Shown here: one piece after another, positions 1 through 58,033 of the stretch
How positions within the stretch are numbered: the first letter of the stretch is position 1
How the letters are laid out: each line of letters begins with the position of its first letter
DNA from: Gammaproteobacteria bacterium
GTDB taxonomy: Bacteria; Pseudomonadota; Gammaproteobacteria; Xanthomonadales; Marinicellaceae
Assembly: GCA_024280395.1 (NCBI GenBank)
Contig: JAJRQG010000079.1
Span: 1-58,033 of the forward strand
Direction of reading: 5' to 3'
DNA: 58,033 nucleotides
The notes under the pieces: model-generated
Databases searched by the model: none
Told to the model about the DNA's origin: nothing
What the model saw: only the letters and a program-made list of their open reading frames with translations
Translations under genes and position numbers: made by a program

Positions 1-58
1 CGAACTCGCGACCACCGGCGTGACAGGCCGGTATTCTAACCAACTGAACTACCACTCC
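1..58 (-). tRNA. tRNA-Asp (GTC), 3' end cut off by the window edge
   Basis: Reading the minus strand from 58, an acceptor strand, D-arm and anticodon arm are visible. The loop carries GTC, flanked by a GC-rich stem. The T-arm continues off the window, so about 19 nt are missing. It follows tRNA-Val and hupB on the same strand and is probably cotranscribed with them. Confidence 0.9.
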
Positions 59-63
59 GTGTA

Positions 64-139
64 TGGTGGGTGTTGAGGGGATCGAACCCCCGACATTCGC
101 CTTGTAAGGGCGACGCTCTCCCAGCTGAGCTAAACACCC
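64..139 (-). tRNA. tRNA-Val (TAC)
   Basis: Complete 76-nt cloverleaf on the minus strand, beginning GGGTGTTTAGCTC, with anticodon TAC in a CGCC/GGCG stem and an encoded CCA end. It lies just downstream of hupB and upstream of tRNA-Asp, so the three may share a transcript. Confidence 0.95.
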
Positions 140-164
140 AGTAATTACACGATAAGGGCTTTAT

Positions 165-437
165 TTAGTTTAAAGCTTCTTTTAATGCTTTACCAGCTTT
201 GAATGCAGGTACATTTGCTGCTTTAATTTGAATAGTTTCGCCAGTTCTTGGATTGCGGCCTTTACGTGCTGCACGGTGCTTTACAGAGAAAGTTCCAAAA
301 CCTACAAAAGTCAATGAGTCTCCATCTTTCAAACAGTTTGTTACTGTTCCAACCATTGCATCAAAACAAGATGCTGCTGTTGTTTGAGAAACGTCTGCTT
401 GCTCTGCTACTGCTTTAATAAAATCTGCTTTTTTCAT
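165..437 (-). CDS. hupB: DNA-binding protein HU-beta
   Basis: A 90-residue histone-like nucleoid protein of the HU/IHF family. HU binds DNA non-specifically as a dimer, bends it and compacts the nucleoid. The signature around residues 46-62 (GFGTFSVKHRAARKGRNP) and the C-terminal KAGKALKEALN tail are full length and typical. It lies directly after lon on the same strand, as hupB does in most gammaproteobacteria, and the two downstream tRNAs may be read through from it. It differs from the IHF-beta gene at 39.5 kb by lacking the IHF-type extension. HU-alpha versus HU-beta is decided only by the lon context. Confidence 0.95.
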   Translation of the reverse strand: MKKADFIKAVAEQADVSQTTAASCFDAMVGTVTNCLKDGDSLTFVGFGTFSVKHRAARKGRNPRTGETIQIKAANVPAFKAGKALKEALN

Positions 438-627
438 TATTCTTTAACTCCAATTTATTATAAAAATCAATCTACTTAGATTGCCTTAATTTATGTGTAT
501 CTTCAGTAAAATTCCGAAGTGGAATTGTATACTATTAATTCCATTATGTGGTGTTTTTTTTAGATTATTTTCCACTTTTTTATCTTTTCAGCTTCAATCA
601 GATTTTATTAAATCTTTTATCTAATTG

Positions 628-3033
628 TCAATGACTAAATGTTTCATGAAATGGCTTTTTTTGGCCTTCCAAAACATTCAACATTATATGATAATCTTCA
701 TCTGATATTGGCTTTAGATCATGATCTAATGCAATATCAAAAACCTCGTCAATGTATTTCACTGGAAATATTTCCAATTCATTTTTAACTTGAACGGGCA
801 TTTTAATCAAATCTTTGGCATTGTCAAATGGTATTATTACTTTTTTTATTCCACCACGCAAAGCGGCCAATAATTTTTCTTTAAGTCCGCCTATTTCAAG
901 CACCTTTCCTCTTAGTGTAATCTCACCTGTCATCGCTACATCTGACTTGACAGGATTATTGGTTATTGCAGATACCAGAGCCACACACATACCTACACCC
1001 GCACTTGGACCATCTTTGGGTGTAGCTCCTTCAGGAACATGAATATGAATATCCTTACTGGACAACGATTTAATATCGATGCCCAAAGTTTGAGAGCGAG
1101 ATTTAACCAATGACAAGGAAGTTTGTATAGATTCTTTCATCACTTTACCAAGGTGTCCGGTTAAAGTTTGTTTGCCACTTCCTGTTAGAATTGTTGATTC
1201 AATATGCAATAACTCACCACCAACCTCTGTCCATGCTAAACCTGTAACCATTCCAACTTCATTCTTTAATTCTGCTCTACCATAATTGGTTTTCCTAACA
1301 CCTAAAAAATCGTTTAGATTTTTTATTGAGATACTCACTTTGTTTACTTCTGAATTAATAAGTATTTCTTTTACAACTTTTCTACACACTTTTGAAATTT
1401 CTCGCTCAAGATTCCTAACTCCTGATTCCTTAGTATAATATCGAATTATTTCCTTAATTGCCGCTTTACTGAAATTCAATTCTTTCTTTTCTAAACCATT
1501 GGCATCAACTTGTTTGGGTACTAAGTATCTCACCGCAATTTCAACTTTTTCTTGTTCTGTATAACCTGGAATTCTTATGATTTCCATTCTATCTCTGAGC
1601 GGCCCAGGAATATTCAATGAATTAGCAGTAGCAATAAACATCACTTCTGACAAATCAAAATCTACATCTAAATAGTGATCTGCAAAAGAATTATTTTGCT
1701 CGGGATCTAGGACTTCTAATAGAGCAGAAGATGGATCCCCCCTTAAATCAGCATTCATTTTGTCTAATTCATCTAAAAGCATCAGAGGATTACAAGTTTT
1801 GGCTTTGGTTAAATTCTGAATGATTCTTCCAGGCATTGATCCTATATAAGTTCTTCGATGACCTCGAATTTCTGCTTCATCTCTCACTCCACCCAGAGAC
1901 ATTCTTGAATATACACGACTAGTTGCTTTGGCTATAGATTTCCCTAAAGAGGTCTTTCCAACTCCTGGCGGACCTACTAGGCACATGATGGGTCCTTTCA
2001 TTTTTTTCTTGCGTTTTTGCACCGCTAAAAATTCTAGTATTCTTTCTTTAACCTCTTCTAAACCATAATGGTCTTCATCTAAAATCTTTTTTGCAAAGGT
2101 CAAATCTGTTTTAATTTCGTTGCGTTTGTTCCAAGGAACATTTAGCAAGGTATCTAAATAATTCCTAACCACCGTCGCTTCTGTTGACATGGGCGGCATC
2201 ATTTTTAATTTTTTCAATTCTGCTAATACCTTTTCTTTTGCCTGTTTGCTGAGTTTTGTTTCAGTAATTTTCTTTTCTAACTCACCGTGTTCTGAATTGG
2301 TTTCATCTATGTCTGTTAATTCTTTTTGAATGGCTTTAATCTGTTCGTTTAAATAATATTCTCGTTGATTCTTCTCAATTTGTGTTTTTACACGGGTACG
2401 AATTTTTTTTTCCATCTTAATCATTTCAAGCTCTGTTTCCAGAACCGACAACAATGCCTCCAATCTCAATCCAAGATTCAATTGCTCTAACAATTTCTGT
2501 TTTTCTACTAGTTGGATATTTAAATGGGCTGATATTGTATCTGTTAACTTATTGGCATCTTCTAATGAAACTATGGAATTAATCAATTCTTTAGGAATTT
2601 TTTTATTGTTCTTTGTATAAACGGTAAAATTATCTTTTAAAGATTTAACGAGTGCTTTTACTTCATTATTGTCTTTTTTATCCTGCAAAATACTATCTGA
2701 GTATTCTGCTTTAAAATACTCATCATCGTACAAACGGTCTAAACCAACTCTTTTGGTGCCTTCAATCAAAACCTTATGTGTGCCATCTTGCAACTTTACC
2801 ATCTGCAAAATTGTAGATAAAGTCCCCACTGAATATACATCATCTATAGTTGGATCATCTGTTTCTGCATTTTTTTGGGCTACTAGAATAATAGGAAGGC
2901 TCTCTTTCATGGCTGATTCTAATGCTTTGATTGATTTATTTCTACCAACAAACAAAGGCACAACCATTCCTGGAAATACCACTACATCACGTAAAGGCAA
3001 TACAGCGGCGGTCTTAATGAGATTTTCTTTCAT
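628..3033 (-). CDS. lon: Lon ATP-dependent serine protease
   Basis: An 801-residue cytosolic AAA+ protease that degrades misfolded and short-lived regulatory proteins. Domain order: N-terminal LON substrate-binding domain (about residues 10-200), coiled-coil linker, AAA+ module with Walker A GPPGVGKT and Walker B LMLLDELDK, then the protease domain. The catalytic serine is in DGPSAGVG and the lysine in GGLKEKLLAA. Length is close to E. coli Lon (784). It starts 50 bp after clpX on the same strand, so the two probably share a transcript. A small hairpin (AATTCC/GGAATT near 515) lies in the 190-bp gap to hupB, but it lacks a good T-run. Confidence 0.98.
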   Translation of the reverse strand: MKENLIKTAAVLPLRDVVVFPGMVVPLFVGRNKSIKALESAMKESLPIILVAQKNAETDDPTIDDVYSVGTLSTILQMVKLQDGTHKVLIEGTKRVGLDRLYDDEYFKAEYSDSILQDKKDNNEVKALVKSLKDNFTVYTKNNKKIPKELINSIVSLEDANKLTDTISAHLNIQLVEKQKLLEQLNLGLRLEALLSVLETELEMIKMEKKIRTRVKTQIEKNQREYYLNEQIKAIQKELTDIDETNSEHGELEKKITETKLSKQAKEKVLAELKKLKMMPPMSTEATVVRNYLDTLLNVPWNKRNEIKTDLTFAKKILDEDHYGLEEVKERILEFLAVQKRKKKMKGPIMCLVGPPGVGKTSLGKSIAKATSRVYSRMSLGGVRDEAEIRGHRRTYIGSMPGRIIQNLTKAKTCNPLMLLDELDKMNADLRGDPSSALLEVLDPEQNNSFADHYLDVDFDLSEVMFIATANSLNIPGPLRDRMEIIRIPGYTEQEKVEIAVRYLVPKQVDANGLEKKELNFSKAAIKEIIRYYTKESGVRNLEREISKVCRKVVKEILINSEVNKVSISIKNLNDFLGVRKTNYGRAELKNEVGMVTGLAWTEVGGELLHIESTILTGSGKQTLTGHLGKVMKESIQTSLSLVKSRSQTLGIDIKSLSSKDIHIHVPEGATPKDGPSAGVGMCVALVSAITNNPVKSDVAMTGEITLRGKVLEIGGLKEKLLAALRGGIKKVIIPFDNAKDLIKMPVQVKNELEIFPVKYIDEVFDIALDHDLKPISDEDYHIMLNVLEGQKKPFHETFSH

Positions 3034-3083
3034 AATATAATGTAAATCCAGTTATTGTTAAGTTGGAAGATTAAAATGAATAG

Positions 3084-4364
3084 TTAGTTTTCGTTAACTA
3101 CTTTTGCAACACTGTCACGAACAATAATTGGATTGTTTCCTTCTTCAATTACAGCTCTATCAATCACTACTTTTTTAACATCATCCATATCTGGAATGTC
3201 ATACATGATGTTCAATAAAGCGGATTCCATGATTGTCCGCAAACCTCTGGCTCCAGTTTTCCTCTTTAGTGCTTTTTTAGCAATAGCCACCAATGCATCT
3301 TTTCTGATATCAAGTTCTACACCATCTAATTCAAACATATACTTAAACTGTTTAGAAATGGCATTTTTTGGTTCAACCAAAATTTTTATCAATGCGCTTT
3401 CATCCAACATTTCTAGTGTTGCAGTCACTGGTAACCTACCGACGAATTCAGGAATCAATCCATACGACACTAAGTCTTCTGGTTGAAGGTCTTTAAAAAC
3501 CGCCAATTCTTCTTCATCTTTCTTTATTTTCTTAACATTCGCTGAAAAACCAATGCCTGTTTGCGTAGACCTTCTTTCAATAATTTTATCCAATCCTGAG
3601 AAAGCACCGCCACAAATAAACAAAATATTTTTGGTGTCCACCTGTAGAAATTCTTGTTGAGGGTGCTTCCTGCCACCTTGAGGAGGAACTGACGCGATAG
3701 TTCCTTCAATGAGTTTTAATAAAGCTTGTTGCACTCCTTCTCCAGAAACATCTCTAGTAATTGATGGATTTTCAGACTTTCTAGAAATTTTGTCAATCTC
3801 ATCTAAATAAACAATACCACTTTCGGCTTTTTCTACATCATAGTCACATTTTTGCAAAAGTTTTTGAATGATATTTTCGACATCTTCGCCAACATATCCA
3901 GCTTCTGTCAAAGACGTAGCATCGGCAATAGTAAATGGCACATCTAAAACTCTAGCCAATGTTTCTGCCAATAAAGTCTTTCCTGAACCAGTTGGCCCTA
4001 CCAATAATATGTTTGATTTCGACAGTTCGACCTCTTCTTTGTTTTTCTTACCTGTTTCATTCGCTTTAACGCGTTTGTAGTGGTTATAAACAGCAACTGA
4101 CAAAACTTTCTTGGCATTTTCTTGACCTATTACATATTCGTTTAAATATTCGTGAATAGTTTTAGGAGTAGGCAATGCAACATCATCATCAGACAAAGCT
4201 TCTTCAAATTCATCTTTGATTATTTCATTGCACAAATCTACACATTCATCACAAATGTATACGCTGGGTCCTGCTATTAACTTGGGGACTTCTTGTTGAC
4301 TTTTGCCACAAAAATTACAGTGTTTTAATTCTTCTTTAGTGTTGTCATCACTTTTCTTTGTCAT
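3084..4364 (-). CDS. clpX: ClpX, ATPase and specificity subunit of ClpXP
   Basis: A 426-residue AAA+ unfoldase that recognises tagged substrates and feeds them to ClpP. The N-terminal zinc-binding domain has Cys16, Cys19, Cys38 and Cys41. Walker A is GPTGSGKT and Walker B is [10 protein letters not shown]. An IGF-type ClpP-docking loop is present ([10 protein letters not shown]), and sensor/arginine-finger regions follow in the C-terminal half. It lies between clpP and lon in the usual order. A terminator-like hairpin between clpP and clpX suggests that clpX-lon can be transcribed from its own promoter in the 4365-4548 gap. Confidence 0.98.
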
Positions 4365-4548
4365 TGGTTTGTTCCGTTATTTACGAAGTTATTGTATTTT
4401 ATAGTTATCTACATTCTACTAGATTTACACAAACGTGAAACTGATTAGACTATTTTTAATAGATATATAATGAGTTTTCTATTAAATGTGGTCTGTTTGA
4501 ACTATTTAAAGTTATTTCTTGAATAAATTTTACAAATATTTTCTCAAC

Positions 4549-4594
4549 AAAAAAGCCAACAATAACGCCTAAATATCAGGTTACTTGCTGGCTT
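4549..4594 (-). terminator. Rho-independent terminator after clpP
   Basis: On the minus strand the sequence forms a stem AAGCCAGCAA / TTGTTGGCTT (one G-U pair), extended inward by TAAC/GTTA and followed by TTTTTTG. It starts 36 nt past the clpP stop. It would end clpP transcripts and partly insulate clpX. Confidence 0.7.
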
Positions 4595-4629
4595 GAATTG
4601 ATTATTAATATTAAATATTGGAGCTTGGC

Positions 4630-5235
4630 TTACTTTCTTTTAGTCAAAACCTCATCAATCAAACCATATTCAACAGCTTCTTCAGCGCCAAAAAAATTGT
4701 CTCTATCGGTGTCTTTTTCAATGGTTCCTACATCTTGGCCTGTGTGTTTTGCCATAACGTGGTTCAAACTATCCTTCAATTTCAGAGCTTCTTCTGCATG
4801 AATACTGATATCCGATGCCTGACCTTGATAGCCACCAGAAAGTTGATGAATCATAATTCTAGAACTTGGTAAAGAGAACCTTTTTCCTTTGGCTCCAGCT
4901 GCTAAAATTAACGATCCCATACTGGCAGCTTGTCCCATACAAATTGTACTGACATCTGGCTTAATAAATTGCATAGTGTCATAAATAGACATTCCTGCTG
5001 TCACTACTCCACCTGGACTATTTATATACAAAGAAATATCTTTTTCTGAATTTTCAGCCTCTAAAAACAGCATCTGGGCAACTATTAAATTGGCCATTCT
5101 TTCTTCTACCTGGCCAATCATGAAAATTATTCTTTCTTTTAATAATCTCGAAAAAATATCATAAGATCTTTCTCCTCTGGGTGTCGATTCTACAACCATT
5201 GGTACCAAATTCATTATTTCTTCATGTTTTGACAT
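4630..5235 (-). CDS. clpP: ClpP serine protease subunit
   Basis: A 201-residue subunit of the tetradecameric ClpP peptidase chamber. The catalytic triad is visible: Ser105 (GQAASMGS), His130 (RIMIHQ) and Asp179 (TDRDNFF). The length matches mature ClpP with a very short propeptide. It follows tig by 24 bp on the same strand, the normal gammaproteobacterial arrangement, so chaperone and protease are probably co-expressed. Confidence 0.98.
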
Positions 5236-5259
5236 AGATAGTCCTTTTAAGGTTTTAGT

Positions 5260-6567
5260 TTATACAGTTTCGTTCATCAGTTTATCAAAAGCAACTTTCT
5301 TTTGTTTCAAATCAACCTTTGATACAATCCAATCGATAACCTGTGTTTCTAATACAGTATTTTCTATTGATGCCAACAACTCAGGGTTTTTGTAATAGTA
5401 CTCTACGATTTGAGGTGGATTTTCAAATGTTTGAGATACTTCTATCACTTTTTCTCTTACTTTAGTATAGTCAACCTGTATATCTTCACTTTTAGCAACT
5501 TTGCTAATTATTAAAGAGTTGATAATCCTCTCTCTTGCCATCTTTTCAAAATCTTTGTGATCAGGATGCGGTGGATTTTCAACACCCATTTGTTTCGCTT
5601 TGTCCATAGATTGATGAGCCAACGCAGCACTTTCTCTAGAAATCATTTTCTCAGATATTATTATTCCCTTAGTCTCTTTACTTAAAGCTGTTAAAACTGC
5701 TTGTTTAGTCTTCCCTTGAATTACATTACTCAACTCTCTGTTTAAGTTGTCCTTGATTTCTGATTTCAAATCATCTTCTTTGCCAGATTCAACTCCAAAA
5801 GATTTGACAAAATCATCATCAATTTTTGGCAGCTTTCCTTTTTTATGATCGATGACTGTGAAATCAACTGTTAATTCATTGCCTGCCATTTCAGCCACAT
5901 TAAACACATCAGGAAAACTAACTTTTAAGGAGTTTTCTTCTCCAGTCTTCATGCCTATAATTGAATCAACCAACTCTTGAGGTACGCCGCTTTCACCAAG
6001 TAATATACCCATTTTTTCCATATCAGATTGTGGGTACACAACTTTATTTCCTTTTTTAGCTACATATTCAATAGTGACAAGATCTCCATTTGCAATCTTT
6101 GCTTTTGAGCTTTTCCATTCTTGCTTTTGCTTTTGAAGTTTTTTGATCATTTTATCTACATCAGATTCTGTGACTTCAGACTTTTCCGTTTTTACAATAA
6201 CTTTTGAAAAATCAATCTCAGGAATTTCAGGCATCAATTCTAATTTAGCAACAAAAGAATAGCTTCCGTCATCTAAATCTTTAACTTCCGAAATTTCTGG
6301 AGTTTCTGCTATCGACAAATCATTGTTCTTAACTCCATCTTGAATTGCCGCGTTAATTAAGTCGCCCAGCACTTCTTGCCTAGCGCCTTTGCCATATCTC
6401 TGTGTCAAGATGTTTTGAGGAACTTTACCAGGTCTAAAACCTGGAATTCTCACCTGTTTACTGTATTCTTTAAGTTTCTCAGAAACTTTTGAATTAATAC
6501 TTTCTGCAGGAATGGTAACGTTTAAATTCCTTTCCAAACCTTCAGTTTTGTCTAATGAGATTTGCAT
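5260..6567 (-). CDS. tig: Trigger factor, ribosome-associated chaperone
   Basis: A 435-residue peptidyl-prolyl isomerase and chaperone that binds at the ribosome exit tunnel. The ribosome-docking signature GFRPGKVP is near residue 45. An FKBP-like middle domain follows (about 150-240), then the helical C-terminal arms. The reading frame is open to 6678, but the extra 37 residues come from reading through the antisense of tRNA-Leu. The ATG at 6565-6567, giving MQISLDKTEGLERN, is therefore the true start. It heads the tig-clpP-clpX-lon-hupB series. Confidence 0.96.
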   Translation of the reverse strand: MQISLDKTEGLERNLNVTIPAESINSKVSEKLKEYSKQVRIPGFRPGKVPQNILTQRYGKGARQEVLGDLINAAIQDGVKNNDLSIAETPEISEVKDLDDGSYSFVAKLELMPEIPEIDFSKVIVKTEKSEVTESDVDKMIKKLQKQKQEWKSSKAKIANGDLVTIEYVAKKGNKVVYPQSDMEKMGILLGESGVPQELVDSIIGMKTGEENSLKVSFPDVFNVAEMAGNELTVDFTVIDHKKGKLPKIDDDFVKSFGVESGKEDDLKSEIKDNLNRELSNVIQGKTKQAVLTALSKETKGIIISEKMISRESAALAHQSMDKAKQMGVENPPHPDHKDFEKMARERIINSLIISKVAKSEDIQVDYTKVREKVIEVSQTFENPPQIVEYYYKNPELLASIENTVLETQVIDWIVSKVDLKQKKVAFDKLMNETV

Positions 6568-6599
6568 GGTTGCTCCAACTAAATTGTTTTTTTTAATGA

Positions 6600-6685
<86 letters not shown>

Positions 6686-6761
6686 TTTAATTATCTAAAT
6701 AATTAGAATAATTCCTCATTTGATATGTATCTTTCTATGTATAACTTTCAATGTAAAAAAA

Positions 6762-6838
6762 TGGGGCGGCCGACGGGGCTCGAACCCGCGACAACAGGAA
6801 TCACAATCCTGGGCTCTACCAACTGAACTACGGCCGCC
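6762..6838 (-). tRNA. tRNA-His (GTG)
   Basis: A 77-nt cloverleaf starting GGCGGCCGTAGTTC with anticodon GTG (GATTGTGATTC) and an encoded CCA. The 8-bp acceptor including the extra 5' G is consistent with tRNA-His. Confidence 0.95.
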
Positions 6839-6854
6839 ATATAATAACTATAAA

Positions 6855-6931
6855 TGGCGCGCCCGGCAGGACTCGAACCTGCAACCCTCGCCTTAGAAGG
6901 GCGATGCTCTATCCAGTTGAGCTACGGGCGC
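6855..6931 (-). tRNA. tRNA-Arg (TCT)
   Basis: A 77-nt cloverleaf starting GCGCCCGTAGCTC. The anticodon loop CTTCTAA gives TCT, reading AGA/AGG. CCA is encoded. It is part of a tRNA cluster with His, Leu and Pro. Confidence 0.95.
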
Positions 6932-6979
6932 ATAATAGTTATATTTCTTGTCTTGTTATATTAAAGACTAATTTTAAAT

Positions 6980-7056
6980 TGGTCGGGGTAGAGAGATTCG
7001 AACTCCCGACCCACTGCTCCCAAAGCAGTTGCGCTACCAGGCTGCGCTATACCCCG
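6980..7056 (-). tRNA. tRNA-Pro (TGG)
   Basis: A 77-nt cloverleaf starting CGGGGTATAGCGC. The anticodon loop TTTGGGA gives TGG, and CCA is encoded. It is first of the Pro-Arg-His-Leu tRNA run upstream of tig. Confidence 0.95.
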
Positions 7057-7178
7057 ATTATTATACCAAATGAATTTTACACTTAAATTCATTCATTAAA
7101 TTTATCATATCAAATTTAAGGCGAGGAATTTTATTTACATTCACCCTCAACGTCAATCATATACGACATAAATTTAAC

Positions 7179-7226
7179 AAAAAGCCCGTGTTTTAATAAA
7201 ACCAATCAAATTAACCGGACTTGACA
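7179..7226 (-). terminator. Probable terminator after the Ser/Arg tRNA pair
   Basis: On the minus strand AAGTCCGG and CGGGCTTTTTG can pair around a long AT-rich loop, with a short T-run after the stem. It lies in the 243-bp gap between tRNA-Arg(ACG) and tRNA-Pro. No gene is visible in that gap. The long loop keeps confidence moderate. Confidence 0.4.
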
Positions 7227-7299
7227 GATGCTTTATCATTATTTTACCAATGATTCAAACACAACTACATACTCAATTATCAAGTATATAGATTTGCAA

Positions 7300-7376
7300 T
7301 GGCGCGCCCGGAAGGATTCGAACCTCCGACCCCCTGGTTCGTAGCCAGGTACTCTATCCAGCTGAGCTACGGGCGC
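7300..7376 (-). tRNA. tRNA-Arg (ACG)
   Basis: A 77-nt cloverleaf starting GCGCCCGTAGCTC. Anticodon ACG (GGCTACGAACC) is read as ICG after deamination and decodes CGN codons. CCA is encoded. It follows tRNA-Ser and csrA, as in many gammaproteobacteria. Confidence 0.95.
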
Positions 7377-7483
7377 GTATTATTGCAGGTGGCGAATTAT
7401 GCAGATTTCAATAGTAGAAGTCAACATGTATTTCGCCTTATTGAAACTTGTTAGATAAAACTCATTTAACAACGTTTCAAATA

Positions 7484-7574
7484 TGGCGGAGAGAGAGGGA
7501 TTCGAACCCTCGATGAGCTTTTAACCCATACTCCCTTAGCAGGGGAGCGCCTTCAGCCGCTCGGCCATCTCTCC
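7484..7574 (-). tRNA. tRNA-Ser (GCT)
   Basis: A 91-nt class II tRNA starting GGAGAGATGGCCG, with anticodon GCT in a CTCCC/GGGAG arm, a long variable arm and an encoded CCA. It lies about 140 bp after csrA, the conserved alaS-csrA-tRNA-Ser order. Confidence 0.95.
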
Positions 7575-7716
7575 ATATTTCTAAATTTTATTTCTGTTCA
7601 GCTTATGTATTATGCAATACAAAGCGCAGCTTCCCAACTCATGATATTTAGGTTAAGTTTTATAAACCTAAAATCATCGTAATATCCTTACACAGAAGCA
7701 TCCTTTTATAACTTAA

Positions 7717-7953
7717 CTATTGATTACCTAAGTTATCTTCTTCTGGAGCGCTGGGTTCACTGGACTCCTCAGATGTTGCTACAGCATTCTGTTCATTTTT
7801 AATGCGTTCATAGATTTCTTCTCTATGAACTGCAATTTCCTTAGGTGCATTGATACCAATTCTTACTTGATTGCCTTTAACGCCCAATACCGTTACAGTA
7901 ACGTCGTCACCAATCATTAGTGTTTCACCTACTCTACGAGTTAAGATTAACAT
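7717..7953 (-). CDS. csrA: Carbon storage regulator CsrA with an acidic C-terminal tail
   Basis: A 78-residue post-transcriptional regulator that binds GGA motifs in mRNA leaders as a dimer. The core, residues 1-51 ([17 protein letters not shown]... [22 protein letters not shown]), is fully conserved and includes the RNA-contact residues Leu4, Arg6 and Arg44. The last 27 residues form a Glu/Ser-rich low-complexity tail that the 61-residue E. coli protein lacks. The gene lies between alaS and tRNA-Ser, the usual position. Confidence 0.96.
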
Positions 7954-8084
7954 GTTTCTTTCTCCTCTATATTTCCTATTAATTTTCCATTCGGGGGAAT
8001 GACTATTATTATTTTATTATTCAATTTTATCCCTAAAATATAGGTCACGCATTAGACTACACTTTGAGTGGAAATTGAAGTATT

Positions 8085-10709
8085 TTATTCATTATTTATT
8101 AAGTTTTTTAATTCATTTAATTTCTTTTGCAAAACTTGATTCATGTTTTCGATATCGCTAACGCCACCACCTTGTGCAAAGTCGGGTCTTCCGCCTCCCT
8201 TTCCAGATATCTGACCTGAAATATCTTTGATAACATCACCAGCTTTAACTTGTGAAATTAATAATTTACTCACCGAACAAATAAGTTGTATTTTATTATC
8301 ATCATTATGATTGGCCAATACAATAACTCCAGCAGGATATTTGTCTTTAAAACTATCCACAATAGCTCTCATGCTATCCAGTTTATAATTTTTGAACACC
8401 TCGAACAAATAACTGACATTATTTATCACCTGAACATTAGACCACAAATCTTGAGCCGCACTACTGGCAAGTTTATTTTCCAACTGTTGAATAAGTTTTT
8501 CTAACTCTTTGTTCTTTTTTATCAGGTTCATTACCTTTTCTACTGCGGTATCGGCAGATGCATGAATTGATTGAACAATATTATTAAACTGGGTCTCTCT
8601 ATTTTGCAAATAATTCAATGCTGTTTTACCTGTTATCGCTTCAATTCTCCTAATTCCTGCAGCAATAGATGCTTCACTGGTTATTTTAAACAAGCCAATT
8701 TCACCTGTATTTTTAACATGTGTTCCTCCACACAATTCAATGGAATAGCCACCAATATCCAAAACTCTAACCTCGTCTCCATATTTTTCGCCAAACAAAG
8801 CCATTGCACCGGTTTCTACCGCTTCATCAAATGACATGACATTGGTATTTGCTGAATAATTGGCTCTTATATGGTTATTGACAGCACTTTCTATCGCTTT
8901 GAGTTGTTGACTTGATATGGCGTCAGCATGTGAGAAATCGAAACGCAGTTTATCAGCGGAGACGATAGATCCTTTTTGCTTGACATGACTGCCCAAAATT
9001 TCTTGCAACACTTTGTGCAACAAATGGGTAGCTGTGTGATTTAGTTTAATGTCATTGCGGTTAAATTCTTCTACGCTAGATTGAATATCATCACCCAAGT
9101 TCAACGTACCTTTTATATCTTTAACAAGATGCAAGTAAAATTGACCTGCTGCTTTCTGTGTGTCAGAAACACTGGCGGTCCCAGAACCACCTCTTAAGTC
9201 CCCTTTATCGCCAACCTGTCCGCCTGATTCTGCATAAAAGGGCGTTGTATTCAAAATAACAACACCTTCATCTCCTGACTCCAGTTTTTTAACTACCTGA
9301 TTATCCTTTAGCAATGCCATTATTTTTCCATTACTCGTAGTTTCCTCATAGCCAACAAACTTAGTTACTTCAAGTTTGGCAATCAACTCACCTGGCAAAG
9401 TATTGCTTTGTGCAAAGCCATCTGATGCTTTTGAACGTTGTTTTTGTTCTGCCATGCAAGCATCAAAACCCTTTACATCGACGTCTAAATCAGATTCTCG
9501 TGCAACATCTTGAGTTAAATCTAAAGGAAAACCATAAGTATCATACAACTTAAACGCAACTTCTCCAGGAATCGTCGGGCCTTTTAATTCACCAATTGCA
9601 TTGTTCAACAACCCCATACCTGTTTCTAAGGTTTCGGCAAATCTAATCTCTTCTTTTTTGAGGGCTTGTTCAATTATCTCTCTGTTAGAATTCAACTCAG
9701 GATAAGCATCACCCATAACATCTATTAATGGGAATAAAATTTTATAGAAAAATGTGTCATTTGCACCCAGTTTGTAGCCATGTCGAATCGCGCGTCTAAT
9801 AATTCTTCGCAATACATAACCTCTGCCCTCGTTACTGGGCAAAATCCCATCACTGATTAAAAAAGCACAGGTGCGAATATGATCAGCAATCACTTTTAAT
9901 GAAGGGCTTGCCGTATCTGACAATGATAACAACTTGGCGATATACTTAATGATGTGCTGAAATAAATCAATTTCGTAGTTATTGTGTTGACCTTGTAGAA
10001 TTGAAGTAATTCTTTCTAAACCCATTCCCGTATCTACACAAGGCTTGGGCAATGGCAACAATTCTCCGTCCACCTGCCTGTCAAACTGCATAAATACCAA
10101 GTTCCAAATTTCTATAAATCTATCGCCATCTTCCTCAGGTGTACCAGGAGGGCCGCCAGCTATGTTTTCACCATGGTCATAAAAAATTTCAGAACAAGGA
10201 CCACAAGGACCCGTATCTCCCATTTGCCAAAAATTGTCTTTGGCTCCAATTCTCAATACTTTTTCAGGTGCAATACCTATTTGTTCAATCCAAATTTTTT
10301 CCGCCTCATCATCTTCTTCAAACACGGTTACCAGTAATTTTTCTTCAGGAATGCTAAGCTCCTTGGTTAAAAAATCCCAAGCGTATCTAATCGCATCTTC
10401 TTTAAAATAATCCCCAAAACTAAAATTACCCAACATTTCAAAGAATGTGTGATGACGAGCCGTATATCCAACTTGATCCAAATCGTTGTGCTTGCCACCC
10501 GCCCTAACACACCTTTGTGATGTAACAGCACGGGTATATTTGCGTTTCTCAGCTCCCAAAAACATATTTTTGAATTGCACCATTCCTGCATTAACAAACA
10601 ACAATGTTGGATCATCGGCAGGTATTAAAGAGCTACTTGAAACAGAGGCATGTTTCTTTGACTTAAAGTATTGGATAAATTTATTTCTAACTTGCGAAGT
10701 ACTGTACAT
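8085..10709 (-). CDS. alaS: Alanyl-tRNA synthetase
   Basis: An 874-residue class II synthetase that charges tRNA-Ala and edits mischarged Ser/Gly. The N-terminal catalytic core begins MYSTSQVRNKFIQYFKSKKH. The editing domain carries the HTATHLLHK zinc/editing motif and the later CGGTHV motif. The C-terminal C-Ala (DHHA1) domain ends with the SGKGGGRPDFAQGGG motif. Length equals E. coli AlaRS within a few residues. recA/recX, often upstream of alaS, are absent here; a DUF1631 gene occupies that position. Confidence 0.98.
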   Translation of the reverse strand: MYSTSQVRNKFIQYFKSKKHASVSSSSLIPADDPTLLFVNAGMVQFKNMFLGAEKRKYTRAVTSQRCVRAGGKHNDLDQVGYTARHHTFFEMLGNFSFGDYFKEDAIRYAWDFLTKELSIPEEKLLVTVFEEDDEAEKIWIEQIGIAPEKVLRIGAKDNFWQMGDTGPCGPCSEIFYDHGENIAGGPPGTPEEDGDRFIEIWNLVFMQFDRQVDGELLPLPKPCVDTGMGLERITSILQGQHNNYEIDLFQHIIKYIAKLLSLSDTASPSLKVIADHIRTCAFLISDGILPSNEGRGYVLRRIIRRAIRHGYKLGANDTFFYKILFPLIDVMGDAYPELNSNREIIEQALKKEEIRFAETLETGMGLLNNAIGELKGPTIPGEVAFKLYDTYGFPLDLTQDVARESDLDVDVKGFDACMAEQKQRSKASDGFAQSNTLPGELIAKLEVTKFVGYEETTSNGKIMALLKDNQVVKKLESGDEGVVILNTTPFYAESGGQVGDKGDLRGGSGTASVSDTQKAAGQFYLHLVKDIKGTLNLGDDIQSSVEEFNRNDIKLNHTATHLLHKVLQEILGSHVKQKGSIVSADKLRFDFSHADAISSQQLKAIESAVNNHIRANYSANTNVMSFDEAVETGAMALFGEKYGDEVRVLDIGGYSIELCGGTHVKNTGEIGLFKITSEASIAAGIRRIEAITGKTALNYLQNRETQFNNIVQSIHASADTAVEKVMNLIKKNKELEKLIQQLENKLASSAAQDLWSNVQVINNVSYLFEVFKNYKLDSMRAIVDSFKDKYPAGVIVLANHNDDNKIQLICSVSKLLISQVKAGDVIKDISGQISGKGGGRPDFAQGGGVSDIENMNQVLQKKLNELKNLINNE

Positions 10710-10817
10710 AATTTATGGTATAGATTTGATGAATATAGTGACTGGATTTTAATTTTTCACCCGCCAATGTACAACATAAATTAATATATATAGTCAAAAC
10801 AGAGCTGACTTAGATAT

Positions 10818-12905
10818 TTATCGTCTCTCTTCATTCATTTTTTTGGCGATTTCTAACATTGCCCGGTCGAATAAAGGAATCGTGTGCAATATGTTGATTC
10901 TATTTTCACGCAATCCAATTGCAATTTCTTCAGGCGACTGGTCAGAAAGCCTTACTCCGTTAGAATTAACCAATAAATAACGGCCAGTAATAGGACTAAT
11001 CCAAGATATTTTAGCCCGAATTTTATTTAAGTTTTTGTCTTGAATATTTAACCAAGCACCAACTTTTAAAGCTTTTGTTTGATTATCAAAACTATCCAAA
11101 CGCTCAGTTTTACTCATTGAGGCATCAACTCCAAGATTCTCGTACTCTTCATGCTTTTCAAATAGTATAACCTGAGTATTGTAATTTTTTAGACTGACGT
11201 CCTTTATCTCTTTAGATTGTTTTTCCAGACCATGTAGCTTTATTAAAAAACCCATTAGTTCGTTACTCTTATCTATTAAATCTTTTGCGTTAAATGCAAC
11301 CAAATCCAAGCCTTCATTATATTGAATAGAAAGCATTTTAATTTGTTTAATAGTCACCACTTGATTGTTTCTTTCTTTTGAATAGTTCAACAATAAATCA
11401 ACGAATTTTAATTTTGATTGACATGTTTTTGATTCCTCTGGGTGTCTTAAAAACTCCAACACTAAAACATTGTTCCATGTTGTTAGCAATAAATCACGGA
11501 TAAAGACAGGCATGTACTTATCATGCATTTTATTGTGTAATATCTTAGCCACTTTTTGCTTGATTTGTAGGATTTTTTCAAGCCCTACGGCCTTTTCCTT
11601 TACCCTCTTTTGTATTAAGTTAAATCTTTTATTCATCTTAGTGGTAAATTGGTTTAATTCACTTAAGAGATTTTTGTACAATTCAACATTATAGGAAGTT
11701 TGTATCAAAATGACAGCTACAATTTCATCCAATTTAACAATATATTTGTGATCAGAATTCAACTCATCGCTTAACCCTTCTGGTACGAACGACATTTGAT
11801 TAATCAACAACCTGAATGCGTGGTTCTGGTATTTAAAAACGTGATTGTCTTTGATGACCACTTTAAGAAGTGATATCTGCAATTTCATTAATATAGATTT
11901 CAATAGCAAAGGCATGCTCTGGTCTTTGTCGATATAATCAAACAAACGCTCAACCAAAACAATCATATCAGTATGCCTAGAATCCAGCTCTATTGATTCG
12001 GTTTTTTCTTTTGAATGAATGATTGCTTGTTTCAATACCTTGGTAATGCTTTTTGGTGAGGGATAATCATTTATCCGTGAATCGTACTTCTTATTCACCT
12101 TTTTCTGAATAATATTAAGCATTTTGACTAGCAAGTGTTTTTCAACAGCAAATTTTTTGTCATTTTTTAATTGCAAATTTTCATGTTTTTTTTCAAATAA
12201 TTGGCGAATAATTTTGAATTTTAGATCGGGTGTAGTCTTTATAACAGGTACATCTTCCTTGCGATTCAGACCGTAAACTGTATCCTTGTGCAGTCTAAGT
12301 AATTTCGTATAAATAAAATTCAATTTGGATAATATATTTACTTCAAAGGTATGATAGACAATCATTCTTATCGCAGAATTCAAGTCTAATTTTTTAATAC
12401 TATTAACCAATGAGTTGACCAAAACAAAGGGAGAGACTGGAATCTGATTGATGGTTAAAGCTGTATCCGAGATGAGTTCAGTAAACATATTACTCAATAT
12501 ATTTAAATTTTCTTCGTTAGCATCATCTGACTGATTGATTAACATAGAAATAATCGCCATTTCATCGTCTTCATTCTGTCTAGTAACGACTTGTTGGTAA
12601 TTCCTAATTGTCAAATTCTCATTGATGAAAAAATCATAATTTCCTTCAAAGCAATAGGTGAATGCCGAATCAAGAGAGACAAAGAAACTTTTTTCAATAG
12701 ATTTACGGTGTTCAATGACTTTTTTCATCGCAACATTATTCAAAGACTGTTTATAATCTTCATCAGCATTTTGTTCAAATACATAAAGAATGCCTTTCAG
12801 TGAATCAAAAAAACTATCGAGTCTTAACTTTACATGAGAAAAAAATTGCTTTTTTATGTCATATAAAATATCAGTAGAGTTTTCATGTTGAGATTTATTG
12901 GTCAT
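10818..12905 (-). CDS. DUF1631 family protein
   Basis: A 695-residue, Lys/Leu-rich, mostly helical cytosolic protein with no signal peptide or membrane span. The overall length, the N-terminal 'SFFDSLKGILYVFEQNADED' region and the C-terminal block (WISPITGRYLLVNSNGVRLSD followed by PLFDRAML) resemble the DUF1631 family. That family is common in pseudomonads and relatives and is often misnamed thymidine phosphorylase. The terminal part is PilZ-like in character, so a link to c-di-GMP or to cell-envelope signalling is conceivable but unproven. It sits 108 bp upstream of alaS in the same orientation. Family assignment is by memory of sequence features; the function is unknown. Confidence 0.75.
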   Translation of the reverse strand: MTNKSQHENSTDILYDIKKQFFSHVKLRLDSFFDSLKGILYVFEQNADEDYKQSLNNVAMKKVIEHRKSIEKSFFVSLDSAFTYCFEGNYDFFINENLTIRNYQQVVTRQNEDDEMAIISMLINQSDDANEENLNILSNMFTELISDTALTINQIPVSPFVLVNSLVNSIKKLDLNSAIRMIVYHTFEVNILSKLNFIYTKLLRLHKDTVYGLNRKEDVPVIKTTPDLKFKIIRQLFEKKHENLQLKNDKKFAVEKHLLVKMLNIIQKKVNKKYDSRINDYPSPKSITKVLKQAIIHSKEKTESIELDSRHTDMIVLVERLFDYIDKDQSMPLLLKSILMKLQISLLKVVIKDNHVFKYQNHAFRLLINQMSFVPEGLSDELNSDHKYIVKLDEIVAVILIQTSYNVELYKNLLSELNQFTTKMNKRFNLIQKRVKEKAVGLEKILQIKQKVAKILHNKMHDKYMPVFIRDLLLTTWNNVLVLEFLRHPEESKTCQSKLKFVDLLLNYSKERNNQVVTIKQIKMLSIQYNEGLDLVAFNAKDLIDKSNELMGFLIKLHGLEKQSKEIKDVSLKNYNTQVILFEKHEEYENLGVDASMSKTERLDSFDNQTKALKVGAWLNIQDKNLNKIRAKISWISPITGRYLLVNSNGVRLSDQSPEEIAIGLRENRINILHTIPLFDRAMLEIAKKMNEERR

Positions 12906-12995
12906 TTATCGTTAGTTTTTTATTGATTATAACAAATAACTTTAAGTGTGGCACTAGAATTTCTAGAAACTTATATTCACATACTGATTTTGGGA

Positions 12996-14219
12996 CTACA
13001 AGGCCTTTCTTGGTGGAACGAATAAATTGCCCGCAATCAAACCCACAGCTAAAGCCACTGCTACTAATAAGGCCGAAAATGCCGTTTGTATTCCATCCAA
13101 AGTTTGATTATCTAACATGGCTTCTAACGACTTAAAACCAATACTTCCTGGAACCAACAACATAACTCCTGGAATATGCATTATTGAAGCAGGCTTTCTG
13201 GTTAATAAAGCAAACAAATTCCCAGCAATAGAGACTCCCAAAACTGCTGCAAATGAAGAAAAAGGGGATTGCAACCATACACCAGCAAATCTTGAACCCA
13301 TGATAGCAATGGTTGCAGTCAACAATATCCAAAAATAGTCAGCTGGTTTAGCATTAAACAGCACAGTGAAAGCCAAACTAATGGTGAAAATAGACAAGTA
13401 GACAAACCATTCGGGCACTGATTGTAATTTATGAATGCTAACATCACCATAAAGACCAATGGCAATCATAAAACCCAAAGCCAGCCCAAAAGACAACAAT
13501 AAAAAAGTTGTCACTGCTCCGGCCATTCTTGCACTTCCTGAAACCAAGTGGCCGGTTGATAATTCACGAATTGCAGTGGTAATGCCCAACCCTGGAACCA
13601 ATATAATTAATCCAGATAGTGACACGATAAAATGATCAATGCTTTGACCAAAATGGCTAATTGTCATCGTCGAAAATCCTACCGCTGTTGCTGCTATAGG
13701 GGTAAACAACAAAGATAAGTGGGCATGTTTTGAACTAAAAACAATAATCAATGCAGTCAACCATCCCATCAACAGCGAAACGATGACATCCATCCAACTG
13801 CCTTGAAACAACCCTGCCAAACTCGCAGATGCCAATCCAATAGCAAATATATTTAATGCAGAATTATACATAGGCTTAGCTTTATTAATGATTTTTATTT
13901 CTTCATAGGCATCATAAATATCCAACTCATCATTTTCCAAACGATTAATCACATCACTCAACGCACTGATTTTTTCCAAATTCACATCTTTGGGCATGGT
14001 TCTTTCCATATAAGTACGCTGAACCTCTTCATCACCAAGTGAAGCAAATAATGCTGTTGGCATGGAAAAGAAACTGCCTTCCATTTGAAATTTGTCCAAC
14101 AAAACCTGCATAGATGCTTCCAAACGGTGTGCTGGTGCACCAGCCTCAGAAATAGCTTTACCCATTTTCAGTAACAATTTTGCTTGTGCCCGCCTGGTTT
14201 GCCTAGTTAGTCTTGTCAT
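12996..14219 (-). CDS. Threonine/serine exporter family (ThrE-like) membrane protein
   Basis: A 407-residue inner-membrane protein. A soluble N-terminal domain (about 1-115, with the characteristic GAPAHRLEASM segment) is followed by about ten hydrophobic spans in two groups, as in fused ThrE/DUF1212-DUF3815 exporters. The family exports threonine or serine in Corynebacterium ThrE; the substrate here is unknown. The ATG overlaps the msrQ stop codon (ATGA, 14216-14219), so translation is coupled to msrQ. The PGVMLLVPGSIG motif in the second half is typical of the family. Confidence 0.85.
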   Translation of the reverse strand: MTRLTRQTRRAQAKLLLKMGKAISEAGAPAHRLEASMQVLLDKFQMEGSFFSMPTALFASLGDEEVQRTYMERTMPKDVNLEKISALSDVINRLENDELDIYDAYEEIKIINKAKPMYNSALNIFAIGLASASLAGLFQGSWMDVIVSLLMGWLTALIIVFSSKHAHLSLLFTPIAATAVGFSTMTISHFGQSIDHFIVSLSGLIILVPGLGITTAIRELSTGHLVSGSARMAGAVTTFLLLSFGLALGFMIAIGLYGDVSIHKLQSVPEWFVYLSIFTISLAFTVLFNAKPADYFWILLTATIAIMGSRFAGVWLQSPFSSFAAVLGVSIAGNLFALLTRKPASIMHIPGVMLLVPGSIGFKSLEAMLDNQTLDGIQTAFSALLVAVALAVGLIAGNLFVPPRKAL

Positions 14220-14785
14220 TTTTTTGCATACTTATATAAACGATAAAATAATAACACAAAAGCAATTCCTGCATAAATTAATGGTTCAAGTAAATCATTT
14301 TTAACCAACCAAAGAAAATGTAAACATGCCAAAATTGTAACAACATAAACACTTTTATGCAGCGTTTTCCATTTTTTGCCCAATTTTCGAATCATTTTTT
14401 TATTGGAAGTGATTGCTAAAGGTATTAATAACAACCAGGCTAAAAATCCAACCGTAATATAAGGCCTATCAAGTATATCTTCCCACAAATGTGCAAAATC
14501 AAACTCCAAGTCCAACCATGTATAAACCAATAAATGCAAACTCACATAAAAGAAAACAAACAAACCAATCATTCTACGTAGACGTAAAAAAATGGCTTGT
14601 TTGGTGATATTTTTTAAATGAGTCATGGCCAAGGTCAACAACAGTATCCGCAATGCCCAAAGACCAGTGTAATGCAGAATATATTCAACAGGGTCAGCCG
14701 TTAAATCATCATTGAATCCATAATAGACCAACATAAATATTGGAACCAACAACAATATAAAAACAAGTACTTTAATACTTTTCAT
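14216..14785 (-). CDS. msrQ: MsrQ, heme-binding membrane subunit of the MsrPQ methionine sulfoxide reductase
   Basis: A 189-residue protein with about five or six membrane spans of the ferric-reductase-like family (formerly YedZ). MsrQ passes electrons from the quinone pool or flavin reductase to periplasmic MsrP, which repairs oxidised methionines. The likely heme-ligand histidines are visible in YVSLHLLVYTW, LHKSVYVVT and LACLHFLWLVK. No msrP gene is adjacent: upstream is a beta-propeller lipoprotein and downstream the ThrE-like gene. The catalytic partner must be elsewhere, or this is a solitary homologue. Confidence 0.88.
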   Translation of the reverse strand: MKSIKVLVFILLLVPIFMLVYYGFNDDLTADPVEYILHYTGLWALRILLLTLAMTHLKNITKQAIFLRLRRMIGLFVFFYVSLHLLVYTWLDLEFDFAHLWEDILDRPYITVGFLAWLLLIPLAITSNKKMIRKLGKKWKTLHKSVYVVTILACLHFLWLVKNDLLEPLIYAGIAFVLLFYRLYKYAKK

Positions 14786-14875
14786 AACTATAACAATGGG
14801 CGATATAAAAATTGGATTTTACTTGAGAACTATCACAACAACATCACAAATGTATCAAATAACGATAATATTGTC

Positions 14876-16834
14876 TTAGTTCTCTGTAATTTTGATTCTG
14901 ATTATTTCAACAATTTCGTCATCTAAGAGCCCAGCTTCTATTAACTCATCTCCTGATAGAGCAAAAATCCTTTCTCCAATAAAAAAGGGCCTGCTGTTTC
15001 CATACCAATCATCACATGAAAACTTACATTCTTTCTTAGGTTGGCTTTCACTCACCAGTTCACCAATATATTCAAAATCACCATCTTTGCCACCAATAAA
15101 AGTTATATCGGAAGAAACATCATCATCCCAATAATAGTCTATTACTTCACCATAACTCTCAATTTCTGCTTTCTTTTTTGACTGTGTAGTCAATCCAGTT
15201 AATAAAAAATCATCTATGTATTTAAAATTAAAGGCATGGCTTCTACTTTCACCTTCGAGCCTATCAAAAATATAGGTTTGCTTTATATCATTGAGCTCAT
15301 TTATGTCTAACAAACTAATTCCAAGGTTTTTATCGGTTGTTTGACCAACGATTAGTGCCAAATTGTTGATTGATTCAATTCTATTGGTACTGTGACCAAG
15401 CTTTAATTTTTTAATTCTTCCAGATTTAATATTAACAGTTGTCAACATAGGAAATTCTTCAAATTCCCATAAACCACTACCTAAGAACAATTGTTTACCA
15501 ATGAATCTCTCTGTACTGGTAAAGGCAGGTATGTTTTTTAAAGTTCTCAATTTTATTGAGGAATTACTTGCTTGTTTATTAAACATATACTCAGGCATCT
15601 TTAATAGCTGCGCTGTATCTTTATCAACAACAGAATACATGTATAAATTATTCTCATAATGATGGAATGAAAACTGTGAAACAGGCATGCCTGTCACTTG
15701 AATGGCTTCTACACTTAAGTCAATTAAAGAAACTTTGTAAACCATTGGGTTATATAGTAAATCAACATTTTCAAATTCCTCATCGGCTTCTCTGTATTCG
15801 GTTTTATAATCGTATAAAGTTGAATCAATATTAATATCTTTATTATAAAATGCTTTTGACTCCCAGGCTGACACCCACAAATAAACATTTTCACTATTGT
15901 TATATGATAAATTAGAAGACGAACCAATTATTCCTACCGCATCACAATACAACTCTTGCTTGTTTAACGGACAAGTAATAAAGCTATGCAAAACTGGGTC
16001 TAACACACTTTGAATTGGATAATAAATATCGTCAACATCAATTAAGTTTTCCCATGACAAATCTTTTTCTGCCCAATGAAACCCTTTTGGAACCTTTGCT
16101 ATTTTTGGTAGTTGTTCTGAAAAGGGGATATTAGTGTATAATTCAATTGGGATATATGTAGTATATTGATGGTTAAATAATCTTGAGGCATAATTTTCAT
16201 CATCGTAATAATCACCTGATTTAATTAAGTAATTATCCAAGTATTTAAAGTTGCCCGCATCTGATATTTCAAATCTAATTATCTCCGATGAATCATAATC
16301 ATAGTTATATCCCAAAACCAATATCACCCCTTCATCAATGAGTATTTCATCAAAATAAGCATCATGCTCCCAATCAGGGGAGAACGCATTAATCTCATCA
16401 ATTTTTATCAACTCTTGAGAGTAGACATCACCAATATTTATACTATATAGTTTGCCTTTTCTTAAAATAACAAGGATTTCATTATAGAATTTAATTATGT
16501 CACCTTCATCAACGCCTGCTACTTGATTATTGGTGATTAAATCAGTTGCTTTTATATGTGTCCCTGTTACAACTACTCTATCTAGCAAACATTCTTGATC
16601 TTGGTCTCCCTCTTTATCATCTTCACAACCTGCATCAATGAGGTACCATTCATTTCTTTGTTTTTTCAAAAGATCATTTATTTCTTTAACCTCTGTAAAA
16701 TACGAATCTATTTGTTCAACATCCTTAATTTTATGTAAATAATCATGAGTCAATTTTTTTGTTTCAAGAATTGATTTACAAGATTGCAACAATAAAAGAG
16801 AAAAACATAAAAGAATAATAGTAAATTTATTCAT
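14876..16834 (-). CDS. Beta-propeller domain lipoprotein
   Basis: A 652-residue exported protein. The N-terminus MNKFTIILLCFSLLLLQSCKS is a lipoprotein signal with a lipobox ending in Cys. The NNQVAGVDEGDIIKFYNEIL segment near residue 110 is the hallmark of the secreted beta-propeller family (PF09826), normally followed by about 500 residues of blades. The protein is very acidic, with many DD/DE/EY clusters. The frame extends four codons further to a TTG at 16846, but the ATG at 16834 has a GAGG ribosome site six bases upstream and is preferred. Its ATG overlaps the end of the upstream BRO-like gene by 8 nt. Function unknown; a surface or periplasmic binding role is likely. Confidence 0.8.
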   Translation of the reverse strand: MNKFTIILLCFSLLLLQSCKSILETKKLTHDYLHKIKDVEQIDSYFTEVKEINDLLKKQRNEWYLIDAGCEDDKEGDQDQECLLDRVVVTGTHIKATDLITNNQVAGVDEGDIIKFYNEILVILRKGKLYSINIGDVYSQELIKIDEINAFSPDWEHDAYFDEILIDEGVILVLGYNYDYDSSEIIRFEISDAGNFKYLDNYLIKSGDYYDDENYASRLFNHQYTTYIPIELYTNIPFSEQLPKIAKVPKGFHWAEKDLSWENLIDVDDIYYPIQSVLDPVLHSFITCPLNKQELYCDAVGIIGSSSNLSYNNSENVYLWVSAWESKAFYNKDINIDSTLYDYKTEYREADEEFENVDLLYNPMVYKVSLIDLSVEAIQVTGMPVSQFSFHHYENNLYMYSVVDKDTAQLLKMPEYMFNKQASNSSIKLRTLKNIPAFTSTERFIGKQLFLGSGLWEFEEFPMLTTVNIKSGRIKKLKLGHSTNRIESINNLALIVGQTTDKNLGISLLDINELNDIKQTYIFDRLEGESRSHAFNFKYIDDFLLTGLTTQSKKKAEIESYGEVIDYYWDDDVSSDITFIGGKDGDFEYIGELVSESQPKKECKFSCDDWYGNSRPFFIGERIFALSGDELIEAGLLDDEIVEIIRIKITEN

Positions 16835-17650
16835 CTTCAACCTCAAGAAAATTACTTTTAGTCACGACACTTCTACCCAATTCTTTTTCGGTTTCTTTTC
16901 GGGCATTACCTGCAACACGACCTCCACGTTTTGCTACTTTTTTATTTTTATCAAAGGTATCTGGTTCTTCTGACTTAGATATTTCTGTAGTCACTCGTTC
17001 GCCTAGCATGGTAAAAATAAGTTCTAAGTCATCCATGTGGTCACGTAGATTTGCTTTTGATCTTTCTGATAAGTTTTTTAAGTTTTTATATTCGCTTGGT
17101 GTGATACCAAATGTGGCTTTTGATATTTCTGCGGTTAAAATCGCATATTCTCTGTGTTCTTTTATACCGCGTTGTTTCCACTCATCGGTTAAATTTTGCC
17201 GAATAGCAATTCCACGCAGTCTTTTATCAATCCAGTCTTTAGAATAACCTTTTTGTTCATAGAGTTTTTTCATCCGTTCTTGAGCTAGTTCGGGGTTTTC
17301 TATTTCTTCTATACGCTCATAACCAACTTTTGCTAGCCAGCGTTTAAATGGCTCGGCTTTTTTACTAGGAATTGATTGAATAAGACGAAGTACATTTTCT
17401 GCATTGCCAGACAATATTTTCCTTTTCTTTCCTGAATTTGTTAACATTTCTAACTGGGGACAACTTGTCCCTAGGTAGCTTTTTAACTCACTGTCTCTTT
17501 TTCGTATTTTTTAAGGTAATCTGTTGGATTTATACTATCGGTAAGAGCCCCCACTATATCAACTAATGAGTAGTGCCATTCATTTTTATACCATATTCTG
17601 CGGATATTTTTGTCTTGAAATAATACCAGTTTATTGTTCTTATTTTCCAT
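16827..17650 (-). pseudogene. BRO/DinD-type phage antirepressor-like gene with a one-base frameshift
   Basis: The C-terminal 206 residues (from 17447) read QSIPSKKAEPFKRWLAKVGY... and later YAILTAEISKATFGITPSEYK, the conserved core of BRO-N/DinD-like prophage antirepressors. The missing N-terminus lies upstream in another frame, from an ATG at 17650: MENKNNKLVLFQDKNIRRIW, then a conserved run ending DYLKK, after which the frame hits TAA. Adding one A to the six-A run (T-run 17507-17512 on the plus strand) joins the frames and restores RKRDSELKSYLGTSCPQLEMLTNSGKK. The gene is therefore full length except for a single-base deletion in a homopolymer. It could be a true pseudogene, a sequencing error or a slippage site. 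A lone phage-type gene between housekeeping genes suggests transfer. Confidence 0.85.
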
Positions 17651-17770
17651 TTGTTTGCCTTTTGAACCATTTTATATTCAGTATAACACAGCGTTTAATA
17701 TATATTTTGAAAGTTAATTACACAACTATGATAAAATCTCATCTCTTTTTTAACCATCAAATAATCACTC

Positions 17771-20700
17771 ATGTTGTTTCCACAATCCAAACAATTAACG
17801 GCCAATAAAATCCATCAATTTAAAGGAATCAAGGGATTGGCTCTGCCTTTATTATTGGCAGAAATTGCCCACAACAATGACGGATTAAATTTGGTATTAA
17901 CAGAATCGGCACATGAATCGATTGTCTTAGAAGAAGAATTGATCCTTTGCGCGCCTGAGTTAAAAGACAGTGTGTTTCATTTTCCTGCTTGGGATACATT
18001 GCCGTATGATGTGTTTTCTCCTAATCCTGAAATCGTGTCTCAACGATTGGCATTTTTGCACAATATCAGTCAAAATATTGATAAAGGCATATTGATTATT
18101 CCAACCAACAACCTGATGCAAAGACTAAGCACCAAGTCATTTATAAAAGGACGTTCACTGGTTTTAGAGATTAATTCTGTATTTGATATTGCAAAAAAAC
18201 GTTTGTCTTTTGAAAACAATGGCTATCATTGTGTTACCGAAGTTCGTGAACCCGGCGAATTTGCAGTGCGTGGTGGTGTGATTGATATATTCCCAACAGG
18301 TACCAACAAAGCCTATCGACTTGAATTGTTCGATGAAGAGATTGAGTCCATACGAATCTTCGATACCGAAACCCAACGCTCTATTGAATCAGTAAAAGAG
18401 ATACAAATTTTGCCCGCCAACGAATTCCCTTTCGATGAAGCAGGAAGAATGAGGTTTTTAGAGAAGTTTCGCGAAGATTTTGATGTCGATACACACAAAT
18501 GCTCAATCTATCAAGATGTTAGAAAAATCGTTCAATTTTCAGGCATTGAACAATATTTACCGATGTTTTTTGAAGAAACATCAACTTTGTTTGATTATCT
18601 GCCTGAAAATACACGCATTATTCATACTGGGCAAACTCAAGCCATACTCAACACTTGGGACAAACAAATTGGTGCGCGATATCAGGAACGCAGACACGAT
18701 ATTCAACGTCCTGTAATTAAACCCGAAGATTTGTATATTGATCCGGCTGAAGTGAGTAAACAATTGGCCCATTATTCTACAGTAATATTGAACCAAGACA
18801 GCGACGCTCAAGATTTTCGTACCCAGTTGCCCGACAGATTTAATCCAGAAACCCACAAAACTCAGGTTGCGTGGCTAAAGAGCCAAATTGATCATGGAAA
18901 GAGAATATTAATCGCATCTGATTCACTGGGTCGTGCTGATGTCATTAAGCGCTTATTTGTTAAAGAACAATTGTTACTCAAAGAAATCGACTCTATTGCT
19001 GGCTTTCTCCAATCTGATTTGGACATTGCAATAACCATCGCACCGATTGAAAATGGCACCAATTTTTTAGAACAAAACATTGTTATCCTCGATGAAAGTT
19101 GTTTGTTTGGCACAAGAGCAAATAGAACCCGAAAAAAGACCCGTTTCAAAGCGAATCCAGATGAAATTATTAGCAACCTATCTGAGTTACATGTGGGCTC
19201 TCCCATTGTCCATATTGATCATGGCGTCGGTCGCTACAAAGGGCTAGAAACCCATCACTTTGAAGGAGAGGCTGAGTTTCTTGTATTGGAATATTTTGGT
19301 GGTGATAAATTATTTGTACCCGTATCATCCTTGCATTTGGTTTCAAGATATACAGGATCATCGGCTGAAAATGCACCATGGCACAAACTGGGTGGTGATC
19401 GGTGGCAAAAACTGCGCGAAAAAGCTGCAAAAAAAGTCAAAGATGTGGCCGCAGAACTGTTACAGCTATACGCCATTCGAGAATCTCGCGGTGGCAAACG
19501 GGTCAAATTCAATGAAAATGAATATTTGCAATTTTGCCAAGGTTTTCCCTTCGAAGAAACCGATGATCAAGCCAGCACTATTTTATCGGTATTAAAAGAT
19601 TTACAAAGTCCAAAATCAATGGACCGTGTGGTCTGTGGTGATGTTGGTTTTGGCAAAACAGAAATTGCTTTGCGTGCTGCCTTTGTTACTGCCAATGACT
19701 CCAAACAAGTCGCAATCTTAGTACCGACTACATTATTGGCACAACAACATTATGAAAATTTCTTAGATCGCTTTTCACCCTTCCCTATTCGGGTTGAAGT
19801 GTTGTCTCGTTTTGTTAAAAAACCAGAACAAACCAAAATTCTAGAAGGTGTAACTAATGGCACGGTTGACATTGTTATTGGCACCCATAAACTCTTACAA
19901 AAAGACATAAAATTCAAAAACTTAGGGTTAATAGTTATTGATGAGGAACACCGTTTTGGCGTGCGTCAGAAAGAGCGTTTAAAGAGGCTACGTGCAGAAG
20001 TGGACATACTGACTTTAACCGCTACACCGATTCCTAGAACTTTAAATACAGCTCTTTCTGGATTACGCGATTTATCTATAATCGCTACTCCACCGAAGGC
20101 AAGGTTGTCAGTAAAAACCCAGGTAATAGAATGGGACAACCCAACCATCAAAGAAGCCTGCCAACGTGAAATACAACGGGGTGGCCAGGTCTATTTTCTA
20201 CACAACGATGTAAAAACCATCGAACAAATGGCAGAAACCGTTCAGAAACTGGTTCCTCAAGCCCGAGTCCGAGTAGCCCATGGGCAAATGCACGAAAGTC
20301 AGCTTCAACACGTGATGTTAGATTTCCACAAGATGCGATTTAATATATTGGTGTGTTCTACCATTATTGAAAATGGCATCGATATACCCACCGCCAATAC
20401 CATCATCATGAATCGTGCGGATAAATTGGGATTGGCTCAAATGCACCAACTGCGTGGCCGTGTCGGTCGTTCTCATCACAAAGCCTTTGCTTACCTATTA
20501 ATACCTGGCTGGAAAGCCATCAGCAAAGATGCGGTAAAGCGCCTAGAAGCGATTGTGTCTTTGGAAGATTTGGGATCAGGGTTTACTCTGGCTACTCACG
20601 ATTTAGAAATCCGGGGAGCGGGTGAACTCTTGGGCGATGAACAATCAGGGCAAATCCAAGCCATTGGATTCAGTCTTTACTGTGAACTGTTAGAACGGGC

Positions 20701-21187
20701 TGTAGATGCATTAAAAGACGGGGAAGAACCCCAACTGGATGATTTAACCATTCAAGAAACACAAATTGAACTCAACATCCCTTCTCTGCTGCCCGATGAT
20801 TTTATTCACGATGTATTCTTGCGTTTAACATTCTACAAACGATTGAGTCAATCTGAAAGCATTGATGATGTCAATGAACTGCGTGTAGAATTGATAGACC
20901 GATTTGGACTATTACCTGAGCAAGCAAAAAACTTATTTGAAATCAAAATATTACAACTAAAATCTAAAGTATTTGATATCAAGAGTATCTCAATGAATCA
21001 ACACGGTGGAACGGTTAAATTTGATACCAAAAACGATGATATTTTACGCAAACTTATCAACTTGATTCAAAATAAACACGAACAATACAAACCTATGCCC
21101 AATAATGCCATACGAGTAATCGGTGATTTTATGCATGTTGAGCAAAGATTTGAAGCGGTTGAACAATTGTTTTTGGATTTGGAGTGA
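17771..21187 (+). CDS. mfd: Mfd, transcription-repair coupling factor
   Basis: A 1138-residue ATP-dependent translocase that removes RNA polymerase stalled at DNA lesions and recruits UvrA. Order of domains: UvrB-homology N-terminus (1-330), RNA-polymerase-interacting CarD-like domain (near 470-560, with VHIDHGVGRYKGLE), SF2 helicase with Walker A GDVGFGKTE and DEEH box (VIDEEHRFGVRQKE), motif VI LRGRVGRS, and the C-terminal TRCF domain. Length is close to E. coli Mfd (1148). It is transcribed divergently from the BRO-like gene with 120 bp between them. Confidence 0.98.
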   Translation: MLFPQSKQLTANKIHQFKGIKGLALPLLLAEIAHNNDGLNLVLTESAHESIVLEEELILCAPELKDSVFHFPAWDTLPYDVFSPNPEIVSQRLAFLHNISQNIDKGILIIPTNNLMQRLSTKSFIKGRSLVLEINSVFDIAKKRLSFENNGYHCVTEVREPGEFAVRGGVIDIFPTGTNKAYRLELFDEEIESIRIFDTETQRSIESVKEIQILPANEFPFDEAGRMRFLEKFREDFDVDTHKCSIYQDVRKIVQFSGIEQYLPMFFEETSTLFDYLPENTRIIHTGQTQAILNTWDKQIGARYQERRHDIQRPVIKPEDLYIDPAEVSKQLAHYSTVILNQDSDAQDFRTQLPDRFNPETHKTQVAWLKSQIDHGKRILIASDSLGRADVIKRLFVKEQLLLKEIDSIAGFLQSDLDIAITIAPIENGTNFLEQNIVILDESCLFGTRANRTRKKTRFKANPDEIISNLSELHVGSPIVHIDHGVGRYKGLETHHFEGEAEFLVLEYFGGDKLFVPVSSLHLVSRYTGSSAENAPWHKLGGDRWQKLREKAAKKVKDVAAELLQLYAIRESRGGKRVKFNENEYLQFCQGFPFEETDDQASTILSVLKDLQSPKSMDRVVCGDVGFGKTEIALRAAFVTANDSKQVAILVPTTLLAQQHYENFLDRFSPFPIRVEVLSRFVKKPEQTKILEGVTNGTVDIVIGTHKLLQKDIKFKNLGLIVIDEEHRFGVRQKERLKRLRAEVDILTLTATPIPRTLNTALSGLRDLSIIATPPKARLSVKTQVIEWDNPTIKEACQREIQRGGQVYFLHNDVKTIEQMAETVQKLVPQARVRVAHGQMHESQLQHVMLDFHKMRFNILVCSTIIENGIDIPTANTIIMNRADKLGLAQMHQLRGRVGRSHHKAFAYLLIPGWKAISKDAVKRLEAIVSLEDLGSGFTLATHDLEIRGAGELLGDEQSGQIQAIGFSLYCELLERAVDALKDGEEPQLDDLTIQETQIELNIPSLLPDDFIHDVFLRLTFYKRLSQSESIDDVNELRVELIDRFGLLPEQAKNLFEIKILQLKSKVFDIKSISMNQHGGTVKFDTKNDDILRKLINLIQNKHEQYKPMPNNAIRVIGDFMHVEQRFEAVEQLFLDLE

Positions 21188-21220
21188 TTTCTCGCGATGA
21201 ATAGGTTTAAAAAATCAAGA

Positions 21221-21259
21221 GCATTTTTCTCGCTGAGGCACAGAACTCGCTGAGAAAGA
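21221..21259. repeat. Degenerate copy of the CTC-TGCG-type intergenic repeat
   Basis: Two copies of ctcgctgag are spaced by gcacagaa and bounded by tttctc/gagaaa. On the minus strand this reads as successive CTCAGCGAG/CTGTG units, resembling the repeats near 53.8, 54.6 and 55.7 kb. It lies in the 260-bp gap after mfd. Confidence 0.4.
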
Positions 21260-21284
21260 TCAATAGCAATTTGTCCGCTGATAA

Positions 21285-21377
21285 ACACAGATGGGCGCAG
21301 ATTTTTATTAAATATATTCAAATAGTTCACTCATATCGGACACTGGGTACTAACCTTACCTTAGTCAAAAGTATCCT
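21285..21377 (+). repeat. Direct repeat upstream of creD (copy 1)
   Basis: Contains CACAGATGGgcGCAGAT, then about 25 unrelated bases, then ACTCATATCGGAc followed by GGGTactAACCTTaCCTtag. The same blocks in the same order follow creD at 22847-22928. It occupies most of the mfd-creD gap, which holds no gene. Confidence 0.65.
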
Positions 21378-21449
21378 AGTTAATTAATTTTTCATATTGC
21401 CATAATTCATAACATTCCAACCACTATACAAACACATATAGTCAATAAG

Positions 21450-22826
21450 ATGAGATTTTTAATAATGTTGAGAATTACCATGACGACTAGCGAAAATATT
21501 AAATCAAAATTATCCAATAGTATTTCTTTAAAACTTGGCGTGATATTGTTGCTTATTATATTACTGCAAATTCCTTTGTCTTTTGTCAAAGGGTTGATTA
21601 ATGAACGCCAAGAATTACAGCATCAAGCACAACGGGAGATTAATAAACGTTGGGGAAGTGAACAATATATTGGCTCACCGATTCTGAATGTCTATTCGGC
21701 CAACTTGAATATGCAAAATTCACTTGATCAAAGCAACAATACGAATTATCAATTGACTCACTCTATTCATTCAGATATCTTCAATGTAGATATTCAGCTT
21801 GATGCAGAAAAGCGTTATCTGGGTATTTATGAAGCTGCAATTTATGTTTCCAACGTCACAATGTCAGGGTCAATTAATCTTGACAAACTCAGCCAAAATA
21901 GTAGCAGTGATATGAAATTATTTATCCCTATAAAACAACCCAAGGGATTGAAAAAAATAGAGAAAATAATTATCAATGGCCAACCATTGGAAGTCAAAAC
22001 TCATTTGATAACAATAAACAATATGACAGGAATCGAGATAGATTTAAACCAACAGCATAAAAACAAAAAAATAAACTATAAAATCTGGTTAAATATTGTT
22101 GGTTCTAGCCAATTTGATGTTGTGCCTTTGGCTAAAAACACGACCGTAAACTTTCAATCTAACTGGTCTTCGCCTTCATTTGTCGGAGATTATCTGCCTG
22201 ATGAAAGGAAGATAACGGCAAAAGGTTTTACGGCAACTTGGCAAGTAAATAACCTATTTCAAAGCTCTATTAAACATACAATCCCCTCAAACAACCAACA
22301 AAATCAATATATCACTTATGAAAACTTACCTACCATTGGCGTCAAAATAATCATTCCCGCCAATGTTTATCAAGTTAATCAAAGAACAGTAAAGTACAGT
22401 TTTTTAATAGTATTACTTACTTTTACAGGGTTCTTTTTAGCCGAACTGTTCTTTAATCTACGCTTACATCCTTTTCAATACCTTTTAATTGGAGTTTCAT
22501 TAACCGTTTTTTACCTACTGTTGTTGTCTTTGTCCGAATACCTGAGATTTAATTTGGCTTTCATGATTTCAGCCAGTTCAATCATCATCTTAATTGCAGG
22601 TTATTGTTCTGTAGTTTTACAACAAAGAACACGTGGCATATACACAGGAATATTGTTTGCAGTTTTATATGGTTTCATCTTTGTACTGGTTAAAGCCGAA
22701 GAAACATCATTACTCATGGGTGCTATTGGCATTTGGTTGATTTTAGCTCTGGTTATGTATTTAACCCGCAAAATTGATTGGTATAAGGTTAATGTGTCAA
22801 CAACTGAAAACAATACTGATCAATAG
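21450..22826 (+). CDS. creD: CreD family inner-membrane protein
   Basis: A membrane protein of 448-458 residues, similar to CreD (Cet), the envelope protein of the CreBC regulon in E. coli. An N-terminal span (GVILLLIILLQIPLSFVKGLI) is followed by the conserved INERQELQHQAQREI segment, a large periplasmic domain (about 60-320), and five or six C-terminal spans. The frame opens at an ATG at 21450, but an ATG at 21480 (MTTSENIKSK) is equally plausible because neither start has a strong ribosome site. No creB/creC genes are nearby. The gene stands alone between a pair of about 90-bp direct repeats. Confidence 0.85.
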   Translation: MRFLIMLRITMTTSENIKSKLSNSISLKLGVILLLIILLQIPLSFVKGLINERQELQHQAQREINKRWGSEQYIGSPILNVYSANLNMQNSLDQSNNTNYQLTHSIHSDIFNVDIQLDAEKRYLGIYEAAIYVSNVTMSGSINLDKLSQNSSSDMKLFIPIKQPKGLKKIEKIIINGQPLEVKTHLITINNMTGIEIDLNQQHKNKKINYKIWLNIVGSSQFDVVPLAKNTTVNFQSNWSSPSFVGDYLPDERKITAKGFTATWQVNNLFQSSIKHTIPSNNQQNQYITYENLPTIGVKIIIPANVYQVNQRTVKYSFLIVLLTFTGFFLAELFFNLRLHPFQYLLIGVSLTVFYLLLLSLSEYLRFNLAFMISASSIIILIAGYCSVVLQQRTRGIYTGILFAVLYGFIFVLVKAEETSLLMGAIGIWLILALVMYLTRKIDWYKVNVSTTENNTDQ

Positions 22827-22846
22827 AAATTAAGAGCCTTTTATCC

Positions 22847-22930
22847 ACAGATGGAAGCAGATGTATGAACCTCTACCCTATTGAAAAAAACTCATATCGG
22901 ATGCGAGGTTTCAACCTTGCCTAGATACTT
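22847..22930 (+). repeat. Direct repeat downstream of creD (copy 2)
   Basis: Contains CACAGATGGaaGCAGAT, a variable stretch, ACTCATATCGGAtgc, then AGGTttcAACCTTgCCTag. These match the blocks at 21285-21377 in the same order and orientation. Confidence 0.65.
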
Positions 22931-22968
22931 AATTAATCTAATAATTAATTACACTACTATGTACAACA

Positions 22969-23757
22969 CTACTTAATCATACTTAAAATCTTATCATTTT
23001 CTAAATCAACTACAAAAATATCATCATATGTTGATTGAATTATTGTTAAATCATTTACACGTCTAAGAGAACCCGTTGTACAGTATTTGTTTTCATTTTG
23101 AATCCCTGTTATTGGAGAATCTCCTGTTTTAATTATTAAAATATATGTATTAATTTCAGATCTGTTATTTTTATAATTGATAAGATTTTTTTCTTTATTT
23201 CTAATGATTGAAATAATATCTTTTTCAGAGATTATAACATCTGTAGCCCTTACCCATTGCCAGAGAGGGGATGATATGTTTTCAACTTCTGAACATGAAA
23301 TCGAGTTTATAATTTCTGATAAATTTACATTTAACTTTCTTATTTCTCTTGATTCCATTCTGTTTTTATTGCAACTTATCATTTGATATAACAATTCACA
23401 AAGGTCATTAGAAAATAATTTTTCAAAATATTTATGTCTTGACAAAGTAATACTTCTGATAAAATTAGAATTTATTGTTATATACACACTGATAAAATTA
23501 GAATCATTCCCCTGAAATGATTCTTTTGCTAGTCCAATAGCTCGGCGCACTTTCATTTCTATTTGTCTATCAATGTCTGAGTTATGAAACTCAGTAATCT
23601 CTATCCCGAGTTTTGCATCTAAATTAACAAAATCAGGTCCTTCAGTATCTTCAAAAACTAAATCTCTATATTTGAGAATTTTTTTTTGAAAGTATTTAAG
23701 CACTTTTTTTTCAAATTCTTTTTTTGCTTTACGTGTCATTATTGCTATAAAATTCAA
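22969..23757 (-). CDS. Unrecognised protein with a possible PD-(D/E)XK-like signature
   Basis: A 262-residue protein, Lys-rich at the N-terminus and Ile/Asn/Ser-rich throughout, from very AT-rich DNA. I do not recognise a family with certainty. Residues about 36-58 read EDTEGPDFVNLDAKLGIEITEFHN. The spacing of PD, a beta-strand and an E-hydrophobic-T resembles degenerate PD-(D/E)XK nuclease-fold proteins, where T can replace K. This is a weak motif inference. It is the last gene of a minus-strand cluster and overlaps the preceding RlaP-like gene by 29 nt (11 nt if the second ATG at 23739 is used), so expression is coupled to it. No signal peptide or membrane span is present. Confidence 0.6.
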   Translation of the reverse strand: MNFIAIMTRKAKKEFEKKVLKYFQKKILKYRDLVFEDTEGPDFVNLDAKLGIEITEFHNSDIDRQIEMKVRRAIGLAKESFQGNDSNFISVYITINSNFIRSITLSRHKYFEKLFSNDLCELLYQMISCNKNRMESREIRKLNVNLSEIINSISCSEVENISSPLWQWVRATDVIISEKDIISIIRNKEKNLINYKNNRSEINTYILIIKTGDSPITGIQNENKYCTTGSLRRVNDLTIIQSTYDDIFVVDLENDKILSMIK

Positions 23758-24811
23758 TGTTATTATAAAACCTATCCCTAACCTGATAGGTCAATTCATT
23801 AATGATTTCTAGATTTGGGTTTTCTGGTAAAACTGAATTCTCAAAAGCCCGTTCCATTTCTATTTGTAATTGCTTTGCCATTTTCAACAAGTCTTCATAT
23901 TCATAATATCCACTCTTGATTTTGAGTAAAAATTCACGGTTATTTCTCTTAACATTAACTTGCTTTTGTTGGGCTATCTCTGTTGCCATTTCTAACAACC
24001 GGAAAGTATGCATCATATTTTTGGCATCGTAGTTTTTACCGTGACTTTGGGTATTTTGGTAACGCTTTTGATTACGGTTTTCAACCCAATGCCAATATTC
24101 CTTGTATTCTTTACAATACTTTGAATAGCCATCTTTGTTGAAATACATTAATATTTGTTGCTTTTGACTTTTAGGGATAGAACTTAAAGTAATTTCATTT
24201 GAATCATAATGACGAATAATACCATTAAACTTGACCTGTGTTGAATGATACAAACCATACACATCTTTCATATGTGCAATTTTCGTTAATCCACAATTTT
24301 GCTGCTCCCAATTATTGGTGTCTAAGTATTTCTCAAGCGAAATCGAGCTATTCTTATAGTTTATGTAGCAAAAAGACAAAATACTTTTTCGCTGTTTACT
24401 CATTGGATTAACAATTTTCTTCTTTAATCCTTTGGCTTTTTTAATCTGAGAAATGGCAAATTTTCCAAATGTATTTTGACACAGTTTAGATAAAATTAAT
24501 TCTGGTTTAATCTCTTCTAAAAATTCATGCTTATAAATAACTGATTCTTTAGGTGTATTCAATAATTCTAGAATATTGGGATTGTTCAAAGACAACAGTT
24601 GCATATACCGACCAAACTCATAAAAAACTATGTCGTTACTATCGTTGCTCACTTGAGGTGTATAACCTAATCCATAAAAGTCTTTTTTAGGCAATAAGAA
24701 TACCCCTTTGATATCTGTATCTGATTCAGGAGTTTCTAGACCATAAGCACGACTGCCACTAATGCATTCGAGAATGATGAGATTGTTTTTTCTTAAATAG
24801 TCGATGTCCAT
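23729..24811 (-). CDS. RlaP-type nucleotidyltransferase (second of a tandem pair)
   Basis: A 360-residue soluble protein. The N-terminus has the polymerase-beta nucleotidyltransferase signature ISGSRAYGLETPESDTDIKG: a GS motif followed by an acidic DxD (D-T-D) that would bind metal and nucleotide. The downstream pattern YEFGRYMQLLSLNNPNILELL matches the RlaP/YcgL family (PF10127), which has been linked by genome context to RNA repair in other bacteria. The actual reaction is unknown here. Only three bases separate it from the stop of the preceding paralogue, and there is no clear ribosome site, so it is probably translated by reinitiation. It is about 100 residues longer than its neighbour, with a C-terminal helical, basic extension. 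Confidence 0.8.
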   Translation of the reverse strand: MDIDYLRKNNLIILECISGSRAYGLETPESDTDIKGVFLLPKKDFYGLGYTPQVSNDSNDIVFYEFGRYMQLLSLNNPNILELLNTPKESVIYKHEFLEEIKPELILSKLCQNTFGKFAISQIKKAKGLKKKIVNPMSKQRKSILSFCYINYKNSSISLEKYLDTNNWEQQNCGLTKIAHMKDVYGLYHSTQVKFNGIIRHYDSNEITLSSIPKSQKQQILMYFNKDGYSKYCKEYKEYWHWVENRNQKRYQNTQSHGKNYDAKNMMHTFRLLEMATEIAQQKQVNVKRNNREFLLKIKSGYYEYEDLLKMAKQLQIEMERAFENSVLPENPNLEIINELTYQVRDRFYNNIEFYSNNDT

Positions 24812-24814
24812 GAT

Positions 24815-25576
24815 TTAATCAGGTATGGACTTGATAAAAAATGTATTGAGTTTATTAATATCGCATTTGGCAACTGCCAATCCACCGGCTCGTTGTTTTG
24901 CTTGGATGATGTTGGCATTAATAAATTCGAGTATTTTAGCTTCACCTTCATGCAGATAAGATTCACTGATGGTTGCTTTCAGTTCAATCAATTCTTCTAT
25001 GCGGTTTATAATGCTTTTATCAATATCCAACACATAAATCATTTTTTGAAATTCAATCGGTGGCATCTGCTCTTTTTGTTGAATCCATAAGCAAGCAACT
25101 GAAGCACGTAAAGCATAAAAGAATTTCTTTAGTTTATAGTTTTCAAGATCAACAATATCCGCAAAACTTCTTTTGGCCAAGCCTAAATAATGGTGCAACG
25201 TCGTTCTTGGAGAATAACATGGGGTCGCTATCTGCATAATTTCATTCATAAATCCAGCATCGGCTTGATAAATTATAGGTGATTGTATCCGCTCAAGCAG
25301 TGCTGCATTGGATTTAGTTAACAACCGCAAACATTTACGCAACTCCCAACCGGAAAAATCTAAATCATTATTCTCATACATCTCTTGCAACGAGTCTTTG
25401 GATTCAGTTATACCTAAATACCAATCACGTTTATGCACATAGATTAATCGTACATCATAGTCACTATCAGGTGAAGGAAAACCCCAAGCACGAGAGCCTG
25501 TTTCACAAGCCAATAAGATTTTAATTTCTTTGTCTTGTTCTATTTGTTTGAGGTAGTTGGTTATTTTAGTTTTCAT
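24815..25576 (-). CDS. RlaP-type nucleotidyltransferase (first of a tandem pair)
   Basis: A 253-residue soluble protein with the nucleotidyltransferase core LACETGSRAWGFPSPDSDYDVR (GS motif plus D-Y-D) and the family block DFSGWELRKCLRLLTKSNAALLERIQSP. It belongs with PF10127 proteins (RlaP/YcgL). The ATG at 25576 is chosen because the frame's earlier extension begins at a TTG; GGAAAA lies upstream as a ribosome site. It is followed after three bases by a longer paralogue and preceded by an alpha/beta hydrolase gene 21 bp away. RNA-end modification or repair is the family hypothesis; nothing in the sequence identifies the substrate. Confidence 0.82.
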   Translation of the reverse strand: MKTKITNYLKQIEQDKEIKILLACETGSRAWGFPSPDSDYDVRLIYVHKRDWYLGITESKDSLQEMYENNDLDFSGWELRKCLRLLTKSNAALLERIQSPIIYQADAGFMNEIMQIATPCYSPRTTLHHYLGLAKRSFADIVDLENYKLKKFFYALRASVACLWIQQKEQMPPIEFQKMIYVLDIDKSIINRIEELIELKATISESYLHEGEAKILEFINANIIQAKQRAGGLAVAKCDINKLNTFFIKSIPD

Positions 25577-25597
25577 TTGTTTTCCAATCAAAAAAGT

Positions 25598-26545
25598 TTA
25601 ATGATTGATTCTATCAAACTCCAAAAACTCATTCGCTGTTTGCTTAGGTGCCTCAAGCATAGGCAAATGGCCAATATCAGTCATAACGTTAATTTGTGCT
25701 TGAGGTACAATAGTAGCTAAAATACCTGCTGCTTTGTAATGCAACACTCGGTCTTTATCACCCCAAGTTACTAACAAAGGTTTGGTGAAGTTAATTAGTA
25801 TTTTTTCTAAATTTATTGTCGAGGTTTCAGTGTTTATCGTAAGTAACTCTTGAAATATTTTTGAATTATTCTCTGCGTTACTTATCGCTTCTTTTGCCAA
25901 AACATCTTTGGCAAATTTTGGCAAAAATGGTTTTTTATGAAATAAAAATCCCAACAATTCATCAAAGTCCTTTGCATTTTTCGCAATCAAAATTGGTGGC
26001 TGATTGTTTTTTATCATTTTAGCCATTTCACTTAATGGCGCACTTATAACACCCAGAGTATTTAGCAACCACAAAGATTTTACTTCTGATGGATAAGTCA
26101 CGGCATAATTGGCAGCAATTAATCCTCCCATAGAATTGCCGGCAATATGAAATTTTTTCATTTTTATGGCTTTAGCAAATTCATTAACTCTAGCCACTTG
26201 AGTAAGTATTCCATATTCAAGTTTGGGTGATTTGAAACTTTCACCAAACCCCGGCAAGTCTAATGCAATGACATGGTATTTATTTGATAGGTATTTTGAC
26301 ATTCTTGTCCAGTTGTCTTTGTTTGCCCCAAAGCCATGGAGCAATACCAGTGTTGGTAAATTTTTGTTTTTACTTTCTAAATAACTAATTTCACCTTCTG
26401 TTATCGACACTGTTTTAAGATTTAAATGAGCCAAAGACCTTTCTAGGTTAAGGCTGAATTCAAATAATTTATCCGAGGGAGTGATTAGGTATATTATTAG
26501 CATAAGGAGTAAAATCATGCTCAAAATGTAAAATAGAATTTCCAT
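25598..26545 (-). CDS. Alpha/beta hydrolase, membrane-anchored
   Basis: A 315-residue alpha/beta-fold hydrolase. An N-terminal hydrophobic segment (ILSMILLLMLIIYLI) suggests a membrane anchor or uncleaved signal. The oxyanion region is LLHGFGANKDNW, the nucleophile elbow is GNSMGG, the acid is in WGDKDRVL and the catalytic His is in DIGHLPMLEAP. Resembles esterase/lipase or C-C hydrolase relatives; the substrate is not predictable. It lies four bases after another hydrolase gene and just before the RlaP-like pair, all on the minus strand. Confidence 0.85.
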   Translation of the reverse strand: MEILFYILSMILLLMLIIYLITPSDKLFEFSLNLERSLAHLNLKTVSITEGEISYLESKNKNLPTLVLLHGFGANKDNWTRMSKYLSNKYHVIALDLPGFGESFKSPKLEYGILTQVARVNEFAKAIKMKKFHIAGNSMGGLIAANYAVTYPSEVKSLWLLNTLGVISAPLSEMAKMIKNNQPPILIAKNAKDFDELLGFLFHKKPFLPKFAKDVLAKEAISNAENNSKIFQELLTINTETSTINLEKILINFTKPLLVTWGDKDRVLHYKAAGILATIVPQAQINVMTDIGHLPMLEAPKQTANEFLEFDRINH

Positions 26546-26549
26546 AAAA

Positions 26550-27368
26550 TCAGTCCGAATTAATGATAAAATTTACGATAGTTTTTATAATAGTTGGGTC
26601 TTTGATTGTCATTCTGTGCCCCAAATGTTCTGTAGCTATAAATTTTCCTGATTGCCAAGTCTCTTTTAATACTTCAAAATCACCGTAGGGAATCACGTCA
26701 TCACATCGGTCGTGAATCACCAGCACATCACTGACTTTAGAAATATCATTGGTGGTTAAACTTACATCAATAAAGGTATAATCAGATTCTTTTTCAGATA
26801 ATTTGATGAAATATTGAATTGCCTTGTTGCCTAATTTAATCATTTTTGCAAACCTAGAAAAAACATTTACAATCCTAGTTGGCGCGGAGATGATGACTAC
26901 TTTTTTTGGCATTTTATGAATTTTTGACAAGACAGCTAAGGTTGCTCCACCAAAAGAATGACCGATAATGGCAACAGACTTTGTGAATAGCTGTTCACTC
27001 ATATCGATTGAAAGACATTCAGCATTATAAGGAACGGAATTAGTTTTACCCGGTGAATCTCCATGAGCAGGGGCATCCCAAGCAATAACCTGAAACCCTT
27101 TTTCAACCAATAAAGGTATCAAATTGATAAAAGTTGACCCTCTTGATTCCCAACCATGAATCAACCAAATGGTCGGCCCTGTTCCCCAAGTTCTTGCTTT
27201 TCTTTGCGATTGAAAAGTGATTTGCTTGCCAGTAGTCAAAAATTCCATTTCTTCAATCACCCTGGCTTTTCGCATGGGCCTTACAAACAGCCTCAATGCG
27301 AGTTTAGCGGCCAAATAAGGGCTAAGTATGGACAATAACTTAAATAATTTTGGAATAAGTTTTTTCAT
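26550..27368 (-). CDS. Alpha/beta hydrolase
   Basis: A 272-residue alpha/beta hydrolase with oxyanion motif LIHGWESRGSTF, a DAPAHGDSPG segment, nucleophile elbow GHSFGG, acidic residue in HDRCDDVIPY and catalytic His in LGHRMTIKD. No cleavable signal peptide is evident, but the N-terminus is basic and hydrophobic. It is distinct from the neighbouring hydrolase, so the two are not a recent duplication. It is first of the five-gene minus-strand cluster running to 22969. A hairpin lies directly ahead of its start codon. Confidence 0.85.
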   Translation of the reverse strand: MKKLIPKLFKLLSILSPYLAAKLALRLFVRPMRKARVIEEMEFLTTGKQITFQSQRKARTWGTGPTIWLIHGWESRGSTFINLIPLLVEKGFQVIAWDAPAHGDSPGKTNSVPYNAECLSIDMSEQLFTKSVAIIGHSFGGATLAVLSKIHKMPKKVVIISAPTRIVNVFSRFAKMIKLGNKAIQYFIKLSEKESDYTFIDVSLTTNDISKVSDVLVIHDRCDDVIPYGDFEVLKETWQSGKFIATEHLGHRMTIKDPTIIKTIVNFIINSD

Positions 27369-27375
27369 ATTTTTA

Positions 27376-27410
27376 ACAACGAAGACGAACCCTACTGTTC
27401 GTCTTTGTTA
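27376..27410 (-). promoter_or_regulatory. Hairpin in the leader of the hydrolase cluster
   Basis: A 13-bp inverted repeat (AACAAAGACGAAC / GTTCGTCTTCGTT, one mismatch) with a 6-nt loop ends about 8 nt before the ATG of the hydrolase gene. It has no T-run, so it is not a standard terminator. It could mask translation initiation or be the 3' end of the SPFH transcript. Confidence 0.5.
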
Positions 27411-27436
27411 TAGATCAACCATTTTAAGCTACGGTT

Positions 27437-28687
27437 TTATTTTTTTTCTTTAACGGATAAATCCAAAGCCAAATCTTTGGCAGTTTTAATACTCAACATT
27501 TCAATCAGTGCCATAGCTGCATCACCACCGCCACTTTCACTGCCACCCATTTGGATTTCAGGCACCCATTTTTGTTTTTCTATGGCATTGGCAAAATAAC
27601 CCATAACCTTCTGATAAGTAGCAAGTTTTTGTTGTAAAGCCCCATCGGCTTCCATCACCAATCTTTTGTACTCGCCATCGCCTTCACCACGCAAAATTTG
27701 CTCTTGCTTGTATTCGACAGCTGCCAATTTCTTTTGTTCGGCTTCCAATTTATGTTGCCTGGCAACTTCAACACGTTGTTCTGCAGTAATTACGGCTACT
27801 TGTTTGGCTCTATTTGCATCAACAATGGCTTGCTCCTTGAGTACTTCTTTTTCATATTTGGCCATCATGACATTGGCTTTGCCCTGCTCTTCAGCGGTAA
27901 TCGCATCTTGCTTAGCCCGCTCTGCATTGGCTTTAGCTGTAATAATTGCCATAGTAGCTTCACGTTTTGTTGCTATTTGCTGTAATGTTTTGGGTTCAAA
28001 GTCCCAATCTGTAATCTGAAAACCGTTAACATCAATGCCATAATCTACCAAGTCACTGGTTAAATGGATAGGCAAACCATTTGTTCCATAACTAATAACA
28101 GGGATATGTTTAGTTACGGTTTTTCCAGTATTTTCATCCAATGTTGATACAGTTTCTAGTTTTGTTTGAAATTTACCTTGGGAAATTTGTTGACTGGACC
28201 ATTGGGTAAATATGCTTCTCTTTTCGGCATACGCTTCTTCTGAGCTCATCAAACCCGCTGTTAAATTCATGCCTTCTTCAGTCACTGATTTGATTAATTT
28301 TTGGGCAACGCCACGATTCGATCTAAATGCTTTATGTAAATGTAACATAGTAATTTCATCTTCTGGCAATGTAAATCTCGCTTTGCCATAGACTGTACCT
28401 GTTCCACCATCTTGGTAGCGTACTGATATTCCTTGTTGGTCGATAGATGAATCAACTTCAGCTATGGTTTTATCATAATCAAAGGTAATCACATCTTTAT
28501 AGATCTCTGTTGTGCCAAACCATATCGGATATATGCCTGGTGAAAATTTTACATACAATGTGCCAGTTGGAAATTGTACTACCGTCCTATGACCTGCATT
28601 ATTGATACCAAAAGCCATTAATAATGTCGTGGCTATACCAATAATTACAGCCAGAATGACGAATGCTTTAATTTTACCAGTTCCCAT
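27437..28687 (-). CDS. SPFH/Band 7 domain membrane protein
   Basis: A 416-residue protein with one N-terminal membrane span (FVILAVIIGIATTLLMAF), an SPFH/prohibitin-like domain (about 30-250) and a long Ala/Glu/Lys/Gln-rich coiled coil (about 250-350: AKANAERAKQDAITAEEQGKA...), then a Gly/Ser-rich linker. SPFH proteins form membrane-bound oligomeric rings that organise microdomains or bind proteases. It appears monocistronic, flanked by a GNAT gene and by the hydrolase cluster. No NfeD-type partner is adjacent. Specific function unknown. Confidence 0.85.
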   Translation of the reverse strand: MGTGKIKAFVILAVIIGIATTLLMAFGINNAGHRTVVQFPTGTLYVKFSPGIYPIWFGTTEIYKDVITFDYDKTIAEVDSSIDQQGISVRYQDGGTGTVYGKARFTLPEDEITMLHLHKAFRSNRGVAQKLIKSVTEEGMNLTAGLMSSEEAYAEKRSIFTQWSSQQISQGKFQTKLETVSTLDENTGKTVTKHIPVISYGTNGLPIHLTSDLVDYGIDVNGFQITDWDFEPKTLQQIATKREATMAIITAKANAERAKQDAITAEEQGKANVMMAKYEKEVLKEQAIVDANRAKQVAVITAEQRVEVARQHKLEAEQKKLAAVEYKQEQILRGEGDGEYKRLVMEADGALQQKLATYQKVMGYFANAIEKQKWVPEIQMGGSESGGGDAAMALIEMLSIKTAKDLALDLSVKEKK

Positions 28688-28790
28688 TTTATTTTCCCCT
28701 TATTTTATTTTATTGAATTCAATATAAACTCTATTCATAATATAACACCATATGTATGTATTTTCCATCGCTTATTTCTAAGGTCTATTG

Positions 28791-29324
28791 TTAGCAAATA
28801 CTCTCATCAATATTGTATTGATAAAATAGTAGTTCTTCATCAGAATTTGGCAGTTTTATAATTTTGACATAATTAAGTCCTAATTTTTCCAAGAGCCTTT
28901 GAGAAGAAACATTGTCTTTATTTGTTATTGCGTTTATCTGCTTTAATTTAAATGAATTAATCGCCAACTCTTTAACTTTCAAAGCGCCTTCCAATGCATA
29001 TCCGTTGCGTTCATATTTAGGTAAAAACCCAAAGCCTATGTCCACACCTTCAAGTCCTTCTCTATCATACAAACCACAGGTGCCTATTTTAGTGTTATCA
29101 GATTTTCTTATCACAGTATAATTTCCGAACCCCAATCGTTCAAATTGTGGAGTGATTTTTTCAGCTATGTATTTTTTTGCATCTTCAGCTGAGTTCACAT
29201 TTCGATCACCGATATATTTAAGCCATTTGGGAGTATTCAAAAGCTCTAAAATAAACATCGCATCATTTTTATCTGTTGGCTTTAATAACAATCGTTGAGT
29301 TTCGAGGGATTTATAGTGTTTCAT
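28791..29324 (-). CDS. GNAT family N-acetyltransferase
   Basis: A 177-residue RimJ/RimL-like acetyltransferase (Acetyltransf_3 type). It begins with the typical LETQRLLLKPTDKNDA strand. The acetyl-CoA loop region is FGFLPKYERNGYALEGALKV, and NKDNVSSQRLLEKLG is the conserved alpha-4/beta-7 segment. These enzymes acetylate protein N-termini or small amines; the substrate is not evident. It is transcribed divergently from kbl with 68 bp between them. Confidence 0.88.
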   Translation of the reverse strand: MKHYKSLETQRLLLKPTDKNDAMFILELLNTPKWLKYIGDRNVNSAEDAKKYIAEKITPQFERLGFGNYTVIRKSDNTKIGTCGLYDREGLEGVDIGFGFLPKYERNGYALEGALKVKELAINSFKLKQINAITNKDNVSSQRLLEKLGLNYVKIIKLPNSDEELLFYQYNIDESIC

Positions 29325-29392
29325 ATAGAATAGTATAACTTGTCGATAGTTTATTTGTTAAAATACTGAACAATTAAATATAAAATCTATCG

Positions 29393-30577
29393 ATGAATAA
29401 CAAAATAAAACTACAATACCAAACCATTTTAAAAGAAATCAAAGATGCAGGCTTGTACAAAGATGAAAGAATCATCACTAGCCCACAATCTGCACACATT
29501 ACTTTACCCAATGGTAATACGGTCATTAACTTTTGCGCGAATAACTATTTAGGGTTGGCGGATAATCCAGAAATCATTGAAGCGGCCACCAACGCTCTAA
29601 AAACGCACGGTTTTGGTATGGCATCTGTCCGTTTCATCTGTGGCACTCAAGATTTGCATAAGCAATTAGAAAGTAGCATTAGTGAGTTTATGGGTACTGA
29701 AGACACGATTTTGTATTCTTCTTGTTTTGATGCCAATGGTGGTTTGTTTGAGACTATCTTAACCACTGAAGATGCCATAATTAGTGATGAACTAAACCAT
29801 GCTTCTATCATTGATGGTGTGCGCCTGTGTAAAGCCAAAAGGTTTCGCTATAAAAATAGCGACATGCGTAACTTAGAACAACATTTGATTGACTCACAAG
29901 ACTGTGAGAAACGTCTAATTGTCACCGATGGTGTTTTCAGTATGGATGGAACTATCGCAAAACTAGATGAAATTGTTGAACTTGCAGAAAAATACGATGC
30001 GATGATTATGGTTGATGACTCACATGCTACTGGATTTACTGGACCAACTGGCCGAGGTTCTGCCGAGTTATGTGGTGTTCAAGACAAGATTGACATCTTT
30101 ACTTCGACACTGGGTAAAGCCTTGGGAGGTGGCTCTGGTGGTTTTACATCTGGCAAACAAGAAATCATAGATTTATTGCGTCAGCGTTCTCGTCCATATT
30201 TATTTTCAAATACCCTACCGCCTCCTTTAGTTGCAGCAGGAATAAAAGTATTTGAATTGTTATCAAAATCAGATGATTTGCGCATTAAACTCAAAGAAAA
30301 CACATTGTACTTTAGGACCGAAATTGCCAAGCTAGGATTTGACATCAGTGGAGAAAACCATTCGATAGTACCCATTATGCTTTACGATGCCAAATTGGCA
30401 AAAAATATGGCTGATAGATTACTTGAGATGGGGATTTATTGTATTGGTTTTAGTTTTCCTGTTGTACCTAAGGACAAAGCGAGAATCAGATTACAAATCT
30501 CTGCTGCACATTCTAAGGCTGATATTGATAAGGCTTTGGATTGTTTTGCACAAGTTAAAAAAGAGTTTACTGGCTAA
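29393..30577 (+). CDS. kbl: 2-amino-3-ketobutyrate CoA ligase (glycine C-acetyltransferase)
   Basis: A 394-residue PLP enzyme of the alpha-oxoamine synthase family that cleaves 2-amino-3-ketobutyrate with CoA to glycine and acetyl-CoA in threonine catabolism. The PLP lysine lies in [14 protein letters not shown]. The VDDSHATGF motif (PLP-ring Asp and His) and the N-terminal [16 protein letters not shown] are strongly Kbl-like. Length matches E. coli Kbl (398). Its usual partner tdh (threonine dehydrogenase) is not next to it. The 3' end overlaps the convergent GGDEF/EAL gene by four bases. Confidence 0.95.
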
Positions 30578-33147
30578 TTGCTTGTTTTAAAGTATTTTTT
30601 TTCAATATACTCAACTGGACTGGGTTTATCAAAGTAGAAACCTTGGAATTTATGACAACCCATTTTTTTCAATGCGTTTAGTTGTTTCTTGGTCTCTACG
30701 CCTTCTGCAATCACATCAAGGTCTAAATCTCGACTCATACCTATGATAGTTTTAACAATGGTTTTAGTATCATTATCAGTTGTAATATCTTTGATGAAAG
30801 AATAATCTATTTTCAACTTATCGAAAGGCAATTTTTTAAGGTAACTCATGGATGAGTAACCAGTACCAAAATCATCAATCGATAATCTTATGCCTAAATT
30901 CTTTAATTGTGACAGGATATAAATGGTCTTTTCTAATTGTTCAACCATTACAGTCTCTGTAATTTCAAATTCAATCAAATAAGCAGGAATACTGTATTTT
31001 CTAATCAAACGTCCTAAATTATTAATAAATTCTTCATTGCGAAGCTGTAGAACAGACAAATTAATTGTCACAAAAGGAATATCATCGTACTTATTTATCC
31101 AGTCTGATAATTGCTTTAATACTTCTTCAATTACCCAATCACCAATAGCTAGTATCAATCCACATTCTTCTGAAATTGGAATAAAATCATTGGGCTGAAC
31201 ATTTACCCCATTGGGATGCTTCCAACGAATCAATGCTTCTAAGCCAATTAATTTATTGTTATTTCCATTAATCTGCGGTTGATAATCAATAAAAAATTCT
31301 GATTTTTCTATAGCATCGTGTAGTTCCCTGATGATTTTTTGTCTGGTAAATATATTGTTTTCCATAGACCCTTTAAAAATCACAAAATCATTTCTCCCCT
31401 TTGCTTTGGCCTGATACATTGCTATATCAACCCGTTGCATGACTTGTTCATAAGTATTGGCATCTCTTGGTAAAATAACAATGCCAATACTCGCAGATAT
31501 GAATATTGAGTGTTCCTCTAGGTTAAACTTTTGACATGTTGATTCTATGATGTTTTTTGAAACAGTTATTGTATATTTTTCTATTTCATTAATGCTGGCC
31601 TTATCACTTTTTAAGTAAACAATAAACTCATCACCACCAATTCTTGCCAGAATATTATCATTACCAATGATTGATTGAATTCTTTTCGCCACCAAAATCA
31701 ATAATTGATCACCAGCCAAGTGTCCCAAAGAGTCATTAACATTTTTAAAATAATCTAAGTCGATGAATAAAACAGCTCCTTTCTCATCTCCAGAACTAAA
31801 ATCTTTCAAGAGAGTATTTTTTAGCAATAAGCGATTAGGCAACCCTGTTAATTCATCGTGTTCAGCTATATATTTTATCTCATTTTGATAGTTTTGCTTC
31901 TCCGTAATATCCACACCAACTGTTAATATTGATGAAGAACTATCATCTCTTTCAAAAAGTACTTTTGAAATATTAAAAACAAACTCTTTTTGCTGATAAT
32001 TTTTACAGGAGACTTCTTTAAAAACATATCCCTCACTTTTCTCCAACAATTCGGCATCATTTTCAAAAAATGTCTGATATTGAGGAACTTTGTCTAATAA
32101 TTGATAGGTTGTTGTATTAGATGTAATTGTTGTGCCAAAATAATCTGAAGCATAGTTATTTAACAAAACAACACTTCCTTCCGAGTTGACTACATAAATC
32201 ATGTGAGGGACCAAATTAATAATTTGATTTAATTGTTTACTCTGGTTTTTATATTTCTTGATGTGATTTTTTATTTTTTTTCTTAAAGCAGAAACTATTA
32301 ACGATGATACAACAAGTAAACTTACAATAGCGAATAACACATAATATACCCAAACAGGTATTAAATGTCTAGGTGCTCCGCCCATCCATTTTGCCTTGCT
32401 GATTGAATAGGGAGAATTAGAATCGGATTTCCACTTGTACAAATAACTATCAAGAGTATCAAGAGTATCAAGAGTATCAAGCAAATCAGTATTATTGCTT
32501 CTTCGTGAAGCAAAAAGTGCATTTGTTGGTTTATACATGATAGATGTGCGTGAAACTTTATATTTTCTTTCATATGTACTTCCAACAATGCTTCCACTAA
32601 CAACACCATCCACTTCTTTATTTACTAACATTTGAAACCCTGTACCAGGGTCATCAACATAAATAAATTTACAGTCCACACTGAATTTTTTACATTGTTC
32701 CTTAATCCCCTCAGCATGTACATCAGCTTTTACCAATGCAATTTTTTTATGATCATAATCTAAGATATTTTGATACAAGTCGATACTATTTGTATAAACT
32801 TGCCCCCAGCCTGTGACAAAACTCTTACGAGAAAAATTGAAATATTTTGCTCTTTCTGGAGTGTAAGCAATATAAGTCATCAAATCCAGTTGTCCATTTT
32901 TTACTCTATTATAAACATCCGTCCAATTCCCTACATTCCACTCAATTTTCCAATTTTCTAGAATAGCTACTTCTTTTAAAAAATCCACTAACATACCTTC
33001 TGGCAATGCATTTTCTTTAAGAATAATTAAGGGAGGGGCATGAGTTAATCCGATTTTTATTAATTTATTTTGTGCACTAAAATTACTCTGGGCATTCGCA
33101 ATGCCAGAGTTGCAGAAGCAACAAATGATGAAAACAGTCAATTTCAT
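30574..33147 (-). CDS. Membrane sensor with periplasmic SBP domain, PAS, GGDEF and EAL
   Basis: An 857-residue c-di-GMP enzyme. A signal peptide (ending near GIANAQS) leads a periplasmic SBP_bac_3-type binding domain (about 28-255), then one membrane span (about 270-290), a PAS domain (310-415), a GGDEF domain with intact RIGGDEF and an EAL domain with intact [20 protein letters not shown] and AEGVET motifs. Both synthesis and hydrolysis of c-di-GMP are possible, controlled by an amino-acid-like periplasmic ligand. A perfect 9-bp tandem repeat encodes LDTLDTLDT before the membrane span. It is monocistronic and converges on kbl. Confidence 0.93.
32448..32481 (-). repeat. In-frame 9-bp tandem repeat in the GGDEF/EAL sensor
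   Basis: The unit tatcaagag occurs three times in a row plus a partial fourth copy. It encodes Leu-Asp-Thr repeats in the juxtamembrane region of the sensor. As the unit is a multiple of three, copy changes alter linker length without breaking the frame. Confidence 0.85.
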
Positions 33148-33230
33148 TTAGTTCAGTGTATTATAATTATTATTCCATGTTCACTTTCTAGGATACACTT
33201 TTCTAATAAAATTATCTAGCTTTCAATTGA

Positions 33231-34199
33231 CTATTTTTTTCTAGCAACCAATGTTGCTCTAAGAGGAAGATCGTAACCCTCAATTGTTTTGCTTAGATTA
33301 TCATTCAAAAATTCTTTTAATGAATGAAACTTCATCCAATCTGTAGTCCTTTGTTCTTCAACCGTTGTATAAGTAACATCAATACACTCTATATCGCCAA
33401 AACCACTTCTTTGTAACATTGTTTTTAACATGTCAACCGAAGGAAGAAACCATACATTGCGCATCTGTGCATAGCGATCTATAGGAATTAAACATTTATC
33501 TTTACCGCCTTTTACAACCAATGTTTCCAACACCAAGTGCCCATTGTTCTTTATGCAATTGGCCAGTTCTTTTAAATGATGGATAGGGGATTTTCTGTGG
33601 TACAAAACACCCATAGAAAACACCACATCAAAGCAGTTTAAGTTTTCAGGCACGTCCTGAATTGATAAAGGCAAGACAGCCATGCCACTTTGAACGTATT
33701 TTTCAATACTCCAAAACTGCATAAGTTGCAATAGTCCAGGGTCAATCCCCATCACCAAGGAAGGTTGCTGTTTAAGCATTCGGAACATATAATACCCATT
33801 TCCACATCCAACATCCAATATTGTTTTATAAGACAAATCTGGCAAGTGTTTTTCGATCCGATTCCATTTCATGAAAGATTGCCATTCAGAATCAATATAA
33901 CTTGAGAAAATATCAAACGGCCCCTTTCTCCAGGGAATTAATGATTGATAACTTTCTCTAATTATTTCTTTTTCGACATTTTTTGCTCTACAAGTTATCG
34001 CATCATCCTCAATGTATTCGGCATTTTCAACTGTTGGCAAATTTTTATAGGCCTGCAACCAATTTGGATAATCTCCTTGGATTGGTTTCAATAATTTGGC
34101 TTTGGTTTTAACAATAAATTGCTGTAAATGGTTCTCATCAAAATTCAAAATTTTGAGCTTTTCCCAAAAAGATTCATAAACTTTCAACATCAGACTCAT
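33231..34199 (-). CDS. cmoB: CmoB, tRNA U34 carboxymethyltransferase
   Basis: A 322-residue enzyme that transfers the carboxymethyl group of carboxy-S-adenosylmethionine to 5-hydroxyuridine-34 of tRNAs, forming cmo5U. The N-terminal helical domain precedes a Rossmann methyltransferase fold with the motif TILDVGCGNGYYMFRM and the signature FSMGVLYHRKSPIHHL. Length equals E. coli CmoB (323). Its ATG abuts the cmoA stop at 34199, so cmoA-cmoB form an operon. Its targets include wobble-uridine tRNAs such as the tRNA-Pro(TGG) and tRNA-Val(TAC) in this window. Confidence 0.97.
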   Translation of the reverse strand: MSLMLKVYESFWEKLKILNFDENHLQQFIVKTKAKLLKPIQGDYPNWLQAYKNLPTVENAEYIEDDAITCRAKNVEKEIIRESYQSLIPWRKGPFDIFSSYIDSEWQSFMKWNRIEKHLPDLSYKTILDVGCGNGYYMFRMLKQQPSLVMGIDPGLLQLMQFWSIEKYVQSGMAVLPLSIQDVPENLNCFDVVFSMGVLYHRKSPIHHLKELANCIKNNGHLVLETLVVKGGKDKCLIPIDRYAQMRNVWFLPSVDMLKTMLQRSGFGDIECIDVTYTTVEEQRTTDWMKFHSLKEFLNDNLSKTIEGYDLPLRATLVARKK

Positions 34200-34954
34200 T
34201 ATTCCTTTATCGCGATGAATGAAGTAAAATTAAAGCATTGAAACCACTTTATTGTGGTCTTGAATCCCACTAATTTCAAACGACTTTCAATTTCAACTAG
34301 AGAATCAGGAACCAACACATTTTTAAGCGCATCTCTTTTTCTCTGAATTTCTTGGTTTGAGTAACCGTTAAGTTTTTTGTAAGCGTGATAGTGTTGAATC
34401 AAAAATTCATCATTACTTTGATCTCCCTTGAATTTTTCTGACAGTATAAACACACCTCCTTTGTTTAGGCCTTGATAAATATTTTCAATAATTTCCAAAC
34501 GTTGTGATTTAGGAATGAATTGTAGGGTGAAATTACTGACAACAACCGATGCATTCTCTATTGTTAATTCACTAATATCTGTGTGTTGAAGTTGAATCCT
34601 GTCACTCAACTGCTTTTGATTAATAATTTCCTGACATTTTTCCAGCATTGGCTTTGAAGTATCTACACCAATGATTTTACAAGATTTATCTTTTGTAACA
34701 CTGGCTGCGGTTACAGCAACGGCTCCAAGAGAACATCCTAAGTCATAGATATTGCTATTGTTTTGTGTATATTGCATGCAATACATAGCAATGGACTTTA
34801 ATATTGATTCATAACCTGGTACTGACCGTTTAATCATATCGGCAAATACATCCGTTACTTGCTGATCAAAGGCAAAAGATTTAACTACTTGAAGTTTTTC
34901 TTCAAAAAGTGTATCTCGGTTATTATCTTTAATAGAGTTATTTTGATTTTTCAT
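34199..34954 (-). CDS. cmoA: CmoA, carboxy-S-adenosyl-L-methionine synthase
   Basis: A 251-residue enzyme that makes carboxy-SAM from SAM and prephenate for CmoB. SAM-binding motifs are IYDLGCSLGAVAVTAA and KIIGVDTSKPMLEKC, and VVSNFTLQFIP is the conserved motif IV region. The frame is open to 35053, but the ATG at 34952-34954 (MKNQNNSIKDNNRDTLFEEK) gives the family's usual length and leaves room for a divergent promoter. It is translationally linked with cmoB. A 52-bp gap separates it from the divergent SDR gene. Confidence 0.96.
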   Translation of the reverse strand: MKNQNNSIKDNNRDTLFEEKLQVVKSFAFDQQVTDVFADMIKRSVPGYESILKSIAMYCMQYTQNNSNIYDLGCSLGAVAVTAASVTKDKSCKIIGVDTSKPMLEKCQEIINQKQLSDRIQLQHTDISELTIENASVVVSNFTLQFIPKSQRLEIIENIYQGLNKGGVFILSEKFKGDQSNDEFLIQHYHAYKKLNGYSNQEIQRKRDALKNVLVPDSLVEIESRLKLVGFKTTIKWFQCFNFTSFIAIKE

Positions 34955-35006
34955 GGTTTGATATTTTATGCAATAACAGTTACTATTGGCACAAAAAAAC
35001 AACAAT

Positions 35007-35801
35007 ATGAAAAGATATGCATTAATCACAGGCGCATCAGCAGGAATAGGCAAAGAATTTGCCCATCAACTGGCACAAAAAGGCTGGAATTTATTACTGG
35101 TTGCACGACGCGAAGAAATCCTTAAAGAGCTCTCAGAACAACTAAAACAAGACTATAAAATTGATGTCAGATACTACAATGCTGATCTAGCAGATACTAC
35201 TCAACCACAAATACTGTATAGATTTTGCCAAGAATCAAACTTAAATATTGCCATGTTAATTAACAATGCTGGTTATGGAGTTCCTGGTGATTTTGAAAAT
35301 AACGATTGGAAAACACACAAAGACAACTTACAGGTCATGCTAAACAGTGTAGTCGAAATTTGTCACTTTTTCTATCCCAACATGATTCAACAAAAATATG
35401 GAAGAATTATTAACGTTGCCTCTTTAGCAGGATTTGCACCACCAACAGCTGGCCACACTTTGTATGGTGGAATTAAATCTTTTGTTGTTAGATTCTCGCA
35501 CAGCCTGCATTTAGAAGGGAAAAAAAAGGGAGTTCACGTCACTGCTTTGTGCCCCGGATTCACCTTTACTGAGTTTCATGACGTTAACGGCACACGACAA
35601 ATGGTGTCCAAACTTCCCAATTTCATGTGGATGAAAAGTAAAAAAGTAGTAAAACAAGGAATAATTGCAGTTGAAAAGAATCAACCTGTTAAAGTTAATG
35701 GTAAAATAAATAGAATAATCGCAGCATTGAGTTCCGCATTACCAAACTGGGTGACTAGAATGTTGTTTGCAGGAAAAACCAATAAGTATAGGAAAAGATG
35801 A
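35007..35801 (+). CDS. Short-chain dehydrogenase/reductase
   Basis: A 264-residue SDR oxidoreductase using NAD(P)H. The cofactor-binding motif is TGASAGIG near residue 8, the NNAGYG motif follows, the catalytic Ser is in VASLAGF, and YGGIK provides the Tyr-x-x-x-Lys pair. The ATG at 35007 is preferred over the TTG at 34986, which opens the frame. The substrate cannot be read from the sequence; the family of similar length includes 3-oxoacyl and DltE-like reductases. Its stop overlaps the next gene's ATG (ATGA), so the two are translationally coupled. Confidence 0.88.
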   Translation: MKRYALITGASAGIGKEFAHQLAQKGWNLLLVARREEILKELSEQLKQDYKIDVRYYNADLADTTQPQILYRFCQESNLNIAMLINNAGYGVPGDFENNDWKTHKDNLQVMLNSVVEICHFFYPNMIQQKYGRIINVASLAGFAPPTAGHTLYGGIKSFVVRFSHSLHLEGKKKGVHVTALCPGFTFTEFHDVNGTRQMVSKLPNFMWMKSKKVVKQGIIAVEKNQPVKVNGKINRIIAALSSALPNWVTRMLFAGKTNKYRKR

Positions 35802-36622
35802 GCTTTTTAGACGAATTAGAAAATCACCAAGATGAGAGTCAACCTGAATCTAACGAGAAAACACCTCGACAGTTATGGGAGGGTTGTTTTAAGTATTTTC
35901 AACATTTCACTTCAATAATTCAGAAGGAAAAGAAAGTATTTCCTTCACAATTCAATTTGACTTTCTTAAACACCACCAATGACTGTAAAATTTGTGGACC
36001 TTATGAGATTAAAAGAACTGCTAATAGTGATGAACTAAGACTAGAAGTTAAAATGTTAAGCAAGCTTAGTCAAAATATAGTTATCAAACGAAAAGATCTC
36101 CGCTCTGCTGAAATATTAAGTCATAAACTATCAAAAGACGGCATTTTGTCTACGGCTAAACTCAATAAAGAGGGAAATAATATTGTTGAAATTAATCCCA
36201 ATATAGTTTCTTTATTCAACATTATTCTAAAACAAAACCATAAATTTTATATAGAATACAAGAACATTTGTTCAAGTACAAAACGAACTATTCTATTACC
36301 AATAGAAAAAATCAACGAAGCATATATGGATGAGTTGGCAAAATATATTTTAGGCCAAAACCCCGATCTTTATACAGAAAAAATTAGCTCACAAGAAATC
36401 ACGAAAATAAGGGCGAAAATTGAAATGGACCAAGTTCGAGTACATCAAAAAGAACTTGAAGTTCAAGCAGAAAGGGATGAACAGGAAAGACTTAAGGAAA
36501 TAGAAAAAGCCAATAGCATAAAAGAAAAATCGAAAAAATATATTGCTGTAAAAAGCCAAGAAGTAAAAAGTAAGTTCTTTAGCAAACTCATTAATTCGCT
36601 AAAAAATAAAAATAGAGATTAA
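35798..36622 (+). CDS. Uncharacterised protein coupled to the SDR gene
   Basis: A 274-residue soluble protein I do not recognise. The N-terminus is acidic (DELENHQDESQPESNEK). A middle globular part contains a CKICGPYEIKR segment, and the C-terminal third (about 205-270) is a highly charged helix rich in Glu/Lys/Gln that looks like a coiled coil with a basic end. The four-base overlap with the SDR gene implies co-expression. It has no signal peptide or membrane span. It could be a structural or scaffold protein; no function is assigned. Confidence 0.7.
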   Translation: MSFLDELENHQDESQPESNEKTPRQLWEGCFKYFQHFTSIIQKEKKVFPSQFNLTFLNTTNDCKICGPYEIKRTANSDELRLEVKMLSKLSQNIVIKRKDLRSAEILSHKLSKDGILSTAKLNKEGNNIVEINPNIVSLFNIILKQNHKFYIEYKNICSSTKRTILLPIEKINEAYMDELAKYILGQNPDLYTEKISSQEITKIRAKIEMDQVRVHQKELEVQAERDEQERLKEIEKANSIKEKSKKYIAVKSQEVKSKFFSKLINSLKNKNRD

Positions 36623-36798
36623 ACCAATAATTTCAACCTGCTATTGATTGATTTGGCAACTTTAATTTTATCTTTAAAAATATCTTTTAGTTCTCTCCTT
36701 CCGTTGTCAGAGATTTGTTCTTTTCCAATATCACAATTACCAATCTTTGCAATTATCTCTTCAATTTCCAGAAGAATATTCTTTAATTCGTTATCCAT
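36619..36798 (-). CDS. Very small helical protein (59 residues)
   Basis: The frame starts MDNELKNILLEIEEIIAKIG and ends SRLKLLV. An AGGAG ribosome site lies ten bases upstream of the ATG, inside the end of the preceding ORF. Heptad-like Leu/Ile spacing predicts an alpha helix or coiled coil. It is convergent with, and overlaps by four bases, the gene at 35798-36622. It shares strand and tight spacing (5 bp) with the next small ORF upstream. No family is recognised. Confidence 0.55.
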   Translation of the reverse strand: MDNELKNILLEIEEIIAKIGNCDIGKEQISDNGRRELKDIFKDKIKVAKSINSRLKLLV

Positions 36799-36803
36799 AG
36801 ATT

Positions 36804-37031
36804 TTATTCTCCTGTTAGTTGATTGATTTTGAACAAAGACTGATTTGCGAGTTTTAATGAACTCAACAAACTCAAATAAATTTCAGAACGGCCTTCATCG
36901 TGTTTAAAAGATATTCTAATTAGGCTTTTTTGCAAAAATCTGATTCTTTTTAATACTTCTAATTTTTGCTTCATTAATTCTAACTTCTTATCATTGTCAT
37001 CATTACTGGTACTGCTTATTAAACTCTTCAT
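36804..37031 (-). CDS. Small helical protein (75 residues)
   Basis: A short protein beginning MKSLISSTSNDDNDKK. Most of it (residues about 14-70) is a predicted helix rich in Leu, Lys and Arg (KKLELMKQKLEVLKRIRFLQKSLIRI). The frame is open to 37055 with an earlier ATG, but MKSLISSTSN seems the more natural start. It forms a two-gene unit with the 59-residue ORF. No family is recognised; a paired structural or regulatory role is only a guess. Confidence 0.5.
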   Translation of the reverse strand: MKSLISSTSNDDNDKKLELMKQKLEVLKRIRFLQKSLIRISFKHDEGRSEIYLSLLSSLKLANQSLFKINQLTGE

Positions 37032-37141
37032 ATTTATATATTTAACCTTTAACATGCTTATTGTAAACTTTTGTGAACTTTATAAAATCGGTATTATTCT
37101 GATATGCGTGTAGGAAATTTCATACATGGTTGAAGCTGTCC

Positions 37142-37150
37142 TGATATAAT
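37142..37150 (+). promoter_or_regulatory. Extended -10 promoter of gpmA
   Basis: The sequence TGATATAAT matches the extended -10 consensus TGnTATAAT perfectly. A start site about 7 bases later would give a roughly 11-nt leader ahead of the gpmA ATG at 37168. No good -35 box is seen, which is usual for extended -10 promoters. Confidence 0.5.
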
Positions 37151-37167
37151 GACGAAGTTTATAATTT

Positions 37168-37926
37168 ATGGATAACAAAATGATTAAATTAGTGCTGTTA
37201 AGACATGGTGAAAGTGAATGGAATTTGGCAAATAGATTTACGGGTTGGACTGATGTCGATTTAACACAAACGGGTATTCAACAAGCTATAAGTGCTGGTA
37301 AAATTCTAAAAAAAGAAGGTTATCTGTTCGATAAAGCTTATACCTCTGTATTAAAAAGAGCCATAAAAACTCTATGGATTGCACTACAAGGAATGGATCA
37401 GATGTGGATTCCAGTAAAACGTTCTTGGAAGTTAAATGAAAGACACTATGGTGCTTTACAAGGGTTGAATAAAGCTGAAACAGCCAAAGAATATGGTGAA
37501 GAGCAAGTGTTAATTTGGAGAAGAAGTTATTCTATAAGACCTCCTCAATTAAGCTGGGATGATAAAAGAAACTCTGTTAATGAGCGCAAATACAGCCAAT
37601 TAGAAAAGAAACAAGTTCCAATGGGAGAGTGTTTAGAAGATACCTACAATAGAGTTATTCCATTTTGGAAGAAACATATTGTTCCTGATTTAAAGAATGA
37701 CAAAAATTTAATAATTGCTGCACACGGAAATTCAATGCGTGCTTTAGTTAAATATTTAGACAAAGTTTCAGATGAGGAAATACTAAAACTCAATATTCCT
37801 ACAGGCGTACCTTTGGTATATGAATTAGACAATGATTTGAAACCAATAAGACATTATTATCTAGGAGATCAAGAAGCAATAAAACAAGCGACTCATTCAG
37901 TAGCAAATCAAGGGAAAACAAAATAA
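37168..37926 (+). CDS. gpmA: 2,3-bisphosphoglycerate-dependent phosphoglycerate mutase
   Basis: A 252-residue glycolytic enzyme interconverting 3- and 2-phosphoglycerate. The phosphohistidine motif is [11 protein letters not shown], followed by [23 protein letters not shown] and the second catalytic His in [12 protein letters not shown]. The variant [11 protein letters not shown] replaces the more common RRSYDxPPPP loop. An in-frame ATG four codons in ([10 protein letters not shown]) is another possible start. Its TAA overlaps the prfC ATG by one base, so glycolytic and translation-termination genes share a message here. Confidence 0.95.
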
Positions 37927-39503
37927 TGAGCGAAATGGATAAAAGACGAACATTTGCAATAATTTCACATCCCGATGCTGGTAAAACCACCATCACTGAA
38001 AAAATACTGCTTTTTGGTGGTGCTATTAATGTCGCAGGAGCGGTAAAATCAAATAAAACAGCCAAAGGTGCCACTTCGGATTGGATGGAAATGGAGAAAG
38101 AACGTGGAATATCGGTCACCTCCTCTATAATGCAATTCCCCTATAAAGGCTGTACCATCAATTTATTAGACACACCAGGCCATGCTGATTTCTCAGAGGA
38201 TACATATCGAACATTGACTGCCGTAGATTCAGCATTAATGGTCATAGATTGTGCAAAAGGTGTGGAAGAAAGAACCATTAAACTAATGGAAGTTTGTCGT
38301 CTAAGGACTACTCCAATCTTCACTTTTATCAATAAACTAGATCGAGAAGGACGTGATCCCATTGATTTAATGGATGAAGTTGAAGATATATTAAAAATTA
38401 ATTGTGCACCAATCACTTGGCCAATTGGAATGGGCAAACGATTAAAAGGTGTATATCACTTTCTAGATGACTCTATACTACTCTATGAATCTGGAAAAAA
38501 CTACGAAACGCAAAAAGCTGAGATTATTCATGGCTTAGGTAATCCTGATTTAGACAAAGCTCTAGGTGATGATGCTGAAGATTTTCGTGAAGAAGTAGAA
38601 CTTGTCAAAGGAGCCAGCCATGCATTTAATTTAGACTTATATTTGCGTGGAGAGTTAACACCTGTTTTTTTTGGATCAGCGATTAATAATTTTGGCGTAG
38701 AGCCATTGTTAGACGCTTTTGCAAAATATGCTCCATCTCCTCAACCACATGCCACAGAAACCAGAATAGTTGAGCCAACAGAAAAACATTTCACTGGATT
38801 TGTTTTCAAAATTCAAGCCAATATGGACCCAAAACACAGGGATAGAATCGCCTTTATGCGTATTTGTTCTGGTACATTCTTACAAGGTATGAAACTCAAA
38901 CAAGTAAGAACTGGAAAAGATTTAAAAATTCCCAACGCCCTAACCTTCTTAGCTGAACAAAGAGAACATTTAGAGTTTGCATATACTGGTGATATTATTG
39001 GAATACATAACCATGGAACCATCAGTATCGGTGATACTTTTACTACTGGAGAAGACTTGAGGTTTACTGGCATTCCAAGTTTTGCACCCGAGTTATTTAG
39101 ACGAGCACAACTTAAAGACCCCTTAAAACTCAAAGCCTTACAAAAAGGACTAGCACAATTATCTGAAGAAGGAGCAACACAATTTTTCAAACCCCATATG
39201 TCCAACGATTTAATCTTGGGCGCAATCGGAATATTGCAATTTGAAGTGGTGGCTTATCGACTATTACGCGAATACAATGTTGAAGCCATCTTTGAAAATG
39301 TCAATGTAGCAACAGCCAGATGGATCAGTGCAGACAGTGAGAAAGAGTTAATGCTGTTTAAAAACAAAGCAGTACAAAATTTAGCCCAAGATGCAAATGG
39401 TCATCTGGTTTATATTGCACCCACTTATGTTAACTTACAATTGACACAAGAACGATTTCCTGAAATTCAGTTCCATAAAACTACAGATGGTTTAAATAAA
39501 TAG
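37926..39503 (+). CDS. prfC: Peptide chain release factor 3
   Basis: A 525-residue translational GTPase that recycles RF1/RF2 after termination. G motifs are [13 protein letters not shown] (G1), [11 protein letters not shown] (G3) and INKLDREG (G4); domain II and the RF3-specific C-terminal domain follow. Length matches E. coli RF3 (529). It is co-directional with and overlaps gpmA. It converges with ihfB, with only 14 bp between the two stop codons, so transcription from the two sides may interfere. Confidence 0.97.
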
Positions 39504-39517
39504 CTCAAAAAATAGGG

Positions 39518-39826
39518 TTATTTGCTTTTGATTGAAGCCATGACCCTTTCTTTGAGATCCTTTCCTGGCTTGAAGTGAGGTGCGTATTTAACACCCAGTG
39601 CGACTGACTTCCCTGTTTTTGGATTGCGACCCATTCTGGGTTTTCTTTCTCTTAGTGTGAAACTACCAAAACCACGGATTTCAATCCTTTCTCCTGCAGC
39701 AATAGAAGAACTCATTTTATTAATTAATTCTTTGACCGACAAAGAAATATCTGATTTCAGAAGTCCTGAGTCAGAAAATTTTGAGCAGAGAATATTTATC
39801 AATTCAGATCGAGTTACACTTTTCAT
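39518..39826 (-). CDS. ihfB: Integration host factor subunit beta
   Basis: A 102-residue DNA-bending protein that pairs with IHF-alpha to bend specific sites. It begins MKSVTRSELINILCSKFSDSG; the DNA-binding arm includes IEIRGFGSFTLRERKPRMGRNPKTGK, and the C-terminal HFKPGKDLKERV is typical. The ATG at 39826 is chosen because upstream codons are a hydrophobic AT-run extension. It follows rpsA as in most gammaproteobacteria, but a strong terminator lies between them, so it needs its own promoter. Confidence 0.96.
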   Translation of the reverse strand: MKSVTRSELINILCSKFSDSGLLKSDISLSVKELINKMSSSIAAGERIEIRGFGSFTLRERKPRMGRNPKTGKSVALGVKYAPHFKPGKDLKERVMASIKSK

Positions 39827-39851
39827 CGTTATTATTATAATGAATATTACA

Positions 39852-39892
39852 AAAAATAAAAGCACCTAATCGAAATTAGGTGCTTTTTTATT
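39852..39892 (-). terminator. Strong bidirectional-looking terminator after rpsA
   Basis: On the minus strand AGCACCTAAT / ATTAGGTGCT form a perfect 10-bp stem closed by a TTCG tetraloop and followed by TTTATTTTTTG. On the plus strand the stem is followed by TTTTTT as well. It separates rpsA from ihfB. Confidence 0.9.
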
Positions 39893-39933
39893 TCAAATTC
39901 AATAACTTGAACAAAATTTTGTAAAAATAGAAA

Positions 39934-41598
39934 TTACTTATCCATTTTTTCTTTCAATAAATCTCCAAGACTGGTTGTTCCAGTGCTTGCATCTTTATAG
40001 TCTTTAAGAACTTTATTCATTTCATCGAACTCTTTGGCTTTAATAGAAAGTGTCAACATCTTGCTGCGTCTGTCCATTCCGACAAATTTGGCTTCAACTT
40101 CATCGCCTTCTTTATATACAGCAGTAACGTCATCTGTTCTTTCTTTGGCAATGTCTTGTGCTTTGATCTGACCCAAAACGCCATCTTCAAGTTCAACAAC
40201 TGCAAATTTCTCAGATACTTCCTTAACAACACCTTTAACAATACTGCCCTTAGGATGTGTTGCAACATAAGAACCAAATGGATCTTGCTCAAGTTGCTTG
40301 ATGCCCAAAGAAATACGTTCGCGTTCAGAATCAACAACCAATAGTTGTGCTTCAACAGTATCGCCTTTCTTGTATTTACGAATAGCCACATCATCGGCTT
40401 CATTCCAAGAAATATCTGACAAGTGAACCAAACCATCAATACCACCGTCTAATCCGATAAAGATACCGAAATCAGTGATTGACTTAATACTACCAGAGAC
40501 AATATCACCTTTTTCATGTGATGCTGCAAAAGCATCCCATGGATTTGGCTTACATTGTTTCATGCCTAGTGAAATACGACGCTTCTCTTCTTCAATATCA
40601 AGAATTGCCACTTCAACTTCATCGCCAGGTTGTACCACTTTAGCTGGATTGATGTTTTTGTTCGTCCAATCGATTTCAGAAACATGAACTAAGCCTTCGA
40701 TTCCTTCTTCAATTTCAACAAAACAACCATAATCAGTAATGTTAGTTACACGACCAAAGATTCTAGAGCCTACAGGTTGTCTACGAGCAATGTCTTTCCA
40801 TGGATCTTCGCCCAATTGCTTAAGACCTAATGAAACACGTGTTTTCTCTTTGTCGAATTTAAGAACACGAACTTCAAGCTCTTGTCCAATTTCAACAACT
40901 TCTGATGGATGATTGAAACGCTTCCAAGACATATCAGTGATATGTAGTAAACCATCAATACCACCTAAGTCTAAGAATGCACCGTAATCAGTTAAGTTTT
41001 TAACGATACCTTTAATGATAGCGCCATCAACCAATGTTTCTAGTAACTTCTCTCTGTCTTCAGAGTACTCAGATTCAACAACAGCACGACGAGAAACAAC
41101 TACGTTGTTGCGACGCTTGTCTAATTTAATTACTTTAAATTCTAGATCTTTTCCTTCTAAATAACCAGGATCACGTACTGGACGTACATCAACAAGAGAA
41201 CCAGGTAAGAAAGCCCTTACAGAATTCATGTCAACAGTGAAACCACCACGTACTTTACCAGTAATTTTACCCATAACAATTTCTTCATTGTCATGTGCAA
41301 CTTGTAATTGCTCCCAAACCAACATGCGTTTGGCTTTTTCACGAGACAATATAGTTTGGCCGTAACCATTCTCATATTTCTCTAATGCTACTTCAACTTC
41401 ATCGCCTAGTTCTAATTCTAATTCACCGGATTCGTTTTTAAATTCATCAAGTGAAATAACACCTTCAGATTTAAGGCCTGCATCAACAATAGCAAAGCCA
41501 TTCTCGATATCAAGCACGATACCTTTGATGATTGTTCCTGGAATTAATTTCTTGGCAGATAAGTCTTGCTCAAGTAGCTGTTCAAAATTTTCGCTCAT
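39934..41598 (-). CDS. rpsA: 30S ribosomal protein S1
   Basis: A 554-residue mRNA-binding ribosomal protein with six successive S1 (OB-fold) repeats. Examples are [21 protein letters not shown] in repeat 1 and [21 protein letters not shown] in repeat 3. Length matches E. coli S1 (557). The start [13 protein letters not shown] at 41598 is preferred over an earlier ATG at 41619. It follows cmk; a leader of about 127 bp contains two hairpins, and a terminator follows the gene. Confidence 0.98.
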
Positions 41599-41644
41599 AT
41601 ATAAATGCTCATTAAACACAAAGGATTGTGCTTAAAATGTTTCT

Positions 41645-41663
41645 GTATCAAATAGGTTGATAC
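41645..41663 (-). promoter_or_regulatory. Hairpin in the rpsA leader
   Basis: A perfect 7-bp inverted repeat GTATCAA/TTGATAC with a 5-nt loop lies about 47 nt ahead of the rpsA ATG. Structured leaders are used for S1 autoregulation in E. coli, so a similar role is possible here. Confidence 0.4.
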
Positions 41664-41669
41664 TCGTTT

Positions 41670-41701
41670 AAATAAAAGATTGTTAAATTATTTCAACAAT
41701 C
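41670..41701 (-). terminator. Possible terminator or attenuator between cmk and rpsA
   Basis: On the minus strand GATTGTT...AACAATC, extended by AAAT/ATTT, forms an AT-rich hairpin followed by TTTTATTT. It could end part of the hisC-aroA-cmk transcript before rpsA. Confidence 0.45.
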
Positions 41702-41725
41702 ACGTAAAATATTTTCTAAAAAAGA

Positions 41726-42424
41726 CTATCGGTTAAGATTCGCTTTTATGCCAGCTTTGCCTATAATATCAATACAAAATCGAAAGACTTCATCTATGCT
41801 TAAATCACTGGTATCAATGATGATCGCATCATCTGCTGGAACAAGTGGAGACACCTTTCTATTGCTGTCTCGTGCATCTCTTGCACCTATCTCTTTTTCA
41901 AGAGCGCGGATATTAGCATCTATACCCTTATTTTTCAACTGTTTGTGCCGTCTTTTCGCCCTTTCTTGTGGACTTGCGGTTAAATAGAACTTAATCTGTG
42001 CATCAGTAAAAACTACCGTCCCCATATCCCTACCATCGGCAACTAAACCAGGAGCCTGTCGAAACTGAATTTGACGCTGCAATAATGCCGCTCTAACCTC
42101 TGGAATTGAAGCAATAATCGAAGCGATGCTGCCACAGGACTCTGTTCGCAATTCCTGGTTGACACACTCTCCATCTAGATATACCAATGTCGGTTCACCA
42201 ATTACTGATTTAAAATTCAAATCAAGTCTTTCTGCCAATTCAACAAGCTTAATCACATCAGAAATTTCAGAATCTGTTTTCAACACTTTTAAAGCCAAAG
42301 AACGATATATAGCACCGCTGTCCAACAAATGCCAACCCAAATGATTGGATAACAAAGAAGCAGTTGTGCCCTTGCCTACGCCTGATGGGCCGTCAACTGT
42401 GATTACTGGAATGGCTGCAATCAT
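41726..42424 (-). CDS. cmk: Cytidylate kinase
   Basis: A 232-residue kinase phosphorylating CMP and dCMP with ATP. The P-loop is DGPSGVGKGT near residue 12. GRDMGTVVFTDA and the ASPQERAKRRHKQL lid segment match the family. The start ATG overlaps the aroA stop (ATGA), so translation is coupled. It is part of the conserved hisC-aroA-cmk-rpsA-ihfB order. Confidence 0.97.
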   Translation of the reverse strand: MIAAIPVITVDGPSGVGKGTTASLLSNHLGWHLLDSGAIYRSLALKVLKTDSEISDVIKLVELAERLDLNFKSVIGEPTLVYLDGECVNQELRTESCGSIASIIASIPEVRAALLQRQIQFRQAPGLVADGRDMGTVVFTDAQIKFYLTASPQERAKRRHKQLKNKGIDANIRALEKEIGARDARDSNRKVSPLVPADDAIIIDTSDLSIDEVFRFCIDIIGKAGIKANLNR

Positions 42425-43737
42425 GATATATTAAGCCCTAAGCCACTACAAATAGATAAGAAATTGGGAAATGATGTCATGATATTTTCACAGTTGTCTA
42501 CTTCAATGCTATCGCTGGCAAATTGGCCAGCAATTAAAAAACTCATGGCTATGCGGTGATCATCTTCGGCATCTACTTGACCACCTTTTAGCTTTAAACC
42601 GCCTTTAATTACAATACCATCTTCCAATTCATGACAATCAACACCCAATGTTTTCATGCCATCATACATCGCAGTTATTCTATCGCTTTCTTTTTTACGC
42701 AGTTCCATGGCGTTGGTTAAACGTGTTTCACCTTTTGCCAAAGCTGCAGCAATAAATAGTATAGGGAACTCATCAATGGCTGATGCAATGTATTGATGTG
42801 GGACTTCTATACCATGTAAATTACTGGATCTGACCACAACATCGGCAATTTTTTCACCTGCTGTTGTTGTTTCATTGGTAAAAGAAATATCAGCACCCAT
42901 CAATTGTAAAATACTGATAACACCAGTTCTACTTGGGTTAACGCAAAGGTTCTTAAATGTAATCTGTGAATTGGGCAATAAACAGGCCAACACCATAAAG
43001 AATGCTGAAGAAGAAATATCAGCAGGCACAATTATATCAATGGCTTTTAATGATTGTCCGCCTTGCATGGTAACTTTTAAATTATTGGAAGTTAATTCTA
43101 CGCCAAAACCTCGTAACATATTTTCCGTGTGATCACGTGATAATTTGGGCTCGGTTAACGACACTTCGCCATCACTGTATAACCCCGCCAATAAAACGCA
43201 AGACTTGACTTGTGCACTGGCAATTGGAGAGTCATAGTCAATTGAAGTTAAATTTTCAACAGCACTAAATTTTAGCGGTGCTGTACCATTTTCTGTGGCT
43301 TTAACTTTGGCTCCCATCATTTCCAATGGTTTGGTTATGCGAGTCATGGGGCGAGAATTTAGAGAAACATCACCAAATACAGTGGAATCAAACCGTTGCG
43401 CTGCCAATACTCCTGCCAACAAACGCATGCCTGTCCCTGAGTTCCCACAATCAATTTGCCCATTTTCTGGTGCTTTTAAACCATGTTTACCGACACCATG
43501 GACTAAATATTCGTCATTCTCCTTTGTTATCTCAACACCCATTGACTGCATGGCTTTCATGGTTGCCAAACAATCACCCGATTCTAAAAATCCAGAAACC
43601 TTGGTTATCCCATCGGCAATTCCGCCCAAAATCATGGAGCGATGAGAAATAGATTTATCGCCTGGCACACTAACAAACTGATTGATGGTCAGATCGTTGA
43701 CCCGATGAGATACTAATTTATTCTTAATTTTAACCAC
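42421..43737 (-). CDS. aroA: 3-phosphoshikimate 1-carboxyvinyltransferase (EPSP synthase)
   Basis: A 438-residue enzyme of the shikimate pathway joining shikimate-3-phosphate and PEP. Motifs: PGDKSISHR near residue 26, CGNSGTGMRLLAG near 96, LSRDHTENML mid-protein and RKKESDRI near 345. The first motif contains the PEP-binding Lys. It overlaps hisC by 8 nt upstream and cmk by 4 nt downstream, a tightly coupled operon. Confidence 0.97.
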   Translation of the reverse strand: MVKIKNKLVSHRVNDLTINQFVSVPGDKSISHRSMILGGIADGITKVSGFLESGDCLATMKAMQSMGVEITKENDEYLVHGVGKHGLKAPENGQIDCGNSGTGMRLLAGVLAAQRFDSTVFGDVSLNSRPMTRITKPLEMMGAKVKATENGTAPLKFSAVENLTSIDYDSPIASAQVKSCVLLAGLYSDGEVSLTEPKLSRDHTENMLRGFGVELTSNNLKVTMQGGQSLKAIDIIVPADISSSAFFMVLACLLPNSQITFKNLCVNPSRTGVISILQLMGADISFTNETTTAGEKIADVVVRSSNLHGIEVPHQYIASAIDEFPILFIAAALAKGETRLTNAMELRKKESDRITAMYDGMKTLGVDCHELEDGIVIKGGLKLKGGQVDAEDDHRIAMSFLIAGQFASDSIEVDNCENIMTSFPNFLSICSGLGLNIS

Positions 43738-44845
43738 AAACTTGTTCCATTGCTTTATCTAATCGTTTCATTTGTTCTTGCGTACCAATGGTGATGCGCA
43801 AACAATCGTTTAAGCCATAATTAGCAACAGGTCGGGTTATGATTCCACGCTTAAGCAGCTCCATATAAATTGGCGCAGCATCTTGTTCAAAGTCAATAAG
43901 CAAAAAATTACCCTTGGATGGTACAAATCTTAAATCCAAGTTATTACAGCTTTGTTCTAGTATTTCTAAACCTTGTGCATTCTCTAATCGAGATTTATCT
44001 AAAAATTCTTTATCACCAATCGCATGTTCCGCAGCAATCAAAGCCAGAGAATTCACATTAAAAGGTTGGCGTATTCTATTGATAACATTGGCAATATCTG
44101 GATCGCTTAATGCATACCCTACTCTCAGACCAGCCAAACCATAGGCCTTAGAAAATGTTCGGGTAACAACAAGATTGGGAAATTCTTTCAACCACTTGCT
44201 GGCATCGACTTGTTCACCTTCACTTGAATATTCCAAATAAGCTTCATCAACAATAACAATGACATTTTCAGGAATCTTGCTGATAAAGCCCTTTAATTCT
44301 TTTTCGGACAAATGGTTGCCCGTCGGATTATTAGGGTTAGCAACAAAAACCAAACGGGTTTTATCGTCAATTGCTGCTAACATGGCATTCAAATCATGCC
44401 CAAGTGGCGAGTCGGTTTCCCAGCTCATGGCAGGAATCTGTTTGTGCACTGCTCCAACCGCTTGGATAGCTATAGGATAAACCGCAAATGAATATTGCGA
44501 ATAAACCCCATTCAACTCAGGGGTTAAAAATGCCTCTGCTAACAATACCAACACATCATTCGAGCCGTTACCCAAAGTAATGCAATCCATATCCACATCA
44601 TGCTTAGCGGCCAACGCCTTTTTCAAAGCAAAACCATTGCCGTCAGGATACAATTCAATCTCACCCAAAGTCTCACGCATAGCCTGCATGGCCAAAGGGC
44701 TTGAACCCAATGGATTCTCATTGGATGCCAACTTAATAATGTTAGAAATCCCCATCTCCCTTTCTAATTCTGAAATGGGCTTCCCTGGAATATAAGGACT
44801 GAGCTTTTGTACGCCTGTGGCGGCTAGATTCTTGTAATCAATCAT
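43730..44845 (-). CDS. hisC: Histidinol-phosphate aminotransferase (aromatic type)
   Basis: A 371-residue PLP aminotransferase. The PLP lysine is in VTRTFSKAYGLAGLRVGYA; FVANPNNPTGN and VDEAYLEYSS are conserved. In this gene position (with aroA) the enzyme often serves aromatic amino acid transamination as well as histidine synthesis. It is the first gene of the block here, as serC/pheA/tyrA are not adjacent. It diverges from the TPR-like gene with a 169-bp gap. Confidence 0.92.
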   Translation of the reverse strand: MIDYKNLAATGVQKLSPYIPGKPISELEREMGISNIIKLASNENPLGSSPLAMQAMRETLGEIELYPDGNGFALKKALAAKHDVDMDCITLGNGSNDVLVLLAEAFLTPELNGVYSQYSFAVYPIAIQAVGAVHKQIPAMSWETDSPLGHDLNAMLAAIDDKTRLVFVANPNNPTGNHLSEKELKGFISKIPENVIVIVDEAYLEYSSEGEQVDASKWLKEFPNLVVTRTFSKAYGLAGLRVGYALSDPDIANVINRIRQPFNVNSLALIAAEHAIGDKEFLDKSRLENAQGLEILEQSCNNLDLRFVPSKGNFLLIDFEQDAAPIYMELLKRGIITRPVANYGLNDCLRITIGTQEQMKRLDKAMEQVCG

Positions 44846-45014
44846 GATTTCATCGGTTTAATATAATGCTGGATATTTTGACTTTTTTTAATCTATAAAT
44901 CAAGCTTTGGCAGTTGAAAGCTACAAATGAAAATTGATTGCCATATCTAATAACTCCTTTACAATTCGACAGTTATTGATAGAATAATAGCATCTACCAC
45001 CAAAGGAAATTCGC

Positions 45015-45809
45015 ATGAAATTATCTAACTGGGAACAATTGCCCAAAGATTACACTTTCGACTACACACAAGAACAGTTGGCAGCGAACTGGGATGCATT
45101 GCATGTTGGAGACCAATATGAATATCCTCTCAATTACGAAGGTGATGAAGATATCTTGAATGCACAAGCACAAGCTTGGTTGTATTTTCACAATGGTAAC
45201 TTTCAAAAAGCAGCTGAAATAGGGTTAGAATTAGAAGAACATGGCTCAGTAGTTTTGGCAAAAGCTGTTGCTGCTTATTGTGATTATTTGTGCGAGGATG
45301 AGGACGCAGTCTTAAAACTGCTTTTAGGCACTATGGAAGTTTGTGAAAAATCAGCTGAAGCTTTGCCCGATTGTGCGAACACCCAATTTGTTAATGCTTT
45401 AATAATGGGCCGTTATTCACAACGTATTTCTATTACCAAAGCATTGGCACAAGGCTTGGGCGGAAAAATAAAATCTTACATTGAAGCGGCTCTAGAACTT
45501 GAACCCAATCATGCAGAAGCCCATACAGCAATGGCTTTGTATCATGCTGAAATAATAGACAAGATTGGCGCCATGATTGGTGGTTTAACTTATGGTGCAA
45601 AAAAACCAATCGCACTTAAACACTTTGATACCTCTATGGAATTAGCCTCAGAACTCCCAATTACATCAATTGAATACGGCAATGGCCTATCACTGCTAGG
45701 CGGCAATGACAGAAAAGCAACCGAACTTTATCAACAAGCAGCAGAATGTGAGGCCTTGGATGCCATACAAAATTGCGACATCAGTTTTGCCCAAGACCAA
45801 GTTGAATAA
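45015..45809 (+). CDS. TPR-like repeat protein
   Basis: A 264-residue soluble, acidic protein made of helix pairs. AQAWLYFHNGNFQKAAEIGLE and EAALELEPNHAEAHTAMALYHAE are TPR-like units, with at least three repeats recognisable. TPR proteins are protein-protein scaffolds; the partner here is unknown. The start has an AAAGGA site about 8 nt upstream. It is followed by the TehA-like transporter after 23 bp, so the two may be cotranscribed. Confidence 0.75.
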   Translation: MKLSNWEQLPKDYTFDYTQEQLAANWDALHVGDQYEYPLNYEGDEDILNAQAQAWLYFHNGNFQKAAEIGLELEEHGSVVLAKAVAAYCDYLCEDEDAVLKLLLGTMEVCEKSAEALPDCANTQFVNALIMGRYSQRISITKALAQGLGGKIKSYIEAALELEPNHAEAHTAMALYHAEIIDKIGAMIGGLTYGAKKPIALKHFDTSMELASELPITSIEYGNGLSLLGGNDRKATELYQQAAECEALDAIQNCDISFAQDQVE

Positions 45810-45832
45810 TTTATGTTGAATAGTTTAATTCT

Positions 45833-46867
45833 ATGAAATACAAACAGCCTCACTGGTTAAAAGATTTTTACCCTGGTTATTTCGCAATGACCATGGCTAC
45901 TGGTATTATCTCTATTGCATTAAGGCTTCAAGATTTTATTAAGCTATCAGATATCTTTTTTGCTTTCACATTAATCACATGGCTTGTGATGACTTTCCTT
46001 TACACTTGGCGATTGATTAAATTCCCTAAAGAAGTGTTAGAAAACCTAACAAACCCGCGCACAACCTTTATTTTCTTTACTTTTGTTGCCGCTACCAATA
46101 TTTCAGGAATGTTGTTACACTTCCATGGTTATCATAAATTGGCCATAGTTTGTTGGATAGTGGCTTTTCTTTATTGGTCCGCCTTAATGTACTTTGGTTT
46201 TGCATCACTGACCTTTGCTCATAAAAATAGAGAAGTGAATGTTGTACATGGTGGGTGGCTAATTTTAATCGTCGGAACACAGTCCCTGGTTTTACTGGGC
46301 ACCAAAATTTCAGGCGATTTGGGAGAATATGCCGCCTATATGATGGTTGAAATTCACATGCTCTGGTCTTTGGGCATGATTTTTTATGCCATTTTTGTCA
46401 CCTTATTTTGTTACCGAATATTTTTCATGAACATGGAAGCTAAAGATTATTCACCTTTGATGTGGGTAATTATGGGTGCAGCTGCAATCAGTGCAAATGC
46501 AGGTAGCAGTATATTGTTGACAGATCCCGTTATTCCGATGTTAGTTGCATTGCGCCCATCTGTGCAAATGATTTCCATTATGTTGTGGACATGGGCTACT
46601 TGGTGGATTCCTTTGTTGGTAATGATTGGCCTGTGGAAACATTTTTATAAGAAGATACCTATCACATATGAACCATCAATGTGGAGTATCATATTCCCTC
46701 TGGGTATGTACACAGTTGCCACCAACAATCTGGCGCTTTCTGCAGAATTCAACCCATTACTCTATCTCTCAAAAGGAATGCTTTGGGTGGCTGTTATATC
46801 ATGGTTGAGCTTAATGATATTCTTATTTTACTCTATATTTATCAAACAGAATTTATCTAGCGATTAA
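45833..46867 (+). CDS. TehA/SLAC1 family transporter
   Basis: A 344-residue inner-membrane protein with about ten spans. The start MKYKQPHWLKDFYPGYFAMTMATGIISIA and the scattered small-residue helices match the voltage-dependent anion channel/C4-dicarboxylate transporter family (TehA, Mae1, SLAC1). A conserved gating Phe cannot be assigned with confidence. It precedes the nor cluster with 162 bp between, and an FNR-type site is placed in that gap, so it is probably a separate unit. Confidence 0.85.
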   Translation: MKYKQPHWLKDFYPGYFAMTMATGIISIALRLQDFIKLSDIFFAFTLITWLVMTFLYTWRLIKFPKEVLENLTNPRTTFIFFTFVAATNISGMLLHFHGYHKLAIVCWIVAFLYWSALMYFGFASLTFAHKNREVNVVHGGWLILIVGTQSLVLLGTKISGDLGEYAAYMMVEIHMLWSLGMIFYAIFVTLFCYRIFFMNMEAKDYSPLMWVIMGAAAISANAGSSILLTDPVIPMLVALRPSVQMISIMLWTWATWWIPLLVMIGLWKHFYKKIPITYEPSMWSIIFPLGMYTVATNNLALSAEFNPLLYLSKGMLWVAVISWLSLMIFLFYSIFIKQNLSSD

Positions 46868-46945
46868 TTCAATCGTGTTTCTATATCTGAAACTTACATC
46901 CATCTATGCAGTGTATTTCAGGATTTCATAATTAATATAGACTTA

Positions 46946-46959
46946 TTGATATAAGTCAA
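46946..46959 (+). promoter_or_regulatory. FNR/DNR-type binding site upstream of norC
   Basis: TTGAT-ATAA-GTCAA matches the TTGAY-N4-RTCAA consensus of the FNR/DNR/NnrR family. Its centre lies about 41 bases before position 46994, and a TAACAT -10-like hexamer sits at 46982-46987, giving class II activator geometry for norCB. It suggests induction by low oxygen or nitric oxide. Confidence 0.65.
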
Positions 46960-47029
46960 TTTCTAATACTTAACAAAACATTAACATGTTGACTTCGGAT
47001 TTATTATGCATTTTTGCAACGAGGTTATT

Positions 47030-48846
<1,817 letters not shown>

Positions 48847-48871
48847 TTGACAATGGAAAATTGAAAACTAA

Positions 48872-48914
48872 AAAAACATGGGCAGTTGAGTAATCTTAGC
48901 TGCCCATATTTTTA
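48872..48914 (+). terminator. Terminator after norB
   Basis: ATGGGCAG / CTGCCCAT form an 8-bp stem with a 14-nt loop that can pair further, followed by ATTTTTATC. It separates norCB from norQ, so norQ is either expressed by readthrough or from its own promoter. Confidence 0.75.
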
Positions 48915-48940
48915 TCACCATACTAAATTAAATAGTTATA

Positions 48941-49744
48941 ATGGAAAATCTAAAAAATAGACAACAACAGATGCAAAGTTATTATCACGAACAAAACAAT
49001 GAGATAGAATTATTGACTCAAGCGTGGAACAATCAATTGCCCGTTCTACTAAAAGGACCAACAGGTTGTGGAAAAACGCGATTTGTACAACACATGGCAG
49101 AAAAACTCGGAAGAAAGCTTTATACCGTGGCTTGTCATGAAGATCTGACGGCTGCCGATTTATTGGGCAGACATTTGATTGGTGATGGAAAAACCTATTG
49201 GCAAGATGGCCCGTTGACCAAAGCAGTGCGAGAAGGAGCTATTTGTTATTTAGATGAAGTGGTAGAAGCCCGCAAAGACACAATTGTTGTATTGCACCCA
49301 CTAACCGATGACAGAAGAATTCTGCCCATTGATAGAACAGGTGAAACACTTCAAGCTGCGCCTGAATTTATGTTAATTCCATCTTACAACCCTGGCTATC
49401 AAAACTTATTAAAAGGAATGAAACCATCGACAAGGCAACGCTTTATTTCATTAAAATTTGATTACCCAAATATTGATATTGAATCACTAATTATACAAAA
49501 AGAATCTCAAGTCAGTGCAGATATTGCCAAACCTTTAGCAGAGTTATCTCATCAATTACGCCAATTAAAAGACCATGATTTAGAAGAATCTGCTTCAACA
49601 AGACTATTAATTTATGCTGCAAACCTAATAAAAAGTGGCATTTCAAAAGTTGAGGCTTGTCAGAGCGCTGTGATTGAACCTTTAACCGATGATGAAGAAG
49701 TAATTGCAGCATTGATGGAAGTAGTCAAAGCCAAATTTGGATAG
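48941..49744 (+). CDS. norQ: NorQ, MoxR-type AAA+ ATPase for NO reductase maturation
   Basis: A 267-residue AAA+ protein of the CbbQ/NirQ/NorQ group. Walker A is LKGPTGCGKTRF, Walker B is AICYLDEVVEA, and the C-terminal CbbQ_C-type region follows. NorQ works with NorD to insert the non-heme iron of NorB. It lies between norB and a small membrane protein gene; norD is separated from it by two genes. Confidence 0.93.
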   Translation: MENLKNRQQQMQSYYHEQNNEIELLTQAWNNQLPVLLKGPTGCGKTRFVQHMAEKLGRKLYTVACHEDLTAADLLGRHLIGDGKTYWQDGPLTKAVREGAICYLDEVVEARKDTIVVLHPLTDDRRILPIDRTGETLQAAPEFMLIPSYNPGYQNLLKGMKPSTRQRFISLKFDYPNIDIESLIIQKESQVSADIAKPLAELSHQLRQLKDHDLEESASTRLLIYAANLIKSGISKVEACQSAVIEPLTDDEEVIAALMEVVKAKFG

Positions 49745-49750
49745 TGCAAA

Positions 49751-50113
49751 ATGCAATTTAAAACCAAGGCAATTTGGTCTCAAGTGATGGTCATTTTGAA
49801 TTTATTATTCCCTTTTGTTTACCTGTTTATTTTAATTTTTTGGATTAAGCATAAGAACTCAAAAGATAAGATGTTAAGGGTTTCAATCAATCAAGCATTC
49901 ATAATTGCAACGCTGACATTTGTTATTTTTACAGCTTTAATTACTGCTGTGCTGCTTCATTTTGGATACAAAAGCACTTTTACTTTAATTGCTGGAGAAA
50001 TTTATTATATGTTAATTATCCCTTTATGTTTTTATCCTGCCATTATGAACATAGCTCGAAACAATGCTGGAAAAATATATTATTATCCCTTGATTGGGAG
50101 AATGGTTAGATAG
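49751..50113 (+). CDS. Small membrane protein in the nor cluster
   Basis: A 120-residue hydrophobic protein with three probable spans (residues about 10-33, 48-72, 80-100) and a basic end. The pattern recalls small DUF4870/Tic20-like membrane proteins, but I cannot assign it firmly. Its start lies six bases after norQ and its end is close to the following Fe-S protein gene, so it is probably part of the nor operon. It could assist NO reductase assembly; this is context inference only. Confidence 0.7.
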   Translation: MQFKTKAIWSQVMVILNLLFPFVYLFILIFWIKHKNSKDKMLRVSINQAFIIATLTFVIFTALITAVLLHFGYKSTFTLIAGEIYYMLIIPLCFYPAIMNIARNNAGKIYYYPLIGRMVR

Positions 50114-50138
50114 CGAGAAATATCTCCAACCACAGAAA

Positions 50139-51131
50139 ATGATTAAACGCCCCAACAAAAGATTAATTTACCAAATCAGTTTTTTTATACTGTTTGCACT
50201 AACTCCTGTGTTGGATGTTTTCAGATTAGATTTAAACCAAGGACATTTTATTGTATTGGGCTTTGACTTAAAGCTTAACTTGCAGGAACTTATTGACCAA
50301 CAAGCAGGAGCAATAGATTTGGCAATTAGAATAGCAACAAGAATACTATTGCCTATCCTATTGGCTGTCAGTGTGTTTTTACTCATCGCTTGGCGATGGG
50401 GACGACTGTACTGTGGTTGGTTGTGTCCACATTTTACGGTGGTGGAATACATCAATACTTTTATGCGCAAAGCCACAGGCAAACCTAGCCTATGGGAACC
50501 CAAATTACCTGAATACCAACTCGATGGCACAGTCGCCACAACCAATGTTTGGTGGTGGATTCCTACTATTATCATGATTGCTCTTTTCGCCTTTACCTGG
50601 GCCATATTGGCACTGACTTATTTGCTCACGCCTGCTGAAATTTACCACAATCTTTGGAATTTCAGCTTTACTAGAAACCAAACATTTTTTATCTCTGCTG
50701 TAACGCTTGGGTTTATTGTTGAATTTACCTTTGCCAGACATTTGTTTTGTCGTTATGCTTGTGCTGTGGGTATCTTTCAGTCCTTGGCGTGGATGGGCAA
50801 TAAAAAAGCCATGGTTGTGGGTTTCGATTCCAGACGTGCAAAAGAATGCAAAGACTGTGACAAATCCTGTGAACACGCCTGCCCTATGCGCATTAAGCCG
50901 AGAGCAATTAAACGCAAAATTTTTACCTGCACTCAATGTTTTGAATGCATTGATGCCTGTTCTCGTGTTCAAGAAGTCAACCATAAACCTCCCTTGTTAA
51001 AATTATTAATTGACGATTGTGCACTGGATAAATCTAAACGTGATTTTGGTAAAAAAGCTGATATTCCTGAACATTGTTTTGAGGTTAATGATAAAGATCA
51101 CCATGGAGCACATGAAGAACATGAAGCATAA
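50139..51131 (+). CDS. NapH/FixG-like membrane iron-sulfur protein
   Basis: A 330-residue protein with about four or five spans in the first 210 residues, including the redox motifs RLYCGWLCPH and LFCRYACAVG. Two cytoplasmic 4Fe-4S clusters follow (CKDCDKSCEHACP and CTQCFECIDAC). It is shorter than FixG/CcoG and lacks their C-terminal Ig-like domain. It may pass electrons from the quinol pool or aid metal insertion for NorB. The ATG at 50139 is chosen over the upstream TTG at 50094. The last residues, HHGAHEEHEA, are encoded by a copy of a dispersed intergenic repeat. Confidence 0.85.
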   Translation: MIKRPNKRLIYQISFFILFALTPVLDVFRLDLNQGHFIVLGFDLKLNLQELIDQQAGAIDLAIRIATRILLPILLAVSVFLLIAWRWGRLYCGWLCPHFTVVEYINTFMRKATGKPSLWEPKLPEYQLDGTVATTNVWWWIPTIIMIALFAFTWAILALTYLLTPAEIYHNLWNFSFTRNQTFFISAVTLGFIVEFTFARHLFCRYACAVGIFQSLAWMGNKKAMVVGFDSRRAKECKDCDKSCEHACPMRIKPRAIKRKIFTCTQCFECIDACSRVQEVNHKPPLLKLLIDDCALDKSKRDFGKKADIPEHCFEVNDKDHHGAHEEHEA

Positions 51132-51133
51132 AG
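51101..51133 (+). repeat. CATGAAG-type dispersed repeat reaching into a coding end (copy 1)
   Basis: CCATGGAGCACATGAAGAACATGAAGC. Repeated units of about 9-11 bases resemble the widespread CCACGAAGNNCACGAAG intergenic repeat type. It covers the last codons and stop of the Fe-S protein gene. Confidence 0.65.
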
Positions 51134-51241
51134 AACCGAATTTTTCTGTAAGAAGGGCATCCTCCAATCCGAATGCCAAAGGAGGAGTTGCTCTCGCTCC
51201 CATTCTCCAAGTTTGTATAATAATCCATAGAAATTATTTCC

Positions 51242-51271
51242 ACCATGAAGCACATGAAGAAAATGAAGGTT
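51242..51271 (+). repeat. CATGAAG-type dispersed repeat (copy 2)
   Basis: ACCATGAAGCACATGAAGAA followed by AATGAAGG, within the 327-bp gap between the Fe-S protein gene and norD. That gap contains no gene. It forms a loose inverted pair with the copy at 51340-51370. Confidence 0.6.
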
Positions 51272-51339
51272 TTATGACTAAAATTTTAAATATTTATAGT
51301 GTTTTCAAGGTTGTTTTTAGAAATAAACTCCATTTTTTA

Positions 51340-51370
51340 TACTTCATGTTCTTCAATTCCTTCATGGTGA
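51340..51370 (-). repeat. CATGAAG-type dispersed repeat (copy 3, inverted)
   Basis: The minus strand reads ACCATGAAGGAATTGAAGAACATGAAG, matching copy 2 in opposite orientation, about 70 bp away. Confidence 0.6.
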
Positions 51371-51458
51371 ATAGAATTTTTTGTTATTTCACAGTTTCTC
51401 CTTCTGCGCGTGGCAATACACATAAACCTTTCTTTTGTGTTGGGATTGGAGGAATAAA

Positions 51459-53294
51459 ATGGAAGAATGGGTAGGCATAAAATGGCACAAGTATATTGTT
51501 GGAAAATCTCGGAAGCATTTTCCAAACGCCATAATCAAACTAGAAGATTATAGAAACCATTTGTCTATTTTTTTTCGTGCCATGGGTGGCGAAAAATCAT
51601 TAACCATTGAAAGTACATCAGCGATTAGACATGGTGCTTATCAAGGGTTCCTGCAAAAAATTTCCGCTTCAGGACAAAAAGCAGAGTTGGCTCATTTTGG
51701 CCATGATTGTATTTATTTGCCTTCACAGTTGGCTTATTTTAATGATAAACAACTGAACAAAAATTTATACATTTGGTTAACTGCAATAGCATCGGTTGAT
51801 AAAAATACCAGTAATGAACATTGGATTATTCAAAACCAGATAAATACACAAAAGATACTCACACAATGGCCTGGGTTAAAAAGTAAATATACTAAAATAG
51901 TAGAAGCCCATATAGCACAAAGGTTACCCATTAATAAACTTCCCATAGATTTACACGCCACGGAAACTTTGATTTTAGATACATTAAGAGACCCTTGGTA
52001 TGAAATCAAACTTATTCCAAACTCCAGATACCAGCCGCAACCCGTTGTTTTATGGCTTTATCAATTCGACACGCTAACAAGTAAGAAAGATAGAAAAGCA
52101 GATGACAATGACACGCAGTCACAAGCTAAAGCCAACTCTTCTGAAAACAAATTCAAAAAGAAGTACAAAACCGAACAAGTTGAGGCCGATAAGAATGAAG
52201 GCGGCTTGATGTCATTTCGTCTTGAAAGTTATTTTTCATGGTCAGAATTTATTAACCTTGATCGTTCTCCCGATGATTCTGATGAAAATGATGCCGTAAG
52301 AATCGCCGATGATTTGGATCATCTAAGTGTAACCACAGGAGAAACCAGTAACAAAATTAAAATTGATTTGGATTTTCCATCAGCTGAGTACGATGATGTG
52401 GTTTTGGCCAGTGATATTTTATTGCCTGAATGGGATTATAAAAAACAAGTCTTGCAAAAAGACCATTGTGCCCTATTCTTGATGCAAAGCAAACATGAAA
52501 AGAACACACAATTTCCACCAGAGCTCAAATGGCAAGCAGCAAAACTTCGCAGACAGTTTGATGCATTGCGCCCACAAAGACAATGGTTTAGCAACCAAAG
52601 TGATGGCGATGAAATTGACATCAATAGCTATATCAGCTTCAGCACCGACAGAATGATCGGGCACAGCACTACCGATCCAAGACTGTATCGACAGTTACGC
52701 AACTCCTATCGAGATTTGTCCTGCTTATTGTTGGCTGATTTATCCTTATCCACCGATGCCTATGTCAACAATGATAAAAAAATTATCGACGTGATTCGAG
52801 AATCATTGTTTTTATTTGCAGAAAGCCTTAACGCCTCTGGTGATAAATTCGCCTTGGCAGGTTTCTCATCCAAACGCCGAAATCACATTCGCTATTATCC
52901 CATCAAAGACTTTAATCAACCTTATGATGGCCACATAATCGATTTAATCAACGCCATTGAACCTGGATATTTTACCCGCATGGGCGCAGCCATTCGATTT
53001 GCTGCCAATGATTTATCCAGACAAAAATCCGAACAAAAATTACTGTTAATTCTTACCGATGGCAAACCAAATGACCTTGATAAATACGAAAGCCGCTACG
53101 GAATCGAAGACACAAAACAAGCAGTTATTGAAGCAAAAAAAATGGGGTTAGAACCGTTTTGTATTTCTATTGACCAATACGCCAGCGACTACCTGCCTTA
53201 TATTTTTGGCTCAAATTCATTCATCCACCTAAAAAATGCCGATGAACTGCCCAAGAAACTGCCCTTGTTGTATATGAGGTTAACCAACAATTAA
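51459..53294 (+). CDS. norD: NorD, von Willebrand A domain protein for NO reductase activation
   Basis: A 611-residue cytosolic protein. The N-terminal part is helical, the middle (about 200-290) is Asp/Glu/Lys-rich and low in complexity, and the C-terminal 200 residues are a VWA domain with a MIDAS motif (LLLADLSLSTDAYVN) and LILTDGKPND. NorD pairs with the NorQ ATPase to activate NorB. The ATG at 51459 follows a strong GGAGGA site, so the eight-codon upstream extension is not used. It is separated from the rest of the cluster by a 327-bp repeat-rich gap. Confidence 0.93.
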   Translation: MEEWVGIKWHKYIVGKSRKHFPNAIIKLEDYRNHLSIFFRAMGGEKSLTIESTSAIRHGAYQGFLQKISASGQKAELAHFGHDCIYLPSQLAYFNDKQLNKNLYIWLTAIASVDKNTSNEHWIIQNQINTQKILTQWPGLKSKYTKIVEAHIAQRLPINKLPIDLHATETLILDTLRDPWYEIKLIPNSRYQPQPVVLWLYQFDTLTSKKDRKADDNDTQSQAKANSSENKFKKKYKTEQVEADKNEGGLMSFRLESYFSWSEFINLDRSPDDSDENDAVRIADDLDHLSVTTGETSNKIKIDLDFPSAEYDDVVLASDILLPEWDYKKQVLQKDHCALFLMQSKHEKNTQFPPELKWQAAKLRRQFDALRPQRQWFSNQSDGDEIDINSYISFSTDRMIGHSTTDPRLYRQLRNSYRDLSCLLLADLSLSTDAYVNNDKKIIDVIRESLFLFAESLNASGDKFALAGFSSKRRNHIRYYPIKDFNQPYDGHIIDLINAIEPGYFTRMGAAIRFAANDLSRQKSEQKLLLILTDGKPNDLDKYESRYGIEDTKQAVIEAKKMGLEPFCISIDQYASDYLPYIFGSNSFIHLKNADELPKKLPLLYMRLTNN

Positions 53295-53475
53295 TCTATA
53301 AATCCAGTAGTCTAAGCTAAAACAAGATATCGACTTTTCAAACTTTTTATTGCCGCATTGAAAGTCATTTGTTCATAATTTGACCTTCGGTTTAATAAAC
53401 ACCACAAACAAATTCAAATTGATGCATAAAATATGATAAAATTCATTAGACTTTAGAACAAAACAAAAAAAGAGA

Positions 53476-53700
53476 ATGAAAATGCCCGCATCACTACAAC
53501 TGAACAACATGACCTTTGAAGAAAAAATTCAAACCATGGAAATGTTATGGGATGATTTATGCAAAGAACCCGAACAATTTAAATCACCTGCATGGCATTT
53601 AGATGAATTAAATCACCGCGAACACATGGTCAAAGAAGGTAAAGCTGAATATATAGATTTAGATATTATCAAAAAGGAAATACAACAAGAAATTGAATGA
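53476..53700 (+). CDS. Addiction-module antitoxin-type protein
   Basis: A 74-residue protein of the short putative antitoxin family (TIGR02574/PF09720 type): LNNMTFEEKIQTMEMLWDDLC, then SPAWHLDELNHRE, the typical pattern. Two ATGs six bases apart (53476, 53482) are possible starts. Its stop overlaps the start of a ParE-like toxin reading frame (ATGA), but that frame is cut after 27 codons. It may therefore be an orphan antitoxin. Confidence 0.85.
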   Translation: MKMPASLQLNNMTFEEKIQTMEMLWDDLCKEPEQFKSPAWHLDELNHREHMVKEGKAEYIDLDIIKKEIQQEIE

Positions 53701-53780
53701 AAATTAAACTCCATTCATCCGCAAAAAAAGATTTAATTGAAGGTTTTTATTTTTATGAGCAACAAATTAAATCTCCGTGA
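53697..53780 (+). pseudogene. Truncated ParE-type toxin remnant
   Basis: The frame MKIKLHSSAKKDLIEGFYFY continues EQQIKSP and stops. It matches the start of ParE/RelE toxins (KLHP.A..DL.EGY.FYE..), but the remaining 60-70 residues are absent. The break coincides with the first bases of a ctctg-type repeat (from 53771), suggesting repeat acquisition or recombination destroyed the toxin. Confidence 0.75.
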
Positions 53781-53817
53781 AACTCCGTGTCTACTCGGCG
53801 AATCTCCTTGATACTTA
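53771..53817 (+). repeat. CTC(C/T)G-type dispersed repeat (copy A)
   Basis: Units ctccgtgaaa-ctccgtgtcta-ctcggcgaat-ctccttgata end in ctta. They align with copies at 54616-54661 and 55724-55768, with a 10-11 base period. Confidence 0.7.
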
Positions 53818-53919
53818 CGATTTTTAGCTCCTACAAAACAAACTATGAAGCACACCAAATAAAACAGTGGCATAATTATGAAACATATAATTGAAAACAA
53901 CAAAGGTAATAATACATTT

Positions 53920-54402
53920 ATGAAACTTTTGCTTCTAACCCATATATTATTTATTAATATTAGTTTAGCTTGTACACCAATGAGAAGTGCAGTAGTGACC
54001 ACAGAAGAAGCCATTATTCAGTCAGAATCAATAATTCTTGCTACTGCATTAGGCTCTAGAAAAGATTCTAGAAAAGTATTGTTTGAAACTGACGAAGTAA
54101 TTTCTGGCAAAAAAACGCGACAATATTTTGAGATAGATGGCTATATTGTTGATAAATCATTAACAAATAAAGGAACGATCCCCTATAAAAAAAGTAGAAG
54201 GAAAACTGGCGGTTTATGTAATGCCAATGATTATGAGCGTGGAAGTACTTATTTATTGATGTTAAAGAATGGCGATTTCTGGACTGTCCACAAACCAGTC
54301 AATGAAAAAATAAATGGTAGAAATGACCCTTGGCTAATGTGGGTTAAAGGATTTCTTGCTGGCAGGAAAAATTTAAAACGAAACATTAAAAACCAACAAT
54401 AA
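53920..54402 (+). CDS. Small secreted protein of unknown function
   Basis: A 160-residue protein with a signal peptide (MKLLLLTHILFINISLA) and a Cys directly after the likely cleavage site. The pattern 'CTPM...ESIILATALGSRK...VLFETDEVISGKK' resembles bacterial small beta-barrel proteins of the NTR/TIMP-like kind, in which an N-terminal Cys is followed by strands, but this is a weak comparison. An earlier ATG at 53878 gives 14 additional residues; the second ATG gives the better signal peptide. No neighbour points to a role. Confidence 0.65.
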   Translation: MKLLLLTHILFINISLACTPMRSAVVTTEEAIIQSESIILATALGSRKDSRKVLFETDEVISGKKTRQYFEIDGYIVDKSLTNKGTIPYKKSRRKTGGLCNANDYERGSTYLLMLKNGDFWTVHKPVNEKINGRNDPWLMWVKGFLAGRKNLKRNIKNQQ

Positions 54403-54479
54403 GGTTAACTGATAGCCAGATGTTGTGCTTCGCAAGCTCGGGACAGTCCTTCATAATGAGTTATAATTTGGCAATAGTA

Positions 54480-54493
54480 GTGGGCAAGCCCAC
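54480..54493. repeat. Small palindrome in a repeat nest
   Basis: GTGGGC AA GCCCAC is a perfect 6-bp palindrome with a 2-nt loop, in the context agtGGGCaaGCCCaccctac seen as a dispersed REP-like element in many genomes. Confidence 0.55.
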
Positions 54494-54521
54494 CCTACAA
54501 CAATAAGTAACAAAAAAACTC

Positions 54522-54582
54522 TATCGGGTAGTTGGCTTTAGTCAACACTGTTGAAAGGTTGGCTAAAGCCAACTACCCGATA
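54522..54582. repeat. Long inverted repeat (24 of 25 bases paired)
   Basis: Arms TATCGGGTAGTTGGCTTTAG(T)CAAC and its complement, with an 11-nt loop at 54547-54557. The element has no coding capacity. It resembles a miniature transposable or REP-type sequence. Confidence 0.85.
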
Positions 54583-54610
54583 AAGTTACAAAAGAAAACG
54601 AGTTTAATGT

Positions 54611-54661
54611 AAAAACTCTGTGTATCTCTGTGAGACCTCTGTGAACCTCAGCGTTCCTTAG
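54611..54661 (+). repeat. CTC(C/T)G-type dispersed repeat (copy B)
   Basis: Units ctctgtgtat-ctctgtgagac-ctctgtgaac-ctcagcgttc, then ctta. It aligns unit by unit with the copies at 53771 and 55719. Confidence 0.75.
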
Positions 54662-54693
54662 TAATTATCAGAAAACACGACAAACTGAATGAG

Positions 54694-54713
54694 ATTCCTG
54701 TCTTCGCAGGAAT
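54694..54713. repeat. Short hairpin repeat ATTCCTG-N6-CAGGAAT
   Basis: A perfect 7-bp stem followed by gacga, matching the widespread ATTCCCGC...GCGGGAATGACG repeat type. It lies 27 bp ahead of the amidase gene and could act as a terminator or leader structure. Confidence 0.6.
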
Positions 54714-54739
54714 GACGAGTATTAAAAAGAGGAAAAAAT

Positions 54740-55612
54740 ATGAAAACAACATTAAAAGCAGCAGTTATCCAAATGGGATTAAAATCTTCAACCGATAATG
54801 ATCCAGAAACCATTCGCAAGGCGATGATCGAAGCGCATATTCCAATGATCGAAGAAGCTGGCGAAAAAGGCGTTCAGGTGTTGAGTTTTCAAGAAGTATT
54901 TACTCAGCCCTATTTTTGTCCTTCGCAAGATACCAAATGGTATGAGAGTGCAGAGTCCATACCCAATGGACCAACCACACAGTTAATGATGGAATACGCC
55001 AAAAAATACCAAATGGTGATTGTGGTGCCTATTTATGAGCGAGATGATGTGACGGGTGTTTACTATAACACCGCTGCAGTAATTGATGCCGATGGCAGTT
55101 ATTTGGGTAAATACCGCAAGACCCATATTCCACAAGTTTCAGGATTTTGGGAAAAATTCTTTTTCAAACCCGGTGCTTCAAACTGGCCTGTGTTCCAGAC
55201 ACAATACTGTAAATTGGGTGTGTATATTTGTTATGACCGCCATTTCCCAGAAGGTTGGCGCGCATTGGCACTCAATGGTGCGGAATATATCATCAACCCA
55301 TCTGCAACTGTTGCAGGATTATCCGAATACCTATGGAAACTCGAACAACCAGCCTCTGCTGCTGCCAATGGTTGTTGGATTGCGGCGATTAACCGTGTTG
55401 GTATCGAAGAACCTTGGAACATAGGTGAATTCTACGGGCAAAGTTATTTCGTTAATCCACGCGGACAAATCGAAAAACAAGCCAGTCGCGATCAAGATGA
55501 ATTGCTCATCCATGATTTAGACATGAGTATGGTGCAAGAAGTGCGCAATACATGGCAATTTTTCCGCGATCGCAGACCGAGTACTTATACCCGTTTAACG
55601 GATGGTGAGTAA
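54740..55612 (+). CDS. Nitrilase-superfamily amidase (beta-ureidopropionase / N-carbamoyl amidase type)
   Basis: A 290-residue enzyme hydrolysing an amide or carbamoyl bond. The Glu-Lys-Cys triad is visible: Glu in LSFQEVF, Lys in YLGKYRKTHIP and Cys in GVYICYDRHFPEG. The conserved 'FWEKFFFKPG' and 'GLSEYLWKLEQPASAAANG' segments fit N-carbamoyl-beta-alanine amidohydrolase or N-carbamoylputrescine amidase. The start follows an AGAGGA site. The NCS1 permease downstream supports pyrimidine or hydantoin scavenging over polyamine metabolism, by inference. Confidence 0.85.
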   Translation: MKTTLKAAVIQMGLKSSTDNDPETIRKAMIEAHIPMIEEAGEKGVQVLSFQEVFTQPYFCPSQDTKWYESAESIPNGPTTQLMMEYAKKYQMVIVVPIYERDDVTGVYYNTAAVIDADGSYLGKYRKTHIPQVSGFWEKFFFKPGASNWPVFQTQYCKLGVYICYDRHFPEGWRALALNGAEYIINPSATVAGLSEYLWKLEQPASAAANGCWIAAINRVGIEEPWNIGEFYGQSYFVNPRGQIEKQASRDQDELLIHDLDMSMVQEVRNTWQFFRDRRPSTYTRLTDGE

Positions 55613-55618
55613 AAAAAA

Positions 55619-55648
55619 TAAGGAACACAGAGACACACAGAGTGTTTT
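55619..55648 (-). repeat. CTC(C/T)G-type dispersed repeat (copy C, inverted)
   Basis: The minus strand reads aacactctgtgtgtctctgtgttcctta, the inverted relative of the other copies. It lies 7 bp after the amidase stop. Confidence 0.65.
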
Positions 55649-55718
55649 ATAATATTTGTTAATAGATAGAATTAACATTATTATTGACTATGAATATACA
55701 CAAAATGTTTTTAACAAC

Positions 55719-55769
55719 AAAAACTCTGCGTAACTCTGCGATTCCTCCGCGAACCTCTGCGTTCCTTAC
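55719..55769 (+). repeat. CTC(C/T)G-type dispersed repeat (copy D)
   Basis: Units ctctgcgtaa-ctctgcgattc-ctccgcgaac-ctctgcgttc, then ctta. It faces copy C about 70 bp away in the same intergenic gap, so the two can form a large, imperfect inverted repeat. Confidence 0.75.
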
Positions 55770-55790
55770 AACAAACCAAAGAGAAACTCT

Positions 55791-57215
55791 ATGACAAGAC
55801 AAGCAGATGATTTATACAACAAAGACTTAGCACCAACAACGCTTGAACAACGCACATGGGATTGGAAAGCCTACGGTGCATTGTGGGTAGCCATGGTGGT
55901 CTGTGTGCCAACTTATATGTTAGCAGGTGGATTGATTGCTTCCGGTATGAATTGGTGGCAAGCAGTCATGACAGTACTGTTAGGCAATGTCATTGTGCTT
56001 GTACCTATGATGTTAATTGGTCATGCGGGTGCTAAACATGGAATTCCTTTTCCTGTGTTATTGCGTTCATCATTTGGTACCAAAGGTGCTCGAATTCCAG
56101 CTCTCGCTCGTGGCTTGGTGGCTTGTGGTTGGTTTGGAATCAACACATGGGTAGGTGGATCGGCGATTTATGTGATTGTTAATGCATTAACGGGTGGTGC
56201 GATTACTGGCGAAGCTCTCCCCTTTTTAGGCATTGATGCTGGGCAATTTGTCTGCTTTATAGGCTTTTGGGCGATGCATTTGTATTTTATTAAGCATGGA
56301 ACTGAATCTATTCGCTGGCTTGAAACCTTTGCTGCACCCTTTTTAATTGGTATGGGTCTGGTGTTGCTCGGTTGGGCATATTACACCGCAGGTGGTTTTG
56401 GTGAGATGCTGTCTGCTCCTTCCAAATTTGACGTTGGTGGAGAGCGTGAAGGTGAATTCTTTGGTGTGTTTGTAGCAAGCCTTACCGCAATGGTAGGCTT
56501 TTGGGCGACTATGGCTTTAAATATTCCTGATTTTACCCGCTTTGCCAAATCACAAAAAGACCAAATCATCGGCCAAGCTATTGGCTTACCATTGCCCATG
56601 GCATTGTTTGCTTTTATATCCGTAGCTGTAACATCTGCTACCGTCACTATTTATGGAGAAGCCATTTGGGATCCTGTCAAACTTGCCGGGAAGATGGGCG
56701 GTCTTGGTGTGGTAGTCGCCTTGCTTGCTTTAGTGGTAGCAACATTAACCACCAATTTAGCAGCCAATGTCGTGGCACCAGCCTATGGTTTTTCAAACCT
56801 CAACCCTAAGAAAATCAGTTTTAAAATGGGCGGTTATATCACTGCAGGAATCGGTATTGCTATTATGCCTTGGAAATTATTGGAATCATCAAATGGTTAT
56901 ATCTTTGTTTGGTTGGTTGGCTACTCAGCATTACTTGGCCCCATCGCTGGCATTCTAATTGCCGATTACTTTTTAGTACGCAAAAGTGAGTTAGATACTG
57001 AGTCATTGTTTAGACACGACGGCATTTACAAAAAATGGAATCCGGCTGGTTTAATTGCCTTGCTTGTCGGTATTTTACCAAACTTGCCCGGCTTTTTACA
57101 TAAAGCAGAAATTGTCAAAACTGTTCCCGCCATATTCGACACCATTTACAGTTATGCCTGGTTTGTGGGTCTATTTATTGCTGCAATTCTGTACCTAATC
57201 TTAAATAAAAAATAA
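55791..57215 (+). CDS. NCS1 family nucleobase/hydantoin permease
   Basis: A 474-residue protein with about 12 spans of the nucleobase:cation symporter-1 family (CodB, PucI, Mhp1). The N-terminal 'DLAPTTLEQRTWDWKAYGALWVAM' and 'GAKHGIPFPVLLRSSFGTKGARIPALARG' segments are hallmarks. Substrates in the family include cytosine, uracil, allantoin and hydantoins. With the adjacent carbamoyl amidase, an import-and-degrade pair is plausible. A 178-bp gap with two repeats separates the two genes. Confidence 0.93.
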   Translation: MTRQADDLYNKDLAPTTLEQRTWDWKAYGALWVAMVVCVPTYMLAGGLIASGMNWWQAVMTVLLGNVIVLVPMMLIGHAGAKHGIPFPVLLRSSFGTKGARIPALARGLVACGWFGINTWVGGSAIYVIVNALTGGAITGEALPFLGIDAGQFVCFIGFWAMHLYFIKHGTESIRWLETFAAPFLIGMGLVLLGWAYYTAGGFGEMLSAPSKFDVGGEREGEFFGVFVASLTAMVGFWATMALNIPDFTRFAKSQKDQIIGQAIGLPLPMALFAFISVAVTSATVTIYGEAIWDPVKLAGKMGGLGVVVALLALVVATLTTNLAANVVAPAYGFSNLNPKKISFKMGGYITAGIGIAIMPWKLLESSNGYIFVWLVGYSALLGPIAGILIADYFLVRKSELDTESLFRHDGIYKKWNPAGLIALLVGILPNLPGFLHKAEIVKTVPAIFDTIYSYAWFVGLFIAAILYLILNKK

Positions 57216-57233
57216 AAATAGCGAGCTTAAATT

Positions 57234-57821
57234 ATGCAACATATTATTTGCACAGAAAGTGAAGTAGTCGAAAAACAAATTAAATCAGATGGCTTCATCA
57301 AAACTGATAAAAATATTTTTGACATCAACAAAATATGGATAGGCCCTCGCCCTACCCTTGAAAAAAATGAGGATTTCAAACAAATAATCCCTTATATTTT
57401 ACTTTCCTACCAAGGGAAAATAGCCCTGTATCAACGTACAAAAAAAGGCGGCGAAAATCGTTTGCATAACATGCACTCTATTGGATTTGGTGGACACATT
57501 GATGCCTTTGATTTAGCCTACAATGACGATGGAGAAATCAATCTAGATAAAACCATAGAAAACTCTGGCCAAAGAGAAATTGATGAAGAGTTAATTATCT
57601 CAAGCATTGTATCCAAAAAACACTTAGGCTATATCTATGATAGCAGCAACTCTGTGGGACGTGTCCATATCGGAGTAGTAGAACTGTGGGAACTATCATC
57701 AGATGCCATAAAGAGCAATGAAGATGAAATCGATGTAGTGGGACTATTTACTACCGAAGAACTAAAACAATACAAAGGCAAAATGGAAAATTGGAGCGAG
57801 CATATTATATGCGGGCTTTAA
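57234..57821 (+). CDS. Nudix-like protein
   Basis: A 195-residue protein. HSIGFGGHID and ENSGQREIDEELII together form a Nudix-box-like motif, with Gly, the REIDEEL helix and appropriate spacing, though an insertion of about 15 residues lies inside it. The family hydrolyses nucleoside diphosphate-linked compounds. It starts 19 bp after the NCS1 permease and could share its transcript. It is the last complete gene of the window. Confidence 0.75.
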   Translation: MQHIICTESEVVEKQIKSDGFIKTDKNIFDINKIWIGPRPTLEKNEDFKQIIPYILLSYQGKIALYQRTKKGGENRLHNMHSIGFGGHIDAFDLAYNDDGEINLDKTIENSGQREIDEELIISSIVSKKHLGYIYDSSNSVGRVHIGVVELWELSSDAIKSNEDEIDVVGLFTTEELKQYKGKMENWSEHIICGL

Positions 57822-57912
57822 CCTAATGTTTATAAGTTAATTAACGCCTCTCACTGTTTCATAATATTTTACTTTATATGATATGATGTAATTAATATAT
57901 TTAAAGAAAACT

Positions 57913-58033
57913 TGACCTATCCCCCTAAAAACGGACACACATTTTGTAATATAATGAACAGTGAGGTGTCCAAATGTCAAAAAGAAGTTATACAAAACAA
58001 TTTAAGTTAGATGCAGTAAGGTTAGCCATCGAA
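57913..58033 (+). mobile_element. Left end of an IS3-like insertion sequence (cut off by window)
   Basis: A TGACCTATCCCCC... terminal-repeat-like sequence with ACGGACAC begins at 57913, 61 bp ahead of a transposase start. The element continues past the window edge. An inverted right end and target duplication cannot be seen. Confidence 0.7.
57974..58033 (+). CDS. IS3-family transposase OrfA, first 20 residues
   Basis: The frame MSKRSYTKQFKLDAVRLAIE is the typical start of the helix-turn-helix OrfA (Tnp_1, HTH_Tnp_IS3) of IS3-family elements. GAGG lies 9 bases upstream of the ATG as a ribosome site. The window ends inside the gene. Confidence 0.85.
   Translation, partial: MSKRSYTKQFKLDAVRLAIE

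Follow-up and report, generated by a model that had tools for sequence, protein, structure and literature searches.

Two RlaP-family nucleotidyltransferase genes lie back to back in the 58,033-nucleotide stretch of gammaproteobacterial DNA analysed here (contig JAJRQG010000079.1, hereafter the window), with two hydrolase genes on one side and a gene of obscure affinity on the other. The locus raises two questions, namely whether the five genes form one machine and what two RlaPs in a row might do. In the accessible portion of a review (PMC7824862), the function of RlaP is a prediction made from gene neighbourhood and family: it is expected to restore lost nucleotides ahead of ligation. RlaP pairs go unmentioned in the accessible parts of the literature on RlaP nucleotidyltransferases, and the wider literature on PF10127, COG3541 and RlaP holds nothing on this protein among the matches listed. 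The 2016 paper by Burroughs and Aravind, reportedly the founding one on RlaP, may already have noted such pairs.

Organization of the locus

The arrangement given in the preliminary description was recovered in full: five open reading frames (ORFs) on one strand (Table 1), two of them upstream genes (D and E) that match alpha/beta-hydrolase families in Pfam, followed by RlaPs of 253 and 360 residues set 3 bases apart, the second of which overlaps gene A. The length of 253 residues applies to C from its in-frame ATG at 25576 (24815-25576). The overlap between B and A is 29 nt, or 11 nt if A is started at its in-frame ATG at 23739. E and D are separated by 4 nt, and D and C by 6 nt, or by 21 nt with the ATG start of C. 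So tight an E-D-C-B-A arrangement would be compatible with a larger operon in this strain. A scan of positions 22700 to 27700 gave 25 promoter-like sites, where shuffled sequence averaged 23.1, and 6 terminator-like ones against a shuffled average of 2.9; neither count is decisive for a single transcript.

Table 1. Genes of the locus and its two boundaries, in window coordinates.
Gene	Product	Position	Strand	Remarks
CreD	CreD, boundary on the A side	21450..22826	+	PF06123 4.6e-121; homologue in L188
A	Orphan protein, 262 aa from TTG	22969..23757	-	Coding-like codon use; no significant family match
B	Long RlaP-family nucleotidyltransferase, 360 aa	23729..24811	-	PF10127, phrog_388; 3 nt after C
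C	Short RlaP-family nucleotidyltransferase, 258 aa	24815..25591	-	TTG start; PF10127, phrog_14344
D	Alpha/beta hydrolase, upstream of C	25598..26545	-	PF00561 3.2e-33
E	Alpha/beta hydrolase	26550..27368	-	Pfam alpha/beta-hydrolase match; 71% identical homologue in G028
Band_7	Band_7/SPFH protein, boundary on the E side	27437..28687	-	PF01145 9.1e-9; 86% identical homologue in L188

Conservation of the RlaP pair

Both C (246.2 bits, 5.4e-73) and B (79.7 bits, 3.6e-22) score well above the Pfam cut-off of 23 bits for PF10127, and each has a match in PHROGs (9.6e-49 for B). The GS and DxD motifs described earlier are intact in both proteins, and each carries a third conserved acidic residue as well. 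Across 70 pairs, i.e. the window and 69 loci whose short ORF reaches 230 aa or more, residues G32, S33, D44, D46 and D78 of C are identical throughout. The same holds for S20, D31, D33 and E65 of B, while G19 is kept in 69 (one G19E). E65 and D78 would, from their conservation, be the third carboxylates of B and C, respectively. These matches and residues place B and C, at the level of sequence, among the Pol-beta nucleotidyltransferases of the RlaP family, with none of the conserved active-site residues missing; it is on this basis, and not as members of a ligase operon, that they are filed as RlaP.

Similarity to the window was used to rank 488 relatives of the long RlaP, and the best 80 loci, for the most part from Bacteroidota, were compared. 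A short RlaP lies upstream on the same strand in 75 of them, within 100 nt of the long gene or overlapping it in 72 and 594-979 nt off in the other three (L092, L101 and L135). It is absent from L099, L120 (at a contig edge), L126, L133 and L139, and several of the short ORFs are truncated or split. It should be noted that L060 and L082 are identical contigs to G021 and G028, respectively. All six family genomes bearing RlaP carry the pair. Type-2 pairs, which have a partner of about 300 aa, occur in G026, G016, G007, G333 and G033. Over the 70 pairs, the distances among short and among long members are correlated (r = 0.901), a value reached by none of 2000 permutations. The comparison establishes C-B as a real and conserved pair that diverges as a unit. 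This conservation suggests complementary jobs for the two enzymes, and function may be possible without a linked ligase.

Genes A, D and E

Codon use in A is gene-like, at 0.141 nats per codon in frame against 0.057 and -0.043 when that strand is read in its other frames (range 0.12-0.31 for the 34 window ORFs of at least 250 aa, A among them), and its GC content is 26%. The preliminary description had pointed to a PD...EIT pattern in A resembling degenerate PD-(D/E)XK folds, and degenerate members of that superfamily are known. The string itself is present, as PD-x11-EIT within PDFVNLDAKLGIEIT, but the canonical motif is not, since Thr stands where Lys is expected. To fit A, the canonical regular expression has to draw on an E-M-K further on, 25 residues past the PD, in a stretch that a low-pLDDT model renders as helix. 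Of 719 proteins, A counted, 10 contain a string of the form PDx8-20E[ILVF]T, as do 14 of 5000 shuffled versions of A; this makes the motif mildly unusual and no proof of a nuclease.

No significant match to A was obtained in Pfam (whole protein and fragments), PADLOC, NCBIfam or PHROGs, nor among PDB sequences, where rows for eL30, with E about 1, can be put down to chance. The single-sequence AlphaFold model, there being no relatives for an alignment, has a pLDDT of 34.5, too low to use. Clear matches beyond its own genome are absent from 33 family, 369 class and 398 phylum genomes (overlapping samples); plasmids and phages (tblastn), viral and genome contigs (pattern-seeded scans of low sensitivity) and the ORFs of the loci compared likewise gave no relative. 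Rows at E 0.004-0.007 in G071, G524, G676 and G744 were judged to be chance: the one in G524 runs through a frame with internal stops, the one in G676, shared by G744, lies inside a DksA gene (Pfam), and the one in G071 has E 0.007 and 14.8 bits. A GIEITEF DNA pattern found 32 stretches in viral contigs, of which 11 gave no ORF and were dropped; the 21 ORFs from the rest include no phmmer match to A, and no PD or PE was flagged in them within 45 residues ahead of the motif. A therefore appears to be an orphan outside the conserved pair, with no convincing relative in the genomes, plasmids, phages and contigs searched.

D has no match beyond its own genome in the 33 family genomes (E<=1e-40) and, across the loci compared, no homologue other than in the DNA of the window itself (E<=1e-3); it would seem to be an accessory gene of this genome. 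The homologue of E (G028:C170, L188) has Band_7 as its neighbour and CreD close by, at a site that lacks RlaP and may have lost it. Four other genomes carry the Band_7 gene. The E homologue adjoins it in G028 only, and other genes stand beside it in G020, G023 and G022. E probably falls outside the C-B pair, and A, D and E look like local passengers of the site rather than parts of a conserved machine.

These findings bear on the cut-and-modify system that the preliminary description had envisaged, with A as the nuclease acting alongside two RlaPs and two hydrolases. Gaps of 3-6 nt, the B/A overlap, the common strand and the PD...EIT string would all suit it. We nevertheless regard it as extremely unlikely, given that A and D were found in the window's genome alone, that E has a homologue at a site lacking RlaP and that Thr replaces the Lys of PD-(D/E)XK. 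The five genes were not borne out as a single conserved unit. Co-occurrence in other genomes, named beforehand as a test, holds for the two RlaPs (75 of the best 80 loci, and the six family genomes) and fails for A.

RNA-repair genes near related pairs

Within 6 kb of the pair, RNA-repair-type genes were found in 25 of the best 80 loci, namely: RtcB in 19, WYL in 16, TROVE and RF-1-domain genes in 4 each, and PNKP ligase and slipin in 3 each (Pfam check with one protein per kind). RtcB, TROVE, RF-1-domain or PNKP genes account for 23 of these loci; the remaining two have only WYL or slipin. All 25 belong to the 35 loci less similar to the window, as against none of the 45 most similar ones. 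Contig ends do not explain this split, since among loci of at least 12 kb the counts are 21 of 27 and 0 of 24, respectively. On a tree of 81 rows the repair label is clustered, with 8 changes against a shuffled mean of 21.5 and none of 500 shuffles as low, on a topology whose bootstrap is not fully settled. A first tree, with 2 changes, had set the label against phage, type-2 and window rows only and is silent on stand-alone versus repair loci. The otherwise stand-alone group of the window includes two Flammeovirga loci that do have repair genes, and L053 and L055, which are single short RlaPs of the class, adjoin RtcB and RtcA (Pfam).

The association of RlaP with RNA repair, as presented earlier, therefore stands for related loci and not for the window or its nearest 45 relatives. 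The flanks of the window locus contain no RNA-repair-type gene, and its genome has no RtcB, the ligase looked for. A repair role for the window pair is accordingly one carried over from related loci.

With confidence slightly better than even, we take C-B to be a module of two enzymes that has passed horizontally between genomes and whose predicted activity is nucleotide addition at the 3' ends of RNA; the copy in the window has no ligase linked to it. Most of this spread would have been within Bacteroidota, and it would also have reached Gammaproteobacteria, the genome of the window among them. Where nucleases have damaged the 3' end of an RNA, each enzyme would add nucleotides to it without a template, and the two would either differ in substrate or act as a complex. 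A ligase could then rejoin the mended RNA. In the window's group the module would work without a genetically linked ligase, any sealing coming from elsewhere. A divergent pair with both active sites, found across phyla with and without repair genes, offers a natural comparison, and the function of RlaP becomes approachable through two small proteins.

Mobility of the pair and RlaPs in phages

Four genomes in the genus of the window carry the pair, which occupies three different sites among them. It is also present on a Hymenobacter plasmid and in a Proteus record, where it follows IMPDH and GMP-synthase genes. The type-1 pair of G021 and the type-2 pair of G026 are both found past a shared run of genes, in which PurM- and PurN-like ones (Pfam) precede an unnamed gene; IS66 transposase pieces intervene at the G026 site. 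The other eight genus genomes with the unnamed gene have different ORFs in the 1.5 kb examined. An insertion hot spot beyond the PurM/PurN-like row is suggested at most.

Relatives of the long RlaP occur in 320 of 50,697 phage records and in 8 viral loci, one of which (L016) falls inside the window's group on the tree; the short RlaP occurs in 94 phage records. Such copies are what would be expected if the pair had come from phages or plasmids as a counter-defence or RNA-repair set and were retained as cargo. This origin is rather improbable, however, as flanks of up to 4 kb in the 8 viral loci hold no second, short RlaP, and long and short RlaPs are not best represented under the same phage names (Aeromonas, Klebsiella and Acinetobacter for the long RlaP, Pseudomonas for the short one). 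Phages thus seem to carry RlaPs singly. Furthermore, the genes flanking 18 cellular loci look mostly ordinary.

Those 18 loci are stand-alone ones, surveyed for up to three genes on each side after removal of incomplete proteins and of those below 90 aa or above 700 aa. Among the 94 flanking proteins no constant effector was found: the commonest Pfam families occur in 3, and PADLOC families in at most 2.

Comparison with known systems

The AlphaFold model of B (pLDDT 91.7) has HalB of the Hailong system (PDB 9dbh) as its best VIA-align match among Foldseek's own candidates, with a Z of 9.6 across 168 residues, where the next family reaches 6.7. On this alignment B may share with HalB a nucleotidyltransferase core followed by a helical C-terminal part. 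It differs in having 13% identity and no sequence-level match, and Foldseek itself returns nothing at E<=0.001, with kanamycin nucleotidyltransferase (KNT) in the first row (E 0.024) and HalB fifth (chains at E 0.14-0.35). The role of HalB is also in defence, in a system whose ligand is an oligonucleotide, and not in RNA repair. Its partner in Hailong is the adjacent effector HalA, and no recurrent neighbour family was found in the stand-alone RlaP-pair loci.

This likeness raises the alternative that the stand-alone pair serves anti-phage or stress signalling, in which B or C would make an oligonucleotide that switches an effector, as in Hailong or CBASS; here the effector could be A, which overlaps B and is AT-rich. 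A pair that stands alone and moves among sites would be in keeping with it. Still, we consider signalling unlikely, in view of the missing constant effector, the lack of a convincing relative for A, the Foldseek result and the related loci, which point to RNA repair. We give equally little credence to a broader form, in which the large paired-RlaP group uncoupled from RNA ligase genes would be a self-contained two-enzyme polymerase of nucleic-acid ends or oligonucleotide-signal module, structurally akin to HalB and travelling alone between bacteria as a new kind of defence or stress device.

AAD(9), AadA, KNT and the HEPN-MNT modules have the same general fold as B (Z 5.6-6.7), but these Z values are middling and no such family matches above its cut-off. 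A HEPN-MNT-like toxin-antitoxin, with one nucleotidyltransferase inactivating a HEPN-like partner, was considered since the C-terminal bundle of B aligns with HEPN folds (sacsin, Z 6.6; 7bxo chain F, from a toxin-antitoxin, Z 5.8), though VIA-align Z values below 8 may reflect only a common helical arrangement. R250 and H257 of B, kept in 70 and 69 of the 70 pairs, respectively, have the R-x6-H spacing of the HEPN RNase motif. On the other side, C scores 14.3 bits against the MntA antitoxin cut-off of 60, B has no NCBIfam match, and the nucleotidyltransferase residues are kept in both genes; we judge this arrangement very unlikely. PDB profile searches with both RlaP alignments returned nothing of the family, and NKP2 rows at 1.6e-4, a match in the helical region, were taken as chance. 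With PD-(D/E)XK nucleases the locus shares the PD-x11-EIT string of A and differs in its Thr for Lys and in the lack of a family match.

A further comparison is with RlaP (PF10127) itself, and the two-enzyme RNA-end module remains our preferred reading. B and C exceed the family cut-off, keep GS, DxD and the third acidic residue, and, in 25 of the 35 loci less close to the window, have relatives near RNA-repair-type genes. They differ from it in the stand-alone setting of the window and its 45 nearest relatives, and in that the window has two divergent members of the family side by side.

Two RlaP genes in a five-gene run

The five ORFs of the preliminary description lie at the positions it had proposed, all on the minus strand, and are read in the order E-D-C-B-A. 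The gaps are 4 nt (E-D), 6 nt (D-C; 21 nt if measured from the ATG of C) and 3 nt (C-B), while B and A overlap by 29 nt, or by 11 nt if A starts at an in-frame ATG. C and B had correctly been assigned to the RlaP family (PF10127, 246.2 and 79.7 bits, respectively; cut-off 23), and their best PHROGs differ (phrog_14344 and phrog_388). D and E, described as hydrolases, match alpha/beta hydrolase profiles. For A, searches of four profile libraries gave nothing significant.

Coordinates of the features discussed (L, fetched locus; G000:C92, contig of the window's own genome)
Feature	Position	Strand	Description
A	22969-23757	minus	orphan, putative nuclease of the preliminary description
B	23729-24811	minus	long RlaP
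C	24815-25591	minus	short RlaP
D	25598-26545	minus	alpha/beta hydrolase
E	26550-27368	minus	alpha/beta hydrolase
Inverted repeat	27375-27409		hairpin-like, in the Band_7/E gap; spotted by eye, absent from the terminator-scan list
Third RlaP	G000:C92:291-992		single, short (L001, L029); 275 bits, higher than C; TruD fragment nearby
WYL regulator ORF	L105:3409-5148		next to pair and RtcB; phytanoyl-CoA dioxygenase domain match within the same ORF
RiPP enzyme gene	L107:3670-4797		MbnB/TglH/ChrH-type, near RtcB-linked RlaP pair; its sequence cluster present in 4/80 loci

The short and long RlaPs are encoded and inherited together

RlaP is found in 6 of 33 genomes of the window's family, with two adjacent copies in all six, and in 14 of 369 genomes of the class sample, where four, including the window's genome, have two neighbouring copies. 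Genome contigs scanned with a long-RlaP alignment gave 488 relatives, of which the best 80 were retained. Of these best 80, 75 have a short RlaP upstream in the same orientation, at most 100 nt from the long RlaP or overlapping it in 72 of the 75 pairs. Distances among C-type and B-type proteins are correlated (r = 0.901 over 70 usable pairs; 0/2000 permutations as high). The active-site residues tested are conserved in 70/70 pairs, the sole exception being one G19 in B. The proposed RlaP pair is thus real: C and B are two RlaP-family enzymes with conserved residues intact, encoded and inherited together.

A second kind of pair, type 2, in which a short RlaP has a partner of ~300 aa, occurs in five comparison genomes (G026, G016, G007, G333 and G033). 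Type-2 pairs exist in either gene order, which suggests that short and longer RlaPs became paired, or their pairs were rearranged, on more than one occasion. In G399 a distant long gene resembling the C-B type (160 bits) precedes a short RlaP, and G130 carries a type-2 gene with no short partner within the 6.6 kb covered.

Beyond the same purM-purN-like genes, one genome has a C-B-type pair (L025, G021:C164) and another a type-2 pair (L026, G026:C131), as if RlaP cassettes had been swapped; in the latter, IS66 pieces lie between these genes and the pair. In Proteus mirabilis (L231, NZ_OL790811.1, labelled a plasmid, yet 4.08 Mb), a short-long pair immediately follows IMPDH and GMP-synthase genes, with no RtcB/WYL/TROVE-type neighbours within 13 kb. 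On the Hymenobacter sp. DG25B plasmid NZ_CP010055.1 (L232), two genes annotated as nucleotidyltransferases lie side by side, and the second is a long-RlaP match (47% identity).

Two genomic settings, with and without RNA-repair genes

Within fetched flanks of up to 6 kb, RNA-repair-type genes flank the pair in 25 of the best 80 of 488 loci: RtcB in 19, a WYL regulator in 16, TROVE and an RF-1-domain protein in 4 each, and PNKP ligase and slipin in 3 each, one protein per kind having been verified by Pfam. RtcB, TROVE, RF-1-domain or PNKP genes are present in 23 of the 25; the other two have WYL or slipin alone. By similarity to the window's B (best 80 of 488), the 45 closer loci include none of the 25, which all fall among the 35 more distant ones; for loci of at least 12 kb alone, the counts are 0/24 and 21/27. 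On a midpoint-rooted tree of 81 long RlaPs, which gives no direction of change, the repair and stand-alone labels need 8 changes (shuffled mean 21.5; 0/500 as low). The window's B groups with that of an Alcanivoracaceae bacterium (L060, 79% identity), in a 50-row set in which 48 rows are stand-alone and the other two, from Flammeovirga, have repair genes. Phage sequences do occur among the relatives, and a separate tree including them and the type-2 rows gave the same grouping. That the pair is phage- or plasmid-derived cargo is unlikely. Among 94 proteins flanking 18 stand-alone loci there is no recurrent family, the commonest occurring in 3, and the window's genome has no RtcB.

A, D and E are local neighbours

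In the samples of the family, class and phylum, the only clear match to A comes from the window's genome itself, and the other sequence collections searched gave no match. It is coding-like and AT-rich (26% GC). Its PD-x11-EIT string is mildly unusual (10/719 proteins, A included; 14/5000 shuffles of A), the Lys of the PD-(D/E)XK motif is absent, and its predicted model is too poor to show a fold (pLDDT 34.5). In the family genomes, D matches nothing but itself at E<=1e-40, and it has no match among the loci compared. One comparison genome (G028:C170, L188) carries, in order, CreD, an AraC-family regulator (Pfam), an E homologue (71%) and Band_7 (86%), with no RlaP at this site and its RlaP pair on another contig; the D-C-B-A segment (~3.6 kb) thus appears, from this gene order, to have been inserted between E and CreD. 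In three further genomes with the Band_7 gene, E is not beside it. The nuclease-like A and the two hydrolases had been suggested as members of the pair's system, but by no test run do they belong to it; what is worth keeping is the conserved double RlaP, together with the two settings in which it occurs.

Predicted function and comparison with known systems

RlaP is predicted to restore nucleotides lost from cleaved RNA ahead of ligation, according to PMC7824862, and PMC6514570 places it in several counter-RNase repair systems. We somewhat favour repair-type 3'-end addition as the predicted activity of the pair. C and B would divide this task between them, whether according to RNA end or nucleotide or as subunits of a single complex. 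As no ligase is linked in the window's group, a ligase elsewhere may finish the job there, or the product itself may be the point.

The model of B, built from a 37-sequence long-RlaP alignment (pLDDT 91.7, pTM 0.71), has no Foldseek match in the PDB at E<=0.001; kanamycin nucleotidyltransferase ranks first (E 0.024) and HalB fifth. It lends support to a nucleotidyltransferase core joined to a helical C-terminal part, with which repair-type and signal-type products would both be compatible. When the Foldseek candidates were compared by VIA-align, the best match was HalB of the Hailong system (Z 9.6, 168 residues, 13% identity), followed by AAD(9)/AadA and HEPN folds (Z 6-7). HalB makes oligodeoxyadenylate. 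PDB entry 9dbh, by its title, has oligodeoxyadenylate bound by HalB, and PMC12265719 describes oligodeoxyadenylate as the nucleotide signal in Hailong defence. A role of the pair in signalling or defence would fit this likeness; defence-family matches among the 94 flanking proteins are scattered, at most two each, and we regard such a role as unlikely beside repair-type addition.
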